Positions 1 to 64,000 of a stretch of 64,000 nt of DNA are shown piece after piece. The DNA is taken from positions 62,001 to 126,000 of the forward strand of contig JAEUWP010000360.1 in assembly GCA_018524725.1 (NCBI GenBank). The letters are read 5' to 3'. A model generated the notes under the pieces. It had not been told where the DNA came from. It saw nothing but the letters and a program-made list of their open reading frames with translations, and did no database searches. Every line of letters starts with the position of its first letter. Positions within the stretch are counted from its first letter, which is position 1. A program made the position numbers and the translations under genes. This DNA comes from Podaxis mareebaensis. Taxonomy: Eukaryota > Basidiomycota > Agaricomycetes > Agaricales > Agaricaceae.

Positions 1-831
1 TTTGATAAAGAGAGAGATACAATTGCTTCGGCATTGAAGAACGCGCCCCAAACTCACAAGATGGCCAGACGGTTGGTCAGTTCAGCAGCATTATTACTTT
101 TTTGATCATGTTTACTCATTGTTCAACATTCAATGTTCAAGCTCCTGAGACGTGATGGGTCTCGCTGTGTCGTGACTGGTGTCTATGACTGGCGCTTCAT
201 CACCGCCAACAAAGAATTGAGGGAAAGGCTTGCCACCGATGCTTCCAAGGAACTGGTAATTTGTGCTCACGTTATTCCGGAATCGACGAATAAAGATCTT
301 GAGGTCGGAGAAAAGATACGCGGGTGCTCTCGACTCTTGGCTCAGATTCTCCTTCACTGAATTTTTATAGCGAGGATATGCCTCCACAGTTTGGACCATC
401 ATGAGCAACTTCGGCTACACCCGCATGGTTGATGAACTGAATGGTAGCAAGATACATCGGCTGGAGAATCTCATATCGCTTGAATCCCAAGTACATGATG
501 CTTTTGATAGCTTGGCGCTTTGGCTTGTTCCAACTGTGCGCAAATATTATTCTCTTCCCTAACTCCAAATGACAAGAAACGGTGATGTAGGGAACCCCCA
601 ACCAATACAGGGTTGAGAGCTACGATCCTTTGGTGCGGGCATGGTATCCGAGACGCATAACCTTGACCACGGATGACCCACGGCGACTTCCACTTCCATC
701 TCCGGAGTACCTTCAAATACATGCCTCATGCGCCAGGATCGCAAATCTTTCTGGCGCTGTTGAGCAGCAATGAGAAGCATGGACGACACTTGAGTGCTTG
801 GGTTTTGGTGGGGGATTGGAGTGATGTGGGG
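1..831 (+). pseudogene. HNH-nuclease-domain protein, paralogue 1 (left part outside window, altered 3' end)
   Basis: The conserved core at 133-330 holds the Cys-x-Val-Thr-Gly step, the Tyr-Asp-Trp block and the Ala-His-Val-Ile-Pro-Glu-Ser motif of fungal HNH-endonuclease-like proteins. Further exons follow: about 384-533 (GYAS..WTIMSNFGY, HRLENL) and about 620-769 (RITLTTDD..LPLPSPEY..IHASCARIANLSGA). It aligns block by block with the intact-looking paralogue at 2195-3503. Two points suggest decay: the frame ends at a TGA near 769, just after LSGA, whereas the paralogue continues for another ~40 residues; and the join before the HNH core needs an unclear splice. The upstream exons lie outside the window. 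The function of this family in basidiomycetes is unknown. It may also be an active gene with a different last exon. Confidence 0.6.
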
Positions 832-2194
832 AGTAAATGATGTAGGAATGCAAGTGCATACCGAGTCAGACGCGAGCCCAGGAACGAAACGGCTGACTTG
901 GTGAAAACGTTATTTTTGCTATGACGCATATGGTCCGATATGCAATGACACATTAGATAGTTGTTTCTTTTATTTTCCGTATGTCAGCCTCCTATAGAGT
1001 AATATATATCGAGCTGCAAGTAACTCAGCCGCAGTGGTAATCGACTATATATACCTATTGAGCTGTAAGTAACTACAGGCAAGAATAAGTACTGAGTCAA
1101 AGACAAAGAACGTCATCAGCCGGTGAATGATTGGTGTCGCGATTGTCTCCATTGTTCACCTTGCTATTCCGGGCATAATTCTTATTAGTGTTCTGGCTAG
1201 GGCTGGAGTTCAAGTGAGGGCTACCCCCTAGTCGGCGTTGGGACCTTGATTCGTGTAGTAGAGTATTCAGTACGCCTAAATCTGGTTTGTCAGAGTCCGA
1301 CCCGAATGTGTCCCTCGTCTGGAGAAACAGCTTTCCACATGCGGTTAGCTTTCTGTCAGGCCCATAAAGTGCTGAAAGCGGCGACCAATGCATCTGTGTT
1401 ATTGAATGTTGTAGCTCTGAGAGTACGGAAGCCAATATCACGAGAGGTGCAGGCTTGTCCCTGTGCTTGCCATCAGTTGTGTGAGCCAACGCGGCAATAT
1501 GAGATACGAGGGATAAGCCTCTCCAAAGTAGCCATTCCGCACACAGGTACCAATAAGTACAGGTATATCCCTAACCTTCTCCTGTTGCTCCAGCACGACG
1601 CGTCCTTGTTGCGTTGCCGTAGAATAGCATCAGTGCGGCTCTTCCGTGCACTCGTACTTTCCTCGGGAGAGGGGAGGCTTGCATTTAGGAGATTATCGAT
1701 GGAATAGGATAGTAACTCGATTGACGACGCGAGAGTAGTTATGGTTTTGGGGAGGGAGATGAAAGTCGAGCATGATGTGTGGATGTGAGACTCAATGTCA
1801 GATGTTGAAATTAGATCTGCAGTGACATTAGCTCCGGACTAACTCTGCGAGAGGAAGGGTGGCGAGGTGGGATAGGTAGCCCTTTGAACTAGGGATGGTA
1901 GGAGGATCAGATGCAGGGGAATGCTCGGCGAGGATGTCGACGAGAAGCGGTATGTATGCGAGAGAGGAGACACGATTGGTGACGATCCGTCCATCTCTGT
2001 GCCAGACACTGCACGGTGTTGGCTTAACTCATGTTGACTTGGTCTCCTGTCTTGAGCTTGCTGTAGGCGCGACAGTGCTTATATAAGTTGGCAAGCACTG
2101 GAACACGCGTCATACATTGGAGGTCTGTGGCATGGCCCACTCTTATTGAGAGGTGAGATATTAAAATAGTGACCGATAACTCGTAACCCTAAAC
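832..2194. other. Gene-free interval between the two HNH paralogues
   Basis: I see no frame with a recognisable protein in either strand. Open frames at 1097-1489 (minus) and 1246-1707 (plus) overlap each other, show no family motif and lack a convincing exon structure. CpG is at normal density here, unlike the island that starts after 3157. The last ~100 bases before 2195 are the presumable promoter of the second HNH gene. Confidence 0.5.
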
Positions 2195-3503
2195 ATGTCG
2201 CAGCTGCCTGCCCAACTTCCCGCTAACCTACAGTCGTCTCCGTTCTACCCACACTTCCAGACTGCTTACCAGGTCTGCTTGAGCCTTGAAGACAAGATCC
2301 AATTTAACATCCCCGAAAGTTTTGGGGAGGAGCGCGATATTCTTGACCGTCACTTAATCTGCTCCCGCATTCTTGGCTACCTTTTGCATCATGCACCGAA
2401 TGAGCACGCACGCTTCCAGGTCTACAAGGAAATTGTGTCTTGCCATGACGAGCTGCAGCTGCTTACACTTGGGCAGATGTACCTCGACCATTATATTCGG
2501 CGATGTTTGTATATATCATAGCAACCTACTTTTATCCAAGCTGATGCGAACCTTGCTTAACACAGTTCGATCTTACACAGAGAGCATATCCTCCTATTCT
2601 ACACCTTCATCCTCTGCCTCGACACCCACGTCCTATCCCTCCTTTGATAAACTAGCAGACAGGACTGCTTGGGTATTGGAAAATGTGCCCCAAAGCCATA
2701 GCAAGGCAAAACTTTTGGTCGGTTAAGCAGCATTATTACTTCTTCAATCAAGTTCATTCATGATCAAGGCTCTGGGACGTGATGGGTATTGCTGTGCCGT
2801 GACTGGTATCTACGACTGGAAGTCTGTCGTCAACAACAAGGAATTAAGGGAAAGAGTTCCCCTTGATAAAAGGCTTGTGCGGGTACATTGCACCCACATC
2901 ATTCCTGAATCCACTAATAGAGATCTTGAAACTTTGGACAAGGTGTGTGTATACTCTTGGTTGCATTCCAGTTTGCTGAATTCAGAAGGTTGGATATGCA
3001 TCAATGTTCTGGACCATCATAAGCAATTTCGGCTACCCGCATATTGTCAAGGAACTGAATGGTAGCAACATACATCGCCTGGAGAATGTTTTGTCATTGG
3101 ATGCCAGCACATATTCTGCCTTTGATAGTTTGTATCTTTGGCTTGTTTCAACAGTGCGCAATATTTTCTCTTTCCTGACATTAAATGACAAGAAATGGTG
3201 GTGTAGGGAAATCCCAACCAATATAAGGTTGAAAGCTACTATCCTATTTTGCAAGCACAGTATCAGAACTACATAACCCTTACCACAGATGACCCAAAGG
3301 GACTTCCACTTCCATCTCCAGAGTACCTGGCAATTCATGCCTCATGTGGCAGGATTGCCCACCTTTCTGGTGCTAGGGAGTATATTGAGAAATTATTGAG
3401 AGATATAGAGGATGCTGAAATTTTGGTAGAGGATAGAGGATCAGCAACACTCCTTGAGAATGCCTTACTTCATGCCAAGGCTTTGGGAGTTACTTGGACT
3501 TGA
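2195..3503 (+). CDS. HNH-nuclease-domain protein, paralogue 2
   Basis: Exon 1 from ATG 2195 encodes an N-terminal helical region (ESFGEERDILDRHLI, YLLHHAPNEHAR) seen in many basidiomycete HNH proteins, followed by a Ser/Thr/Pro-rich linker (2560-2640). The HNH core is at 2761-2945: CAVTG, IYDW and HIIPEST. Later exons carry SNFGYPHIVKELNG, then about 3230-3503 with LTTDDPKGLPLPSPEYLAIH and a hydrophilic C-terminus ending in TWT-stop. About four introns are needed, for example 2945-2982 and ~3154-3228. The splice just before the core (around 2721-2757) is uncertain. From 3158 onward the gene loses all CpG dinucleotides compared with paralogue 1, so its 3' end shares the mutational history of the neighbouring transposon island. 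Whether it is still functional is open. Confidence 0.6.
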
Positions 3504-3922
3504 CAGGACCATAGTCTAGGTGTTCTTTTGTAATGTAGGTTGGGTCTGAGTTGACCCCTGCCTATCTCAAACCCCTTCAACACATGGGTTACATGAATAA
3601 ACAATGAAATTGTTTCATAAAATTCATTATTTCTTGAGTGGTGGTCAATCAATTGTTAGATTCAGTTACTCATTTCATTGATCAATTAAAAATAGACAGC
3701 AGGGGGACAAGGACCAGAGAAGGAGTACTAAAAATGAATTGTCAAGTCTGGTAAGCCCATTGAAGCAAATGAATGCTAGGCTATTAGGTACCACAGCCCA
3801 CCCAGAGAGCATGGGTCTGTCAGCATGTAATCCTCAAAGAAGAAAATTGCACTCACATTCATAACATTGGAAAAATGAAAATATTGTTAGAATCTTTGAA
3901 AATGAATCTTCCATCTGATTCA

Positions 3923-4542
3923 TGCATTCAAGATTTTTTTTTTTAGATTGACATTTATTGCACTAGACTAGCTAATACAAATGGGTGCACAGTAGTAGTC
4001 CCAATACCAAAACTAAAGAGAAAGAAACAAGATAGAAAGAAAATAGAAAGAGGAAGGAGAAGAGGGTGAGGAGCAGGGAAGCTACTCTATGAGGCAATTG
4101 GGATGAGAAGAGAGATGGAATTAATTTAATGAGTTATGTAGGATTGAGAGTATAGGAAGATAAGAGATATAGGAGTAGAGAGTTAACTACAAGGCAAGGA
4201 TCAAAGGAGAAAGTTCTTCAGTGAACATCTGGAACTCCATTGGCAGCAAGTTGCTCTCTCCAAGTGAGGTGGCAGGTGTTGTATTCCTCTAAAGTGACAG
4301 GTCCATGTAAAGTGTCAGTGAATGAAAATGCCAATGGATTGTGTTCTAAAAAGTTGATGATCCAGTGGAAGCCATCATGGGCTCCAACTAGGTATTGGAA
4401 GTATGGATAATCAGTGAGTAAATAGTCATGAGATTTGAGGTCTTCACCACATGGGCAAGAGGTGATGTAGCACCCTGGAAAGAAGCACTGTCTGAAGGCA
4501 CCAATGGGCATGTGATTAGTGACACAGTGCATTCAAGATTTT
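3923..4542 (-). mobile_element. 5'-truncated non-LTR retrotransposon (LINE) copy with target-site duplication
   Basis: A 15-base direct repeat (tgcattcaagatttt) at 3923-3937 and 4528-4542 brackets about 590 bases. Just inside the left copy lies a run of T, which is a poly-A tail on the minus strand. A minus-strand frame of 104 codons (4218-4532) enters directly from the right duplication and has a Cys-Pro-Cys-Gly motif followed by a His-Asp pair. This resembles the C-terminal zinc-ribbon-like tail of fungal LINE/RNase H polyproteins. Poly-A tail, duplication and 5' truncation together are the hallmarks of target-primed reverse transcription. The family assignment rests on the tail motif only. 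Confidence 0.7.
4218..4527 (-). pseudogene. LINE polyprotein C-terminal fragment
   Basis: About 100 residues remain. The frame begins at the truncation point of the element (4527) and ends at a stop at 4218. Visible features are HMPIGAFRQCFFPG, CPCGEDLKSHDYLL and WREQLAANG. The pattern of Cys-Pro-Cys-Gly, then a short spacer, then His-Asp and Cys/Tyr-Pro resembles the post-reverse-transcriptase region of basidiomycete LINE polyproteins, where a CPCG..SRDHIL..CP signature is common. It has no promoter or start of its own, so it is a dead fragment. Confidence 0.5.
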
Positions 4543-4679
4543 AGTTGAGATGCAATTGGGGACACAAGCTTACAGCTAACAAAACTATATCACAGAGTTT
4601 CATCTACATTTAGAGTGGTAGGAAGGAGGGGATGTTGAATAAATGGTTCTACAACTAATAGTAGATGGAGAGCTACTTA

Positions 4680-6286
4680 CAGTGAGCAACAAAACTGTTC
4701 TAATGTTTGGAACTTTTAGAAAGAAATTACAATATCTCTGAACTGGTTAAGGTGACTACCTCCAAAATATTTCTGAGAATAGCCTAGTTTCTTAACTTTG
4801 ATCCCATCAAGTTTTATTATGTAATTACTTTAGCCTCATTTAATATCAATTATTAGGTCAATATTACTCATTGGAACAGTTTTGTTGCTAATATTCTAGC
4901 ACATACATACAAGGGTATAACTAGTACTTAGTGTATCCTCCATTAGCCTTTATCACTGCCTCTATCCTCCTAGGCATACTTTCAATCAACTTCTGATACT
5001 CAGAAGCTAGTATGTCATTCCACTAGTCCTACACCCTCTCCCACAGTTTATTTATTCTCTTAGGTGGAGATTCATACTCTCCTAGTTTTTTCTTGAGGTA
5101 ATCCCATAAGTGTTCAATGGGATTGAGGTATAGAGACTGTGCTGGCCATGAAAGAATCTTGAATTGGTTTTCCTGAAACTAGGCTGTAGCTTTTTTGCTC
5201 TTGTACTTGAGGTCATTATCCTGTTGAAAAATCATTTCATCTTTCTCCAGCCCATACCACTCCACAGTTCTCCCAAGTTCATCTTCCAGAATGTTCACAT
5301 AGAGGTTATCATCAATTTTCCCATCAATCTTGGTTACAAACCTGGTTTCATCCCACAACATGCAGCTCTAAACCATGAGTAATCCTCCTCCAAACTTGAT
5401 TATTCCCTCTATCAGCCTATCACTAAGGCCCTCTCCCAGCCTTTTCCATTCCTGCTTCCTACTATCTGACCCCAACCTATTGATCTTAGTCTCATAAGAC
5501 CATATAACCTTCTTCCAGCCCTCCAGGGTCCAATGCTGGTGTACCAAAGCAAAGTTCATTCCTTCCCTCCTATGCCTAGCACTAAGGAAAGGCTTTTCCT
5601 TCTTCACTACAGCTTTGAGACCTGCCTTCTTCAAGTGTCTTCTGATAATATGAGATAGGACTGATGTCCTATCACCCTACTCAGTGGCTTGGTCACATCC
5701 TGGGCAGTATCAGCCTTGCCAGAGCCAATAAAATAAAGGACATATCTAATATTGGCAGGAGTGAGTTTCTGAGGGTGGCCTCCAGGGTTGTAGGAAAGTG
5801 TGGGAAAGTGCTGAGAGCACAATCTAGAGATAGAGGACTTGGAAACACCAGTAGTAGCATGGATCTGAGCTTATGTTTTGTCATCAGAAAGCATGGAGAG
5901 GATAGTAGCCTTAGTAGAGGAGAGGAGAGAGTGTATGATATACAGAAGGGATAAGACCTGATGGAAAATACTTGTCATCAGGTCTATAAATACAGGAGGA
6001 GTGATTAGTTACATAATCTTGTTGAATGCAATCAATAAAGTCACATGAACTGTTTATCTTTTCCTGCTTCATAGTCTGCAACAAAACTGTTCCAATGAGT
6101 AGTATTAATTAATTAATGCATATTAAATGGAACTAGAAGAGTTATGTCATTATGCTTGATAGCATCAATGGTGACATAATAGGCTATGTATATAAATATT
6201 TTTAGAGAAACTGCTTTAGCTGATTTAGAGAAATATTAATTTCTTTCCAAAAGTTCTAAACATTGGAACAGTTTTGTTGCTCACTG
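4680..6286 (-). mobile_element. Tc1/mariner-family DNA transposon with long, internally palindromic termini
   Basis: The element starts CAGTGAGCAACAAAACTGTT at 4680 and ends with its inverted complement at 6286. TA dinucleotides at 4678-4679 and 6287-6288 are the expected Tc1 target duplication. The outer ends match as inverted repeats, and diverged similarity extends to roughly 210 bases per end (for example the agccta block). Within each end the 20-base terminal motif recurs in opposite orientation (4871-4892 and 6068-6089), so each end can fold back on itself. Between the ends lies a minus-strand transposase relic. The total length, about 1.6 kb, is usual for Tc1. Confidence 0.85.
4921..5950 (-). 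pseudogene. Tc1-like DDE transposase, degenerate
   Basis: Reading from 5950 down, the pieces are: an HTH-like segment (ATTGVSKSSISRL around 5840), GGHPQKLTPANIR near 5770, the W..V.WSYETKINRLGSD catalytic block at 5480-5530, GEGLSDRL..GIIKFGGG at 5375-5440, MIFQQDND with downstream K-S-K at 5190-5240, and LNPIEHLWDYLKKKLGEYE near 5080-5125. It ends GGYTKY-stop at 4921. This is the standard order for fungal Tc1 transposases. The copy is dead. It has a frame change near 5632, a TAG in place of the Trp that normally follows Met-Val (near 5367), a stop near 5178 and another at about 5023. Confidence 0.85.
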
Positions 6287-6288
6287 TA

Positions 6289-7252
6289 TATCTCTGGTTG
6301 AATGGTATCATCAAGCCAGTAGTTCACCTAATTTCATCCAGTAATAAGTGGTCATTGTCTAACAACTGCCCAGATTAAGCCAAGTCACTTAGTTGCTGAA
6401 ATTCAGCCTCAAGTTGGCTTGTCACCAGTTGAATGTGATCTAAGGTGCTTCTTGCATCCTAGACTCATTGGTCTCATGTGTTTCTATTGGTTCCTAAATC
6501 TTGGAAAGGGTTCCTACTATCATTATCATACTGAGACTATAAAAGCTGAGGCTGTAACTGTTCCCTTGCTGTTATGAACCCAGCCTATCAGCCCCTTGCT
6601 GACATTACCACCCAAGTCTTAGGACAAGAATAATCTACTGCCTATTGCAATGAACTCTTTGCTAACAGGTGCATCCTGGGCCATTCTTCCCTGTCCTCTG
6701 AAGACTGACAAATGCCAGTACCACCCTTCTATTCTACTGACAGGATGATGACAGAAATTCTCCACATTGCTTGGAAGAATGCTGTTATGAATATTATGAA
6801 CACCAAGACAACTGAGCACTCCAAGATGACTGAGGATAAACAGAGTTAGAACAATGGGAATTGATGAAATGGGTGATGAACAGTTTATGGCAAGAAATGA
6901 CAGGATCATGACAATTGATTGACTGGGAGTTGTGCAAGAAAGTGGATGAAGCTTCTAGGTATCATAGTGTGTACTTTCCCTGTAATGACAACTTGTGATT
7001 TGGAACTATTCTTTCTATGGTTTAACTTGGACTTGTATTATATTTAGTATCAACTGGTTCTCAACACACATGCAACACTTATGCCCTAACTTGATCAAGC
7101 TTGCTTCTATAGTACAACAGGCCTAAACACTACCTAATCAGATAGACATGAATTCAGTGAGGGCAAAAATCTAATTTCTCAGGAGAAATTATCAGTATTA
7201 ATATCCACATATGTACATATAAAAATAAAATGATCAGATGAATTTAGAGTGA
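6289..7252. other. CpG-free interval without a recognisable gene
   Basis: About 1 kb of transposon-island sequence lies between the Tc1 element and the helicase fragment. Short open frames exist, for example minus 6619-6909, but they show no known motif and plus-strand frames are full of stops. The absence of CpG and the position suggest an eroded mobile element that I cannot classify. Confidence 0.4.
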
Positions 7253-7340
7253 TTAATCACCCTCCCATCCTCCAGCAACATTATCTGCACTTACCATGGG
7301 AGGACCCAAGCTATGGTGACTGTGTAGTATTTGTGCAATA

Positions 7341-7988
7341 GTAATAAACAATGTGCCCTTCTCATGCCTCATTACCTGATTAAGATAAACTACCACATGC
7401 CTCTTTAGTAAAAAGTGAACCTGCAATATTGCCCATGTGACAGACATGAGGCATGCAATATAGGTGAAATAATGCAAAAGAGAGATGTACAATACACATA
7501 CCATGCCCCTCCCTCACAGATATTCTCCAAGCCATACAATCCCATAATCTGACCATTCCTGCCATCATCACCAATGTCCTGCATGGCAGTCATTATGATC
7601 TATGGGATGATCTGCTCACTAATATCAATCCTGTGCTCAAAATATTCCTCCAGTATAATCCAAAGATGGTGCTTTCTTGGGCCTTTGAGTGCATCACATA
7701 GTATTTACAATCTGAGCTCAGCAGGTTTATTCCATCAAAGAAAAATGTTGACCAAAATGTTAATGTTTTTCCTAATCCCATAGCAGCAATTGTGATCATA
7801 CCTTGACCTTGAAGCTGGGCCAGGACATCTTTGACCTGAAATTGGCAGGGATAGTAGCTGAAGCATGCCTTTACCTCATTGCAAAGCTCATCTTCTGATG
7901 GAATGTGGACTTTGAGAATGGACATGAGGCATGTAGTGGTTTATCTTAATCAGGCAATGAAGCATGAGAAGGGCATGTTGTTTATTAC
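7341..7988. repeat. Imperfect inverted repeat flanking the helicase fragment
   Basis: Arms at about 7341-7403 and 7926-7988 (around 63 bases each) are inverted complements with several mismatches. Both encode a version of HVVVYLNQ-x-M-x-HEKG, the left arm on the minus strand and the right arm on the plus strand. The helicase frame starts exactly at the inner edge of the right arm (7925). This looks like a duplicated, inverted piece of an unidentified element. Confidence 0.6.
7593..7925 (-). pseudogene. RecQ/DEAD-type helicase N-terminal fragment
   Basis: A minus-strand frame of 110 codons shows a Q-motif-like stretch (YYPCQFQVKDVLAQLQG) and a Walker A-like box, AAMGLGKTLTFW, preceded by the usual hydrophobic MITIA. 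Basidiomycete genomes carry many RecQ-like helicase relics with this arrangement. Downstream motifs (DExH, SAT, motifs IV-VI) are missing, and the frame ends at 7593 after non-homologous sequence. It is a truncated relic, probably mobile or duplicated DNA; I cannot tell which parent gene it came from. Confidence 0.55.
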
Positions 7989-8368
7989 TGTCCCATGGAT
8001 ACTAAGGGCTATAGTAAACATGAATAAATGCATAAGACCCTGTTCAACAACTGAAACTAGAAGCCAAATATAACATACCAAATGATGATTTGGGTCCTGC
8101 CATTCTTGCCATTTGGCATCTTTTTGAGTAGAGTCTGGATTCTCAAAATGGGATGCCCAACTAGGTTCAACACATATGTATACATCCCATGCCACCCCAA
8201 CATGGTGAAAAGTTGCATCAAGAGATCCTCTTGAGCACTACTTATGCTGTGGTCTCTTTTGTCCCAATTGCCCTTGATCACATTGTCTCTTTGTATTTGT
8301 CTATGGCTGATCCAGGACCCCAGCCTGCCCAGCAGCCTTTGAAAAAGGGCAAGTAGTCATCAAAAATA

Positions 8369-9908
8369 GTGAAGGAATCAGGTGCACCAGCATCTGAGAT
8401 GGGATTGAAGGATTCTAGTGTAACTAGGGCCCCCAACTGGACTCCAGAGGAATACCAAATCATTGCTGATTGGCTCTACAATGCACAGAGCATGAATTCT
8501 AGTAGTAGTAGTAATTTCAAGATCTCAGAGTTCAAGACACTAGCAGAACACCTCAGGATTGTGTCACCAAGGTGGAAAGACATTACAGCAGAGCAGGTAA
8601 AGCAACAGTGGACTAATGTACATCAAAATCTATTTACCTTTTGAATTTGCTTATCAGATCTCTAGATGAAGGGTATTGCAAAGGAAATTGGTGGCTACAA
8701 GAGTTCAGGTATAGGAGGTACAGATAGGGACTGGAGATTGTTGATATTTAAGGGGGCTGACCTTGACTATTTTCAGAATTATGTTGACATTACATGTACA
8801 AATGAGAGGGTATATTCAATGTTGCTCTTGCTGTGATTCTAACTGATTTGAAACATAGCACAAGGATATACTCCAGAGATATACTGGAAAATACTGGGCA
8901 GCCTTTGACAAGGTTAATGAAATGATGCATGGCAGTACTACCACTGGGAGATATGTCCATCAGGGGAGTCAACAGGCCAGACCTGATGTCAATGAGGAGT
9001 CCACTGATGAGGATGATAGTGCTGATACTCAGTGCTCTACACCAGCCATTGTCATAGTAGCCTCAGTAGCTGCTACCTCAGCTTTTGCTACTACCTCATC
9101 TCTTCCCACCATGTCTGTGAGCACCACTGCTACCACCTTGACCATTGTTCAACTTGCTTTAACTATTGCTGCCTCTGCTACCTCTTCTGCTTCTATTCCA
9201 TCTACAACTGTTACTGTTTCTACCACTGCCCCACTCACTACTGTTTCTACTACTACCCTGCTTGCTACTACTCCAGCCATAACTCAGCTAGCTACTCCTT
9301 CATTTACCATGGGTTCTACCACTGCTCCAGCTATTGCTCCACTTACTGCCACTCCATCATCTATTCTCCAACTCACTCCTCTTATTACATCACTTCAGAG
9401 CATGGATGTTAATGTTCTTTGTCTGACTCCTTCAACACCAACTCCTAGTATCCTGACTATAACAGACTCAACATTGGCAGCTGACTCTGGAACATTTTCC
9501 ATGTTATTCCAGGCTTCTACAAAGAAGCACAAGCAATCAGCCTGTAAAGCTCTGACAAAACCATCAAGCCCCCATCAGCTATTGAAATGATCTGCAAGTT
9601 TTACATTCCATTCTGTTGATCAAGCTACACATGTGTTGGGATCCAAATCAGAGCATCTCATGATGGCAGTTGGCTCACTTGGGACAATGATGTCATCAAT
9701 CCTGACCCAATTAGATGTCAGTCATAATGATACAACATTGGTGATAATGAAGAGAGTCACAAAGTTGATTAAGATAACACCAGGTTTGATAGCTGAGAAA
9801 AGAGGTACTTTGGTCATATATTTCTGGAACAATGAGATGGCAATGCACTCAGTAGAAGAGCAGACACCAGAGACACATCTCATTATATTCAAGAAGATCA
9901 TTCAGTAG
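8369..9908 (+). pseudogene. Harbinger-associated Myb/SANT-like protein, degenerate
   Basis: The frame at 8369-8644 contains a SANT-like unit: NWTPEEYQIIADWL, FKTLAEHL, and W-K-D-ITAEQVKQQW. This is the second protein of PIF/Harbinger elements, which helps the transposase bind DNA. Downstream pieces fit the same family order: EIYWKILGSL near 8880, a long Ser/Thr-rich low-complexity stretch (8922-9590) and a helical tail (9600-9908). Stops and frame changes separate the pieces (for example at 8642 and near 8910), so it is no longer a working gene, unless some gaps are introns. Confidence 0.6.
9005..9420. repeat. Low-complexity Thr/Ser/Ala codon tract
   Basis: About 400 bases are dominated by act/acc/gct/tct codons, giving a Thr-Ser-Ala-rich linker inside the SANT ORF. 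Reading one frame over gives an equally long Cys/Tyr/His-rich open frame (9032-9412), which is a composition artefact. Confidence 0.6.
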
Positions 9909-10432
9909 GAGGGGTCAAGTACTTAGGTGTTATTGTCTTTGCTATATCATCATTTTTGCTATATTGTCATTTTCACTACACTGTCATTTTTGCTATATCA
10001 TGTTATCATCATTCACTATTGTGTTACTCTCCATATGTTTTCAATATGTCTACATATCCACTATATAAGTGTTCATTCTCCATCAGCTGAGAAATGTGTC
10101 TCCTCATCTGAAATATATGTCTCATCATCTATTCTGCCACTGTAGTCATCTTTTCCAATCAAATCCTCTGCTTCATCATCAATGTCATATAAATATCTAT
10201 CAATATTTTCCAACTTATGAACTTGGAAAACTACTTGGTAGCTGGCCCACATATCAGTTGCAATTTAGTCTTGATGTTGTTCAATTGCTTGTTTATCCCA
10301 AGCAAGACTCTGATTAGCAGGATATATCACAGTATCTCCTATATAGGCATTACCTATAGTGCCATATGCATTTTGGCCAACTCCAACACTGGTCTCTGCA
10401 CTAAGCAGATTGCCTTCCTCTACATCATGAAT

Positions 10433-11436
10433 TCATATGAAGTTGTGAAGAGTGGCAAGGGCAGCTGGAATCAGTGCCTGAAGGGAAGATTGATATTCTG
10501 GATCATAAAGAAGGATGTAGAAATGCTGCTTAAGGACTCCAAAAATACATTCAATGGTATTTTGAGCTTGTGCATAACACAAATTGAATAAATCTTCTTT
10601 ATCTCTAGGGCTAAAAATACTTTGTAATAAGGCCACATCTTTCACTGTCCACAATGGATGATACATACTAGATACTTGCTTGTCCCCATTTAGCAAGATG
10701 ATAGCATTTGTTCTGATAAGGAACAAGTGTTCCTTCTCTGTGTGGAAATCTAACATTTGCTAGGAGATAATAGCCCTCTAGCAGAGACAAATCACTACTA
10801 ATAGCATCCTGAAAGATTGTGGCATCAGATGCAGATCCTTCTCATCCAATGAGTGTATATGTGAACTGCAAATCAAAATTGCAAACAAAAAGGAAATTCT
10901 ATGAAATATTGCCATTTCAGTCTTGAAATGCCTCTTTGTCTGTGGATGACTTCACAGTCAGAGGAATATGGATCCCATCAATTGCTTCTATACAGTGGCT
11001 GAGAAATGGCCATAATTTTGGGTTGCTTTGTAGTTGAGAAACTGGTATATCCTTATTTAGGTCGGTATTTAGATATATTTGGTATAAAATGGAGGTTGAG
11101 CAAATGTATAGAGCATCTTTTTGAAATATCTACTGTAACTGTGAGTAAAAATAAATGTAAACCTGAAGATTTACACACTTGGCAACTGTGCCATTTGCTC
11201 TCTGAAACCTCTCTCCAACATGGTGGACAGTAAGGCCTGTGGCACATGTATACAAGAAAATAGCCAGTTGTTCCTCCAAGGTCACATATTGTGAATTCTT
11301 GAGCCCCATCTCCTGTAGTTCTTTGAGCAGTAGATGAAAAACATGTTTGTGGACTCCCAGCTCTGTGCAGTTCCTCTCTGGATGCCCATGAAGCAGCTCT
11401 GTAACTCATCCCTATCCAGAGAGTAATGATGTATGA
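10433..11436 (-). pseudogene. PIF/Harbinger DDE transposase, C-terminal part, degenerate
   Basis: On the minus strand from 11436 down, the pieces read: LDRDELQ..GIQRG, then CIHVPQALLSTMLERGF, then AIDGIHIP (first catalytic Asp, near 10980), GNIS.NFLFVCNFDLQF and ASDATIFQDA (near 10800), and last AQAQNTIECIFGVLKQHF and LATLHNFI (10433-10560). This is the normal order of a fungal DDE_Tnp_4 transposase. Many stops interrupt it. Several positions that are usually Arg in this family are Gln, Cys or His here, as CpG transitions (CGN to CAN or TGN) would produce. The N-terminus continues beyond the LTR element at 17164. Confidence 0.75.
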
Positions 11437-11857
11437 TGTTACAGTTGAACCATTTTCTCTATTACTCCCTTTCACTCTTCATTCAGAACAAATTTGTATG
11501 TTTTTACTTGTCTATTTTACCTTGTTGCTTCCAGAAGAACAGTAGTATTACTCCCACCTCATGTTCACAATGATTCTCAAAGGCAGCTACTATCCAGTTA
11601 TGGAAATTGAAGGTAGATAAATAGTGCTCTGAGATGTACAGTTTGGTAGAGTAATATTATGACTTATTGTGTGTTGCACTTTCTGTGGTTAATTCTCCAC
11701 CCATGCCCTTGCCCACATTATGCCCTCCAATAATTAGCTTGTTGAATCTATTCAAGGTTTTGCCCTTGTAGGACAGCTAAGGAGTAGATATTGACCTAGT
11801 ATGACACTAGGCAGTACACCTCACCTGTGTATCTAGACATAGGGAGACAGCATAACA
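11437..11857 (+). repeat. Left long terminal repeat
   Basis: 421 bases from TGTTACAG to TAACA. It matches the right LTR closely, with mostly C/T and G/A differences plus a small length change near 11468. The duplication tatga lies directly before it. Confidence 0.9.
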
Positions 11858-12384
11858 AAGTGATATTACTCTCCCTTCCCTCTACCTCAGCTCACCACCA
11901 TGGTCCTCTTTCATATTCTTCTTCTCTCTCTTATACACAACAGTGTTTCATATCCTCTATCCTTTTCTCTCCAAACCTGAATCTATTTCATGGCTCATCC
12001 TGTAGTTCCATACTCTTCTTCATCATTTCATTCCAATTTACCCTTTGCCTGAACCAAGTGACTTTGACCAGGTCTGGTACCATCCCAAATCTAAACTTGC
12101 TAAATGAAGATATATCCCTCCTTTCCACTTCCTTCCAATATACCCTCACCCTCCCAAACCAACCAGTGTTCTTCACTAGCAAGCTTCACTATCTCCTACT
12201 GCTTTTTCTGTAATCTTTGTATACCAAGATAACACTGTCATCTATGCTTCTTACTCCTTTTACCACTATTTGAAACTCTACAACTGGGCTCCATACTTCT
12301 TATCTTTTTAACTATTCAAAATTCCTTTGAAACCTCTCTCACATTCCCCTTCATCATCTGCTACCTTTCAACCTTACCCTTCTA

Positions 12385-14030
12385 TTGAACTCTTCCCTGT
12401 CCCCTCTACTCATTACAAAGTCCTCAAAGAGCTCTACAAAAAGGCATGTTGAGACAAAAACTTCATCAAAGAGCTCAGAAGGGCCAAGGAAAAGGAAGGC
12501 TCTCTTCTACTTGTTGGTTTTCACTCTCTTCCCAGGAATGATCTTGAATCCCTTCTACTTCTCCTCAACTACACCCCAAAGTCACAGGACCCTCAATGAC
12601 TGCTTGATCCCAAAACCTTTCTTTGCTTCAACCTCCATCTCATGTGGCAAGCTAAACTACTTGAAGAATTTGCAAATAAGTCAGAAGAACCCCTTGTCAA
12701 ATTAATCCAGGAAGCAGAACACCTCAACCTTTCTACTATTACCTTCCAGAATAATCAATGATCATGGGTTCCATTCTCCAACTCAGTGAAGGCTATCCAA
12801 CATTGAAAGAAAGCTCAACAATTATCACCCTCTTCAAGTGAAGTCAAGTGCCAATCATCAATAGAAGAGACCATTCATTCTGGCAGACAGCATATATTGT
12901 CATCCTGTACTAGGCATTCATCAAACAAATCCATGTCTTTCACTGCCAGTGCCCCAAATGTTGAAGGATTTATTTACCAGGGGTTAACTACTACAGCTGT
13001 CACTTCTTCCAAGCCCCTTCACACAGGATCTTCTTCATCATCAGTGCAAGCACAACATTCCTCTCAAGAGTGATCCTCCAGTGGAACACACCCCTATGAA
13101 TCATCCTTGAATCCATTCCTGGAACAGTTCTCTGAGTGGGAATATCCACTGCACCTTCCTGGATCTACACCTTTGCCAACAATGACTGAATCTCTACCAA
13201 CATCATCTCTATATCCACCTACTGCCATCACATCTTCCAACTTCCTGGAGCTATCATTCCAGCAGAACCAAGAGACCTGGACTAAACCTACCATACCAAC
13301 AACAATGAATCTGTTCCCCAGTCTTGAACACCCTCCATGCCTGGCTCACCAGCAACACCAGAGACCACACAGGTCTTGATCTCCTCATACCCCTCTGAGT
13401 CCATCTCCAGTTCATAACTAACCAATGGCTCAACAACAACCAACAGAAAAACTCCTAGAACCCCTGACCTTCAACAGAGCCCCAACCTGATTCTGTGCAT
13501 TTGAAGATCAAATTAACCTCATCTTCTCTTCATTCCCACAATTCTTCTGAGATGCACAAGGAAACATCAGTGATCACAAGAAGATCATGTACCTCCTCTA
13601 AGGAATGATCAAAGGCACTGCCACCAGATATAGGCATTTGTTTCTTAAATGGAAGTATAACCAAACTATAGGAGAATATGACATTGGTACCTGGAATGAT
13701 TTCATCACCAGCCTTCACACCCAATTCAAATCATAGACTGAAGAAGCCCAGGCACAAGAAAAGCTTTACTGAAAGAAGATTGATCTCTGCTCCACCAACA
13801 TTCTTCAATTCAATCAAGAGTTCAATTACCTTTTTTCAGAAGCAGGAATTGAGAACAACAAACATCAGGCACAACTCTATGAAGATACACTCCCCAACAA
13901 CATCTGGCAAATGATTGCCCTTCAGCTGCAACAACCTGAAACCTACACTGAATAGAAGACTATTGTCATACAAATCATCAACAATGTCCAAAAATCAGAG
14001 TTGCATTGAGGGAAAGGACCTAAATTTGCC
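12385..14030 (+). pseudogene. Gag-like relics of the LTR element
   Basis: Frame-shifted plus-strand segments add up to a gag-type protein. The clearest stretch is about 13500-14030: FEDQINLIF, then KGTATRYRHLFLKWK, WNDFITSLHTQF, FNQEFNYLFSEAGI and LYEDTLPNNIWQMI. This is the Ty3-type capsid pattern of fungal chromoviruses. At least four in-frame stops break it (for example near 13545, 13600, 13733 and 13770). The upstream part (12385-13080) is a hydrophilic N-terminal region. No CCHC knuckle is seen here; one occurs instead near the 3' end of the element. Confidence 0.65.
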
Positions 14031-14244
14031 TCAATATTGTTTTTCAAATCAAATAGAACTGGATTGAAAATGCTTCCCCCAGGTGTCCTGATGGATATAG
14101 ATGAGATGAGAGCCAGAGTCAAAGAATATGAATTGCTGGAGGAAGAATGTGGAGATGTAACAGAGCTTGAGTCAGAAGAAGAGGAAGAGGAAGAGGGAGA
14201 GAAAGAGGAAGACAACCAGGGAATAGGTATCAATGCTATCCTTA

Positions 14245-15470
14245 CCCAGAAACAGAAGTAACATGGCCTGGAATGCAAGACTTCATCAAGAACTACATCA
14301 AAGGCTGCATTACCTGTCAACAACACAACATTGACAACCACCCCAACAAACCTGCTACTATGTCTGCTACCCTATCAGATACAACTATCCCATTCAAACA
14401 CATCATGATTGATCTCATCATGGATCTTCCAAAAATAAACAACTATGACTCTTGCCTTTCTGTCATTGACCTCTTTTCTAAATTTGTCATCCTAATTCCA
14501 TGCTCAAAAACTATTTCTGGCAATGATGTTTTCAACTTACTTCTTTCAAACATTTTTAATCATTTTAGCTTCCCAAAGACTATCCTCAGTGACCAAGACC
14601 CTCATTGGCATTCTTCTGTGAAGCAGCAACTCTTCTCATCCCTAGGCATCAAAATGAAGTTTACCACAGCCTACCACCCTCAGACAAATGGAGTTGTAGA
14701 ACAAATGGACTGAGAACTTGGTACATACCTTTGTAAATATTGTTCCACTTTGCCACAGGACTGGCTTCATTTTATTCCCCTTTTTGAATTTTCATTCAAT
14801 TCATTGCCACATGGGGAGGCACAGTCTATACTATTTAAAACATTGTTTGGTTTTATTCTGTCATACATTCCCCCTTTATTAGACAGTACCAATGCTCCAA
14901 AGGTGAATTGAACCCTATGAATAATTGATGAGGAAAAAAAAAGGATAAAAGAGATACTAGGAAAGAAGGAGAAGAAGTCAAATGGAAGGATAGAAGAGTA
15001 TGAAAAAGGAGACAGAGTATGGCTTGATGGGTTGAACCTGGAGATGAAAGGATTTTCAAAGAAGCTCAAACCAAGAAGATATGGCCCCTTTACAGTCAAA
15101 AAGTGCCTTGGACCAGTAAATTACAAACTCAAACTACCTGCCACATGGAAAATTCACTCTACCTTCCATGTGTCCAAACTCCATCAATATTATGAAACCC
15201 CCCAAAATGGAGGATCAACAAAAGAACCACAACTGGAATTGGTAGAAGGTGAAGAAGAGTTTGAAATCAAAGTGCTTATCAATCATTGACAAAAGGGGAA
15301 AACAATGTAGTACCTCATTAAATGGAAGGATTAACCACATGTGGAGAATACATGGGAAGATGAAGAAAATCTCACCCAACATGCTAGTAAGATTTTGTTT
15401 GATTACAAAAAGGCTCATAAGATTCCCCCATTCAACATCTCCATCACCTTCCACATGACACTGCCTCAGC
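14245..15470 (+). pseudogene. Ty3/gypsy integrase with C-terminal chromodomain, degenerate
   Basis: The frame enters in the second half of the zinc-binding domain (TWPGMQDFIKNYIKGCITCQQ, the CxxC pair at ~14311). The catalytic core follows with Asp in HIMIDLIMDLP, Asp in SDQDPHW and Glu in TNGVVEQMD, the DDE triad. After a TGA at 14711 the core continues (DWLHFIPLFEFSFNS). The GPF/Y-like module appears at 15075-15110 (KPRRYGPFTVKK) and then HSTFHVSKLH. The end (15255-15440) resembles a chromodomain: YLIKWKD, HVENTWEDEENL. Stops lie near 14711, 14910, 15287 and 15309. The first half of pol is missing. Confidence 0.85.
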
Positions 15471-16301
15471 AATCATGAGCAATGCATCTGATAATTCTTA
15501 TATTGACCTGGCCTTTCTTTTGTCACCTCATTCTATTCTTTCCAATTGCCCTTTTTCAATCTACCACCACTCACCAACCCCTTCACTCCAGACAGCATCA
15601 ACTCCAATGGTTGACCCATTTAGACAAGAAACACTCCCCAATCCTCAACCAATGCCTCTCACTACTCCCTCTTTGCAAACTTCTGCATCATACCAATGAC
15701 CTCCACATCTTGCTCACCCATGGGCCCAAAATTGAGTTGAACCACCTCCTATCAGTCACAAAGAATGGATTGATCTCCAGAACATAGTGCTATAAATCAA
15801 TTTAATTGAGTATACATCTCCATCTGAACATTGCACTGCTTACTACAACCAATCCACCATCCATATGATGAAACTCATGTTCAGATACCTTCAGACAGCA
15901 GATCTGAGTGCAGCTCAAAACACCCTTGAGGTATTGGCAAGGCAACAAGAGCTGGAGAGTAGGGAAGGGGAAGATCACATAGATGAGGCAGGGACAAATG
16001 AAGCAAGAACCCTCCTGTACATCACATACAGTCCCTTCCAATGCCTGAAACCACAGGGGGAACTCTTCAATCTAGTGTACTGATCTGACCTATATGTCCT
16101 AGTGTGATTCTGAGTCCAATGCAAGCTAGCAGTACCTGCCAGACCCAACCTCACATACCTCCCTACCCTTCATTGAGTGGTCCAAGAGTTATAGAAGAGA
16201 CAGACCACCAACCCCCTTCATCACATCCCAAACTGGGAGCATCTCTTCCTTGAAAGAAAACTCATCCCATCCAACACCCTCCTTCTCTCTGAGTCATTCC
16301 T

Positions 16302-16707
16302 TTGAGCCTACAAGAATGGGTGTTGGAAATACAAGGCTGTAGGGCATTTAGGGTATCAATGCCCCAAGTATTCTTGTCACTTCTGTCAATATCAAGGGCA
16401 TTACAGCTGGCAGTGTCCACAATGCCCAACAAGTCCTACACTGCCTTCCCCAGCTCTACTGGCTATGCATGGTGCCACAACCCAATTAGGGAAATGCAAT
16501 GCACAGTATACAGAGAATGGTCTCCTCTTAGGACAGAAGAGTTGGCAGAACCTTTGCCTTGAGGACCCAAATCTCATCCTACTCAACCTGATTGTCAGGA
16601 ACCCTGATAGCAATGATAATCTGACAACTGAATATTGGTTTGACTTCGACTGGCAACACTTACAAGCTCAATGGGTCCATCCAATGAGAGAAGAGAGAGA
16701 GCAGTAG
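16302..16707 (+). pseudogene. Zinc-knuckle ORF near the 3' end of the LTR element
   Basis: The plus-strand translation around 16318-16440 gives two adjacent knuckles. The second is a complete CX2CX4HX4C (CHFCQYQGHYSWQC). The first has Tyr in place of the second Cys (CWKYKAVGHLGYQC). A hydrophilic tail rich in Trp/Asp/Asn runs to the stop at 16707, close to the purine tract. Zinc knuckles normally belong to gag, ahead of pol. Here they follow the integrase, so they belong to an extra 3' ORF or a rearranged gag. Confidence 0.6.
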
Positions 16708-16740
16708 AAGACTGGGACATCTTCTGATAGGGGAGGATAA

Positions 16741-17163
16741 TGTTATAGTTGAACTGTTTTCTCTATTACCCCCCCCCACACCCTCCATTCAGAATGAACT
16801 CATATGTTTTTGCTTGTCTGTTTTACCTTGTTGCTTCCAGAAGAACAGTAGTATTACTCCCACCTCATATTCACAATGATTCTCAAAGGCAGCTACTATC
16901 TGGTTATGGAAATTGAAGGTAGATAAATAGTGCTCTGAGATGTACAGTTTGGTAGAGTAATATCATGACTTATTGTGTGTTGCACTTTCTGTGGTTAATT
17001 CTCCACCCATGCCCTTGCCCACATTATGCCCTCCAATAATTAGCTCATCAAATCTATTCAAGGTTTTGCCCTTGTAGGATGGCTAAGGAGTAGATATTGA
17101 CCTAGTACAATGCTAGGCAGTACACCTCACCTGTGTATCTAGACATAGGGAGACAGTGTAACA
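16741..17163 (+). repeat. Right long terminal repeat
   Basis: 423 bases from TGTTATAG to TAACA, the partner of 11437-11857. A run of C at 16771-16780 causes the length difference. The duplication tatga follows directly. Confidence 0.9.
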
Positions 17164-17477
17164 TATGATATGGAATTTTGATGTAATATTGTTGTAAATG
17201 TTCAATGAGAAGAGGGATAGTGGCAAGTAGTAGATAGAGAACCTCATGAAGGAGAACCTCCAGAGTCTTTGCAGGAGTAGTGCATTGGGCTGGCATGGCT
17301 GTTGTGGCTTGGTAAGTGGGCTTGAGTCAAGAGATTTCATGCAGTGATAATTGATTGATTGTTGATAATGACTTGAATGATGGCATCAATATTTTCATAC
17401 TCCAATGGACAAGCCTGACAGTGAAAACCATGCTAGTACCCTTCTTTTCAACCTAGATGTCATTGTTGAACAGGGTC
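17164..17477 (-). pseudogene. PIF/Harbinger transposase N-terminal part and right terminus
   Basis: The minus-strand frame at 17164-17296 reads LLLATIPLLIEHLQQYYIKIPYH and continues, across the LTR element, into the sequence left of 11436, the usual start of basidiomycete PIF transposases (IPYH followed by a short spacer and a conserved block). The remainder to 17477 is the terminal region with the 15-base inverted repeat. This shows the LTR element jumped into the transposase gene. Confidence 0.6.
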
Positions 17478-17480
17478 TAA

Positions 17481-17987
17481 AGTGCCAGTCATTGGGATGT
17501 GTTAAGCAGTTGACAAAGTTCGGATGAACTTCAGCTCAATGTCTGCTTATATAAAAGCATCCCACGACCGGAGGGGGAGTCTGATATCTCCCCTTATTTC
17601 AGTTCAGGACGAAAGACAGCATTGCAGGTACACATTTCAGACCACGCAAAGCACAGGTTTGCTGCTAGTTTTCTTTAGATAGTATATAGATTATAGACAC
17701 TTTAAGTATCCTATGAGAAAAACGCTAAAGTCGAGTCTAATTAGGTGTAGGAGCGATCCGTTCCTCCAGTCTAATTAGGCCCGGAGGGTGGGAACCATAG
17801 GTGCACTGGCGAAGGAAAGAGCCCCTATATTGTTGTTTGTATTCAGGGGTTGTGGCAAATACAGCGATGCGTTCCGGCCATCAAAGTTTCGGATTCAGAA
17901 ATGGGCATTCGCGTGGCTTGGCGCGTCTGCGACCGACACTTTTTCGTCGAAATTCAAGCCGACGGCCAACAAGGCTTAGAGTTTGAA
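17481..17987. other. Boundary between transposon island and gene-rich DNA
   Basis: CpG returns abruptly at 17520. No gene is recognised. Open frames at 17788-17986 have no family similarity I can see and probably represent the upstream region of the mS35 gene. Confidence 0.5.
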
Positions 17988-18905
17988 ATGGTGTCCTCGC
18001 TCTCTAGTTTGGCCCGGTGTACTCTGCTTAACTATGCTTCCACCTCGTCTGTGTCGTCGTCTTCCGCTAGACTCTCCAGCACGTCTTCACCCGCTTTTGC
18101 GCGCCGTTCCAGGCTTGAGGAGGATATCACAGTGAATGAAGTTATGGATTATGTGATGAACCTGTGGCGACCCCGGATGCGCCTTCATCTGCTCATTTGG
18201 CGTTGCAAGAGCAACGTATTTTGAGACACTACCTCAGGTTGATTGAGAACGAGATGCCGCACTTGGTTGGTACGTCCCCGTCGTGTTGTTTGTGTGCGTG
18301 CTTTGACTGACAGTTAATGGTGCATTTTTGGTTGCCTAGCCTACAGGAAACCATTTGTGCCACCGACTTCTGCACAGCCGCTAATTGTACGGTCTATTGA
18401 CTATTTAGGCCAAGAACACCCGGCGCAGAACAAGAAGCCCGTTGTCGTGGCCGTGGATAACTTGCCGTTGAAGGATGAGATGGCAAAGAAGAGGATTATA
18501 TTGCTTGCTGGACCTCGTTGGACACCGAACCCGCCTGCGGACGCTGGGATTAGCAAGTACGCAGAGTGGGGGTATGGGTTTATTAAGATCGTGTGTGAGG
18601 ATTATCCTCAGCCGGCTATGAACTTCAAGTGGATCAGTGATACCTTGGACAAGTTGATTGAGAAAGCCAACGTATGTTTCTAACTTTGGGCTTTAGGACC
18701 ATACTAATAGACTTTTTCATTTTACTTCTGGGAATAGACACCTGACAAGACTTGGGAGGATCTCCCAGTCGATTTGCGCCATGTCTTTGCCAAGTCGCGA
18801 AAGGCAAAGAAAGGCGAGCATCTGCGGTGCAGGATTCTCAACAAACCGACTATTCGTGACTTCCCTCCTTCTGCTAATGAACAGCCTGTATTGTCTTCGT
18901 CGTAA
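17988..18905 (+). CDS. Mitochondrial ribosomal small-subunit protein mS35
   Basis: The central and C-terminal exons carry the conserved mS35 (Rsm24-type) domain: PLIVRSIDYLGQEHPA, KRIILLAGPRWTPNPP, GYGFIKIVCEDYPQPAMN, and W.SDTLDKLIEKAN followed by LPVDLRHVFAKSR. The N-terminus from ATG 17988 is Ser/Arg-rich with no acidic residues in the first ~45, as in a mitochondrial presequence. Introns are 18269-18339 and about 18672-18737; the protein ends PVLSSS-stop at 18905. One oddity: between about 18140 and 18160 the frame of the presequence exon (..MDYV) does not join the frame of the next conserved stretch (DEPVATPDAPSSAH). One extra base would join them. This is either a sequence error, a real frameshift or an unusual splice. 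Confidence 0.75.
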
Positions 18906-19220
18906 TGTTAATTTCAGTTTTCGTTGCCTTGTTCTTGGAGTTTTCGGTTGTTGTGAGGAGAGGTCCAAGCTGCACTTTGGTTTGCTGTCACCGTTGCATT
19001 GACTGCAGTATTTCATTGACTTACTAGACCAGACGAACGGCTACAATGCTATATAGGTGCGCAGGGTCGTTTCTTCCTGTTGCTACATATGGCACTGACT
19101 CTGCTGTGGGCTGTCCAGAGGCTCACCCAACTTTGGTGCATTGACTTTTGTTAAGCGCTCACTAACTTCGATGAATAAAATGCCGGGAGACAAGGGAGTG
19201 CAAATCGAAACCATCCCACC

Positions 19221-19829
19221 ATGGTCGCATTCAAAGGAGCCGTCGAGTCTGCAGATGCTCAGGTCGCCCTCCGGGCCGTTTACTACTCTCGATTTCTCCG
19301 AGTCACGCAGGAGGCGGGACCGCGTCAGGACCAAGGGCGTTTTATGACAGAGGGAACAGGAGCAGCCAAGAACAGCCTTATACAGGTCGTCGATAGCGAG
19401 CCTGTTGGGCGGCAGGCATTTCTCCTAGATGAGCCGTTACGGCATGTGGATGGTCGTATCCTTCGATTACCCCTAGGCGGAAGAGATCATAGCTATGATG
19501 GTACGTCATTCTTTCGAGGGGAGGAGACGCTTTGGGGCTTTGTTAACGAGGTGCCTATGTCAGGATTTGGCAAGAGAGTCGACCCTGGGACGGCGAGCTT
19601 GCAGGAATACCAGAAGCACTTTATGATACGGCGAATGGCGAAGTGGCTGTCAACGACAGCAGAAGCCAATATAATGCCAGTGGAGGATTTTGGTGTCGTC
19701 CGTGTAGGCTTGCAGGAGCAGCCGTTGGCGGGAGGAGACCCTTCAGACTCAGTGGCAGAGGAGATGTATCACAAGTATATCGACGAAGAGCAGTGCTGCG
19801 AGCTAGGGAGCTGGCTGAATGGGAACTAG
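19221..19829 (+). CDS. Uncharacterised 202-residue ORF
   Basis: A single uninterrupted frame starts at an ATG in a strong context (cccaccATGg) and ends at 19829. I do not recognise the product. It is moderately acidic, has no signal peptide, no membrane segment and no known motif. Visible stretches include LRAVYYSRFLRVTQEAG, DGRILRLPLGGRDHSYDG and EEMYHKYIDEEQCCELG. It lies between mS35 and the septin gene on the same strand. Codon usage is CpG-rich, as in neighbouring genes. The absence of introns is unusual for this window, so it could be a lineage-specific gene, a retro-copy or a chance frame. Confidence 0.4.
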   Translation: MVAFKGAVESADAQVALRAVYYSRFLRVTQEAGPRQDQGRFMTEGTGAAKNSLIQVVDSEPVGRQAFLLDEPLRHVDGRILRLPLGGRDHSYDGTSFFRGEETLWGFVNEVPMSGFGKRVDPGTASLQEYQKHFMIRRMAKWLSTTAEANIMPVEDFGVVRVGLQEQPLAGGDPSDSVAEEMYHKYIDEEQCCELGSWLNGN

Positions 19830-20255
19830 GCTAGATGTAGCTTAATTTTATAAACAAATTCAGGAGGTTTTTCGAACTCCTGTCATGGGCGTATTAAAGC
19901 GGAGAGAGTGTGGAAGACAGACTGTACTATAACAGGAGCCGCGCGCAAAACGCATGTTCTGGGCATAAAAAGTACATAGCAGAGATGGAAACCGCGAACA
20001 CGATGACAACGAAGAGCCGCAAGAGCCACAGTCGAGGGCAACTGTCATGGGTGGATTGTATATTGCTCAGAGTTCGTTTTATTTGCTCACGGTCTATCTA
20101 GTCCCTGCTGCTGCCCAAGCCAAAATTGGACATGGCCTATGCCACGGAGGCCAAACAAGACCAACATCACCCGACTTCTTTCCTCCCCCCCATTGCACTC
20201 AACTTAAAAGTAATTTTCACCGTCCCTCTTTCCTTCCTCCTCTCACCCTTCTCAG
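19830..20255. other. Interval upstream of the septin gene
   Basis: No gene seen. A pyrimidine-rich stretch (about 20170-20255, many cct/ctt runs) directly precedes the septin ATG and is a typical basidiomycete core-promoter/leader composition. Confidence 0.4.
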
Positions 20256-22001
20256 ATGTCAGACTCCTACGTCTCCTCCCACGACATCATCGCCAGTCAC
20301 AATGGCTATCCCAACGGTTCAGAGGCCTCCTTCGGACAACCCCATGTCCCAACTGTACCCATAATCCGCAAAAAGCTCATGGGCTACGTCGGTTTTGCCA
20401 ATCTCCCTAACCAGGTGCACCGCAAGAGCGTCCGCAAAGGGTTCCAGTTTACCGCCATGGTCGTCGGTGCGTTTTTTTCTCACCTCGTTCTCAGGGTCCC
20501 CCGTCTCAACAACACCGTGTCGCGTTGCCACGCGTACTAGGCGAGTCTGGCCTCGGAAAATCCACATTGATCAATACCCTCTTCAATACTACGTTGTATC
20601 CTCCCAAGGTTCCCTTGGCTCCCTCAGAGGAGAGGCCCAAAACCGTTGCCATTGAGAGCATTGGTGCTGGTATGTCTATATTTATCACGAGTTTGCGGCC
20701 ACGTATCAAGACGCTCTTCATTTTACGTATAGATATCGAAGAGAATGGCGTTCGTCTGCACCTAACTGTCGTTGACACTCCCGGATTCGGCGACTTTGTC
20801 AACAACGATGACAGGTGACGCGGTCTTTTCTTCCCTCGTTCCAGGTTCTAACATCCTGTCACGTCTCTCAGTTGGAGGCCCATCGTTGAAAACATCGAGT
20901 CCCGCTTCGACTCATACCTGGAACAGGAGAACCGCGTTAATAGGAGCAAGATTGTTGACAACCGTATCCATGCGTGTTTGTACTTCATCCAACCTACCGG
21001 CCATTCGTATGCACTACTTTTGTTCCGTCGCCTCGTGATATGCTTACGCTAAGATATGAAATACAGCCTGAAGCAGCTCGATATCGAGGTCATGCGCAGA
21101 CTACACACCAAAGTCAACTTGATCCCCATCATTGCCAAGGCTGATACTCTCACGGACGAGGAAGTAATTCAATTCAAGCAACGTGTTCGTGATGACTTCA
21201 TATACCTTCATCTACCACCCGACTCACGCACTCCGTAGGTTCTTGCTGATATTACCCACCACAACATCCACATTTTCCAAGCGCCCACTTACGAGAACGA
21301 GGATGAGGAGACCATCGCTGAGGCCGAGGAAATCGCCAGCAAGATTCCTTTCGCTGTTGTTGGTTCTGATAAAATCATCCAGACTCCTGATGGTCGTCAC
21401 GTCCGTGGCCGCGCCTACCCCTGGGGTGTCGTCGAGGTTGACAATGAGGATCACTGCGACTTTGTCAAGCTCCGCCAAATGCTCGTCAGGACTTACATGG
21501 AAGAGTTGCGCGAATACACTAACGATGTCCTCTATGAGAACTGGAGAACAGAGAAACTCCTCAGCATGGGTGTTGCTCAAGATTCATCCGTCTTCAAGGA
21601 AATCAAGTGCGTATTTTAAGCTGAAACAAGCCATATATCATGTTACTTACGATGTTTTACGTCCAGCCCTGCCGCCAGGTTGCAGGAGGAACGTATCATG
21701 CACGAGGCCAAGCTTGCCAAGATGGAGGCCGAGATGAAGATGGTCTTCCAGCAGAAGGTGCAAGAGAAGGAGGCTAAGCTCAAGCAATCCGAGGAGGAGC
21801 TCTACGCTCGTCATAAAGAAATGAGGGACGCCTTGGAGAAGCAGCGTGCTGATCTCGAAGAGAAGAAGAGGAGGCTCGAAAGCGGTCGGCCACTGACGCC
21901 GGAGAAGGGATCCGTAAGTCGCTTTGCCTTGCTTTCCATGATTGAGACACTGAGGCATGATTTACCAGACTCAAAGGAAGAAGGGCTTCCTCCGTACGTA
22001 A
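20256..22001 (+). CDS. CDC3: Septin, Cdc3/AspB group
   Basis: Septins are GTP-binding proteins that build filaments at the bud neck, septum and hyphal tip. The protein opens with a short variable region, then [20 protein letters not shown]-loop GESGLGKST follows across the first splice, then the septin S1 segment, G3 [23 protein letters not shown], the switch to [15 protein letters not shown] and G4 AKAD. The septin unique element follows the G domain ([33 protein letters not shown]). A C-terminal coiled coil (21680-21900, many Glu/Lys/Arg/Leu) ends at a tiny last exon, [14 protein letters not shown]. Seven introns fit, each with GT..AG ends; the first splits the P-loop Gly codon at 20471. 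The order and coiled coil match Cdc3/AspB/Spn1 rather than Cdc10. Confidence 0.93.
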
Positions 22002-22421
22002 AGCGACCGTTATCAACCTCAATTATTCCTTTTCTCCGTCTTGGAACTTTTGATGTTGACGCTACCTGTGCACCTACTTCGCGAGGCCATTGTCTTCATT
22101 GTATATCACCCCCTATATTATCTCGTTCTGTTCGTTTATCTTGATTCCTCGCGAACAATACCACGCTCGTTACTATGGATATCCCCGCTTTTCTGCTATT
22201 CCACGTTTTAGTACTTTTTCGCCCGGTTACTTTTTTTTTTGTTACTGGAGTTGTCATAGGTTGGTCCTCCTAGCGATAACAATATACCATGGTTTGCGGC
22301 AGTATTACTCGTGAGTGATGATGAACGGCCAGATCGATAGCAAGTCCCAACAGGTGTACACAAAGCTGTGCATTATCTCATCCAATTTACCTCCACTTTG
22401 CCTTTCATCATTACCTCTGCT

Positions 22422-25400
22422 ATGGCCGACGTTCAGGCGGTACTATCTGCTCTCCAAGTCTTTAACGGTGCACCCGACAAAGCCTCTCTAGAAGGAGCAA
22501 ACACCTGGCTCCAGGATTTTCAGCATTCTGTAAATCTTTCGCCTTGGACAAAATCACGACCAACTCCTCTGACTCTGTCTCAACGCGCTCTCTCTGTCCT
22601 AGCCTGAGGCATGGGCGACCTGTAATGTCCTCCTCCTCTCGTCCGACGCCCCTCCTCCAGCGAAAATCTTCGCTGCACAAACGTTCCGAGCAAAGGTTGG
22701 TTCTTTCAAGTTCTATCGCGATTTCAAAAGGGTTGATGGCCATGATATGATGGTTGCTTTGATCACTATTCAATTCATTAGGTGATATATGACCTGCACC
22801 AAGTTGATGCAAAGAACCAGTCGGCGTTGAGAGATACGCTACTGAGTGCGCTGCAGACGTACCATACAGGGCCTCGCACTATAATCGTGCAGTTATGTCT
22901 GGCTGTGGCGGGATTGGCACTTCAACTGCCTGCTTGGGAGAACCCTGTGCAGACGATGATTGAGACGTTTGGGAGAAATCCGGTAACGGTGCCAGTTTTG
23001 CTGCAGTTCTTGACTTTACTTCCCGAGGAGCTGAATACGAATACGAGGATCCCCGTAACGGTGAGCATGGCCCTCATCTGAGATTTGGTTGTTTGACCCA
23101 AATTTACAACGCCCCACGCCAAAAAAAAACAGGATGACGAATATAATGAGAGAGCACCACAACTGTTGACGCAGAATGCGCATAAGGTGTTAGATATATT
23201 ATCAATGTACATTCAAGCCACTGGTGCGTTCTCTTTTCCATTCTTCTTTAGGCTTGTTTCTTGATTCGGTTCCGTTCGATGACGTCCAGGAGTTACGACT
23301 GTCATTCAGAAAGAAGTCTTCGCCTGTCTGCGAAGCTGGCTAGTTGCGGGGGAAATTCCCCCAGTGGACTTAGTCAACACCCCTCTTTTCACATTTGCCT
23401 TTGATGCACTCAACATTGACGACTTGTTCGACTCCGCTATTGACGTTCTCTGCGAACTCATCCACGAGACACAGGAGGTCCAAGAAAACTTCCATGTCAT
23501 CCAAGTCGTGCTCCCGAGAGTAATCGACCTCAAGTCGAGACTAGTCACAGACCACGGTGACCCGGAGAAATTCAGAGGATTCACGCGTCTCTTCTCGGAA
23601 GCGGGGGAGACGTATAGGACGTTACTCGTGGATGACCCGGACATGTACTTCCCGCTGGTGGACGCCATAGGGGAATGCTCTGCGTACCACGATCTTGACA
23701 TCGTCCCTATCACATTCCCCTTCTGGATGCGTCTGGCACAGATGCTTGGAAAGAAGACGACCGTGCCGCTGTTCTTCCAGAATGCGTTCAAGAGGCTGAT
23801 GGGTGTCATCATTGAACATCTACGTTTCCCTACGGACATATCGACGCTCACAGGTCAAGAAGCGGATAACTTCCGTTCGTTCCGTCACGTCATGGGCGAT
23901 ACGCTGAAGGACTGCTGTACGGTTCTCCGAACGGACAACTGCTTGCTTGCGGCGTACCAGCTAATCACCACTGCCCTTGCAAAAGGACCCAGCAATGTCG
24001 TTTGGCAGGAAATCGAGGCCCCTCTCTTCGCAATGCGATCGATGGGTGCGGAAATTGACAATAGCGACAAGGTTGCTGTTCCGAAGATTCTGGATTTGAT
24101 ACCACAGCTACCGATCCATCCAAGAGTGCGATACGCTGCATTGTTGATTATTGCGAGGTACACGGAGTGGATAAATCAACACCCGGAATATATTCAAACA
24201 CAACTTCAGTACATTTCGACCGGGTTTGAGGATACGGATACTGAGGTGAATGCTGCTGCTGGGCAGGCGTTGAAGTATCTGTGTCAGGACTGCAAACAGG
24301 TTAGCACTGGTTTATCTTCGCTGCCGCTCATACGTGACTGAAGGCTTCGCTTTGTAGCACCTCGTTGATTTCCTACCGACATTACATACCTTCCTGAAGA
24401 CCACAGGTTCCAAGTTGATTCAAGATGATCGTCGCCAAGTTTACGAGGCCATTGCACATGTCATTTCGGCGATGCCTATGGAGCGTGCCGCAGAATCTTT
24501 GCGCACGTTTTCGCTTGACATCTTGTCATTGATCCATGACGTTACGGCAAAACCCAGTCCGACGAAGGAGGAGATTGAGGAGGCCAGTAGTAAGTAGTGT
24601 TCGTTCGTCACTATCAATTCCTCCAATTGATTTTCGCATAGACGGGCTCGAGAACCTGGAGACTATGCTTTACGTTGTCCGTAGTTTCGGCGATGATTTG
24701 CCACCAGCTTGCCAGAACAGCTGTGGTGATGCCTGGACAGTATTTGATAATTTCCTCCTCAAATTCGGAACAGACTACGAACTTGCGGAACGAGCGACGC
24801 GCGTGATCAGGCATGGAATCACATTGTTCGGAAGTGCGGGACTCCCTGTGGCGCCTTCTGTTGCTGCGAGGATGTCACAGGGATTTGATGCTACTGGTAT
24901 TCCCAGTTACCTTTGGATCGGTGGGAAGATCGTGGCGAGGTATGGGGACGAGAAGCAGAACGTGGAGCTGCAAACAGCGATTCGCGCATTGTATGAGCAT
25001 GCGTCGAAAAAGGTTGTCTCGATCTTGTCAGTGAAGACTCCAGGGGATATACCAGATGGTTGGTCACAATCTGCTGCTTAACCTGCGATGACGCGCTGAC
25101 ACGGCTCCAGTTCTTCAAGACTATATCCAAATGCTTCTGCAGATAGTTGACATCACACCAGATATTTTCTTCAACCACAACATTTTCCCATCCGTGTTTC
25201 GTGCGTCTTTGGCTGGTTTGACTGTCGTCCACAGCGACATTGTTTTTGTCACGCTGGACCTCTTCCGTGCGATCATAATGCACGAGTGTTTGGGGCCCGA
25301 GGCATCGGCGCCGGAGTACGCACAATGGGCAACAGTGATACGTGGTGTTGTCCGTGAACAAGGATACGATTTGACCGGGTACTTGTTGAGTGGGATGATT

Positions 25401-25723
25401 GGAGAATTCCCGGAGGACGCGATCGCGAATGTGGCGTCGATCTTCCGGGTGATGACGACGATGTTCCCGCAGGAGATGATCCAGTGGTTACCTGGTGTTT
25501 TGCAGCAGCTACCGTCGACGGCCGCACCCAATCAAGCGAAGACTCAGTTCCTTGTGGATCTGACTGCGTACGTCCTTTCTGACTTGAACAGACCTCAGTT
25601 CATTTTGCTGATGTGCGTTCCAGTGCCGTCAACCAATTAAATTACGATAAAGTCAAGTATGCCATTCTCGCCTTCAACAGGGCGTCGCGAAAAGCTCGAG
25701 ATAGGAGGCGCATGGGTGTTTAA
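22422..25723 (+). CDS. MTR10: Karyopherin beta, Mtr10/transportin-SR type
   Basis: This nuclear transport receptor imports SR-like mRNA-binding proteins. ATG 22422 starts MADVQAVLSALQVF, then LEGANTWLQDFQHS and after splicing EAWATCNVLL, the N-terminal importin HEAT repeats. The exportin-1-like segment follows (PRTIIVQLCLAVAGLALQLP at 22875-22935, TFGRNP, LLQFLTLLPEEL). Middle HEAT repeats fill 23300-24340 (IDVLCELIHETQE, YTEWINQHPEYIQ, AAAGQALKYLCQDC). The C-terminal part runs to RRRMGV-stop at 25723. About eight introns give roughly 940 residues, the family size. Mtr10/TNPO3 is more likely than importin-13 given the FLPTLHTFLK block. It is intact as far as I can follow. Confidence 0.85.
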
Positions 25724-26159
25724 AAGTACTGCCTAATCTGGTTGGAGCTCTACATTTAATAATGATCAAGGTAATGTTTTTATCCACGGAAATCTTGGAT
25801 CTTCTTTCGATTCCTGTGTCTTTGTTACGAGGATAAATCAAGGAGGCTATATGGTAGTCGGAGTTAGTTACACGCAGCGCGTAGTCACGTATCTGGTGCA
25901 GTCCTGGCGTTCTGTGTGTTGTAGAGTTTGTGTCCATTAATGAGAAGAATGTTCTGTAAGAAGCTCAGGTGCAGACTTGTTTGGGGAGGGCTGGGAACCA
26001 TCGAAGAAAGAAGATATTTCTTAATAAGGATGTAAGGATGACGTTGGGACGTTCCTCGGTAGAACCGTGACCGGAGGTGATCAGCAGACAAACAATTCTA
26101 AACACGCTCCGTCTACCCTTCCGTGTTTTGCTGTCCCTATTCCTGACACTCTCCTCACG
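25724..26159. other. Interval between Mtr10 and succinyl-CoA ligase genes
   Basis: 3' region of the karyopherin gene and promoter of the next gene on the same strand. No extra gene seen; short minus-strand frames here have no motif. Confidence 0.5.
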
Positions 26160-27726
26160 ATGCTGCGTCATGCTGGCCAGTCTCTTGTAACTTCCGGTAC
26201 ATGCTATTGATTCTGTGCTGTCGAGTCAGGTCTTGCTGACTTACTTTTTTTGTTCTGAGCAGGACGCCGGGCGTTCTCTCAGTCTGCCTCGAGAAGAAGC
26301 TATGAGGATACGATTAAGAATCTGCTAATACATAAGGATACCAAGGTTTTGTGCCAGGGGTTGACTGGGAAAACTGTACGTCTTTGTCTCCGCTCACATT
26401 CCATTTGAAGCAAAGCTCACAAGGGTCCTTGGCTTTTTTGCGCGGTGTAGGGGACCTTCCACGTCAAGGAGGCTTTGGCGTATGGCACCAAGATGGTTGG
26501 AGGCGTTTCGCCAAAGAAGGCTGGTCAGACGCATCTTGGACTACCAATTTTTGGTAGCGTTCGTGAGGTGCGTTTGTGCTTCATTGACCGTCTACGCAGA
26601 CTCCAAAGTTGTTAACGTTATCCAATCATTCGGTTACTCTGTTTAGGCTGTGAGGGAGACCCAGCCCGACGCGTCGATCCTCTACGTTCCGCCCCCTACT
26701 GCTGGTGACGCGATTATTGAGGCCATTGAAAATGAGATTCCTTTGATTGTGTGTATTACGGAGGGTATCCCGCAGGCCGACGAGATTCGGGTGAGTAGTG
26801 AGGTCGCTGCTTGGCGATGGGAGACTGTCACTGACGTCGGTTATTTGACGTGTAGGTTATGAATGCCCTCAAGAGTCAGTCCAAGTCTAGGCTGGTTGGT
26901 CCTAACTGTCCTGGAGGTGAGTAGAGCTATGGTCCCGAATTTCGCGGAAGGAAGAGCAGCGCCCTTTCTCGTGAAATACAACTTCTACAACTTGCGTCCG
27001 TCGTACGAATGACTGACTCGGGCCATTGTAGTCATTAACCCCCTTGGGTGCAAGATGGGCATTCAACCCGGACACATCCACAAACCCGGAAAAATCGGTA
27101 CGCTTACTTTGATATCAATCCGTCTCTACTCCGTTTAACTTGCGTCGACTTCAGGTATCGTCTCTCGCTCTGGAACTCTGACTTACGAGGCCGTTGCTCA
27201 AACGACCGGTGTCGGCCTCGGTCAGTCCTTGTGCATTGGTATTGGCGGTGACCCCTTCCCTGGTACCCAGCATATCGACGTTATCAAGGTCTTCCTGGAG
27301 GATCCCAATACTGAGGGTACGCCTTTTTTCAAAAATAGCAAGTCAAAAATACATCGTATATTGACACTTTACCGCAGGTATTGTCATCATTGGCGAGATT
27401 GGCGGTTCCATGGAAGAGGAAGCTGCCGAGTACATTGAGCAGTTCAACAAGAAAATCGCGAAACCCAAACCTATTGTCGGCTTCATTGCGGGCCGTACCG
27501 CACCCCCTGGACGTCGTATGGGTCATGCTGGAGCTATCATCGCTGGCGGAAAGGGTGGCGCGGCGGATAAAGTCAGGGCTCTCGAGAAGGCCGGTGTCAT
27601 TGTCACTAACAGCCCCGCGAAAATTGGTTCAGAGATGCTGAAGGTAAATTGAGTTGATAGCCGTCCGCTCTGGTACATAAGTTAACGTGTTTCTTACAGG
27701 CTATGCAAGCTGCTGGGTTGGCGTAG
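26160..27726 (+). CDS. LSC1: Succinyl-CoA ligase alpha subunit, mitochondrial
   Basis: This TCA-cycle enzyme interconverts succinyl-CoA and succinate with nucleotide phosphorylation in the matrix. The start ([12 protein letters not shown], then [12 protein letters not shown]) is a mitochondrial presequence. The CoA-binding domain follows: [14 protein letters not shown], then [14 protein letters not shown] and IFGSVREA. Next come [26 protein letters not shown] and LVGPNCPG. In the ligase domain, [20 protein letters not shown] and [12 protein letters not shown] are visible. The phospho-histidine lies in [13 protein letters not shown]. The end is [12 protein letters not shown]. Seven or so short introns are needed, for example 26203-26263 and 27316-27378. 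The beta subunit is not in the window. Confidence 0.95.
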
Positions 27727-27919
27727 AGAATTATTATTGCTCCTAGAATTGATTAGATTCGACCTGGATACCTTGTTGTCGATACATACCTTCACCCCTA
27801 AGCTTGGGCTTACATAATAACGGATATCACCATCTTTCCGACTTAGAGCTCAGAGAACTTGTTTGTGCCCTCGCCGCTCGACACATTAACAGTCAAACAT
27901 ATAACACGGGTTAAGAGCC

Positions 27920-28875
27920 ATGCCTTCCTCAGGTTTCGAGGCTGCTGCTGCATACCTGTCCACGGCTCCGTCTTTATCCAAGGTCTCGAATACAACCAAG
28001 CTTGAGGTGTTGCCATTAGCTGTTCGTTCCCTCGGTTGAGTCTGACGAGACATTCTGTTTCCTGGACCCGATCTACGATCATCAACAATGCTACAATGAT
28101 CCTGCACAACCACCTCAGTTGTACGGACTCTTCAAATATGTAACTGCCGGGCCAACGCCTACAACTTCTCGTCCGTCTATCTTCGACATGACTGGCAGAG
28201 CAAAGTGGGACGCCTGGAGTTCAACTGGAAAGACATATACCAGCGCACAAGATGCGGAGGCACGGTATCTAGAGATTGCGAAGGAGTTGGGATGGAATGA
28301 AGGGACCGCTGGTCCAAAACGAAACGAAGCTTCATCATCATCAAGTCAATCAGGACAATCAAGTAGCAAGGTGAAAATGCAGACAGGTGAAGATGAGGAA
28401 GGAGGTATTTGGGATCCTGAAGAGGATGCTTCGCGCCAGGGAGGTAGTGGGTTTGGGGGGTCGGTGAGTACTATGGCACATACGAAGGAGGAGAGTGAGA
28501 AGACCTTGCATGGGTTTGCTGTGGAGAATGATGTGAAGGGGATTCAGGAATTGTTAGCGATGGTACCAGACTTGGATTTGAATGAATTGGATGAACATGT
28601 GAGTAGAAATTTTGTCATTGAAATTTTTGTGCTTATGCTCAAGCCGTTTTTGAAGGGATATACGCCATTACATCTTGCGGCGGATAGAGGTCATCTAGAT
28701 ATTGTGAAACTCCTCCTGAGTAAAGGAGTCGACAAGTCGATAAAGGTGCGACCTTTGTCGTTCCCCAGTGTTGGATGCGAGATTGACTTTTCGATAGGAT
28801 CCTGACGACATGACCGCACTAGAATTGGCGCGTACAGTGGGGCACGAAGAAATTATATCAGCTCTTTCCAAGTAG
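27920..28875 (+). CDS. Acyl-CoA-binding domain protein with ankyrin repeats
   Basis: Exon 1 (from ATG 27920) gives MPSSGFEAAAAYLS..LSKVSNTTKLE, the start of an acyl-CoA-binding domain. After an intron of about 110 bases the domain continues LYGLFKYVTAGP and GRAKWDAW, with the Tyr, Lys and Trp positions that hold CoA. A Ser/Gly/Asp-rich linker (28300-28480) leads to ankyrin repeats (HGFAVENDVKGIQELL, YTPLHLAADRGHLDIVKLLL, MTALELARTVGHEEIISAL) ending at 28875. The layout equals animal ACBD6. Introns at about 28600-28658 and 28747-28798. It probably buffers long-chain acyl-CoA in the cytosol and binds a partner through the ankyrins. The start relies on the intron model. Confidence 0.85.
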
Positions 28876-29094
28876 CATAGTCAATGTATGAGGAAAAGAA
28901 CATGCATAGACAAGAACCGTGTTATACAATCTAAAGTCCCGAATCATCTTCTTCGTCCAGTCAGTCATAACCTCTCCTGGACTTGACTTGTTACCCGACG
29001 TGCGCTTCCATTAAGATATTATAATGAAGAGAATGTCGGTAGTCGGAATAGATATCGATGATAGATGAGCACCGTCTGCTAGTTCTATGATGAC

Positions 29095-29533
29095 TGGGCA
29101 GCAGGTTTAGGTGTAGCCTTAGGCGTAGTGGTAGGCTTCGCTCGTGCTGGCTCCGGTGCGTTGACGGGTTTAGGGCCTGTAGCCTTAGCATGATATGGTG
29201 ATCCAGGCTTCAAGATACCACCCTACACCAGAAGAGAGAGAAGATACATCAGCACCCAAAACGCAAACCTCGAATCCCGCCGGAAACGCATACCAATTCA
29301 AGCAGCTTCACAACCGACTTTGTCGGAACCGCGCCAACCTGCAACCAGTACTTAATCCTATCCACACTCCACTCCAACGTCTTTTTCCCTTCTGGACCGT
29401 CAATACGCGGTTTGTAGATGCCGAGAAGTTCTGCAGGTTTGGCGTTACGGGCTTTGCGGTGGTCGATGGCGACGAGGTGGAGGATGCGGTTGTTTCGTAT
29501 GCCGTGCATGGCAAATCTTAGTCTTATGGCCAT
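29095..29533 (-). CDS. Mitochondrial ribosomal protein bS16m
   Basis: From ATG at 29533 the protein reads MAIRLRFAMHGIRNNR, then HRKARNAKPAELLGIY, VDRIKYWLQVGAVPTKSV, which is bacterial-type ribosomal protein S16. One intron (about 29225-29296, GTATGC..GTAG) precedes the second exon (GGILKPGSPYHAKATG). The C-terminus is an Ala/Pro/Thr/Lys-rich tail ending PAAQSS-stop. At roughly 120 residues it has the size of fungal Mrps16. It converges on the acyl-CoA-binding gene, with about 220 bases between stops. Confidence 0.9.
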
Positions 29534-30082
29534 GGTGGCAGACGTGCAGGAGTTAGGAGGTGGAGAAGGGAGGACGGCCGGTTCGGGATGAGGCGCAGGA
29601 CGTGCTTTGGCGCGACGGGGCCAAAATTGTGAGCACGTGACTAGCCCAACCCAGTACTCAATTAACGCATCGACAAATCTCAAGCCTGGTCTATGGACCC
29701 GGAATACAGGTATTTCAGAGCAGTATCATGTCTTTAAGAATGCTCTGGTCGTGCTCATTTTTATTCAGCACGATACCAGCCTTCGACCGTTCGGAACTTG
29801 ATATGTATTTCGTTCCGAGCGTCGAACAAATATAGGGCCTTGATCACAGAAGAATAGGAGAGGAAAAGGAGACTCATCGACGTTGCAGTAGACACAGCAG
29901 ATCGTTTCTCCTATTTTATATCGCATATACCCTTGCCTGGTACGACCCATGCGCATGTTGGACGTCGAGGCGCTGAACCTAGTATCACAGGACGGTCCTT
30001 TGGTTGACGTACGGGACACCACGACTCCTGAATTATTCTCGTACCACGCTCCTATATTATCGTGTAGACGAAAGATCCATAT
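29534..30082. other. Interval between bS16m and LSM5
   Basis: Contains the upstream region of bS16m and the 3' region of LSM5. A minus-strand frame (29765-30022) lies here but shows no family motif and is probably non-coding. Confidence 0.4.
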
Positions 30083-30685
30083 CTACTCATCCGGTCCAGA
30101 GCTCCCAGGTATCAGCTGCATAGAGCGAGGAGGAATAGGCAGTGGGATGAAGGACAGTGATGCACACGGAGATGATCAGAGATATTGTTTCGAAGACACC
30201 AAGGAGGGCACGCACCATGCAGATGTTATTCCCGTTTAACAGCGTCTGCGCAAGCTTCGTCTTCTTCCTTCCTTCCGGCGTCGTTTCACTGTTGTGCAGC
30301 CGCAGATTGTCGTAGCAAACCAAAAACGCCACGCACAGAAGCCAGGACAGAAGAATGAACGCGCCAGATTCTCAATGCCCACCCAAGACGGTGAAACTAA
30401 TGGGACTCACAACTCTGTGACATCCTCTAAAACCATATCTGTATGTGAACAAGCAATCAGAGACCCCAGATGAAAAAGACGGTCGGAGGACTTTTTACTC
30501 ACTGACGAAATCATCGAACCCCAGCAATGTTCCCGAGAACTCTCGATCATTCTTCATGATGACCCAGATTTTCGAACCGATACACCTATCAATGAGTTCT
30601 ATTGCTCATTTAGTCTCGCCGCTGCAGCAATAGCTTGGAGCTCCGAGCTCTGATACGGACCAAGCGGTAGGATTTGTGAAGCCAT
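30083..30685 (-). CDS. LSM5: U6 snRNA-associated Sm-like protein LSm5
   Basis: Five short exons join to a protein of about 90 residues. Exon 1 gives MASQILPL. After a 63-base intron (GTCCG..AATAG) [18 protein letters not shown] and [13 protein letters not shown] follow, the Sm1 motif. Then DMVLEDVTE, and [18 protein letters not shown] and NGNNICM, the Sm2 motif. The last exon is [14 protein letters not shown] at 30083. LSm5 belongs to the Lsm2-8 ring on U6 snRNA and the Lsm1-7 ring in mRNA decay. Because the exons are tiny, gene finders may miss this gene; all junctions are GT..AG. Confidence 0.88.
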
Positions 30686-31142
30686 GGCACACGATGATAG
30701 CGGGGTTTAGAGAGTGTCACGGCACTCAAACTCGCTACGTCTTTCAAAAAGTCGGTGTTATGTAAACAAAAGATCTGATATACATATATTTTTGGGACTG
30801 ATTAACTGCAAAATGGGGGGCAGCCGGAGAAAATACAATCGTGTAGTGTGGTGTGCAAGAGCGTGAACATCGGACTAGCTGAAATTGGGATAAGCGGAAA
30901 GAACAGGAGCAAGCAGGATACAAATTGACGAGTGGGTGAGACTGAACACATGTGAAATTTTGAAAGAATAAACCGTGTTCATTGATCGAAAAGAAGGAAG
31001 AGTGACAAGTAAACTACTCGCCCTGAACTAGGGAACCAGGTTAAGACAGTAAGTGGAGAAGTATGGAAAACACGAGACACGGAGCGTAGGCGATAACAAG
31101 GAAATATTCATGACACCATCGAGGTTGATAGAAACGGCTTGT
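30686..31142. other. Interval between LSM5 promoter side and importin alpha 3' end
   Basis: No gene seen; holds the LSM5 upstream region and importin alpha 3' untranslated region. Confidence 0.5.
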
Positions 31143-33018
31143 TTACTGCTGGCCGAAGCTGAATCCACCTTGAGGAGCACTAACGTCCGAGTGGAACTGG
31201 AAGAAAAGAAAGGTTACATGTCATAAATTCTTCACAAAAATGAGAGACTTACAGCAAAGGCGCCAGATGCATCAACAGTAGGAGCGCTGATGTTAGTATC
31301 CACTTCCTCCTCATCGGGGAAGTACTTGTCCATAATATTGAAGGCCTTCTTATAAATCTCCAAGTTGTCATGCTGTTGAAGGTTGTGGATTGTGACCATT
31401 CCTCCAGCCTCCTCGACATAGATGGCATACTGGTTGACTGCGCCTGGACCGGCGGCCAACTTGTCCATTTCTCCAACCTTCAAAATGTTATCCAGGCCAT
31501 CAAGGGCAACTTGAATGATCTTGTTATCCATCATAGTCAACAAGTCGCAAAGAGGCTTGATGCACCCTTGAGAAACGAGGTAACGAATCTGGGAAGGTTC
31601 TTGCAGGCCCCCAGATGTAGCATTGGAGATGGCCCAGCAGGCTTCCTTCCTGGTCTTGAAATCGGCGTTCGAGAGGATGTTGATCAAAGGTGGGATAATG
31701 TTTGCGTCAATGACGGCTTGAATCTGAGGAGGAGATCCGGCCGTGATGTTAGAGATAGTCCAACATGCTTCCTTCCTGATACCGTCCTTGGGCGAAGAGA
31801 GGAGAGAAAGGAGAGCAGGAAGAGCACCAGATGCGATAACTACTTGAGTCTGGAGGTCGTCACCGGTGACAATGTTACCAACCGAGCGAAGTGCAGGGGT
31901 TTGGACGGCGGTAGACTGGTGCATGAGAAGGTCGACGAGGCGCCTGCAGACGCCTGACTCGATAACGGCCTGAATCTTGTCATTTGAACCATCTGAGAGA
32001 TAGGAGATGGCCCAGCAGGCATCAATGAGAATTTCGTCATCGAGAGAGTAGATGAGTTTGGTCAGCACAGTAAGAGCAGGGGAAATCTAGATAAACTTGT
32101 TAGACCCCAAACAATGCCGGTAAAAGGGGGCTCACCAGTTCCCAATCAGGCTGTGGTGATTTTCCACGACAGAAGTTACTCAATGTCCAGGTAGCATTCC
32201 TAAGCATGCTGAGCTTGTGCTGCTCGCTCAAAAGGGCCAAGAGAGGCCTCAAGGCACCAGCTTGCAGAACATAGTCTCGGCATTGGGGGCTGTCACCAGC
32301 AATATTACCCAATGCCCAAACGGCTTGTTCGCGAACATCGAGGACAGGAGACGAAAGGAGATTGATAAACTCGGGGACAGCTCCAGCGTTGATAACAACT
32401 TGGGTGTGCTCAGCAGTACCAGAGGCGATATTGGTCAAAGCCCAGGCAGCCTCGAACTGAAAGAACATGAGAATCGAGTACCAATCGTCGAACGAAAGCG
32501 TACCTGCAGCATGGAATGTCCAGTCCTTAAGAATTCCACGAAACGAGGAACAACACCACATTCGATAACACGTTCGATCGGAGGATTCTTTTCTTTCGAA
32601 AGTAGCTTACGGAACTTGGTGGTCGCGTCCAATTGGCGCTCGGGATCGTCAGAAAAGACACCTTGGATCATTTCCTCTGCGAGCTACAAAGAGCTTGTAA
32701 GTAAAACTGGACTCAAAACAAAGAAGGGAGGGATAGATACAGGGGGATCCCAGGTACCACCGCCGATTTCATCGTCAGAGTCGCCACCCGTAGCAGGGAG
32801 GAAATTCCGCCTCTTGGAGATGTTCTCCTCCCGTTTCTGACGCCTAATTTCTACCTGTTGTTCCTCCCTGCGACGTCTGAGTTCGTCAGTCTTCAAACCC
32901 GACTTGCCCTTGTAGGCTGTTGGGGCGCGTGTATTAGCACGCTAATCATGATTAGAGAATTAAGCAGCATACCTTCTCTCCTAGCCTTCATTGTACGTGA
33001 GTCCGTAAGAGAGTCCAT
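31143..33018 (-). CDS. SRP1: Importin alpha (karyopherin alpha)
   Basis: This adaptor binds nuclear localisation signals and importin beta. A short first exon ([16 protein letters not shown]) leads into the importin-beta-binding domain ([32 protein letters not shown]) and the acidic linker DSDDEIGGG. Armadillo repeats follow, each with the W..N pairs of the cargo groove: [82 protein letters not shown] and [14 protein letters not shown]. The C-terminus ([17 protein letters not shown] then [12 protein letters not shown]) ends at 31143. Five or six introns, one at 32919-32972. The size, about 530 residues, is normal. Confidence 0.95.
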
Positions 33019-34151
33019 TATTTTTGCTTATCTATTGAAGAACACGGAATGAAAATGTTAAGGGATGGAAGTCTGGAGGAAAGAGATGAAAGTTGTTTTG
33101 GCTTCTTTAGATCCACTGCAGGTGTGACACAAAAGGACGTGACTAATTATCATCCACGATCGTGACATGCCATGCGATAAGTTGATCAATACCTTCCTTG
33201 ACAAACATACCAACTTATGATGGAATTTCTATCCAGTGCTCAACGGGCAGAAATATTCTGTTTATATGCAGCAGGAACGATCTTCGGAAACAAGAGAACC
33301 TGAATCACAAACCTATCTAAACGTATCCTGTGCTTTCAGACGCCCTTCACACGGAGTGGGGAAAGATCTGCCGGTCTTACGTCCTTTACGATCCCCTAAC
33401 TCAACTGTGCATGATGCATTTCGACTAGCCCTCCTACCATGAGGGCACCTCGGAGGACCTGTTACGAGCATAATCTACTAGATTGTCGTCCCAAATAAAA
33501 CGCACTCAAGGAACACTTTCGAATGTAATGGAACTTTCACACCCGACGTGCGTCAACCTTCAGAACTCTGAATATGACATTTCCTACAGATATGGATCCT
33601 TGACATGCACCACTACCACCACCTCCTCCTCCTGGGTGTACGCAAAGTGCGATCGGCTACTGAGTTATTTATGGCAACCCTGACCCTCTCGCCCTCGAGA
33701 CGAATTGGAACTTCGGTAGTTCCTGATGGTATGAGTTTAAGGCTAGCTCTTGAAAACGCTTCCGGTGATTCCCGTAAAATGCGCATCACCCACTCACGCT
33801 GGTTTCCAAAAGATGTACACAACACAAGTTCTGGCAGAGACTCAGGGAGTTGGATCTTTCTTGTTTTCTTGCCGAAATATAAGCATCTGCCGGAGGACCA
33901 GAGACAGCGGCAACTTACGTTACATACTGGTTTGGAGGCGCACAACTTATCATAATCAATGCACCAAGGGTGATACTGGGAGCTTAGGAAGCGCCGTTGG
34001 GCAATCGTGTTGGACACGTTTCTCACCAATGTCTTAATATAGACTCGCCACTGGTCAAATGACAGAATTCACAGTTCTCCAATGGGTCAATTCAAGAGCG
34101 CCTCGAGTATTTAAAGGAAGGAGGATGCAGTAAAGTCTCCGCGCTGTTACG
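33019..34151. other. Gene-free interval before the P450 pair
   Basis: About 1.1 kb. Open frames at 33605-34037 on both strands overlap, have no motif and are probably chance. It should hold the importin alpha promoter (right end of that gene) and the promoter of the first P450. Confidence 0.5.
34108..34115 (+). promoter_or_regulatory. TATA-like box of P450 gene 1
   Basis: tatttaaa lies 37 bases before the ATG at 34152, with a short purine-rich leader between. A similar tatttaaa occurs at 36967-36974, about 300 bases before the second P450. Confidence 0.4.
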
Positions 34152-36262
34152 ATGCCTTCCTGGAACGTCGCCCTGCTCACCTCTACGATCCTACTGGTTT
34201 TCTATGCCCTCCACAAAATCAAGAGGCGTTCCTTAGGCCGTTTGCCTCCAGGCCCTAAAGGTTGGCCTATTGTTGGCAACATCTCCGACATACCACACAA
34301 GAACCCCTGGATTACTTACACGGAATGGGGCAAAGTCTACGGAGATATCATCTACCTCGAACCTCTAGGCAATCCAACGGTCATCCTTAACAATCTCGAC
34401 GATGTTCATGAACTTCTGGACAAGAGGTCTGCTATCACAGCTGATCGACCCCGGATGGTATGTGGCCGATATCCTCCCGCCCAGGGTGAAGCTGAGCTCT
34501 CGCAAAAGGTCATGGCCAACGAACTCATGTCCTGGGATTGGGATTTTGCTCATATGCGTCATGGAGATTACTGGAGGTACGCACCTAGGCACTCGACCAT
34601 CATCGCGAAACTTCTCACCTTTCATAGGAAGCACCGCAAAATATTTCATCAGTATTTCCAACAGAAAAACATCCCTATTCATTACCCTGTCCTCCGCAAG
34701 GCGACGATAACCTTTTTGAATCAAATTCTTAAATCCTCGGATGATTTTCGTAACCACGTGCGACAGTGAGTGCTTCTGTGATATTGCACAAGGACGTTAC
34801 CCAATTCTCGACAGACTTGCAGGGACCGTTGTTCTTAAGCTGGCCTATGACCACGAAGTCGTATCAGAAGATGACTTCTACGTTGCGTTGGCTGACCGGG
34901 CATTGAAAGGGCTCTTGCAAGTTGTACATGTCGGTTCGAATATGGTGGATGTAATTCCGATTCTTAAGTACATCCCAGGTATATTCAAGTGAAATGCCAC
35001 GTTTGTTTCCACTGACAATTTCTCTTCTTAGCATGGTTCCCCGGTGCAGGTTTCAAAAGAATGGCTCGTGTGTACGGTCAATGGACCAAAGACCTGCGAG
35101 ACATTCCGTTTGAACAAGCAAAGAAACAGATCGTACGTGGACAGCTTTCTTTTCAGCACTCCGAACTTATACATCCTCAGTCCGAAGGTATTGGGCCTTG
35201 CTTTGTCTCGGATAACCTGGGAAAGGAACAAGCCGACGAAGAAATCATTCGAAATGCCGCGGCTATGGCCTATCTAGGTTGGTCTCCTCTCCAATGCACT
35301 CCGGCCTTCGCAAAACTGATCATCTGCTTCAGCTGGATCCGACACCGTGAGCCCCATCATCTCAGGCGTCAACTAGTCCCCCCTAAAAGAACTCCAGACT
35401 GCCTCTATCGTCGCGTCATTTATCCTTGCAATGGTTCATTTCCCGGAAGTCCAGGCTCGTGCTCAAAAAGAAATCGATTCTGTCACGAGCGGTTCTCGAC
35501 TTCCCGATTTCGATGACCGCTTGTCACTTCCGTATATTGATGCTATCATCTCGGAAGTCTTCCGCTGGGCCACCCCAACGCCTCTGGGTAAGTCAACTGC
35601 CCCTTAAGCACTACGTTATCCACTGATTGACTTTCTGAAGCCTTACCTCACCGATCTGAAGCGCCAGATGTTTACAAGGGCTACTACTTCCCTTCTGGTG
35701 CGTCAGCCTCCCCTGAACATCCAATCCAACAAAATCACTATGGGTAATGATCGATGATCTGACCTTCACATAGGCACTATCTTAATCCCAAACGTCTGGG
35801 GAATCTTTCACGACGAAGCCCGATTCCCGGAACCGTTCAAGTTTAGACCGGAGCGATTCTTCTGCGAGAATGCAGACTTCGACCCAATAAACATGGGTGG
35901 ATTCGGTTATGGCCGCCGGTATGTCTAATCTCATCCACCTGGTTCGCCGTCTCTGATGACGAATGGGTGTATTAGCGTTTGCCCCGGTCGACATGTGGCC
36001 CTTAATTCCTCCTGGCTTGCTATCGCTCAGATGCTTGCGGTATTTACCATCTCTCCTAAGCGGGACGAGAGTGGTAAGGAAAAGCTTTCCCCTCCCGAAT
36101 TTGTCAGCGGGTTGGTCGTGTAAGTGTTTTTCATTTACAACATACACAACGATTCTCAAGCACTGCATTTCGAATAGCCACCCGGCGCCATTCGAAGTCG
36201 ATTTCATTCCTCGGTCGAAGAAAGCGCTAGAATTGCTCCAGAGAGCAAACCTTGAGGTTTGA
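34152..36262 (+). CDS. Cytochrome P450 monooxygenase, tandem copy 1
   Basis: An N-terminal membrane anchor (VALLTSTILLVFYALH) precedes the Pro-rich hinge LPPGPKGWPIVGNI. Exons then give ELLDKRSAITADRP, a helix C-like HRKIFHQYFQQ and LKLAYDHEV. The I-helix AGSDTT is split by an intron between its two Thr codons; a TAG near 35379 lies inside that intron and is harmless. SEVFRW is the ExxR motif, FRPERF the PERF motif, and FGYGRR followed by VCPGRH the haem-Cys loop. About 11 introns. It resembles Agaricomycete P450s annotated as O-methylsterigmatocystin-oxidoreductase-like (CYP5144/CYP5037-type clans), a label that says little about substrate. Oxidation of a small lipophilic compound at the ER is the safe inference. 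Confidence 0.9.
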
Positions 36263-37272
36263 TGGCAACTCGTGGCTTAATCGCCCAACTTTTTCCCAGT
36301 GCTCAGGTCGGTCTATGCTTCACGAACAAAAGGACAGGGATTGGGAGGAGTTACTCTTTTGCTTCTGTTGAAAGGACACAGGATGAAAGGGTTGACAAGG
36401 TTGGAGGAAGAGAAGATAATTGGATCTCCACTAATAAGAGTTAAAGACAATATAACATCCGAGTTCGTGACTGTAATGCGATAACTTGAGCGGCCTCTCA
36501 ACCTCATAGCTGCACGTACGCGATGACACACGCCGGTTTTGCTGACCCTTGTAAGTCTGCTAGATCATAACTATATTAAAATTGATATGGATGAGTATTC
36601 AAGCGTCGCAGCGGCCTTCATGTCCGAAGCGGTATATGCAGCGTGGTTGTCAACAAAGCTCTGATTACACCCCAATGCCCCATCGGAAAAATGATGAATA
36701 AGCCAACTGGTGCTGCATAAGTGACTTCCTGTCGGGTTAATGTATACACCCTCGTACCAGGCGAGCGTATTCTGTGTTTGTCCACAATTTCAGGCTAATC
36801 CCCTTATAAAATTGTCTAAAACCTTGATGAAGTAGTTCCAAATGGCTAGCTCTTTGCCACCTTGGTCAAGAGAAAGAACGGCCTTCTCACAGGACACCAC
36901 CAAGAGCTGCTCGGCGAAAAGATTCCCCTTCCCTGGTCCCTATCTATCACCCGACAGTTGAACAGGTATTTAAACGGGCACCGGTGGATTCGTGTCAATC
37001 TATCTCCTGTTTGCATCGTCCATTCGAAGGTGGGATCATCCGTGGACGGGATGAAACCCTAATCCGTATCGTACGGGGATCAAGGAAGCGCCACCACAAC
37101 AGGAAACTGGGTGCGGTGCCGATTTCCACAAACATCCCCCATAGGAGAGGCCAGCCCTGCAGCTGGCCAAGAATCTTCTCAGTCCCGGAACGTGCCAATG
37201 TAAAAGCATCTGGAGTACTTAAGGGCCCCTTAACAATTGGGAGAGGAGGCAAGATCCCCCCTCACCAACGGA
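36263..37272. other. Interval between the two P450 genes
   Basis: About 1 kb with 3' region of copy 1 and promoter of copy 2. No further gene seen; the plus frame 36984-37406 overlaps the start of copy 2 and is a shadow. Confidence 0.5.
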
Positions 37273-39415
37273 ATGTTGACGTGGACTGCTCTACTCGCAT
37301 TCACCATTCTCCTGGCTGCGTATATTGCTCGTGGAGTCAAGAGACGTTCTTTAGGACCTCCACCACCAGGACCAAAAGGATGGCCCTTTGTCGGGAACAT
37401 CTCTGACATACCGCACAAGAATTCCTGGCTCACCTATATGGAGTGGAGAAAGATCTATGGGGACATCATTTACGTCGAACTTTTTGGGTCACCGACAGTC
37501 ATTCTGAACGATCTTGAAGATATTCATGAACTCTTAGACAAGCGCTCTGCTAATACGGCTGATCGACCCCGACTGGTTCGTCGTCATTCTTCGTCATTGT
37601 GCTGAGTTGGACCAATCTTTGTTCGTCAGGTCATGGCCAATGAGCTTAGGGGATGGGAATGGGACTTCGCACACATGAATCATAATGAGAGTTGGAGGTA
37701 TTCCAATTATATCGTCTCCATTTAGTTGGTAACATGCTGACATATTTCGTCAGGGAGCATCGCAAAGTCTTTCATCAATATTTCCAACAAAGAAACGTGC
37801 CTCACTATTTCCCCGCCATTCGCAGGGCAACATTGGCCCTTTTAAATCAGCTACTCAAGTCTCCGGATCAGTTTAGAAGTCATGCACGACAGTGAGCATT
37901 TCAAGAAAATTTCTGTGCGACGGGAATCCTCAAATGCTCGTAGCTTTGCCGGCGCGGTCATCCTTAAGTTGACCTATGACCACGAGGTCATACCGGAAAA
38001 TGATTACTATGTTGGACTCGCGGATAGGGCGATACAGGGGCTCTTACAAGTCGTGCACGTCGGTTCAACTATCGTAGACGTGGTCCCAGCTCTCAAGTAT
38101 ATTCCAGGTATGATTCGCCGGGGCCTGACTTCACTCGCGTTAACTGTAAATCACGCTTAGCATGGTTCCCTGGGGCAAAATTCAAGAGGGAATCTCAGGT
38201 GTATGCAGCCTATGCGAGAGACATGCGAGATGTTCCGTTTGCGCAAGCCAAAAAACAAGTAGTAAGATAAACGTCTTGGGTAGATTCTTGCCCCAGAGCT
38301 GATCTTTTCCCCCGCCTTTTGCAATAAAGTCCTCTGGGGCTCTCGGGCCTTGCTTCGTCTCGGATACGATCGCAAATGAGAGAGCAGAAGAAGAAGTCAT
38401 CAGAAATGCGGCAGGAATTGCATACCTAGGTGCGGTACATCACAACCTCGCATTCATTTTTCTTTCTGAACATGTTCCTTTCCAGCTGGGTCCGATACTG
38501 TAAGGATTAGTATCCTATTGCCCGCCTTTACTAAACATGTTTCAGACTGTATCTGTTGTCACCTCGTTTATCCTCGGTGCTCTCCATAACCCCGAAGTCC
38601 AAGCCCGTGCGAGAGAAGATATCGACGCCGTCACAGGTGGTTCAAGACTTCCCGACTTTGATGATCGTCCATCGCTCCCGTATATCGACGCTATACTCAT
38701 GGAAGTGCTTCGGTGGGCACCTCCCACGCCGTTAGGTAATTGTTCCTTTCCTCAGAATGGCCCGAGCTAAAATCTGGAATACCCGTCAGCCTTGCCGCAT
38801 AGTTCACAGGAGGCGGATGTATACAAAGGCTACTACTTGCCCGCCGGTAAGTGCACCCCCTCCATTCATTTCATTCCGATATATTTTAAACGACTCACCC
38901 TCCCAATGCTCGCACATAGGCACCATCTTCGTTCCAAACGTCTTTGGCGTCTTCCACGACGAAAGGAGATTCTCAGAGCCGTTCAAATTCAAACCAGAAC
39001 GATTCCTCAACGAGAACGCAGACTTTGACCCGGTAAACATGGGTGCATTCGGTTACGGTCGCCGGTACGTCCTCCCCCTTCACATTCCGTGGAAAAGGCT
39101 CCTGACGATGAAATGGGTGGTTCTTTTCAGAATTTGTCCTGGTCGTTATGTGGCTCTGAATTCCGCCTGGCTAGCCATTGCTCAGATTCTTGCGGCATTT
39201 ACCATTTCCCCGAAGCGAGATGAGAACGGCAAGGAAAAGCTCTCGCCTCCAGATTTCGTCAGCGGTCTAGTAGTGTAGGTGTTCGCATCTCTCCGCAAGC
39301 AACCGTCTAAACGCCAGGACTCTCAACCAGTCACCCCGCCCCGTTTGAGGCTGACATCATACCCCGATCAAAGAAGACGCTTGAAATGATACAGAAAGCG
39401 GGTCTTGAACTTTGA
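37273..39415 (+). CDS. Cytochrome P450 monooxygenase, tandem copy 2
   Basis: A close paralogue of the gene at 34152, with introns at matching places. I chose ATG 37273 because the anchor then aligns with copy 1 (MLTWTALLAFTILLAAYIAR). An in-frame ATG at 37237 would add 12 residues. Motifs: PPPGPKGWPFVGNI, DKRSANTADRP, HRKVFHQYFQQ, LKLTYDHEV, I-helix AGSDTT across the splice near 38500, MEVLRW (ExxR), FKPERF, FGYGRR followed by ICPGRY (haem-Cys loop). An intron at about 38263-38327 (GTAAGA..AAAG) removes stop codons. It ends MIQKAGLEL-stop. Likely microsomal, substrate unknown. Recent tandem duplication is the simplest origin. Confidence 0.9.
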
Positions 39416-39575
39416 AGGGATTCAATTCTCATCGGCTCTGAGCAGCCATAGCCAGATCTTTCGTGAATAGCCCAAAGTATACTGCAAAAAGGAAATAAAG
39501 TGAAATAGTAATCGTGACTGTACTCTACAAAAGTGTTTTATCGTGCGAAAAGAGAAACGACCGAGCGGCAGCATC

Positions 39576-42500
39576 CTATGTGTCACTATCAAAGGGGTAC
39601 TAGAAGATCGAAACATGTCAGCACAACCTTCACAAGTTAACAAAGATAACACCAACCTCAAATGGGGCAGGAGGCTCAGCCTCAGGAGCATTCTCGTCCA
39701 ACGCGATATGCGGACCCGAAGGACCAGATTGGGGGCGTGCAGCATCCCCATTTGGAACCGTTGCACCAGATCCAACAGCAGGAGGTTCAGGGGCAGCCGG
39801 GACTGGAGGTGGCTCGAGTTCGATAAACTCGGCCTCTTCATCTGGCCTCAAGTCTGTCAACAGAATAATTCCGCCGCCTCCAGCGTACTTCTCTGTCTTG
39901 CCACCTTTTACACCAGGAGGAGTAGCAGGGGCACCATTGGGGGCCTTTGATGTAGTAGGTCGAGACGAGACGGGCCGCACAGGCTGGTATCGGCCGTTAG
40001 GAGGGAAGGAGATATACGCCAGCTGTGCTGGTGTCACACGCGAGAAGTTGGGTCGGAGTTCGTGAGTTGGTTCGGGTTTCTTCTTGGCCGCGGATGACGT
40101 TGTGGGTTTGGGTTCATCGATGAGGTTGGATATTGATCGGTTGATTGGGGAGACGTCGCCATCCTTTGGTGAAGCGGCGTCGTCGATTTTCATTTCAACG
40201 TCGCCTTCGGCGGTCTTAGCCTCATGTTTTTCGTCCTATCGGGAGCGTCAGTATTGGAAGTAAAGATATAGAATAGGCGGGTTTACCAGATCCATTGCCT
40301 CGCCCTCGGCAGCAGCCTTCCTCTTTTCCCTAGCTTTAACTTTTGCAGTGGTCGAAAGAACAGCGGTAACGGCCTTGGTGATTGTTTCCTTCTTAGGCGG
40401 CTTCGTCGATGCGGGGTACGCGAACAGGCTAGGTTTGGCATTTGATATGTACTCAAACTTGGGCGCCTATGAGTGTGGATATTAGCGTTAGTCATCATAA
40501 ACTTAGGATGAAAACCCCACCTTGAGGTCTCCGTTCAAACCAATAATACCAGTCGGCGAGAACGCCAAGCACGCGGATAGTGCCAAGGGATACCAATACC
40601 AGAACTGACAGAACAGGACCATACCAACAATCGCACTGGTATTCGAACTGCCCGCTCGACTTTGTAGATTGATGGTAACGTTTCGACCGCCAGCGTCAAT
40701 GAAGCCCTGACCAATTGCAGCACCGAAACGCGCCATAGGATCCTCATGCTTGTCGCCAACGATCTTTTGGTACCGGTTACGAGTGCTGGTGAATGAAGGC
40801 GACGACACCTCGGATTGTTCGACAAGGATCATGCCGAGAGCGATGAATGCACCTTGTCGGACAAAATCAACGCTATCTCTTGTCATTGGTTCGAGGATCT
40901 CTACAGCATCCTGGAGACCTGTGCCTGCGCAGGCGATACCCAGTGCGAGCGTTGCACCACAACGGACATGGGCGTTATAGCTTTCACTCAGTAGCTGTAC
41001 GATCCTTGGTACCTGGCTGGGGTTCTTGAAGAGCAGGAATGCGAGCGATGTGACGGCTGCTCGTCGCACGTCGTCTGAGACGTCCGATACTGCAATGTGC
41101 AGCAGCTGGCGAACGGCCTTGTTGTTAGAAGTACCCGCATATGCGAGTGCGAGGGTATAAACACCTCCGTATCGGAGAATAGGATCCTTGAAACACAGAA
41201 TCAGTATTGAGCTGGTGCCTCGAGTTTCTAGTGCATACCTTCTCAGCCAAAAGGGTCTTGATCATATCATCCGCCTCTTCTTGGCGACCGTAATAAATGA
41301 ATGCAATGCCCATCGCAAGACCACGAATGATCTTCTCATGTTGTGTTTCATGAGCATACTGCAGCATTTCGCGAACAGGGTCCGCAGCTGCTGTGCCCAG
41401 CATAACAAGGCCCATCGCATAGCCGGAGGCTTCACCAGCCACAGCAGAATCCATGAACAACACATTCTTCAAATCCTCAAATGCCTCGAGACTCTTCGAC
41501 CCCATGCCGGCAACACCCAAACCAAGCGCAGCACCGTGTTGCACAACTTCCCCAGTGGCAGCGCGGAGAGTCTCACGGAGGTAATTCGTAACGTCACTTC
41601 CGCACCCAGCGTTGATGAGACCGAGAGCGTAGAGGGCGCCACCTTCCGAATAGTTGGCACCCTGGATACTACTCTCGCCACTTGTTGGTAGATATGGCCT
41701 GAGGATAGTCATACCCTGCTCAAAGTAGCCTTTGTGAATGACACCAAGGCCTGCCGTGGCTGAGAATTTGGACCAGTTGTTGGCCAGACCGAGCCACTCC
41801 AGGTTCTCGCGCAAGAAAACGTCTGATGTTGTTCCGGCGTGCATGAAGGCGTTCTGGAGTGTCAGAGCGACGTGGTATACGGAGGAACGGGGATCCAGAG
41901 CGTCCTGAAGTTCCAAATGTCAGCGTTGGCAGTTGGTGATTTTGAGGTTCCAATTGTACCTTGGAGTTTTTGAGGATCAAAAGGTCTGTCTGGTTGTTTC
42001 GCTTGAGGAATTCAAGGTACAGCTTCACAGATTCTTTCCCTGTCAAGATAGCACGAAGTTTATCGTAGATTTCCTTTGTTTTCTAAAGAGGTAGGCAAAC
42101 ACGATAAATGGAAGGGCCCTAACGGTCAGTAAATGTGAGAACGTACCAAATCACCTTCGGGAAGCTCATTGCGGATGTTTTCCAAGTAATCCTGCGAACC
42201 ACCTTCCACCAAATCAAACGCCAGTTGATATGCCAAAAGCTTGTCTTTCTCAACCAACGAGGACAAGAGGGGAACAGTCAACGACACATCACTAAGAGCA
42301 ACGAGCAATCTTGTCAACGCATGAACATGTGCTGAGCCTTCTTCGGTCGTCAATTGGGGGAACAAAGGGAATAGGAATCGGAGGACGTGGTCGCGGTATG
42401 ACAGAGAGAATCCGGTGTCGAGGGCAGCTTCCATAGCGTACGCGACGAGGGACACATCGTTCGTTTGTTGATAGATTGTAGAGATAATGTCTAGTCTGCG

Positions 42501-43178
42501 GGATTCGAGCGCGATACCGATGGCCTAAGTTTAAGAGTATCCATATGAGAAGTTGTCCCCAATGGTCATATTGATCGACCCAAATACGCACCTGCTTGTA
42601 TTCACCTTCGGAAATGCACCGTTCGAAGATGCCCTCAATAATTGCTTGAAGTCGCGGGTCGATCTTTTCTTTACTTGTCCCAGATTGTTCTTCAGCCCGG
42701 AGTTCAATATAACGGTCGATTGCCTTGGCTAACGATTTGCGCAAATTAATTGAGATGTTGACGCACTGTGGAAAAGATATCACACGTACACACAATAGTT
42801 TCAACATACTCTGCAGATGCCAGCGTGCGCGACTCTTCATTGAACGCATTTCCAGCTCCAAGTGCGAATGAAAGTGCGTCATCGTATTCGCCAAGGTAAT
42901 AGTACACTTTGCTCGCCAACAGCGCCGCCTGGTCCCGTGCATCCTTCGGGAGCTCGTCGCTTTCGTACAGCGACTCACTAGACACCAAACAATCAACATA
43001 TGAAGAGTGATAAACGACTGGATCGGAATCCTGACATTAATGCAATATGCTCAGATATCTCCGCCCAGAATTGCGGCACGAGTGGGTTCAAAGCTTTGAG
43101 AGCATGACGTTTGAAGACGATATCCGGTTCCTGTAGTAAAGCAAGAACACCAGCAGCAGACGATTGTTGCCGAACCAT
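39576..43178 (-). CDS. RPN2: 26S proteasome regulatory subunit Rpn2 (PSMD1)
   Basis: Rpn2 is the scaffold of the 19S regulatory particle base and docks Rpn13. From ATG 43178 (MVRQQSSAAGVLALLQE) the protein runs through the N-terminal helices (KVYYYLGEYDDALSFALGAG, IEGIFERCISEGEYKQ). The proteasome/cyclosome repeats then follow: GLGVIHKGYFEQGM, GALYALGLINAGCG, GAALGLGVAGMGS, GYAMGLVMLGT, RGLAMGIAFIYYG, GGVYTLALAYAGT, AVTSLAFLLF, GATLALGIACAGTG, GAFIALGMILVEQS and AAIGQGFIDAGGRN. A charged linker and C-terminal domain (HELRPNFSRVTPAQLAYIS) follow. The last exon is YPFDSDT-stop at 39576, after an intron from GAG|GTTGGT to CTTCTAG. Without that intron the frame would end in VGVIFVNL. About nine introns and roughly 1,000 residues. 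Confidence 0.95.
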
Positions 43179-43387
43179 CGTCGAAGAAGGAGGAGAGAAA
43201 GTAAAGTGGAATAAGTCAATTATGAGCTCTGCTTCACGAAAAGGTGACGCGTCCTCTGCATGTTCCATATCCGGCAACAGCTTCTGAAACAAACACGGAC
43301 AAGCAATACCGCGTTTGCTCACTCCGAAATAACCCTAACTGCAACAAAAATCCGTCTTCCCCTCTCCGTTCCTTTAACAGATTCGAT
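43179..43387. promoter_or_regulatory. Short divergent promoter shared by RPN2 and COX13
   Basis: Only 209 bases separate the two start codons, RPN2 on the minus and COX13 on the plus strand. The stretch is pyrimidine-rich just before the COX13 ATG. Coordinated or shared regulation is an inference from spacing alone. Confidence 0.5.
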
Positions 43388-44061
43388 ATGTCCGTCCTTG
43401 CACGCACCGCCCTTCGCACCGCTGTCCGTACCGCGCCTCGCCGATCTCGTGGCTTCTCCCAGGCCGTTACAGAGTCCGAAATCCCCGGACTCACGGCCTA
43501 CCTTGCTGAAGAGAAGGCTCTTGAACACCATGCTGCTCGTGAGTGACTCTGCCGCGTTAAATCGTCTTCCACCTCACTCAATAAATTCACAAAAAATATC
43601 TAGAGACTTCTGACCTCTGGCGAAAGATCAGGTTCGTGTACCACCACTCCTGTTGTGCGAACCCATCCAGGTAGCTCACTCCTATCCATTTCGGAACCCA
43701 GCTTCTATGTGTGTGTTCCTGCCAGTGAGTTCGCCCCGCTTGTTCTGCTCTATTTCGTATCCTAACCGGACATCTTTTGTTTGACAGTTGCCACCTGCAT
43801 CGCATGGGTCTACAACACGGAAACCGAGCACGCTGCCCACATTGAACACATCAAGGAGGAGAACGGCGGCCAGCTTCCCGAAACTCCTGCTTACGACTAC
43901 CTCAACAAGAGGGCCAAGCCGTTCCCCTGGGGCATGAACTCTCTCTTCTACAATCCTCACGTGCGTCCTCAATCTTTTGATATTTCTCAGACTCAGTCGC
44001 TGATGTTGACTATCTGGTTGCAATTCATCAGTCTAACAGGAACATGGAAGAGGAGGCGTAA
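43388..44061 (+). CDS. COX13: Cytochrome c oxidase subunit VIa, mitochondrial
   Basis: Start MSVLARTALRTAVRTAPRR is an arginine-rich mitochondrial presequence. Five exons follow: EKALEHHAA, then ETSDLWRKIS, then FYVCVPA joined to IATCIAWVYN (single membrane helix), then ETEHAAHIEHIKEENGGQLP and YDYLNKRAKPFPWGMNSLFYNPH, and last SNRNMEEEA-stop at 44061. RAKPFPWG..SLFYNP is the conserved C-terminal signature of subunit VIa, an accessory subunit of respiratory complex IV at the inner membrane. Introns at about 43538-43602, 43629-43670, 43731-43788 and 43961-44030. Intact. Confidence 0.93.
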
Positions 44062-44276
44062 ATTGGAGCATACTCATGAGGAGACCATGTGCATTAGAAT
44101 CTTCCACTGTGCGCCCAGACCTGAACTAGAGCATGCATAGTTTATTATTCTATGTTCTCGATCATCCCAATGGGCCTGGGTTGCCCTTGATCCCAACCTT
44201 GCGCCAAGAACTAACATCAGTTTCATTTCCGCGTTTCCCTATCATCATTCTTTCGCTATGAAACACAGTATGGTAA

Positions 44277-45393
44277 TTACAAAACACTCCAAGCACCGAA
44301 CGCCATTGCAGCTGTTACAGTAAACAAAGACTTCATTGCCATGGACGTTGGCAGGATGTCAAACGGTCTCACAACTACTCCAGCATTTTCCCGTGAGCTA
44401 CAGTTCGAATTAATACCTCACCCCGGCAAATGAAATTAAGCAGCACTCACGCAGACGCAGAAGGGCTCACAGCCGACGTGCTAGTAGTCGTCCCACTGGC
44501 AGGCGCAGTACTTGTACTGACCGTCACGACTGTACTCGTGCTCGTTGGGGTCTGCTCCGTCGGGGAAGTCGTAGTCGAGGATAGAGATGACGTCGGAGTT
44601 GGTGGCGCTTGTTGATCGCCCGCACCTGCCTGAGGGGTTTGAACACCCGGAGTATTGGGACCCAAAGACACGGTTTGGTTTTGTCCATTTGATGCAATGA
44701 TTATTCCTGGGCCGTCTGGATTGGGGAGGATTGTTATGACCGATCCGTCTGCCGCTGCAAGTCGCGACAACGGTCAAAAAATGCATACGTGACAGAAAGA
44801 GGCTTGGAGAACGTACAGCTAACAGTGGTTCCTGGTGGAATTTGCGAAAGATCTCCTGCGCCATCATCCGGGATGACCTGGCCAAACTTGTCCGAGACTA
44901 CAAGTACAACACATCAATCCAAACGTCTCTAAGTTTATAGGGTGAACTCACTGATTTGCTTCTTGTGATCAATCTCCTCCAACAATGCATTTTGAAGGTC
45001 ACTTCCCTCAGGTGCTATCCGACAGTCAACAGAAACTCTCATGCTAACACAAGAAATAATCTTACCAGCAGGAACAGCGGCCTTTAACAGACTATAATCC
45101 TTGAGCAATTTCCCAAGCGTCTCCGTCTCCGGAGGTGGAGCGGGTGCATCCCCTCCATCTCCATCCGCAACATCCTCACGACGGAACCGTACCCGCGACC
45201 TTCCCTCGGCTTTAACTCCGGAGTCCCCAGGTCGATGGTATGGAGTTGGTGCGGCACCAACAAATACACCAACACCATTACCAGTATTCAAGCCGAGAAT
45301 AGTACCGTCGAATAAAGAGGAGAATGCAACGAAGCCAAGGATGTACACGCTAGATTTGGCGAACATAACCATCTTATGCTTGTGGCTGAGCAC
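44277..45393 (-). CDS. Secreted or cell-surface Ser/Thr-rich protein, likely GPI-anchored
   Basis: From ATG 45393 (MLSHKHKMVMFAKSSVYILGF) a hydrophobic N-terminal segment acts as signal or anchor; Met at 45372 is an alternative start. Then come a dibasic FRRED site, a Pro-rich stretch (DAPAPPPETETLGK), a conserved-looking module in three exons (LQNALLEEIDHKKQI, SDKFGQVIPDDGAGDL, GSVITILPNPDGPGII), a mucin-like Ser/Thr tract (44460-44620) and a hydrophobic tail (SLFTVTAAMAFGAWSVL-stop). The last exon is separated by an intron at about 44388-44452. I know no function. The layout fits a fungal wall protein with a GPI signal. The central module is not one I recognise. Confidence 0.65.
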
Positions 45394-46274
45394 CGTGTTG
45401 TTTCTGTGTCTGTTTTTTTTTTACTGTGCAGAGTAGCGTTCCTCCAGGGAATCCAGGCGAAGAATCAGAAAGCCTTCGTACGACGAAAGGACTAACAATC
45501 GGACTGCACAGCAGCCTAAGGAGAGCGAAGGGGAGGGGAGGGGGGCGGAAGGGGCGATCAACGCACTGCGCTAGCCGGAGCAAGGAAATACATCGTGTAA
45601 CCAGTGGTCTTTATAGCAGTAGTATCGCATGCAGGGGATAAAGGCGGTGGTGGTCGTTACAGTATACTGATATCGTCTGACTACTGGTGAAACATCGAAG
45701 GAGCCCCTTGGAAAACAGTGCGACGAGTTTTATGGCGTTCCTTGGCTTGGAGCGCTGATGCGACCTTCGAGTTATATATCATACAGCGATAGGCGACACG
45801 ACTGGTAGTCTTGGTTACTACCAAGACTTGGAACATTTGGAACACATTGGTAATTTGAAGAACGTAGTTGGTAAGCCTCTCGGATCACAGTGCATGCGTC
45901 TTCATCGGGAATCAGGTTATAAAGGTGAAGCTAGAAGCGGGGGGACAAACTTCGGAACCCACGATTGGAATATTTTACCAAATCAAACGAGCAAAGAAGC
46001 GTGAAGATGATAAGCCAGGTGACATTTATTACCACGGTCACCCAGCAAGATTCCTGTCTTATCGGCGCCTTACTAGAAGGGACCAAGGCGTTTAAAAGAG
46101 GTAAATTTAGAAACGAAAGAACGAAATATTCTAGGCTACAAGGTCCAAATATGAAGCAAGGGTATACAAGAATTTAACGTTTAACATTTAACGAATGGGT
46201 AATGTCTCTAGCGAGCGGATGAATGTCTTTCGCAAACGACACGTGGTTTCTAGCTGTGTGCGCCACAAATTCGA
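45394..46274. other. Interval between the two secreted-protein genes
   Basis: About 880 bases with no recognisable gene. It contains the promoter of the Ser/Thr-rich protein at its left end and the 3' region of the next minus-strand gene at its right end. Confidence 0.5.
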
Positions 46275-47045
46275 TCATAGAGTAATCACAGCCCCGAGCA
46301 ACGCACTGCCCACCACGGTTAGCAACCCCACAACAGTAGGCGACGACAACCCTGCACCACGCATGCCGAGGGCAGCATTGTTGCTGTTTTGCGCAGCGGC
46401 AGTCGCAACAGTATAGACGGATCCGAAGACTGAGGTAGCGACGCCTGCACCCGATGTAGCGAGCGTAAAGGCCTGTCCACCGGCACTAGTAACGACAGTA
46501 AATGCTTGGCCGCCAACGGCTGTAAAATAGAGGTAATAATTAATCATGAATGCACATCACGCGAAGATTGAACAGTCAGATTATACGTACAAACTACTTG
46601 GGTGGCAATACCAGCAGCGCGGCTAGTTACTTGATCGCCAACACTTCCAGCAAAACTGGTCACTTGATCACCCACACTTCCAGCAATGCTAGTAGCATCT
46701 GAACCAACGTCGCCGACGACAGAAGTGGCCTGAGAGATAATTGAGGCACCTGAGTAGTGTGTAAGCGCACGTGGACGGAGGTTGAGGAAGAACGTTTCTG
46801 GACATACCGCCACCGGTAATCGCAGAGCCAGCGACGCTAGTAAGAGAGTTCAAAACGTCACCCGCTACACCATCATCAGTCATCCCATGATTAATTTCGG
46901 TCACGGGCAGGGGAACAAACGTACCATTTTGGCGCGCTTGTAGCTCGTGTTCCTCGGGGGAAGGGGTGGGTACGGGATTAGGGGAGGCAGCAGCAAGGGA
47001 GGCAGCAGATGCGAGGAGGGCAGCGACGAAGAATTTGGGGTACAT
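46275..47045 (-). CDS. Small secreted Ala/Gly/Ser/Val-rich repeat protein, likely GPI-anchored
   Basis: ATG 47045 starts a clear signal peptide (MYPKFFVAALLASAASLAAA) followed by NPVPTPSPEEHELQAR. The second exon has short imperfect repeats: SVVGDVGSDATSIAG, SVGDQVTSFAG, SVGDQVTSRAAG. The third exon repeats VGGQAFTVVTSA/GGQAFTLATSG and then SVFGSVYTVATAA. It ends in a hydrophobic tail (VGLLTVVGSALLGAVITL-stop) of GPI type. Introns at about 46737-46808 and 46521-46590. Roughly 210 residues, no Cys visible in the mature part. Role unknown; cell-wall or surface coat is an inference. It lies divergent to RPE1. Confidence 0.7.
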
Positions 47046-47114
47046 GGTGGACTCTCGGGAAGGGCAAAGAAAGGAATGAAGAAAGTATGAGGACTGGGTA
47101 TAGGCAGTGGAGAC

Positions 47115-47122
47115 TATATATA
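47115..47122 (-). promoter_or_regulatory. TATA box of the secreted repeat protein gene
   Basis: tatatata lies 70 bases upstream of the ATG at 47045. A strong TATA box suggests a regulated, highly expressed gene. Confidence 0.55.
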
Positions 47123-47291
47123 CGGAGGACGGCTGCTGCGGCGACTGTCGTGAAGGCGGTGTACTAGCACCTGTTCGCGTTGGAGCACTGCCGCCAAGGA
47201 ATGCAATGGTATTACGTAATGTTTGTGGAAATATTAATGGAATGGGTCCCGGCTGAGCGCTGCACTTGTTTTACTGCCTCTAGTTTCAGAA

Positions 47292-48445
47292 ATGCCGCGT
47301 GCGATCATAGCCCCCTCTATCCTAGCCTCAGACTTTGGCCAGCTCACCGCCGAATGCAAACGCATGATCAAAGGAGGCGCTGAATGGCTACACATGGGTA
47401 TGTATCTTCACCCCTCGCCCCTCCTCACCTGCTCACTCACTCTCAGACGTCATGGACGGGTGACTACTGCCTTTATTTCTTTCACTCTTTCACATCTTGA
47501 TCTTTTTTCACCAGCCACTTCGTTCCAAACATCACCATCGGTTGGTCTCACTCTCCTCGATCCCTCACCCCTAACATTAATAGCCGAGCCTCTCCAGGTG
47601 CACCTGTCCTCTCCTGCGTACAGAAGGACGTCCCCGGAATATTCATGGACTGCCATATGATGGTCACACAGCCTGAAAAGGTGCATTCAATCTCCTCTAT
47701 CACAACAACGCCGCGATCACTCATTCAGATGGTAGTGGGTTGATGATGTCGCAGATGCAGGAGGCGCCCTCTACTGTTTCCACCTTGAAGCAACATGTAC
47801 GTCTTTAGATTTATACCACCCAACAAAACATCACGCGAGCCCAACTCTACCCTATCACAGCCGATCCTCTCTCACTCATCCATGCCATCCACAAACGCGG
47901 CATGAAAGCCGGTGTCGCCATCTCTCCCGACACACCATCCACAGACATCACAGACGAAGTCGGCACTGCTGCTGATATGCTGCTCGTCATGACCGTATAT
48001 CCAGGTAAGTTGCGTGCGCTGCACTCGGTGGTCGCCCTCTTATCCCGCTTATCTGGATCCACTAATACCTCCGACCTATTTTTAGGTCGTGGTGGGCAAA
48101 AATTCATGGAGCGCTGTGTCCCAAAGGTGGCCCAACTCCGTGCGCGTTTCCCCGATAAGGATATCGAGGTTGATGGCGGTGTTGGTCCCAAGACCATTGA
48201 CGCTTGTGCAGAAGCCGGTACGTCTCTTTCTCCACCCTGTCTCCTCTCCTATCTTTTTCCCCTACTACGGTGATTGTGACCGCAAAGTCTTTTTAGGGAG
48301 CAATGTCATCGTTGCCGGAACAGCCATCTTCGGTTCAGAAAACCCCGAACAAGTCATCGCCACGCTCAAGTCCGCAGTCAACACTGCACAAGCCAAGCTT
48401 GCCGCAAAGGGGGCGAATGGTACGAACGGAAAATCCATAGACTGA
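47292..48445 (+). CDS. RPE1: Ribulose-phosphate 3-epimerase
   Basis: This pentose-phosphate enzyme interconverts ribulose-5-P and xylulose-5-[19 protein letters not shown] is the family start. Short exons add [16 protein letters not shown] (metal and catalytic Asp), [31 protein letters not shown], and [16 protein letters not shown]. Then [42 protein letters not shown] (catalytic Asp) and [16 protein letters not shown] follow. A glycine/asparagine-containing tail ends NGKSID-stop. Eight introns of 50-80 bases, some leaving exons under 30 bases (for example about 47448-47460). The TIM barrel is complete. Confidence 0.93.
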
Positions 48446-48866
48446 TAATATGTGTAATCAAACCGGACCATTTAGCGAATTCGAATATGAATATACCTCC
48501 CCGGATCTCCATATGACCATTCGTGCAATCCGTGCAATCGTGAATACGCAGATGTGTTGGATGTTGAATTATACAGAAATGACGAAATAATAAGATTCGA
48601 CAGCGACGACATAGAGGGCAGTTGGAATAATGGGGAATAATCATTAGGATCATGGCACTTAACATACTCTAGGAGCACGTCAGTAACTAGTTTGTAATGA
48701 ATACAATCATGAAGTTAATGTCATGACGGGAGGGAGAGAGCACCCAAGTCTCCGTCTATCCAGGCAAAATAAAAACAATGGAAAGATTATAGGGGAGAAT
48801 AGCGAATAGTGAAAAATAAGTATGAAAATATCCCACTCCCGATACATAACCTTGGAAAACCGAACA
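48446..48866. other. Convergent 3' interval between RPE1 and the glycosyltransferase
   Basis: Both genes end here. No gene seen. Confidence 0.5.
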
Positions 48867-51377
48867 CTACCACACCAACCACTCTCCATACATGTTCGGT
48901 CTCTCACCACGGATATATGACTCGAACGTTCGTTTCATCACCGTTGCCCAATCCAGATCGCGTCTATCCTCTTCTATGCCGTCCTCTTCTACCTCTCCGA
49001 GCGGACGATCGTTTGTAGCTGTTGCTTTGCGTAACGCGGCACGAGCTGCCCGTTCGCCACCCTCGAACCTTGGGCCGAGATCAGGCCAGTTGCGCACAGG
49101 GTCAAAGGGTTTCCACCTGAAAAAAAAAACACATGAGTTATGAGGACTATCAACGGAATTTAGCACACGCACCAAAAGTTGTGGAAATGATATGAATATG
49201 CGCCCCTGAAGAACCCTTCAAATCCAAGTGCCTGCGGGGCTGCACTCTCCGCGATAGGAGTATTGAAGAACTGCTCAAAGCTACAAAGGGATGCAGTCAA
49301 CACCCAACGCCACGGATATGAAAGCAGAAAACCCGCCCACTCACTTGGTGAAGAATGGTTGAGGCGGCCTGGACAACTGATAACTCTCCGTATTCAACCA
49401 CGCCGAATCAAACAACGCATCCGGTAGCCTCAACAACAAACTTTCCAAATGCGCCTCCCTCACATATACAGTCACCGTCATCGGATGGAAATCCAAATTA
49501 TTCTTCAACGCAGTCCTGAAGAGGAACTTCCCCAGTGCGGAATTCTTGTTCAGTTTCAGAACAGCAGTGTTATACCGTTGGAGCCGTGACCATCGATAGG
49601 CGAACGCTCCTTTCCAGCCCCACAGTTCTTCCCAATCGCGAAGGAAAATCGTGTCTGCGTCGAGATATATCCCACCGTACCGATGACAGACGATGAAGCG
49701 CGCCATGTCGGAGAGGATGACTGAGAGTTTGTCATACGTCGACGCGGATTTCGAACCTGCCCGATTCATCATATTCGCCGCATCCGCCTCCGTCCCGTTC
49801 TCGCTCGTTCCCACTGACGACGAAGCCTTCTTCTTGTTGACGTTAAACACATTCCCGCCCGAATTGAACAAATCCCTCGAGCGCCACTCATCCCTCAACT
49901 CTGGTACACCGTCCAGCTGCTCCGTCGTATTCCACAACTTGAACTCCACAATATCCCTGAACCTCGGATGCAAAAATGGAGATGCCCAAGGATTATTTTT
50001 GAGTTCTTCAAACATATCCTTCACCGCGTTCGGATTCGGCACCGCAGCTGCGGGTCCAGGGTTAATCCACAACCAAAACTTTGGCCTGCATGCTGCATTC
50101 TCTGGCCAGCGCTTCAGATGGAGCCCCGTATTCTGGGTGAATAAGAAACTCAAAATCGCGAGATAAGGTTTATCCGTGAAGGGACCTGTCCAGAACATAT
50201 GGAATAATCGTGGGTGTTCCGGGTCACAGGGTTGAGGAAGTGATGCGTAAGGTCTATATTTAACAGGAGGTGGCAGATTTATGGGTGGTTGTTCGAGGTC
50301 CACGCGGCGCCGTTTGAGTAGTCCCGTGTCTGGATCAGTGTCGTCCTGGAACCGTGATTGTGGGCGCTGTTGAGCTGTTACAGCGGCCAGAAGGTCATCC
50401 TCATCCTCCGCGTGTCGCCGTAGGGGTGAATGTGTTGTTGTGTTGTCCACCTTCTCGACGTAGATATATTTCCAGTCGTCGAGTTTCCCTCTACGCAACC
50501 GTTTGCCGTTATCCAATCCGGCACCTACCCGTAGAACCTCTAGACAGTCCCTGACGTACTACGACCAACATTCATGAATACTAGATTATGGTTCCAATAG
50601 TTGAAATACATACCTTCTTCTTAGAAAAGTCACAATGCTCCATAACGATGTCCAAGTCAGCAATGCTGCCAGGAATAGGCCGAGGAGGATAAGCAACATT
50701 GGGCGGTTGACTCTGGATATCCAGGTATATCCGTTCTGGTCCACGCCCACGGGTTGTCGTCACATACTCACTAGCCTCGCCCGTCAACGGCGAAGGAATA
50801 CTTGTCTTCCTCGGTGGAAGCGCTGGGTTAATGGGCGTTTCCTTTAACCGTATCTGCTCAGGAACTAGAGACATCTCTCGTCAGGAGATGCCCCACTCAT
50901 AAAAAGCAACAGAGCATACGTACTCCCTCTTCGACTCGGATAATGCCCACTCGCGATCTCCCACCTCCAAATCCTCTGCAAGTCCTCTCGCCCATAAACC
51001 AACGTCCGCGAATCTTTCACAAGAGGCCACTGCTTCGCATGCGTCCCAAACCGCCTCGCCAATGCAAACACGAAAAGGAACGCCAGTAACACCAACATAA
51101 CCAACACAGAACATCCCCGCTTCCTGCCAAATCGCGCCGTAGCATAATCGTGCACCCTTCCTGGGTTTAACACGTATATTCGAAGCCGACGTGTGCGAAT
51201 AAATGGGACGGGAAAACTTAGTCGCAGCCACCATGATGAAGCAAGGTGTGGATGCAACGCCAGTTTTTCTTGTACTGCAGAGGAGCCATTGGTGTGGACC
51301 GGGAGGCTGTTGCTCGTTGAGCGGCGAGTCCGATGGATGCGGGTCCGACCAGGAAGGTATGTAGAGAAAGAGGACAT
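48867..51377 (-). CDS. Golgi-type glycosyltransferase with DXD motif (GT32-like)
   Basis: A type II membrane layout: cytosolic Arg-rich N-terminus, one hydrophobic helix (CSVLVMLVLLAFLFVFALA near 51060-51110), a stem, then the catalytic domain. Exon 3 begins YVRDCLEVLRVG. The sugar-binding region holds HPRLFHMFWTGPFTDKPYL, LSVILSDMARFIVCHRYGGI and YLDADTIFLRDW, the DXD motif of the PF04488-type transferases (GT32, alpha-1,4/1,6-type). The C-terminal exons give FEQFFNTPIAES, FFRGAYSYHFHNFW and the end MYGEWLVW-stop. About 730 residues. Long Pro/Arg-rich inserts before the domain are unusual. Donor and acceptor sugar cannot be deduced. Confidence 0.8.
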
Positions 51378-51686
51378 GCCCAGGTACGGCCCAAGTGCGG
51401 ATGGCTAGGGCTGGTCGTCGATGACACAGCTGGAAGCCACTAGGTAGAATGAAACTTGAAGTTTGGAAATGAAGAGTTGAGAGTGGTGCAAAGGGGTCAG
51501 CCAATTCGAAATTTCGGTGCGTGGGAAGTATGCACGATGCATTGATGGCTCGCTCTGACGAGTTTCAAACCACTCAAAATAGTGTCAAACGAAATTCTAT
51601 CAACACAAGGAGAGAAAGGTGACTGTCATAAAATTATACTAGAGTTTTGCACATGGACTATTGTATATTAAGACACCACAGTGGAT

Positions 51687-53891
51687 TTAAAGAGAACCGA
51701 GAGGCTGAATCTCAAGGTCGGCAGGATCAGTGGGGACAGATAGGATGCGGAGGGTGTTGGTGTGACCAAGACCTCCCTTCCAGCCTTGGATAGCAATAAT
51801 AGTGGTACCAGGAGTGATGAGCTTGAGCGCCAGAGCGTTGCGAAGGCCGAAGCGGATTCGGTTATCAACATCAGTCTGCCATTGATGGGACTGAACACCA
51901 CGGGGCTCAGGGTACCAGAAGGGATAGCAACCACGGTGCAAATGAATTTGCCTCGCAGTCTGCTCGTTACGAGTGACTAGACCAACTCAGTCAGCGGCTG
52001 GTTCCAGTCAAGGCAATGAGCGTGGACTAACCGGTGATAATCGGAATCTTGGGACGATACTTGGAGACGAGACGGGCAGTGTTTCCACTTGTCGAGAGGA
52101 CAAGGAGTGCACTGGCGTTCTGCTCGGCAGCCGCGGCAACTGCGGCAATGGCAACAGTCTCCGCAGTCTCCGTTGGGCGGGCCTGGATGCCACGCAAGTC
52201 GTCATATAGAGGCGGGTAGCAGATTGCGGATTCAGCGAGCAAGCAGGTCTCGGCCATCATGAGTACTAGCTTCCCGTTAGAACGAAATGACCTGTTCGAT
52301 GTACAGAAACATACCAGACTGGACGGGATAAGCCCCTTTAGCGGTCTCACCAGACAACATGACACAGTCAGCACCATCAAGGACAGCATTAGCAACATCG
52401 CTGATTTCAGCACGAGTGGGACGAGGGTTGTACTAGAGCAAAGACTTCAGAACAGGCAATGATTGTAGACTGTCATATTCACTCACTGTCATGGACTCGA
52501 GCATCTGGGTTGCAACGATAACAGGCTTGCCAGCTATGTTGCACTTGGCGATCATCATCTTTTGCGCAAGGAAGACCTGGCTCGCGGGGATTTCGATGCC
52601 CAAGTCACCACGAGCGACCATGACACCATCGGCCTCCTTCAGGATTTCGTCAAAGTTGGCAAGACCCTGCTCGTTCTCAATCTTGACGATGACTTTGATG
52701 CTAGCGCCGTCGGGACCAAGAACTTCACGAATTTGCTTAACGTCATCACCACGGCGAATGAAGGATGCAAAGATCATATCAACCCCGTTTCGAACGCCGA
52801 ATTGCAGATCGGCCTTGTCCTTTTCAGAGAGCGCAGGAAGATCAACTTCGGTCTTCGGGAGATTAACGCCTTTGCGGGAGGAGATGTTACCATTGTTCAC
52901 GGCACGAACATGAACGTTGGTGCCGTCAATGGAAAGTACAAGGAGGGAGAGGATGCCTGGAAATAGTCAGTACGTTGATCTGCCTGGCATTTCACTTGAT
53001 CGAACGCTTACCATCGTCAACATAGATCAACTTCCCGGGCGCAGTGACCTTAGGAAGATTGGCCTTTTATAAGGTTAGCCTCGAGCCCCTAGCTGCTGAG
53101 GGCAAACGATATACTCACATAGTCCACATACATGTAGCGGTCATCGCTAAGTTCGCTGTACCGGGGATCAGTGGTGACGATGAATTCGTGGCCAGCAGTA
53201 ATGGGATACTGGGGAGGATTATGAGCCAGATGAAATGCATACGATGTATCCTCGGAGGTCGGTGACGTACATCTTTTCCATCCCTTGTTAAGCCCGTACG
53301 GATCTCGGGACCTTTCTGTCGAGCACCTCATGATCAATTCGATTCTTTGAGAAGACAACGGAATACTGACAGTATCCAAAGCGATGGCTACGGGCCGCCC
53401 ATGTGGGTCCTCTGAGAAGATATGAGACGAGTGTGATCAAAAAAAAAAAAAGGTGAGACGTATTAAAAATACCTTGGAGCATTTTCCTTGTGTTATCGAT
53501 GACGCTCTGGTGATACTCGTAGGACCCATGGGAAAAGTTCATGCGAACTGCGGTAGGACATCAGAGGAAGAGTCGGCTTTTCGTGTGGGATAGTACACAG
53601 ACCAATGTTTACACCAGCACGACGAAGCTCTGTAAGTTTCTCGACGGTGTTGACCTTGGGGCCTGTTGACGTTGAGTAGACGCGCAGATCGATAAAAGAC
53701 TACAAATTCACCAATTGTCGCGATGATAGAGGTCTAATTGTCCATCGTCAGCAAAACGGGCAAAGGAAAAAACGCGTCGATGAAGTGACCTTGCGGAGGT
53801 ATTTGGTGCTCTCGGTGGGGATGGGGGCATCGGAGACATTGAGAGTAGTGTTCCACTCAAGCTGAGAACGGATTCCGTCAACGGGGTACAT
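51687..53891 (-). CDS. PYK1: Pyruvate kinase
   Basis: Last step of glycolysis, phosphoenolpyruvate plus ADP to pyruvate plus ATP, cytosolic. ATG 53891 starts [14 protein letters not shown]. Tiny exons follow with [41 protein letters not shown]. The B domain follows: [20 protein letters not shown]. The barrel has [17 protein letters not shown], the active-site [53 protein letters not shown] and [12 protein letters not shown]. The C domain ends [18 protein letters not shown] with PLGSL-stop at 51687. About ten introns. Length near 530 residues, normal. The very short 5' exons make the N-terminus easy to mispredict. Confidence 0.95.
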
Positions 53892-56572
53892 GGTGGATAG
53901 AGAGAAGGAGAACGGGGGAACAGGAGATATAGATAGAGACTTATAAGGGCCCAATAAAAGCGGAGCTAGAGAGGATGGACTGATGTCGGGGGAACAAGTT
54001 GTTGGGGTACTGGTTATCGATAACAACTTTTATAACCCTTCATGCCACCAACCCACATCGTGGCGCCAATGTTGCATCGCCCCAATCGTCAATCTATTTT
54101 CAATTATCTCAGCTTCCCCTCTGGCGTGCCGTTCGTAGGCCCCCAGTTTATCTTAAGTATTTCTCTTCCGTATTTGCGCATTTAGCCAGCTTGGCACGAT
54201 CGCGACTGATGCAATCTGCTGTGATGCCGTCTCACTCGATCCGCCTCGATTTCCCCGTTCATTATGATTATGCCAGACAACCACGAATAAAGTAACGCGC
54301 ACGAACCCATTCCTCCCCCTTCGGCGTTTTCGGCATGACCTGTAGCTACTGAAGGTGCCCTTCCTCGGCGCATCAGACGGAAAATATCCCCTAGTCCTCC
54401 ACTTTCCAAAGACCGATCTAAATAAGGACCGACTCGTAGCTCCGCGATCCTGCTATGGGACTTGTCCTAACTCAGGTTGTCCGTAGCTTTCTCCTGTTTT
54501 ATCCTGGGCTATCCTTGTGGTATGCTCGTGCAATCTCCTCTGTGGCTGTCCATCATGTATCCATCATGTATCAGCTTCCTTTACGACATTACCATCATTG
54601 GTTCAGTCCAATTCAAGTCTTGCGGTATTATCCTAAGCGAACGTTGGTCAATACCAGATGGAGGCGAACTGTGGGGTCCTGATGCGGCGGTACTTATCTC
54701 AAGTCCCAACAACGTGAATAAGCGAACGTGCCAAGACGAAATCGATGGAAATCTGGACATCCAGCTAGCACAAATGTCGAGTTGCCCAGAAGTGCTCGCG
54801 ATCACATCCGGTGGCTGTTTGAGTCGCTAAAACACAATATTGGCGGCTATGACATCTCACCTCGTCTACACGCGAGGTCTACCCCATGGAAGTGGGCTTC
54901 AAGACGTCATCCACGCTGATGTTTACCGTTGAACGTCAATTGGTCGCAGAATCTCAGAATTCATCATGACTTATGCACCATAGCGTTCCGACCGTCATGC
55001 GTGTCATGGCTTTGATACTCCACATCATACACCGAAAATCGTTCGATGGAGACACTCAACGCCTGTTAGGCGACACAGCCATCGCAATACTTGAGGCACC
55101 CTGACAATGCTAACCCCTGGTGGTGCGGAAACCTGTCGAATCTGGTCGGGCATATCAGATGTCTGCTGCCGGAAACCCGTATGTTGGAGTTTAGTATTAA
55201 CCTTCGTTCAACCTTCTTTACATTCTTTTCCAGCGTCTTGTGTCAAGAGAATGGAATTTTCAAAAAAATTCGAGGAGGAAATTATTGCGCAATGGCCACC
55301 ACCTGGTGATCCGCCCCAGGGTGATGTATTCCCACACCTCCTTGGGGTCTGACACGGAACGTCCATCCATAGAAAAAAAGATCACCGCCAAGACATCGTG
55401 GCTTTCAGCATTTCTCTCAGAACAACTTCAAGCACACTACACGAATGAGCAGAAGCCTTTCATCCCGGTTACTGTCTGAGAGCTGAACCGGGGCTGGTAT
55501 CACCAAACAACATTTCGGGCACGCACTGACTCGCACGATACTTTGGCTCCGGCTAACTGGTCTCATCATCTCGACAATTTATAGCATTCGTCTGCCCACA
55601 TCCTCCCTCCAACTAATAATTCATGCCGAACAAACGAAACGGCACCGATTTTTCTCAAAAAACTTGCGAGACTGCCCCATCCGTCTCAAGTCCACGCAAA
55701 CGCTCCTTACGCTCCCAGCTAGTGCTATGTTTTCTGCAGGCCATGCTTAAGCGACTTTTGAAAATCAACAATCATGGATAACATTGCATAGATCGGATGC
55801 GCCGATCGTCCATGGTGTCAGAGCGAAATGAGAAGCAAACGTGATAGCTTCCATGCGATTCTTAATGTTTTTCCGCAGGTGGGTTTGGCCACTTTGATGC
55901 CGTCCGAGGGTGTCGGTAATTAGTATGAAGGAAGAGGCTATTCAAGAGGGAAAGGTCAATACAATCTGGCAGCGATTTAATGGTTACTGAACTGGTTGAT
56001 GCTATCACACTGGTACCGGCCACCCGTGGATAAGCACGTCGTATATTGCCCGCATTCTGAGTGGATGTCCGGTGTCGGGCAAGAGCAGCGGACAAGAAAT
56101 CTGGCTGGTGTCTCTACAAACCCTGGGGGTCATGTAAATCCTGATTCTATGAAGCATGCCGGAAGGCTTGGCAAGGCCCTGAAATATCCGTTTGCTCGTA
56201 GAGGCAAACTTCATACCCTATGTCGGAGAGCGTGACTAGAATTCCGAGAATCATACGTTTTGGGACGTCAAACCGTAAGGAAGTGAGGGGATGCCTTTCT
56301 TCTTGAGTACCTTAAACGACAGAAGATCATGGGGACCAGATGAGATCAAGTACTCAACTCCCACTGGAGATTTGAATCTGAAACCCTCTGCAAGGAGGAT
56401 GCTAAGTCGTGCAGGCATCTCTCGGAGACACAGGAACATCTTCGTTTTGGGTTCATTGATTATAGCAGGTCACTGAGGGGATATAATACAAATAGTTATA
56501 CATCGCTGGCAGAAATTGAAACACAAGGTGCTGAATACGAAGGGAATACAACCGAAACCATGCCTGGACTCA
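53892..56572. other. Gene-poor interval of 2.7 kb
   Basis: No gene recognised. Plus-strand frames at 54455-54830 and 55091-55479 contain protein-like stretches (VLISSPNNVNKRTCQDEID and SWLSAFLSEQLQAHYTNEQ) but no start, exon chain or family could be settled. CpG density is normal, so it is not an old transposon island like 3.2-17.5 kb. The left end holds the pyruvate kinase promoter. Confidence 0.4.
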
Positions 56573-59312
<2,740 letters not shown>

Positions 59313-60253
59313 GGCGGAGGGAAGCAAAGTAGCCGGAGCAGCAACCAGATAAGGGGGGATGCTGAGGAAGAAAGGTCATTGAAGTCACGTTGACCGTGTC
59401 CTCATTAACGCGTCAACAACCATCATCATGACCAAATGTAGACAAGCAAGAGCATCCGGAAGTTGCCGCCTTCGACGATAATTCGTCTTTCTTCTCCGTT
59501 GGTCACCTTCCAATGCTCTGGTAAGTACGTTTCACGCAGCTGTCGCCCGGTTACGTGGTCGCATATCCAATATATCATGTTGTGAGCGAGATTCTATGAA
59601 AGATCAATCTGTTCACACCTATTTATAAGCATGGTGTCATTTCTTGCATGCAAAGCGGGGCGGTGAATTACTACACACCCGGGTCCTTATTTCTGAGACC
59701 CAGGGCAAGGGATCCCCAACTCTGCATGGGGGTTTCTCGCGTTATTGGGGACAGCCTGTTCTCTCGTATGTTATCTCCATGCTTTTGTGAGCTATTTGCG
59801 TGAGGACCGTTCCCTTTGTTTCCAAAGATAAGTCTGAAAAGTTCACAGATTATCGATCATCCCTTATTTTTATTCATGCGAACTCCTCTTTTAGACTTAT
59901 TGCCTACTTTCTGATGCAACATTCGTCGCACAGGCACAGTGGGCGTGCATGTGGGTACTACATTGCCCAGCGTTTATTATCAACCTAACCATGGAAACCA
60001 GCTGACTCGACGGATTACGCTGCCGTCGGCTAATGGTGGAGCTAAACTGCGGCCACAAGGGCTTGCAAGGGTCGCAAAGTCCACATCAGAGGTCTTGCAA
60101 AAAATTGAACAATTAAAACCGGTGCTATACAATGACGAGGAAAGAGTACAAGCCATGGATAAGGGCCAAGAACGTGAAAGGAAGGTCCGTACCATGAAAT
60201 ATACAGATAGCACAAGACAAACTGCGACTCGGTTCATGCCTGAGTTGTTAGAG
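59313..60253. other. Interval between MCM3 and the repeat-peptide gene
   Basis: Holds the MCM3 promoter and the 3' region of the repeat-peptide gene. A plus-strand frame (59939-60325) and a minus-strand frame (59980-60417) overlap here; neither shows a motif, and the first runs antisense into the repeat gene. Confidence 0.45.
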
Positions 60254-60807
60254 TCAGATAGTGCGAACATGAAGAGAAAGAGAGTCCAAACGAACCTGCT
60301 CCAGTCCTTCTCTTTTCCAGTCTGAATTTCCTCGCGCTTTGTTCTCCCCACGTTTCCAATCCGAGTTACCGCGGACATCAGATTCGGTTCTTCTCCAGTC
60401 AGAGTTTCCGCGACCATCTAGCGCCGCACGCTCTGGCAAGGCTGCATCTCTTCTCCAATCCGAGTTTCCTCTAGCCTCCACGCGAGCATCCGCATCGGTC
60501 CGTCTCCAGTCAGAGTTGCCGCGAGCGTCCGCTTCTGACCGCCTCCAATCACTATTTCCGCGCTCGTCAACTTCTCCACGCCTCCAGTCAGAGTTTCCTC
60601 GTCGCCAGTCAGAATTTCCTCTCCGCCAGTCAGAGTTTCCACGGCGCCAGTCACTATTTCCGGCGATAGCACCGGGAGCAGCAGCGGGTTCAACAACCTC
60701 GAACAAGATAAGTTAGCTCAGTGGAAAGACTTGGCAGATGTCCGACCTACTGGAAGCGCTGAGGCAGAAGCAACAAGGGACAGCGACAGGAAAACGGAAA
60801 GTCGCAT
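60254..60807 (-). CDS. Secreted repetitive peptide precursor with Kex2-type sites
   Basis: Exon 1 (60807-60751) encodes exactly a signal peptide, MRLSVFLSLSLVASASALP. A 53-base intron (60750-60698) carries a consensus branch site (GCTAAC) and ends in AG. Exon 2 begins VVEPAAAPGAIA and then has ten copies of GNSDW, each followed by a dibasic pair: eight RR, two KR. The first four copies are back to back. The other six are preceded by short acidic spacers ending in Arg (GEVDER, SEADAR, TESDVR, GENKAR and two longer ones). The protein has 166 residues and a Leu/Arg tail. It has no Cys, no second domain and no Tyr in the core. The layout is that of Kex2-processed precursors: yeast alpha-factor, and fungal RiPP precursors of the ustiloxin/epichloecyclin type. 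That processing happens here is inference. I know no family with this core. Confidence 0.8.
60311..60661 (-). repeat. Ten-copy GNSDW-[RK]R coding repeat
   Basis: Copies start at 60661, 60640, 60619, 60598, 60559, 60520, 60469, 60409, 60370 and 60331. The four at 60578-60661 are perfect-spaced 21-base units with only a few base differences, while the protein core is invariant in all ten. Third-position changes (for example agt/agc and gac/gat) with constant residues point to selection on the peptide. Confidence 0.85.
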
Positions 60808-60881
60808 GTTTAAAGGCTAACGTGTGTAGGAGGAAGTGAGGATGTCGGGGCTGAGTAGATGAGAACCCAAAGCCCGGTTTG

Positions 60882-60889
60882 CTTATATG
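60882..60889 (-). promoter_or_regulatory. TATA-like box of the repeat-peptide gene
   Basis: On the minus strand catataag lies about 75 bases upstream of the ATG at 60807, a usual distance when a short leader follows. Confidence 0.4.
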
Positions 60890-62150
60890 TAATCCCGCAG
60901 GTTTGGCAAGGCGAGTATAAGTGCAATCCGTTGCGTTGGGATTCGGAGAAGGGATGTCTATCCGTTTTTCCGCATGTGGTATCCAGAGTACCATGCCATC
61001 CGAGTGCACGTGGAACCCCAGTTCAGCTGTCGGTCCGCTACATGGAGATTTCGCGCTGAGACAAGATCGTCATGGTTCCTAACTCAATTCCTCCGCTTTG
61101 CCTCCGAAATTGCATTGGCGCGTTGTACGGGTGAGTGTTGAGCAGGACAAGTTTTTCCGTGCATCATCAAATTGTCGATGTGATTTGTCGGGATGTTGCC
61201 ACCGCCGCCTGTAAGACCCTGGATTGTGGAATGGGGGACCTCAGGAAGCCAGTTTAACTATAGCACTGTTCCTGACCAATGTGGCGTCTCTTTACCAGGT
61301 CACCGGTGCCTTGGGACCTCTTGGGACTAGGTGTTCGCACCCCGTGCCCTCTATGTATGCTTTGGCTGGATGGACACTTGGCCACCCTGCAGTAACCATC
61401 AGTAACCATGTACGGTCATTTAAGGTCACTAGGGTATAAACAGGAACATTCTGCGTGAAAAGGTCCTACTCAGGCATAGACGTCCTCTTCAATGAGATGT
61501 GACTGACCTTATGTCCGACTCGCATTCTGGTATCCTCAGCTTCTCACATGGAGGGGACATGGACGGCGGAGGGGGACCCTTTTGTTCCATGTCCGAGGTT
61601 GTAATGCGTTTTGCAGAGAAATCAGATGGATCTGATGAACTGCGCAAACTTTTCATCCGTACATGGATGTGCTGATGATTATATGCGGGTCAGGAAGCGC
61701 ACCTCTTGACAGTCCGGGATGTGAGGTAAGTAAGGAGAGTGAAATTCATTCACAACATACCGCGTTTGGGTGAGAGTTTCCACAGTGATAAGTCAATGTG
61801 TTCAGGGAGGCCAACTGGTTCCCTTCATCAGTTTACTTTTAAAGTAGGACTTACCCGGCATGAAGCAACGTGAGAGGATAGACAGAAACAGCCCCACACC
61901 AGATTTCCAAAGAGCACCGGCGGTCGGGATCTTCTATGGACCGCTACCGCGCATCGAGATTCCTCAAAAACAAGTGAATTATGTTTGGAGGGTTAACTGA
62001 CGAGGGCGTCGGATAGTGGCACCGTCAACCAAATACCTCTAACCGGTTCGTTTACTCGGTCGTGTCGCTGGCTATCGGTCATTTTGCACGTAGGCAAGAG
62101 TTACGCGCGGGTGATATAATAAGTATTATCGTCTATTATACAATGTGCGT
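60890..62150. other. Gene-poor interval between the repeat-peptide gene and PRP17
   Basis: About 1.25 kb with no recognisable gene or RNA. The left part is the presumable promoter region of the repeat-peptide gene; the right end is the 3' flank of PRP17. Confidence 0.5.
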
Positions 62151-64000
62151 TTAATCCTGATGCATAGCGTCTTGTTAGTGCGATACAAGGCCCAAGTCGA
62201 AGTGAGACTCACCCATAACTTGATAAGACCGTCCCACGAGGCGGTAATAACTTTTGACTGTGCGGAGTGATAAGCGATGCCGTCGGCACACTGCATGCGA
62301 AGAACTTACTGTCTCGTGTGGCAACCACTCGTGTGCAATCACGACCTTGGAGTGTGCCTTCAGTCGTGACTTGATACGACCAGTCTTCCAGTCCCAAAAG
62401 ACGACATTGCCTTCGCCGTCACCACTGCTTATCCATTTGCCATCAGGGGAAAAGCCAACTTGGCATGCATATCCGGCGACAGAATGGCCTGCGAATCGCT
62501 TCTTTCGATTCTGGCGGAAGTTATCCGTGCTGTATACAAGAATTTGGTTATCAAGTGATTGAGCAGCAAGGTACTTCTCTATTAATTAACAAGTTAGGCG
62601 GCACATGATGATTCAAAGTGAATGACGTACTCGAAGGGTGGAGGGTCACAGAAGGCATTGAGTGCATGTGCGGTTCGGCAATATATTTGATGACTACCGG
62701 TATATCGAAATCCCAAGCGCGGATAGTCTTGTCATCTGAAGTCGTAACAAACCGCCGATTTTCATCCACGAAGGTGATAGTATTCACAGGCCCGAGATGT
62801 TGATCATACTCTTGTGTGATTTCGCCCGAGTTAATATCGTACTGGTAGGTCGCGAATGTGAGAGACAACTTCGACTAAACTCCTGGCGGACATACCTGTA
62901 TGATTTTCTTGTCTGACATTCCAGCAAGGAAGATGTGTTGCTTGTCTTCATCAGGATGGAAACGTACGACGTAGGGTATCTTTCCGTTGCTGAAGCGTTT
63001 CAAGCATTGTCCCGTTTCAGTGTCCCATAGTTTCATCTGACGATCATAACCACAAGAAAGGAATCGTCGGCCATCATTCGAGAAGCAGATATCCTTGACT
63101 GCTTTAACGTGACCATGGAACGTCCGCAGGCAATTTCCATGAGTATAGATATCCCAAAGCTAATGTCAATGATTAGTGATTAGAACTATGCGCATCTAGT
63201 AGAATGCTTCGTACGTACTTTTATCTTCGTGTCCATGGAACCACTAATGAATAAATGACCAGTCTCTGGGAATGTACGGATGACAGAGACGCCTTGAGTA
63301 TGGCCCGTCCATGTATGAATACAAACTTTTGGAATGAAGCACTCCTGCGAGCCAGCTTCGTGTGATAGCTGAGGTGCTTCTGAAACTGGAGGGAACATGT
63401 ATGTTCGTCCTTGATAGTCCGTCAAAGATGTGCCATGGAGTACTGATGTCTCTTGGCCAACAGCACCCTTCTTGGGTTTGGCCTTTTTGATCGTATATTC
63501 GGGCTCCTCTTCCTCCTCCTCCTCCTGCTCTTCTTCACCAGCAGTAACACCGGCCAAAAAGTCTACTTGGTTGTCTTCACCCTTCCAGGACGCCCAAGGG
63601 CCGACATAAGCACCTTCTCCATCGATAATTTCAAGGTCTCCCTTATTCTCCCGTTTTCGTTTCAATTTTTTGCGCTCGCCCCTCGATGCTCTAAGAGTGT
63701 CTATAGTTTGGAAGTTGTTGGCCTTGGCGTCCTCAATTGACCCTAGAATAGCCGGAGCATTGAGATCAACAGAAGGATTTGCCGAATAGCCAAGTATAGA
63801 ATGCGTAAGGTGTTGTGCACGAAATGCATGCTCGGACATAGACTGCTCTTCTACATGACCGGCAAGTGCATTCTGATTGAGGAAGCGGTTGCGGTCGCCG
63901 AAGGGGTTTTCTGGTCCTTGGAGTGGTAACATCATGTCCTGATACGGAATGTTCACATTCATTTGTGTATCCGTTGGTCGAGTTACGAGCGAAGTCATTT
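62151..64000 (-). CDS. PRP17: Pre-mRNA splicing factor Prp17 (CDC40), 5' end outside window
   Basis: This WD40 protein joins the spliceosome for the second catalytic step. The visible part reads [35 protein letters not shown] and [12 protein letters not shown], then an acidic run ([14 protein letters not shown]) and [20 protein letters not shown]. Seven WD repeats follow, with [85 protein letters not shown] and [17 protein letters not shown]. The last codons GAT TAA sit in a separate exon at 62151-62156 after an intron ending CATCAG. The ATG at 63998 is probably internal: human CDC40 has about 70 residues before the matching region, so the true start likely lies beyond 64000. Confidence 0.93.

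Follow-up and report, generated by a model that had tools for sequence, protein, structure and literature searches.

Within the window, the 64,000-nucleotide stretch of the Podaxis mareebaensis genome that was analysed, we found on the minus strand a gene for a predicted secreted precursor carrying ten identical GNSDW pentapeptide cores. Its ATG start lies at 60807. Exon 1 (60751..60807; 57 nt, 19 codons) encodes a hydrophobic leader of 19 amino acids, made up of the predicted signal peptide MRLSVFLSLSLVASASA (60757-60807) and the dipeptide LP; the mean hydropathy of residues 3-17 is +1.85. Hydrophobic starts are also found in two of the relatives described below, P0002 (ending ASALPV) and P0004 (ending AAALPV). 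Judged by this composition, by a cleavage site of the form A-S-A before L and by the relatives, exon 1 likely encodes a signal peptide. It is followed by a 53-nt GT-AG intron (intron 1; 60698-60750, GTAGGT...GCTAAC...CGAG). Exon 2 (60296..60697; 134 amino acids) comprises the remainder of a train of X-Ala/X-Pro dipeptides (60662..60697), then the array of cores and spacers (60311..60661) and a tail, EGLEQ.

The first-pass annotation had given the gene two exons. Its exon 1 and 53-nt intron stand, but its 3′ end is probably wrong, as a probable second intron of 56 nt (60240..60295) was missed. Its signals are a donor GTTCGT behind CAG at 60295, then CTAAC and a CTCAG acceptor at 60240; the intron reads GTTCGT...CTAACAACTCAG, and CTAACAACTCAG is followed directly by GCATGA. 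Splicing would leave an exon 3 of two codons, GCA TGA (Ala, stop; 60234..60239). The unspliced frame would continue to ...EGLEQVRLDSLSLHVRTI, and its last 13 residues (VRLDSLSLHVRTI) are probably intron. From the reading of these signals and of the relatives, it is very likely that the second intron lies at 60240-60295 and that the protein ends in ...EGLEQA, with 154 amino acids, rather than in ...VRLDSLSLHVRTI.

Two relatives, P0001 and P0003, allow the same intron. Both are apparently intron-less predictions, and their similarity to the window protein fades right after the Gln of EGLEQ. They were compared as proteins, with the DNA deduced from the residues, and acceptors were scanned over a range of 45 to 70 nt. 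Past that Gln, the residues of each allow a GTNNGN donor and a single acceptor giving Ala-stop, at 56 nt in P0001 and 55 nt in P0003. As a control, the same criteria were applied to 30540 positions in the window's open frames: 7.8% allowed an acceptor with Ala-stop, 0.14% the acceptor together with a donor, and 0.02% both at 54-57 nt. We infer strong support for the second intron from these homologous proteins. Intron 1 has support of a like kind: in P0002, 18 extra residues stand at this position (LP, then VCHAAITLLDVLIYIFLK, then VTEP) and allow GTATGT...AAG, and an AAG acceptor is allowed just ahead of the second-exon start of P0001. A loose intron scan of the adjacent MCM gene returned five candidates, including one of 49 nt with the donor GTACGA and one of 54 nt with the same GTTCGT donor.

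Repeat array and selection on the core

The annotation had described ten invariant GNSDW cores, each followed by RR or KR, in a secreted Kex2-type repetitive precursor, and both descriptions agree with what we found: there are ten copies, with a dibasic pair behind 10/10 (RR in eight, KR in two), next to a predicted leader and with relatives built alike. Units 1-4 are arranged head to tail, and the remaining six each follow a spacer. The spacers are rich in acidic residues (GEVDER, SEADAR, TDADARVEAR, DAALPERAALDGR, TESDVR and GENKAR), and a single Arg stands directly ahead of all six cores that they precede.

Comparison of the ten 21-nt units with one another gave 154 synonymous and 16 non-synonymous pairwise codon differences in the coding frame. 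The codon tables trace every one of the 16 to the first basic residue, which is Arg in eight units and Lys in two. The GNSDW core itself has zero amino-acid change across the ten units, even though both AGT and TCN codons are used for its Ser. The codons for GNSDW require a minimum of seven changes, all of which are synonymous, versus 18% expected; the probability of this by chance is ~7e-6 if the kinship of the copies is ignored. The other five frames of the same units gave 87 to 158 non-synonymous pairs. Because variation is mostly synonymous in the minus-strand frame and not in the other five, the minus-strand frame is the selected one. The plus strand is likewise open across the array, and this open frame is a by-product.

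Relatives of the precursor

Protein searches over ~5.8 billion sequences, one of which scored the 7994 candidates sharing most words, yielded five relatives in all (P0001 to P0005). P0001 has GNSDW at 10/10 sites and P0003, which is without the front part, at 3/3. P0002 (149 amino acids, from a JGI/Logan contig) has it at five of eight sites. Two of the remaining sites read TNPDW and VNPDW, and at the third the unit is truncated; behind one GNSDW copy the dibasic pair is replaced by ER, giving WER instead of WRR. These degenerate cores of P0002 could belong to a decaying copy, reflect another mix of products or be assembly errors. P0004 is a hypothetical protein of 75 residues from Pluteus cervinus (BDN72DRAFT_890582; Agaricales). 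It consists of a hydrophobic leader, LPVAEPAPVA, GEDLRR and four GNSDW(R/K)R units, so that all four of its sites are GNSDW, with no spacers between the cores. P0005 is a weak match (E 0.35) with one copy, which is GNSDW (1/1).

With core sites counted as W[KRE]R, exact GNSDW is present at 33 of the 36 sites in the window protein and its five relatives. Across these predicted proteins, the pentapeptide is kept while copy number and spacers vary. The check proposed in the annotation, a search for relatives with the same core, gave a positive outcome. Spacer DAALPERAALDGR (60410-60448) stands out among the spacers: written as DAALPERA(A/L)LD(G/N/S)R, it has two variable positions among the window protein, P0001 and P0002, and the part of it retained in P0003 agrees with all three. 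It is kept better than the other spacers of the window protein and P0001-P0003, and may itself be a product.

No Pfam family matched the window protein, and P0001-P0005 gave just two Pfam matches, both below cut-off and both in P0003; P0001, P0002 and P0004 had no match in NCBIfam. When prokaryote genomes were searched for relatives by pattern, none of 48 pattern matches was confirmed, and viral contigs gave two single pattern matches without repeats.

A probable KEX2-processed repeat protein of the XSDW group

KEX2-processed repeat proteins (KEPs) were defined in 2019 and surveyed in 2020 (PMC6339444 and PMC7329392, both available in part). From its anatomy alone, the precursor is almost certainly a KEP. 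It has a predicted signal peptide, judged by composition and the A-S-A/L site; ten internal repeats, where the definition (PMC6339444, partial text) asks for at least three; and RR or KR, predicted to be cleaved, as KEX2 sites behind 10/10 cores. The same source, Le Marquer et al. 2019, describes a conserved repeated XSDW motif in Basidiomycota. The window core ends in NSDW in 10/10 copies, and we liken it to these XSDW KEPs by the motif, which GNSDW contains, and not by sequence comparison. The precursor thus most likely belongs to the XSDW KEP group, a known class for which a closely similar repeated motif has already been published, and the label 'candidate new' that the annotation gave to the family is not supported. 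A literature search for 'GNSDW' found nothing in article texts without their supplementary tables; for 'XSDW', PMC6339444 alone was relevant among the matches listed, judged by title and the start of the abstract. We also tried type G-1 of Umemura (49 genera) as the identity of the precursor and rejected it: 'SDW' and 'ADW' are absent from the available part of PMC7329392, and section 6 of that article has no such motif.

According to a 2022 study, KEP peptides occur widely among fungi, and for most of them a function has yet to be established (PMC9769878). There, SGTGEASAADW was seen by mass spectrometry in shiitake (Lentinula edodes KEP 2599); Pleurotus (KEP 1091723/1439342) gave SGVAADW, both as such and preceded by M or L. 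By description, these Agaricomycete KEPs also have repeats ending in Asp-Trp before KEX2 sites, and those of Pleurotus also have X-Ala/X-Pro dipeptides; their cores, however, are longer, and the Pleurotus dipeptides stand behind dibasic sites, whereas the train of the window gene stands ahead of the first core only.

The predicted logic of KEX2, KEX1 and STE13 processing, several copies per precursor and a predicted unmodified peptide are shared with the alpha-type pheromone precursors of ascomycetes, which differ in encoding another peptide. The sexual pheromones of basidiomycetes are of the a-type only, as stated in the available part of PMC6339444. A search of the genome for STE2 (PF02116) gave no match, but neither did it give one in its control. 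STE3 gave 23 matches, 18 of them on contig C188 (69649-120596), several with internal stops; introns were ignored in this search. These STE3 matches fit a basidiomycete with an expanded pheromone-receptor locus, and the C188 region is probably the mating locus. Basidiomycete pheromones of the CaaX type have a C-terminal CaaX box and no signal peptide. The window protein ends in EGLEQA (HVRTI if unspliced) and has a predicted signal peptide, in keeping with the annotation, which had held that it is not a CaaX pheromone.

Predicted processing

The dipeptide train starts at the predicted signal-peptidase site and runs as far as the first core, or in P0004 as far as GEDLRR. In the window protein it reads LP VV EP AA AP GA IA, with six of seven pairs X-Ala or X-Pro, all ahead of the first core and none behind the internal dibasic sites; the published STE13 signature stands behind a KEX2 site and ahead of a core. 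The corresponding trains are IA EP AA VA in P0001 (second exon only), LP VT EP AG AA VA in P0002, LP VA EP AP VA in P0004 and HP VA DP TP VT in P0005. Ala or Pro occupies the second position in 23 of the 27 pairs and the first in 6 of 27, and 0 of 20000 shuffles reached 23; the five sequences are related and not independent, and the pairing frame was chosen by us. By hand count, Arg stands at position -1 in 18 of the 19 spaced GNSDW copies of the window protein and P0001-P0003. The nineteenth, in P0001, reads R-GA-GNSDW, which a dipeptidyl aminopeptidase would trim to the same start.

The train and the single Arg before the spaced cores, neither of which the annotation had named, together lead to the prediction of one linear pentapeptide. 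The signal peptide would direct the precursor to the secretory pathway, where a KEX2-type protease would cleave after RR or KR and, less stringently, after the single Arg closing each spacer. A KEX1-type carboxypeptidase would then strip the basic residues, and the first copy would lose its X-Ala/X-Pro train to a STE13-type dipeptidyl aminopeptidase. Each of the ten units would thereby give the same free linear Gly-Asn-Ser-Asp-Trp (calculated [M+H]+ 578.22), with up to ten copies secreted per precursor. We infer the splicing, the secretion, every cut and the linear form from sequence, and regard the uniform release of linear GNSDW from a KEX2-processed precursor as reasonably probable. At the level of domains, the genome has family matches for the enzymes: P_proprotein (KEX2-type) on C109, DPPIV_N (STE13-type) on C120 and 35 Peptidase_S10 matches (the superfamily of KEX1). 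The available part of PMC9769878 reports, for Agaricomycete KEPs, products that seem to need cuts at single Arg, STE13 trimming and linear peptides.

Some features argue against this scheme. The VV pair of the window train is not a preferred STE13 site, and the TNPDW, VNPDW, truncated and WER units of P0002 speak against an immutable core, unless they are assembly errors. The classic KEX2 sites are dibasic only, and if the single Arg stays uncut, six of the ten products would be longer. It is accordingly possible, though we think it unlikely, that cleavage occurs at RR and KR only, so that the head-to-tail units would yield GNSDW and the other six longer spacer peptides, for instance SEADARGNSDW or DAALPERAALDGRGNSDW, with roles of their own. 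The better conservation of DAALPERA(A/L)LD(G/N/S)R among the spacers would suit such long products. However, Arg is kept at -1 in all but one of the spaced copies while most spacers otherwise drift, the Pluteus cores have no spacers between them, and Coprinopsis KEPs expressed in Pichia gave products suggesting single-Arg cuts (PMC9769878, partial text).

Besides the uniform linear peptide, which we continue to prefer, the product might be cyclised. Dikaritins, the ustiloxin-type RiPPs, share with the window gene a signal peptide and KEX2-separated repeats (PMC7329392 and PMC6339444, partial texts), but they involve UstY oxidases, which here would have to be encoded elsewhere in the genome. 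Eight matches to UstYa (PF11807, DUF3328) do occur on four contigs (C58, C61, C291 and C325), and a TauD-type dioxygenase frame lies ~16 kb off. As the annotation had noted for its surroundings, no UstY gene is nearby, and indeed none of the eight matches is on the 579-kb contig of the peptide gene (C150). In addition, the core is without Tyr, the nearest detected peptides (-AADW) were called linear and minimally modified (PMC9769878, partial text), and DUF3328 genes lie near just 103 of 1680 basidiomycete KEPs (PMC7329392, partial text), all of which makes a modified precursor very improbable. We give about as little credit to an uncut or partly cut wall or surface protein. Repeats in secreted proteins can be structural, and Rep1 of Ustilago is a KEX2-processed precursor that lacks a STE13 signature and gives rise to hypha-bound peptides (PMC6339444, partial text); the window repeats, in contrast, are short polar pentapeptides without Cys, with a dibasic site behind each and a STE13-like train in front. 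Lastly, the DNA is repetitive and the plus strand is open too, as might be expected of a spurious frame over a minisatellite. The mostly synonymous variation confined to this frame, the homologues in other assemblies, one of them from a named mushroom, and the signal peptide and intron position common to P0002 leave this reading next to no credibility. Of the three options put forward in the annotation (linear signal, new RiPP, surface repeat), the linear peptide thus appears best supported by the sequences and the other two less so.

The UstYa matches are paired at C291:18629-24931, C58:28005-29529, C61:8375-13239 and C325:578-1191, and any of these pairs might belong to a RiPP cluster that has its own precursor.

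Copy number, neighbourhood and possible function

We searched the 37-Mb genome (429 contigs) for further copies. The pattern GN.DW gave 12 matches, ten at this locus and one each on C46 and C160, the latter two in short frames without repeats. A protein search gave two matches, both at this locus. Two spaced DW-dibasic patterns gave 23 and 21 matches, compared with three in either case when the pattern was reversed as a control. Of the 23 and 21, 8 and 5 came from this locus, 5 and 6 from C78 and C186 taken together, and 10 and 10 were single pairs on other contigs. We rejected C78:23-690 and C186:1493-1602 as further arrays: they are minisatellite-like, with a unit of ~33 bp and stop codons inside, and such DNA mimics the Asp-Trp-dibasic pattern. 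With no second GNSDW gene found in the genome by these pattern and protein searches, the precursor gene appears to be single-copy.

The 40 kb from position 44000 on (window numbering) contain 130 open frames of at least 90 amino acids, 20 of which were run against Pfam. Matches were obtained for ribulose-phosphate epimerase, a DXD glycosyltransferase, pyruvate kinase, three pieces of an MCM helicase, two WD40 frames, a Prp19-like WD40 protein, an SGTA-like TPR protein, an OPT transporter, a TauD dioxygenase, a DIE2/ALG10 frame and, below threshold, an F-box; six of the 20 had no match. The neighbourhood is thus mostly housekeeping, with no tight cluster among the 20 frames scanned. The TauD/TfdA-type dioxygenase frame (L043:2990-3484; 76990-77484 in window numbering, outside the window) is the one mentioned above.

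The exact core in diverged relatives (taxonomic distance is given for Pluteus alone), the apparent single copy and the mostly housekeeping neighbourhood speak, in our judgement, more for a conserved signal than for a toxin of the fast-changing kind. We do not count this as a result: that GNSDW acts as a conserved extracellular signal, to self or to neighbours, is a guess to which we give about even weight. Knockouts of six KEPs in Coprinopsis had no phenotype in axenic culture, according to the available part of PMC9769878, which counts against a signalling role. The missing STE2 match points the same way, though the control of that search gave no match either.

At a distance of 11.5 kb from the peptide gene there is a gene for an OPT oligopeptide transporter (C150:134284-136263; 72284-74263 in window numbering, outside the window). 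No other OPT match in the genome scores as high, which is due in part to its being less interrupted by introns than the rest. The genome has 33 OPT matches, which we grouped by hand into about eight loci in 37 Mb, and an OPT neighbour within 40 kb would arise by chance in ~1% of such looks; the idea of a link arose after the neighbour had been seen. A pentapeptide fits the substrate size of OPT transporters. Conceivably, GNSDW could be secreted and re-imported by this transporter as a self-signal, reporting colony density or controlling development from within the cell, but we hold this to be quite improbable. The model for it would be Qsp1 of Cryptococcus neoformans, which has a single-copy precursor and a Trp end. 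Qsp1 is a secreted quorum-sensing peptide that is matured outside the cell by Pqp1 and acts once the oligopeptide transporter Opt1 has taken it up (PMC7537855, partial text). Qsp1 and the predicted GNSDW would both be secreted peptides of basidiomycetes; they differ in that Qsp1 matures extracellularly, and the link of GNSDW to an OPT transporter is one of position only.

The core is short, exactly conserved and common to Pluteus cervinus at another copy number. Being exact, it makes one synthetic pentapeptide a clean object for tests by mass, by addition to cultures and by knockout of the apparently single-copy gene.
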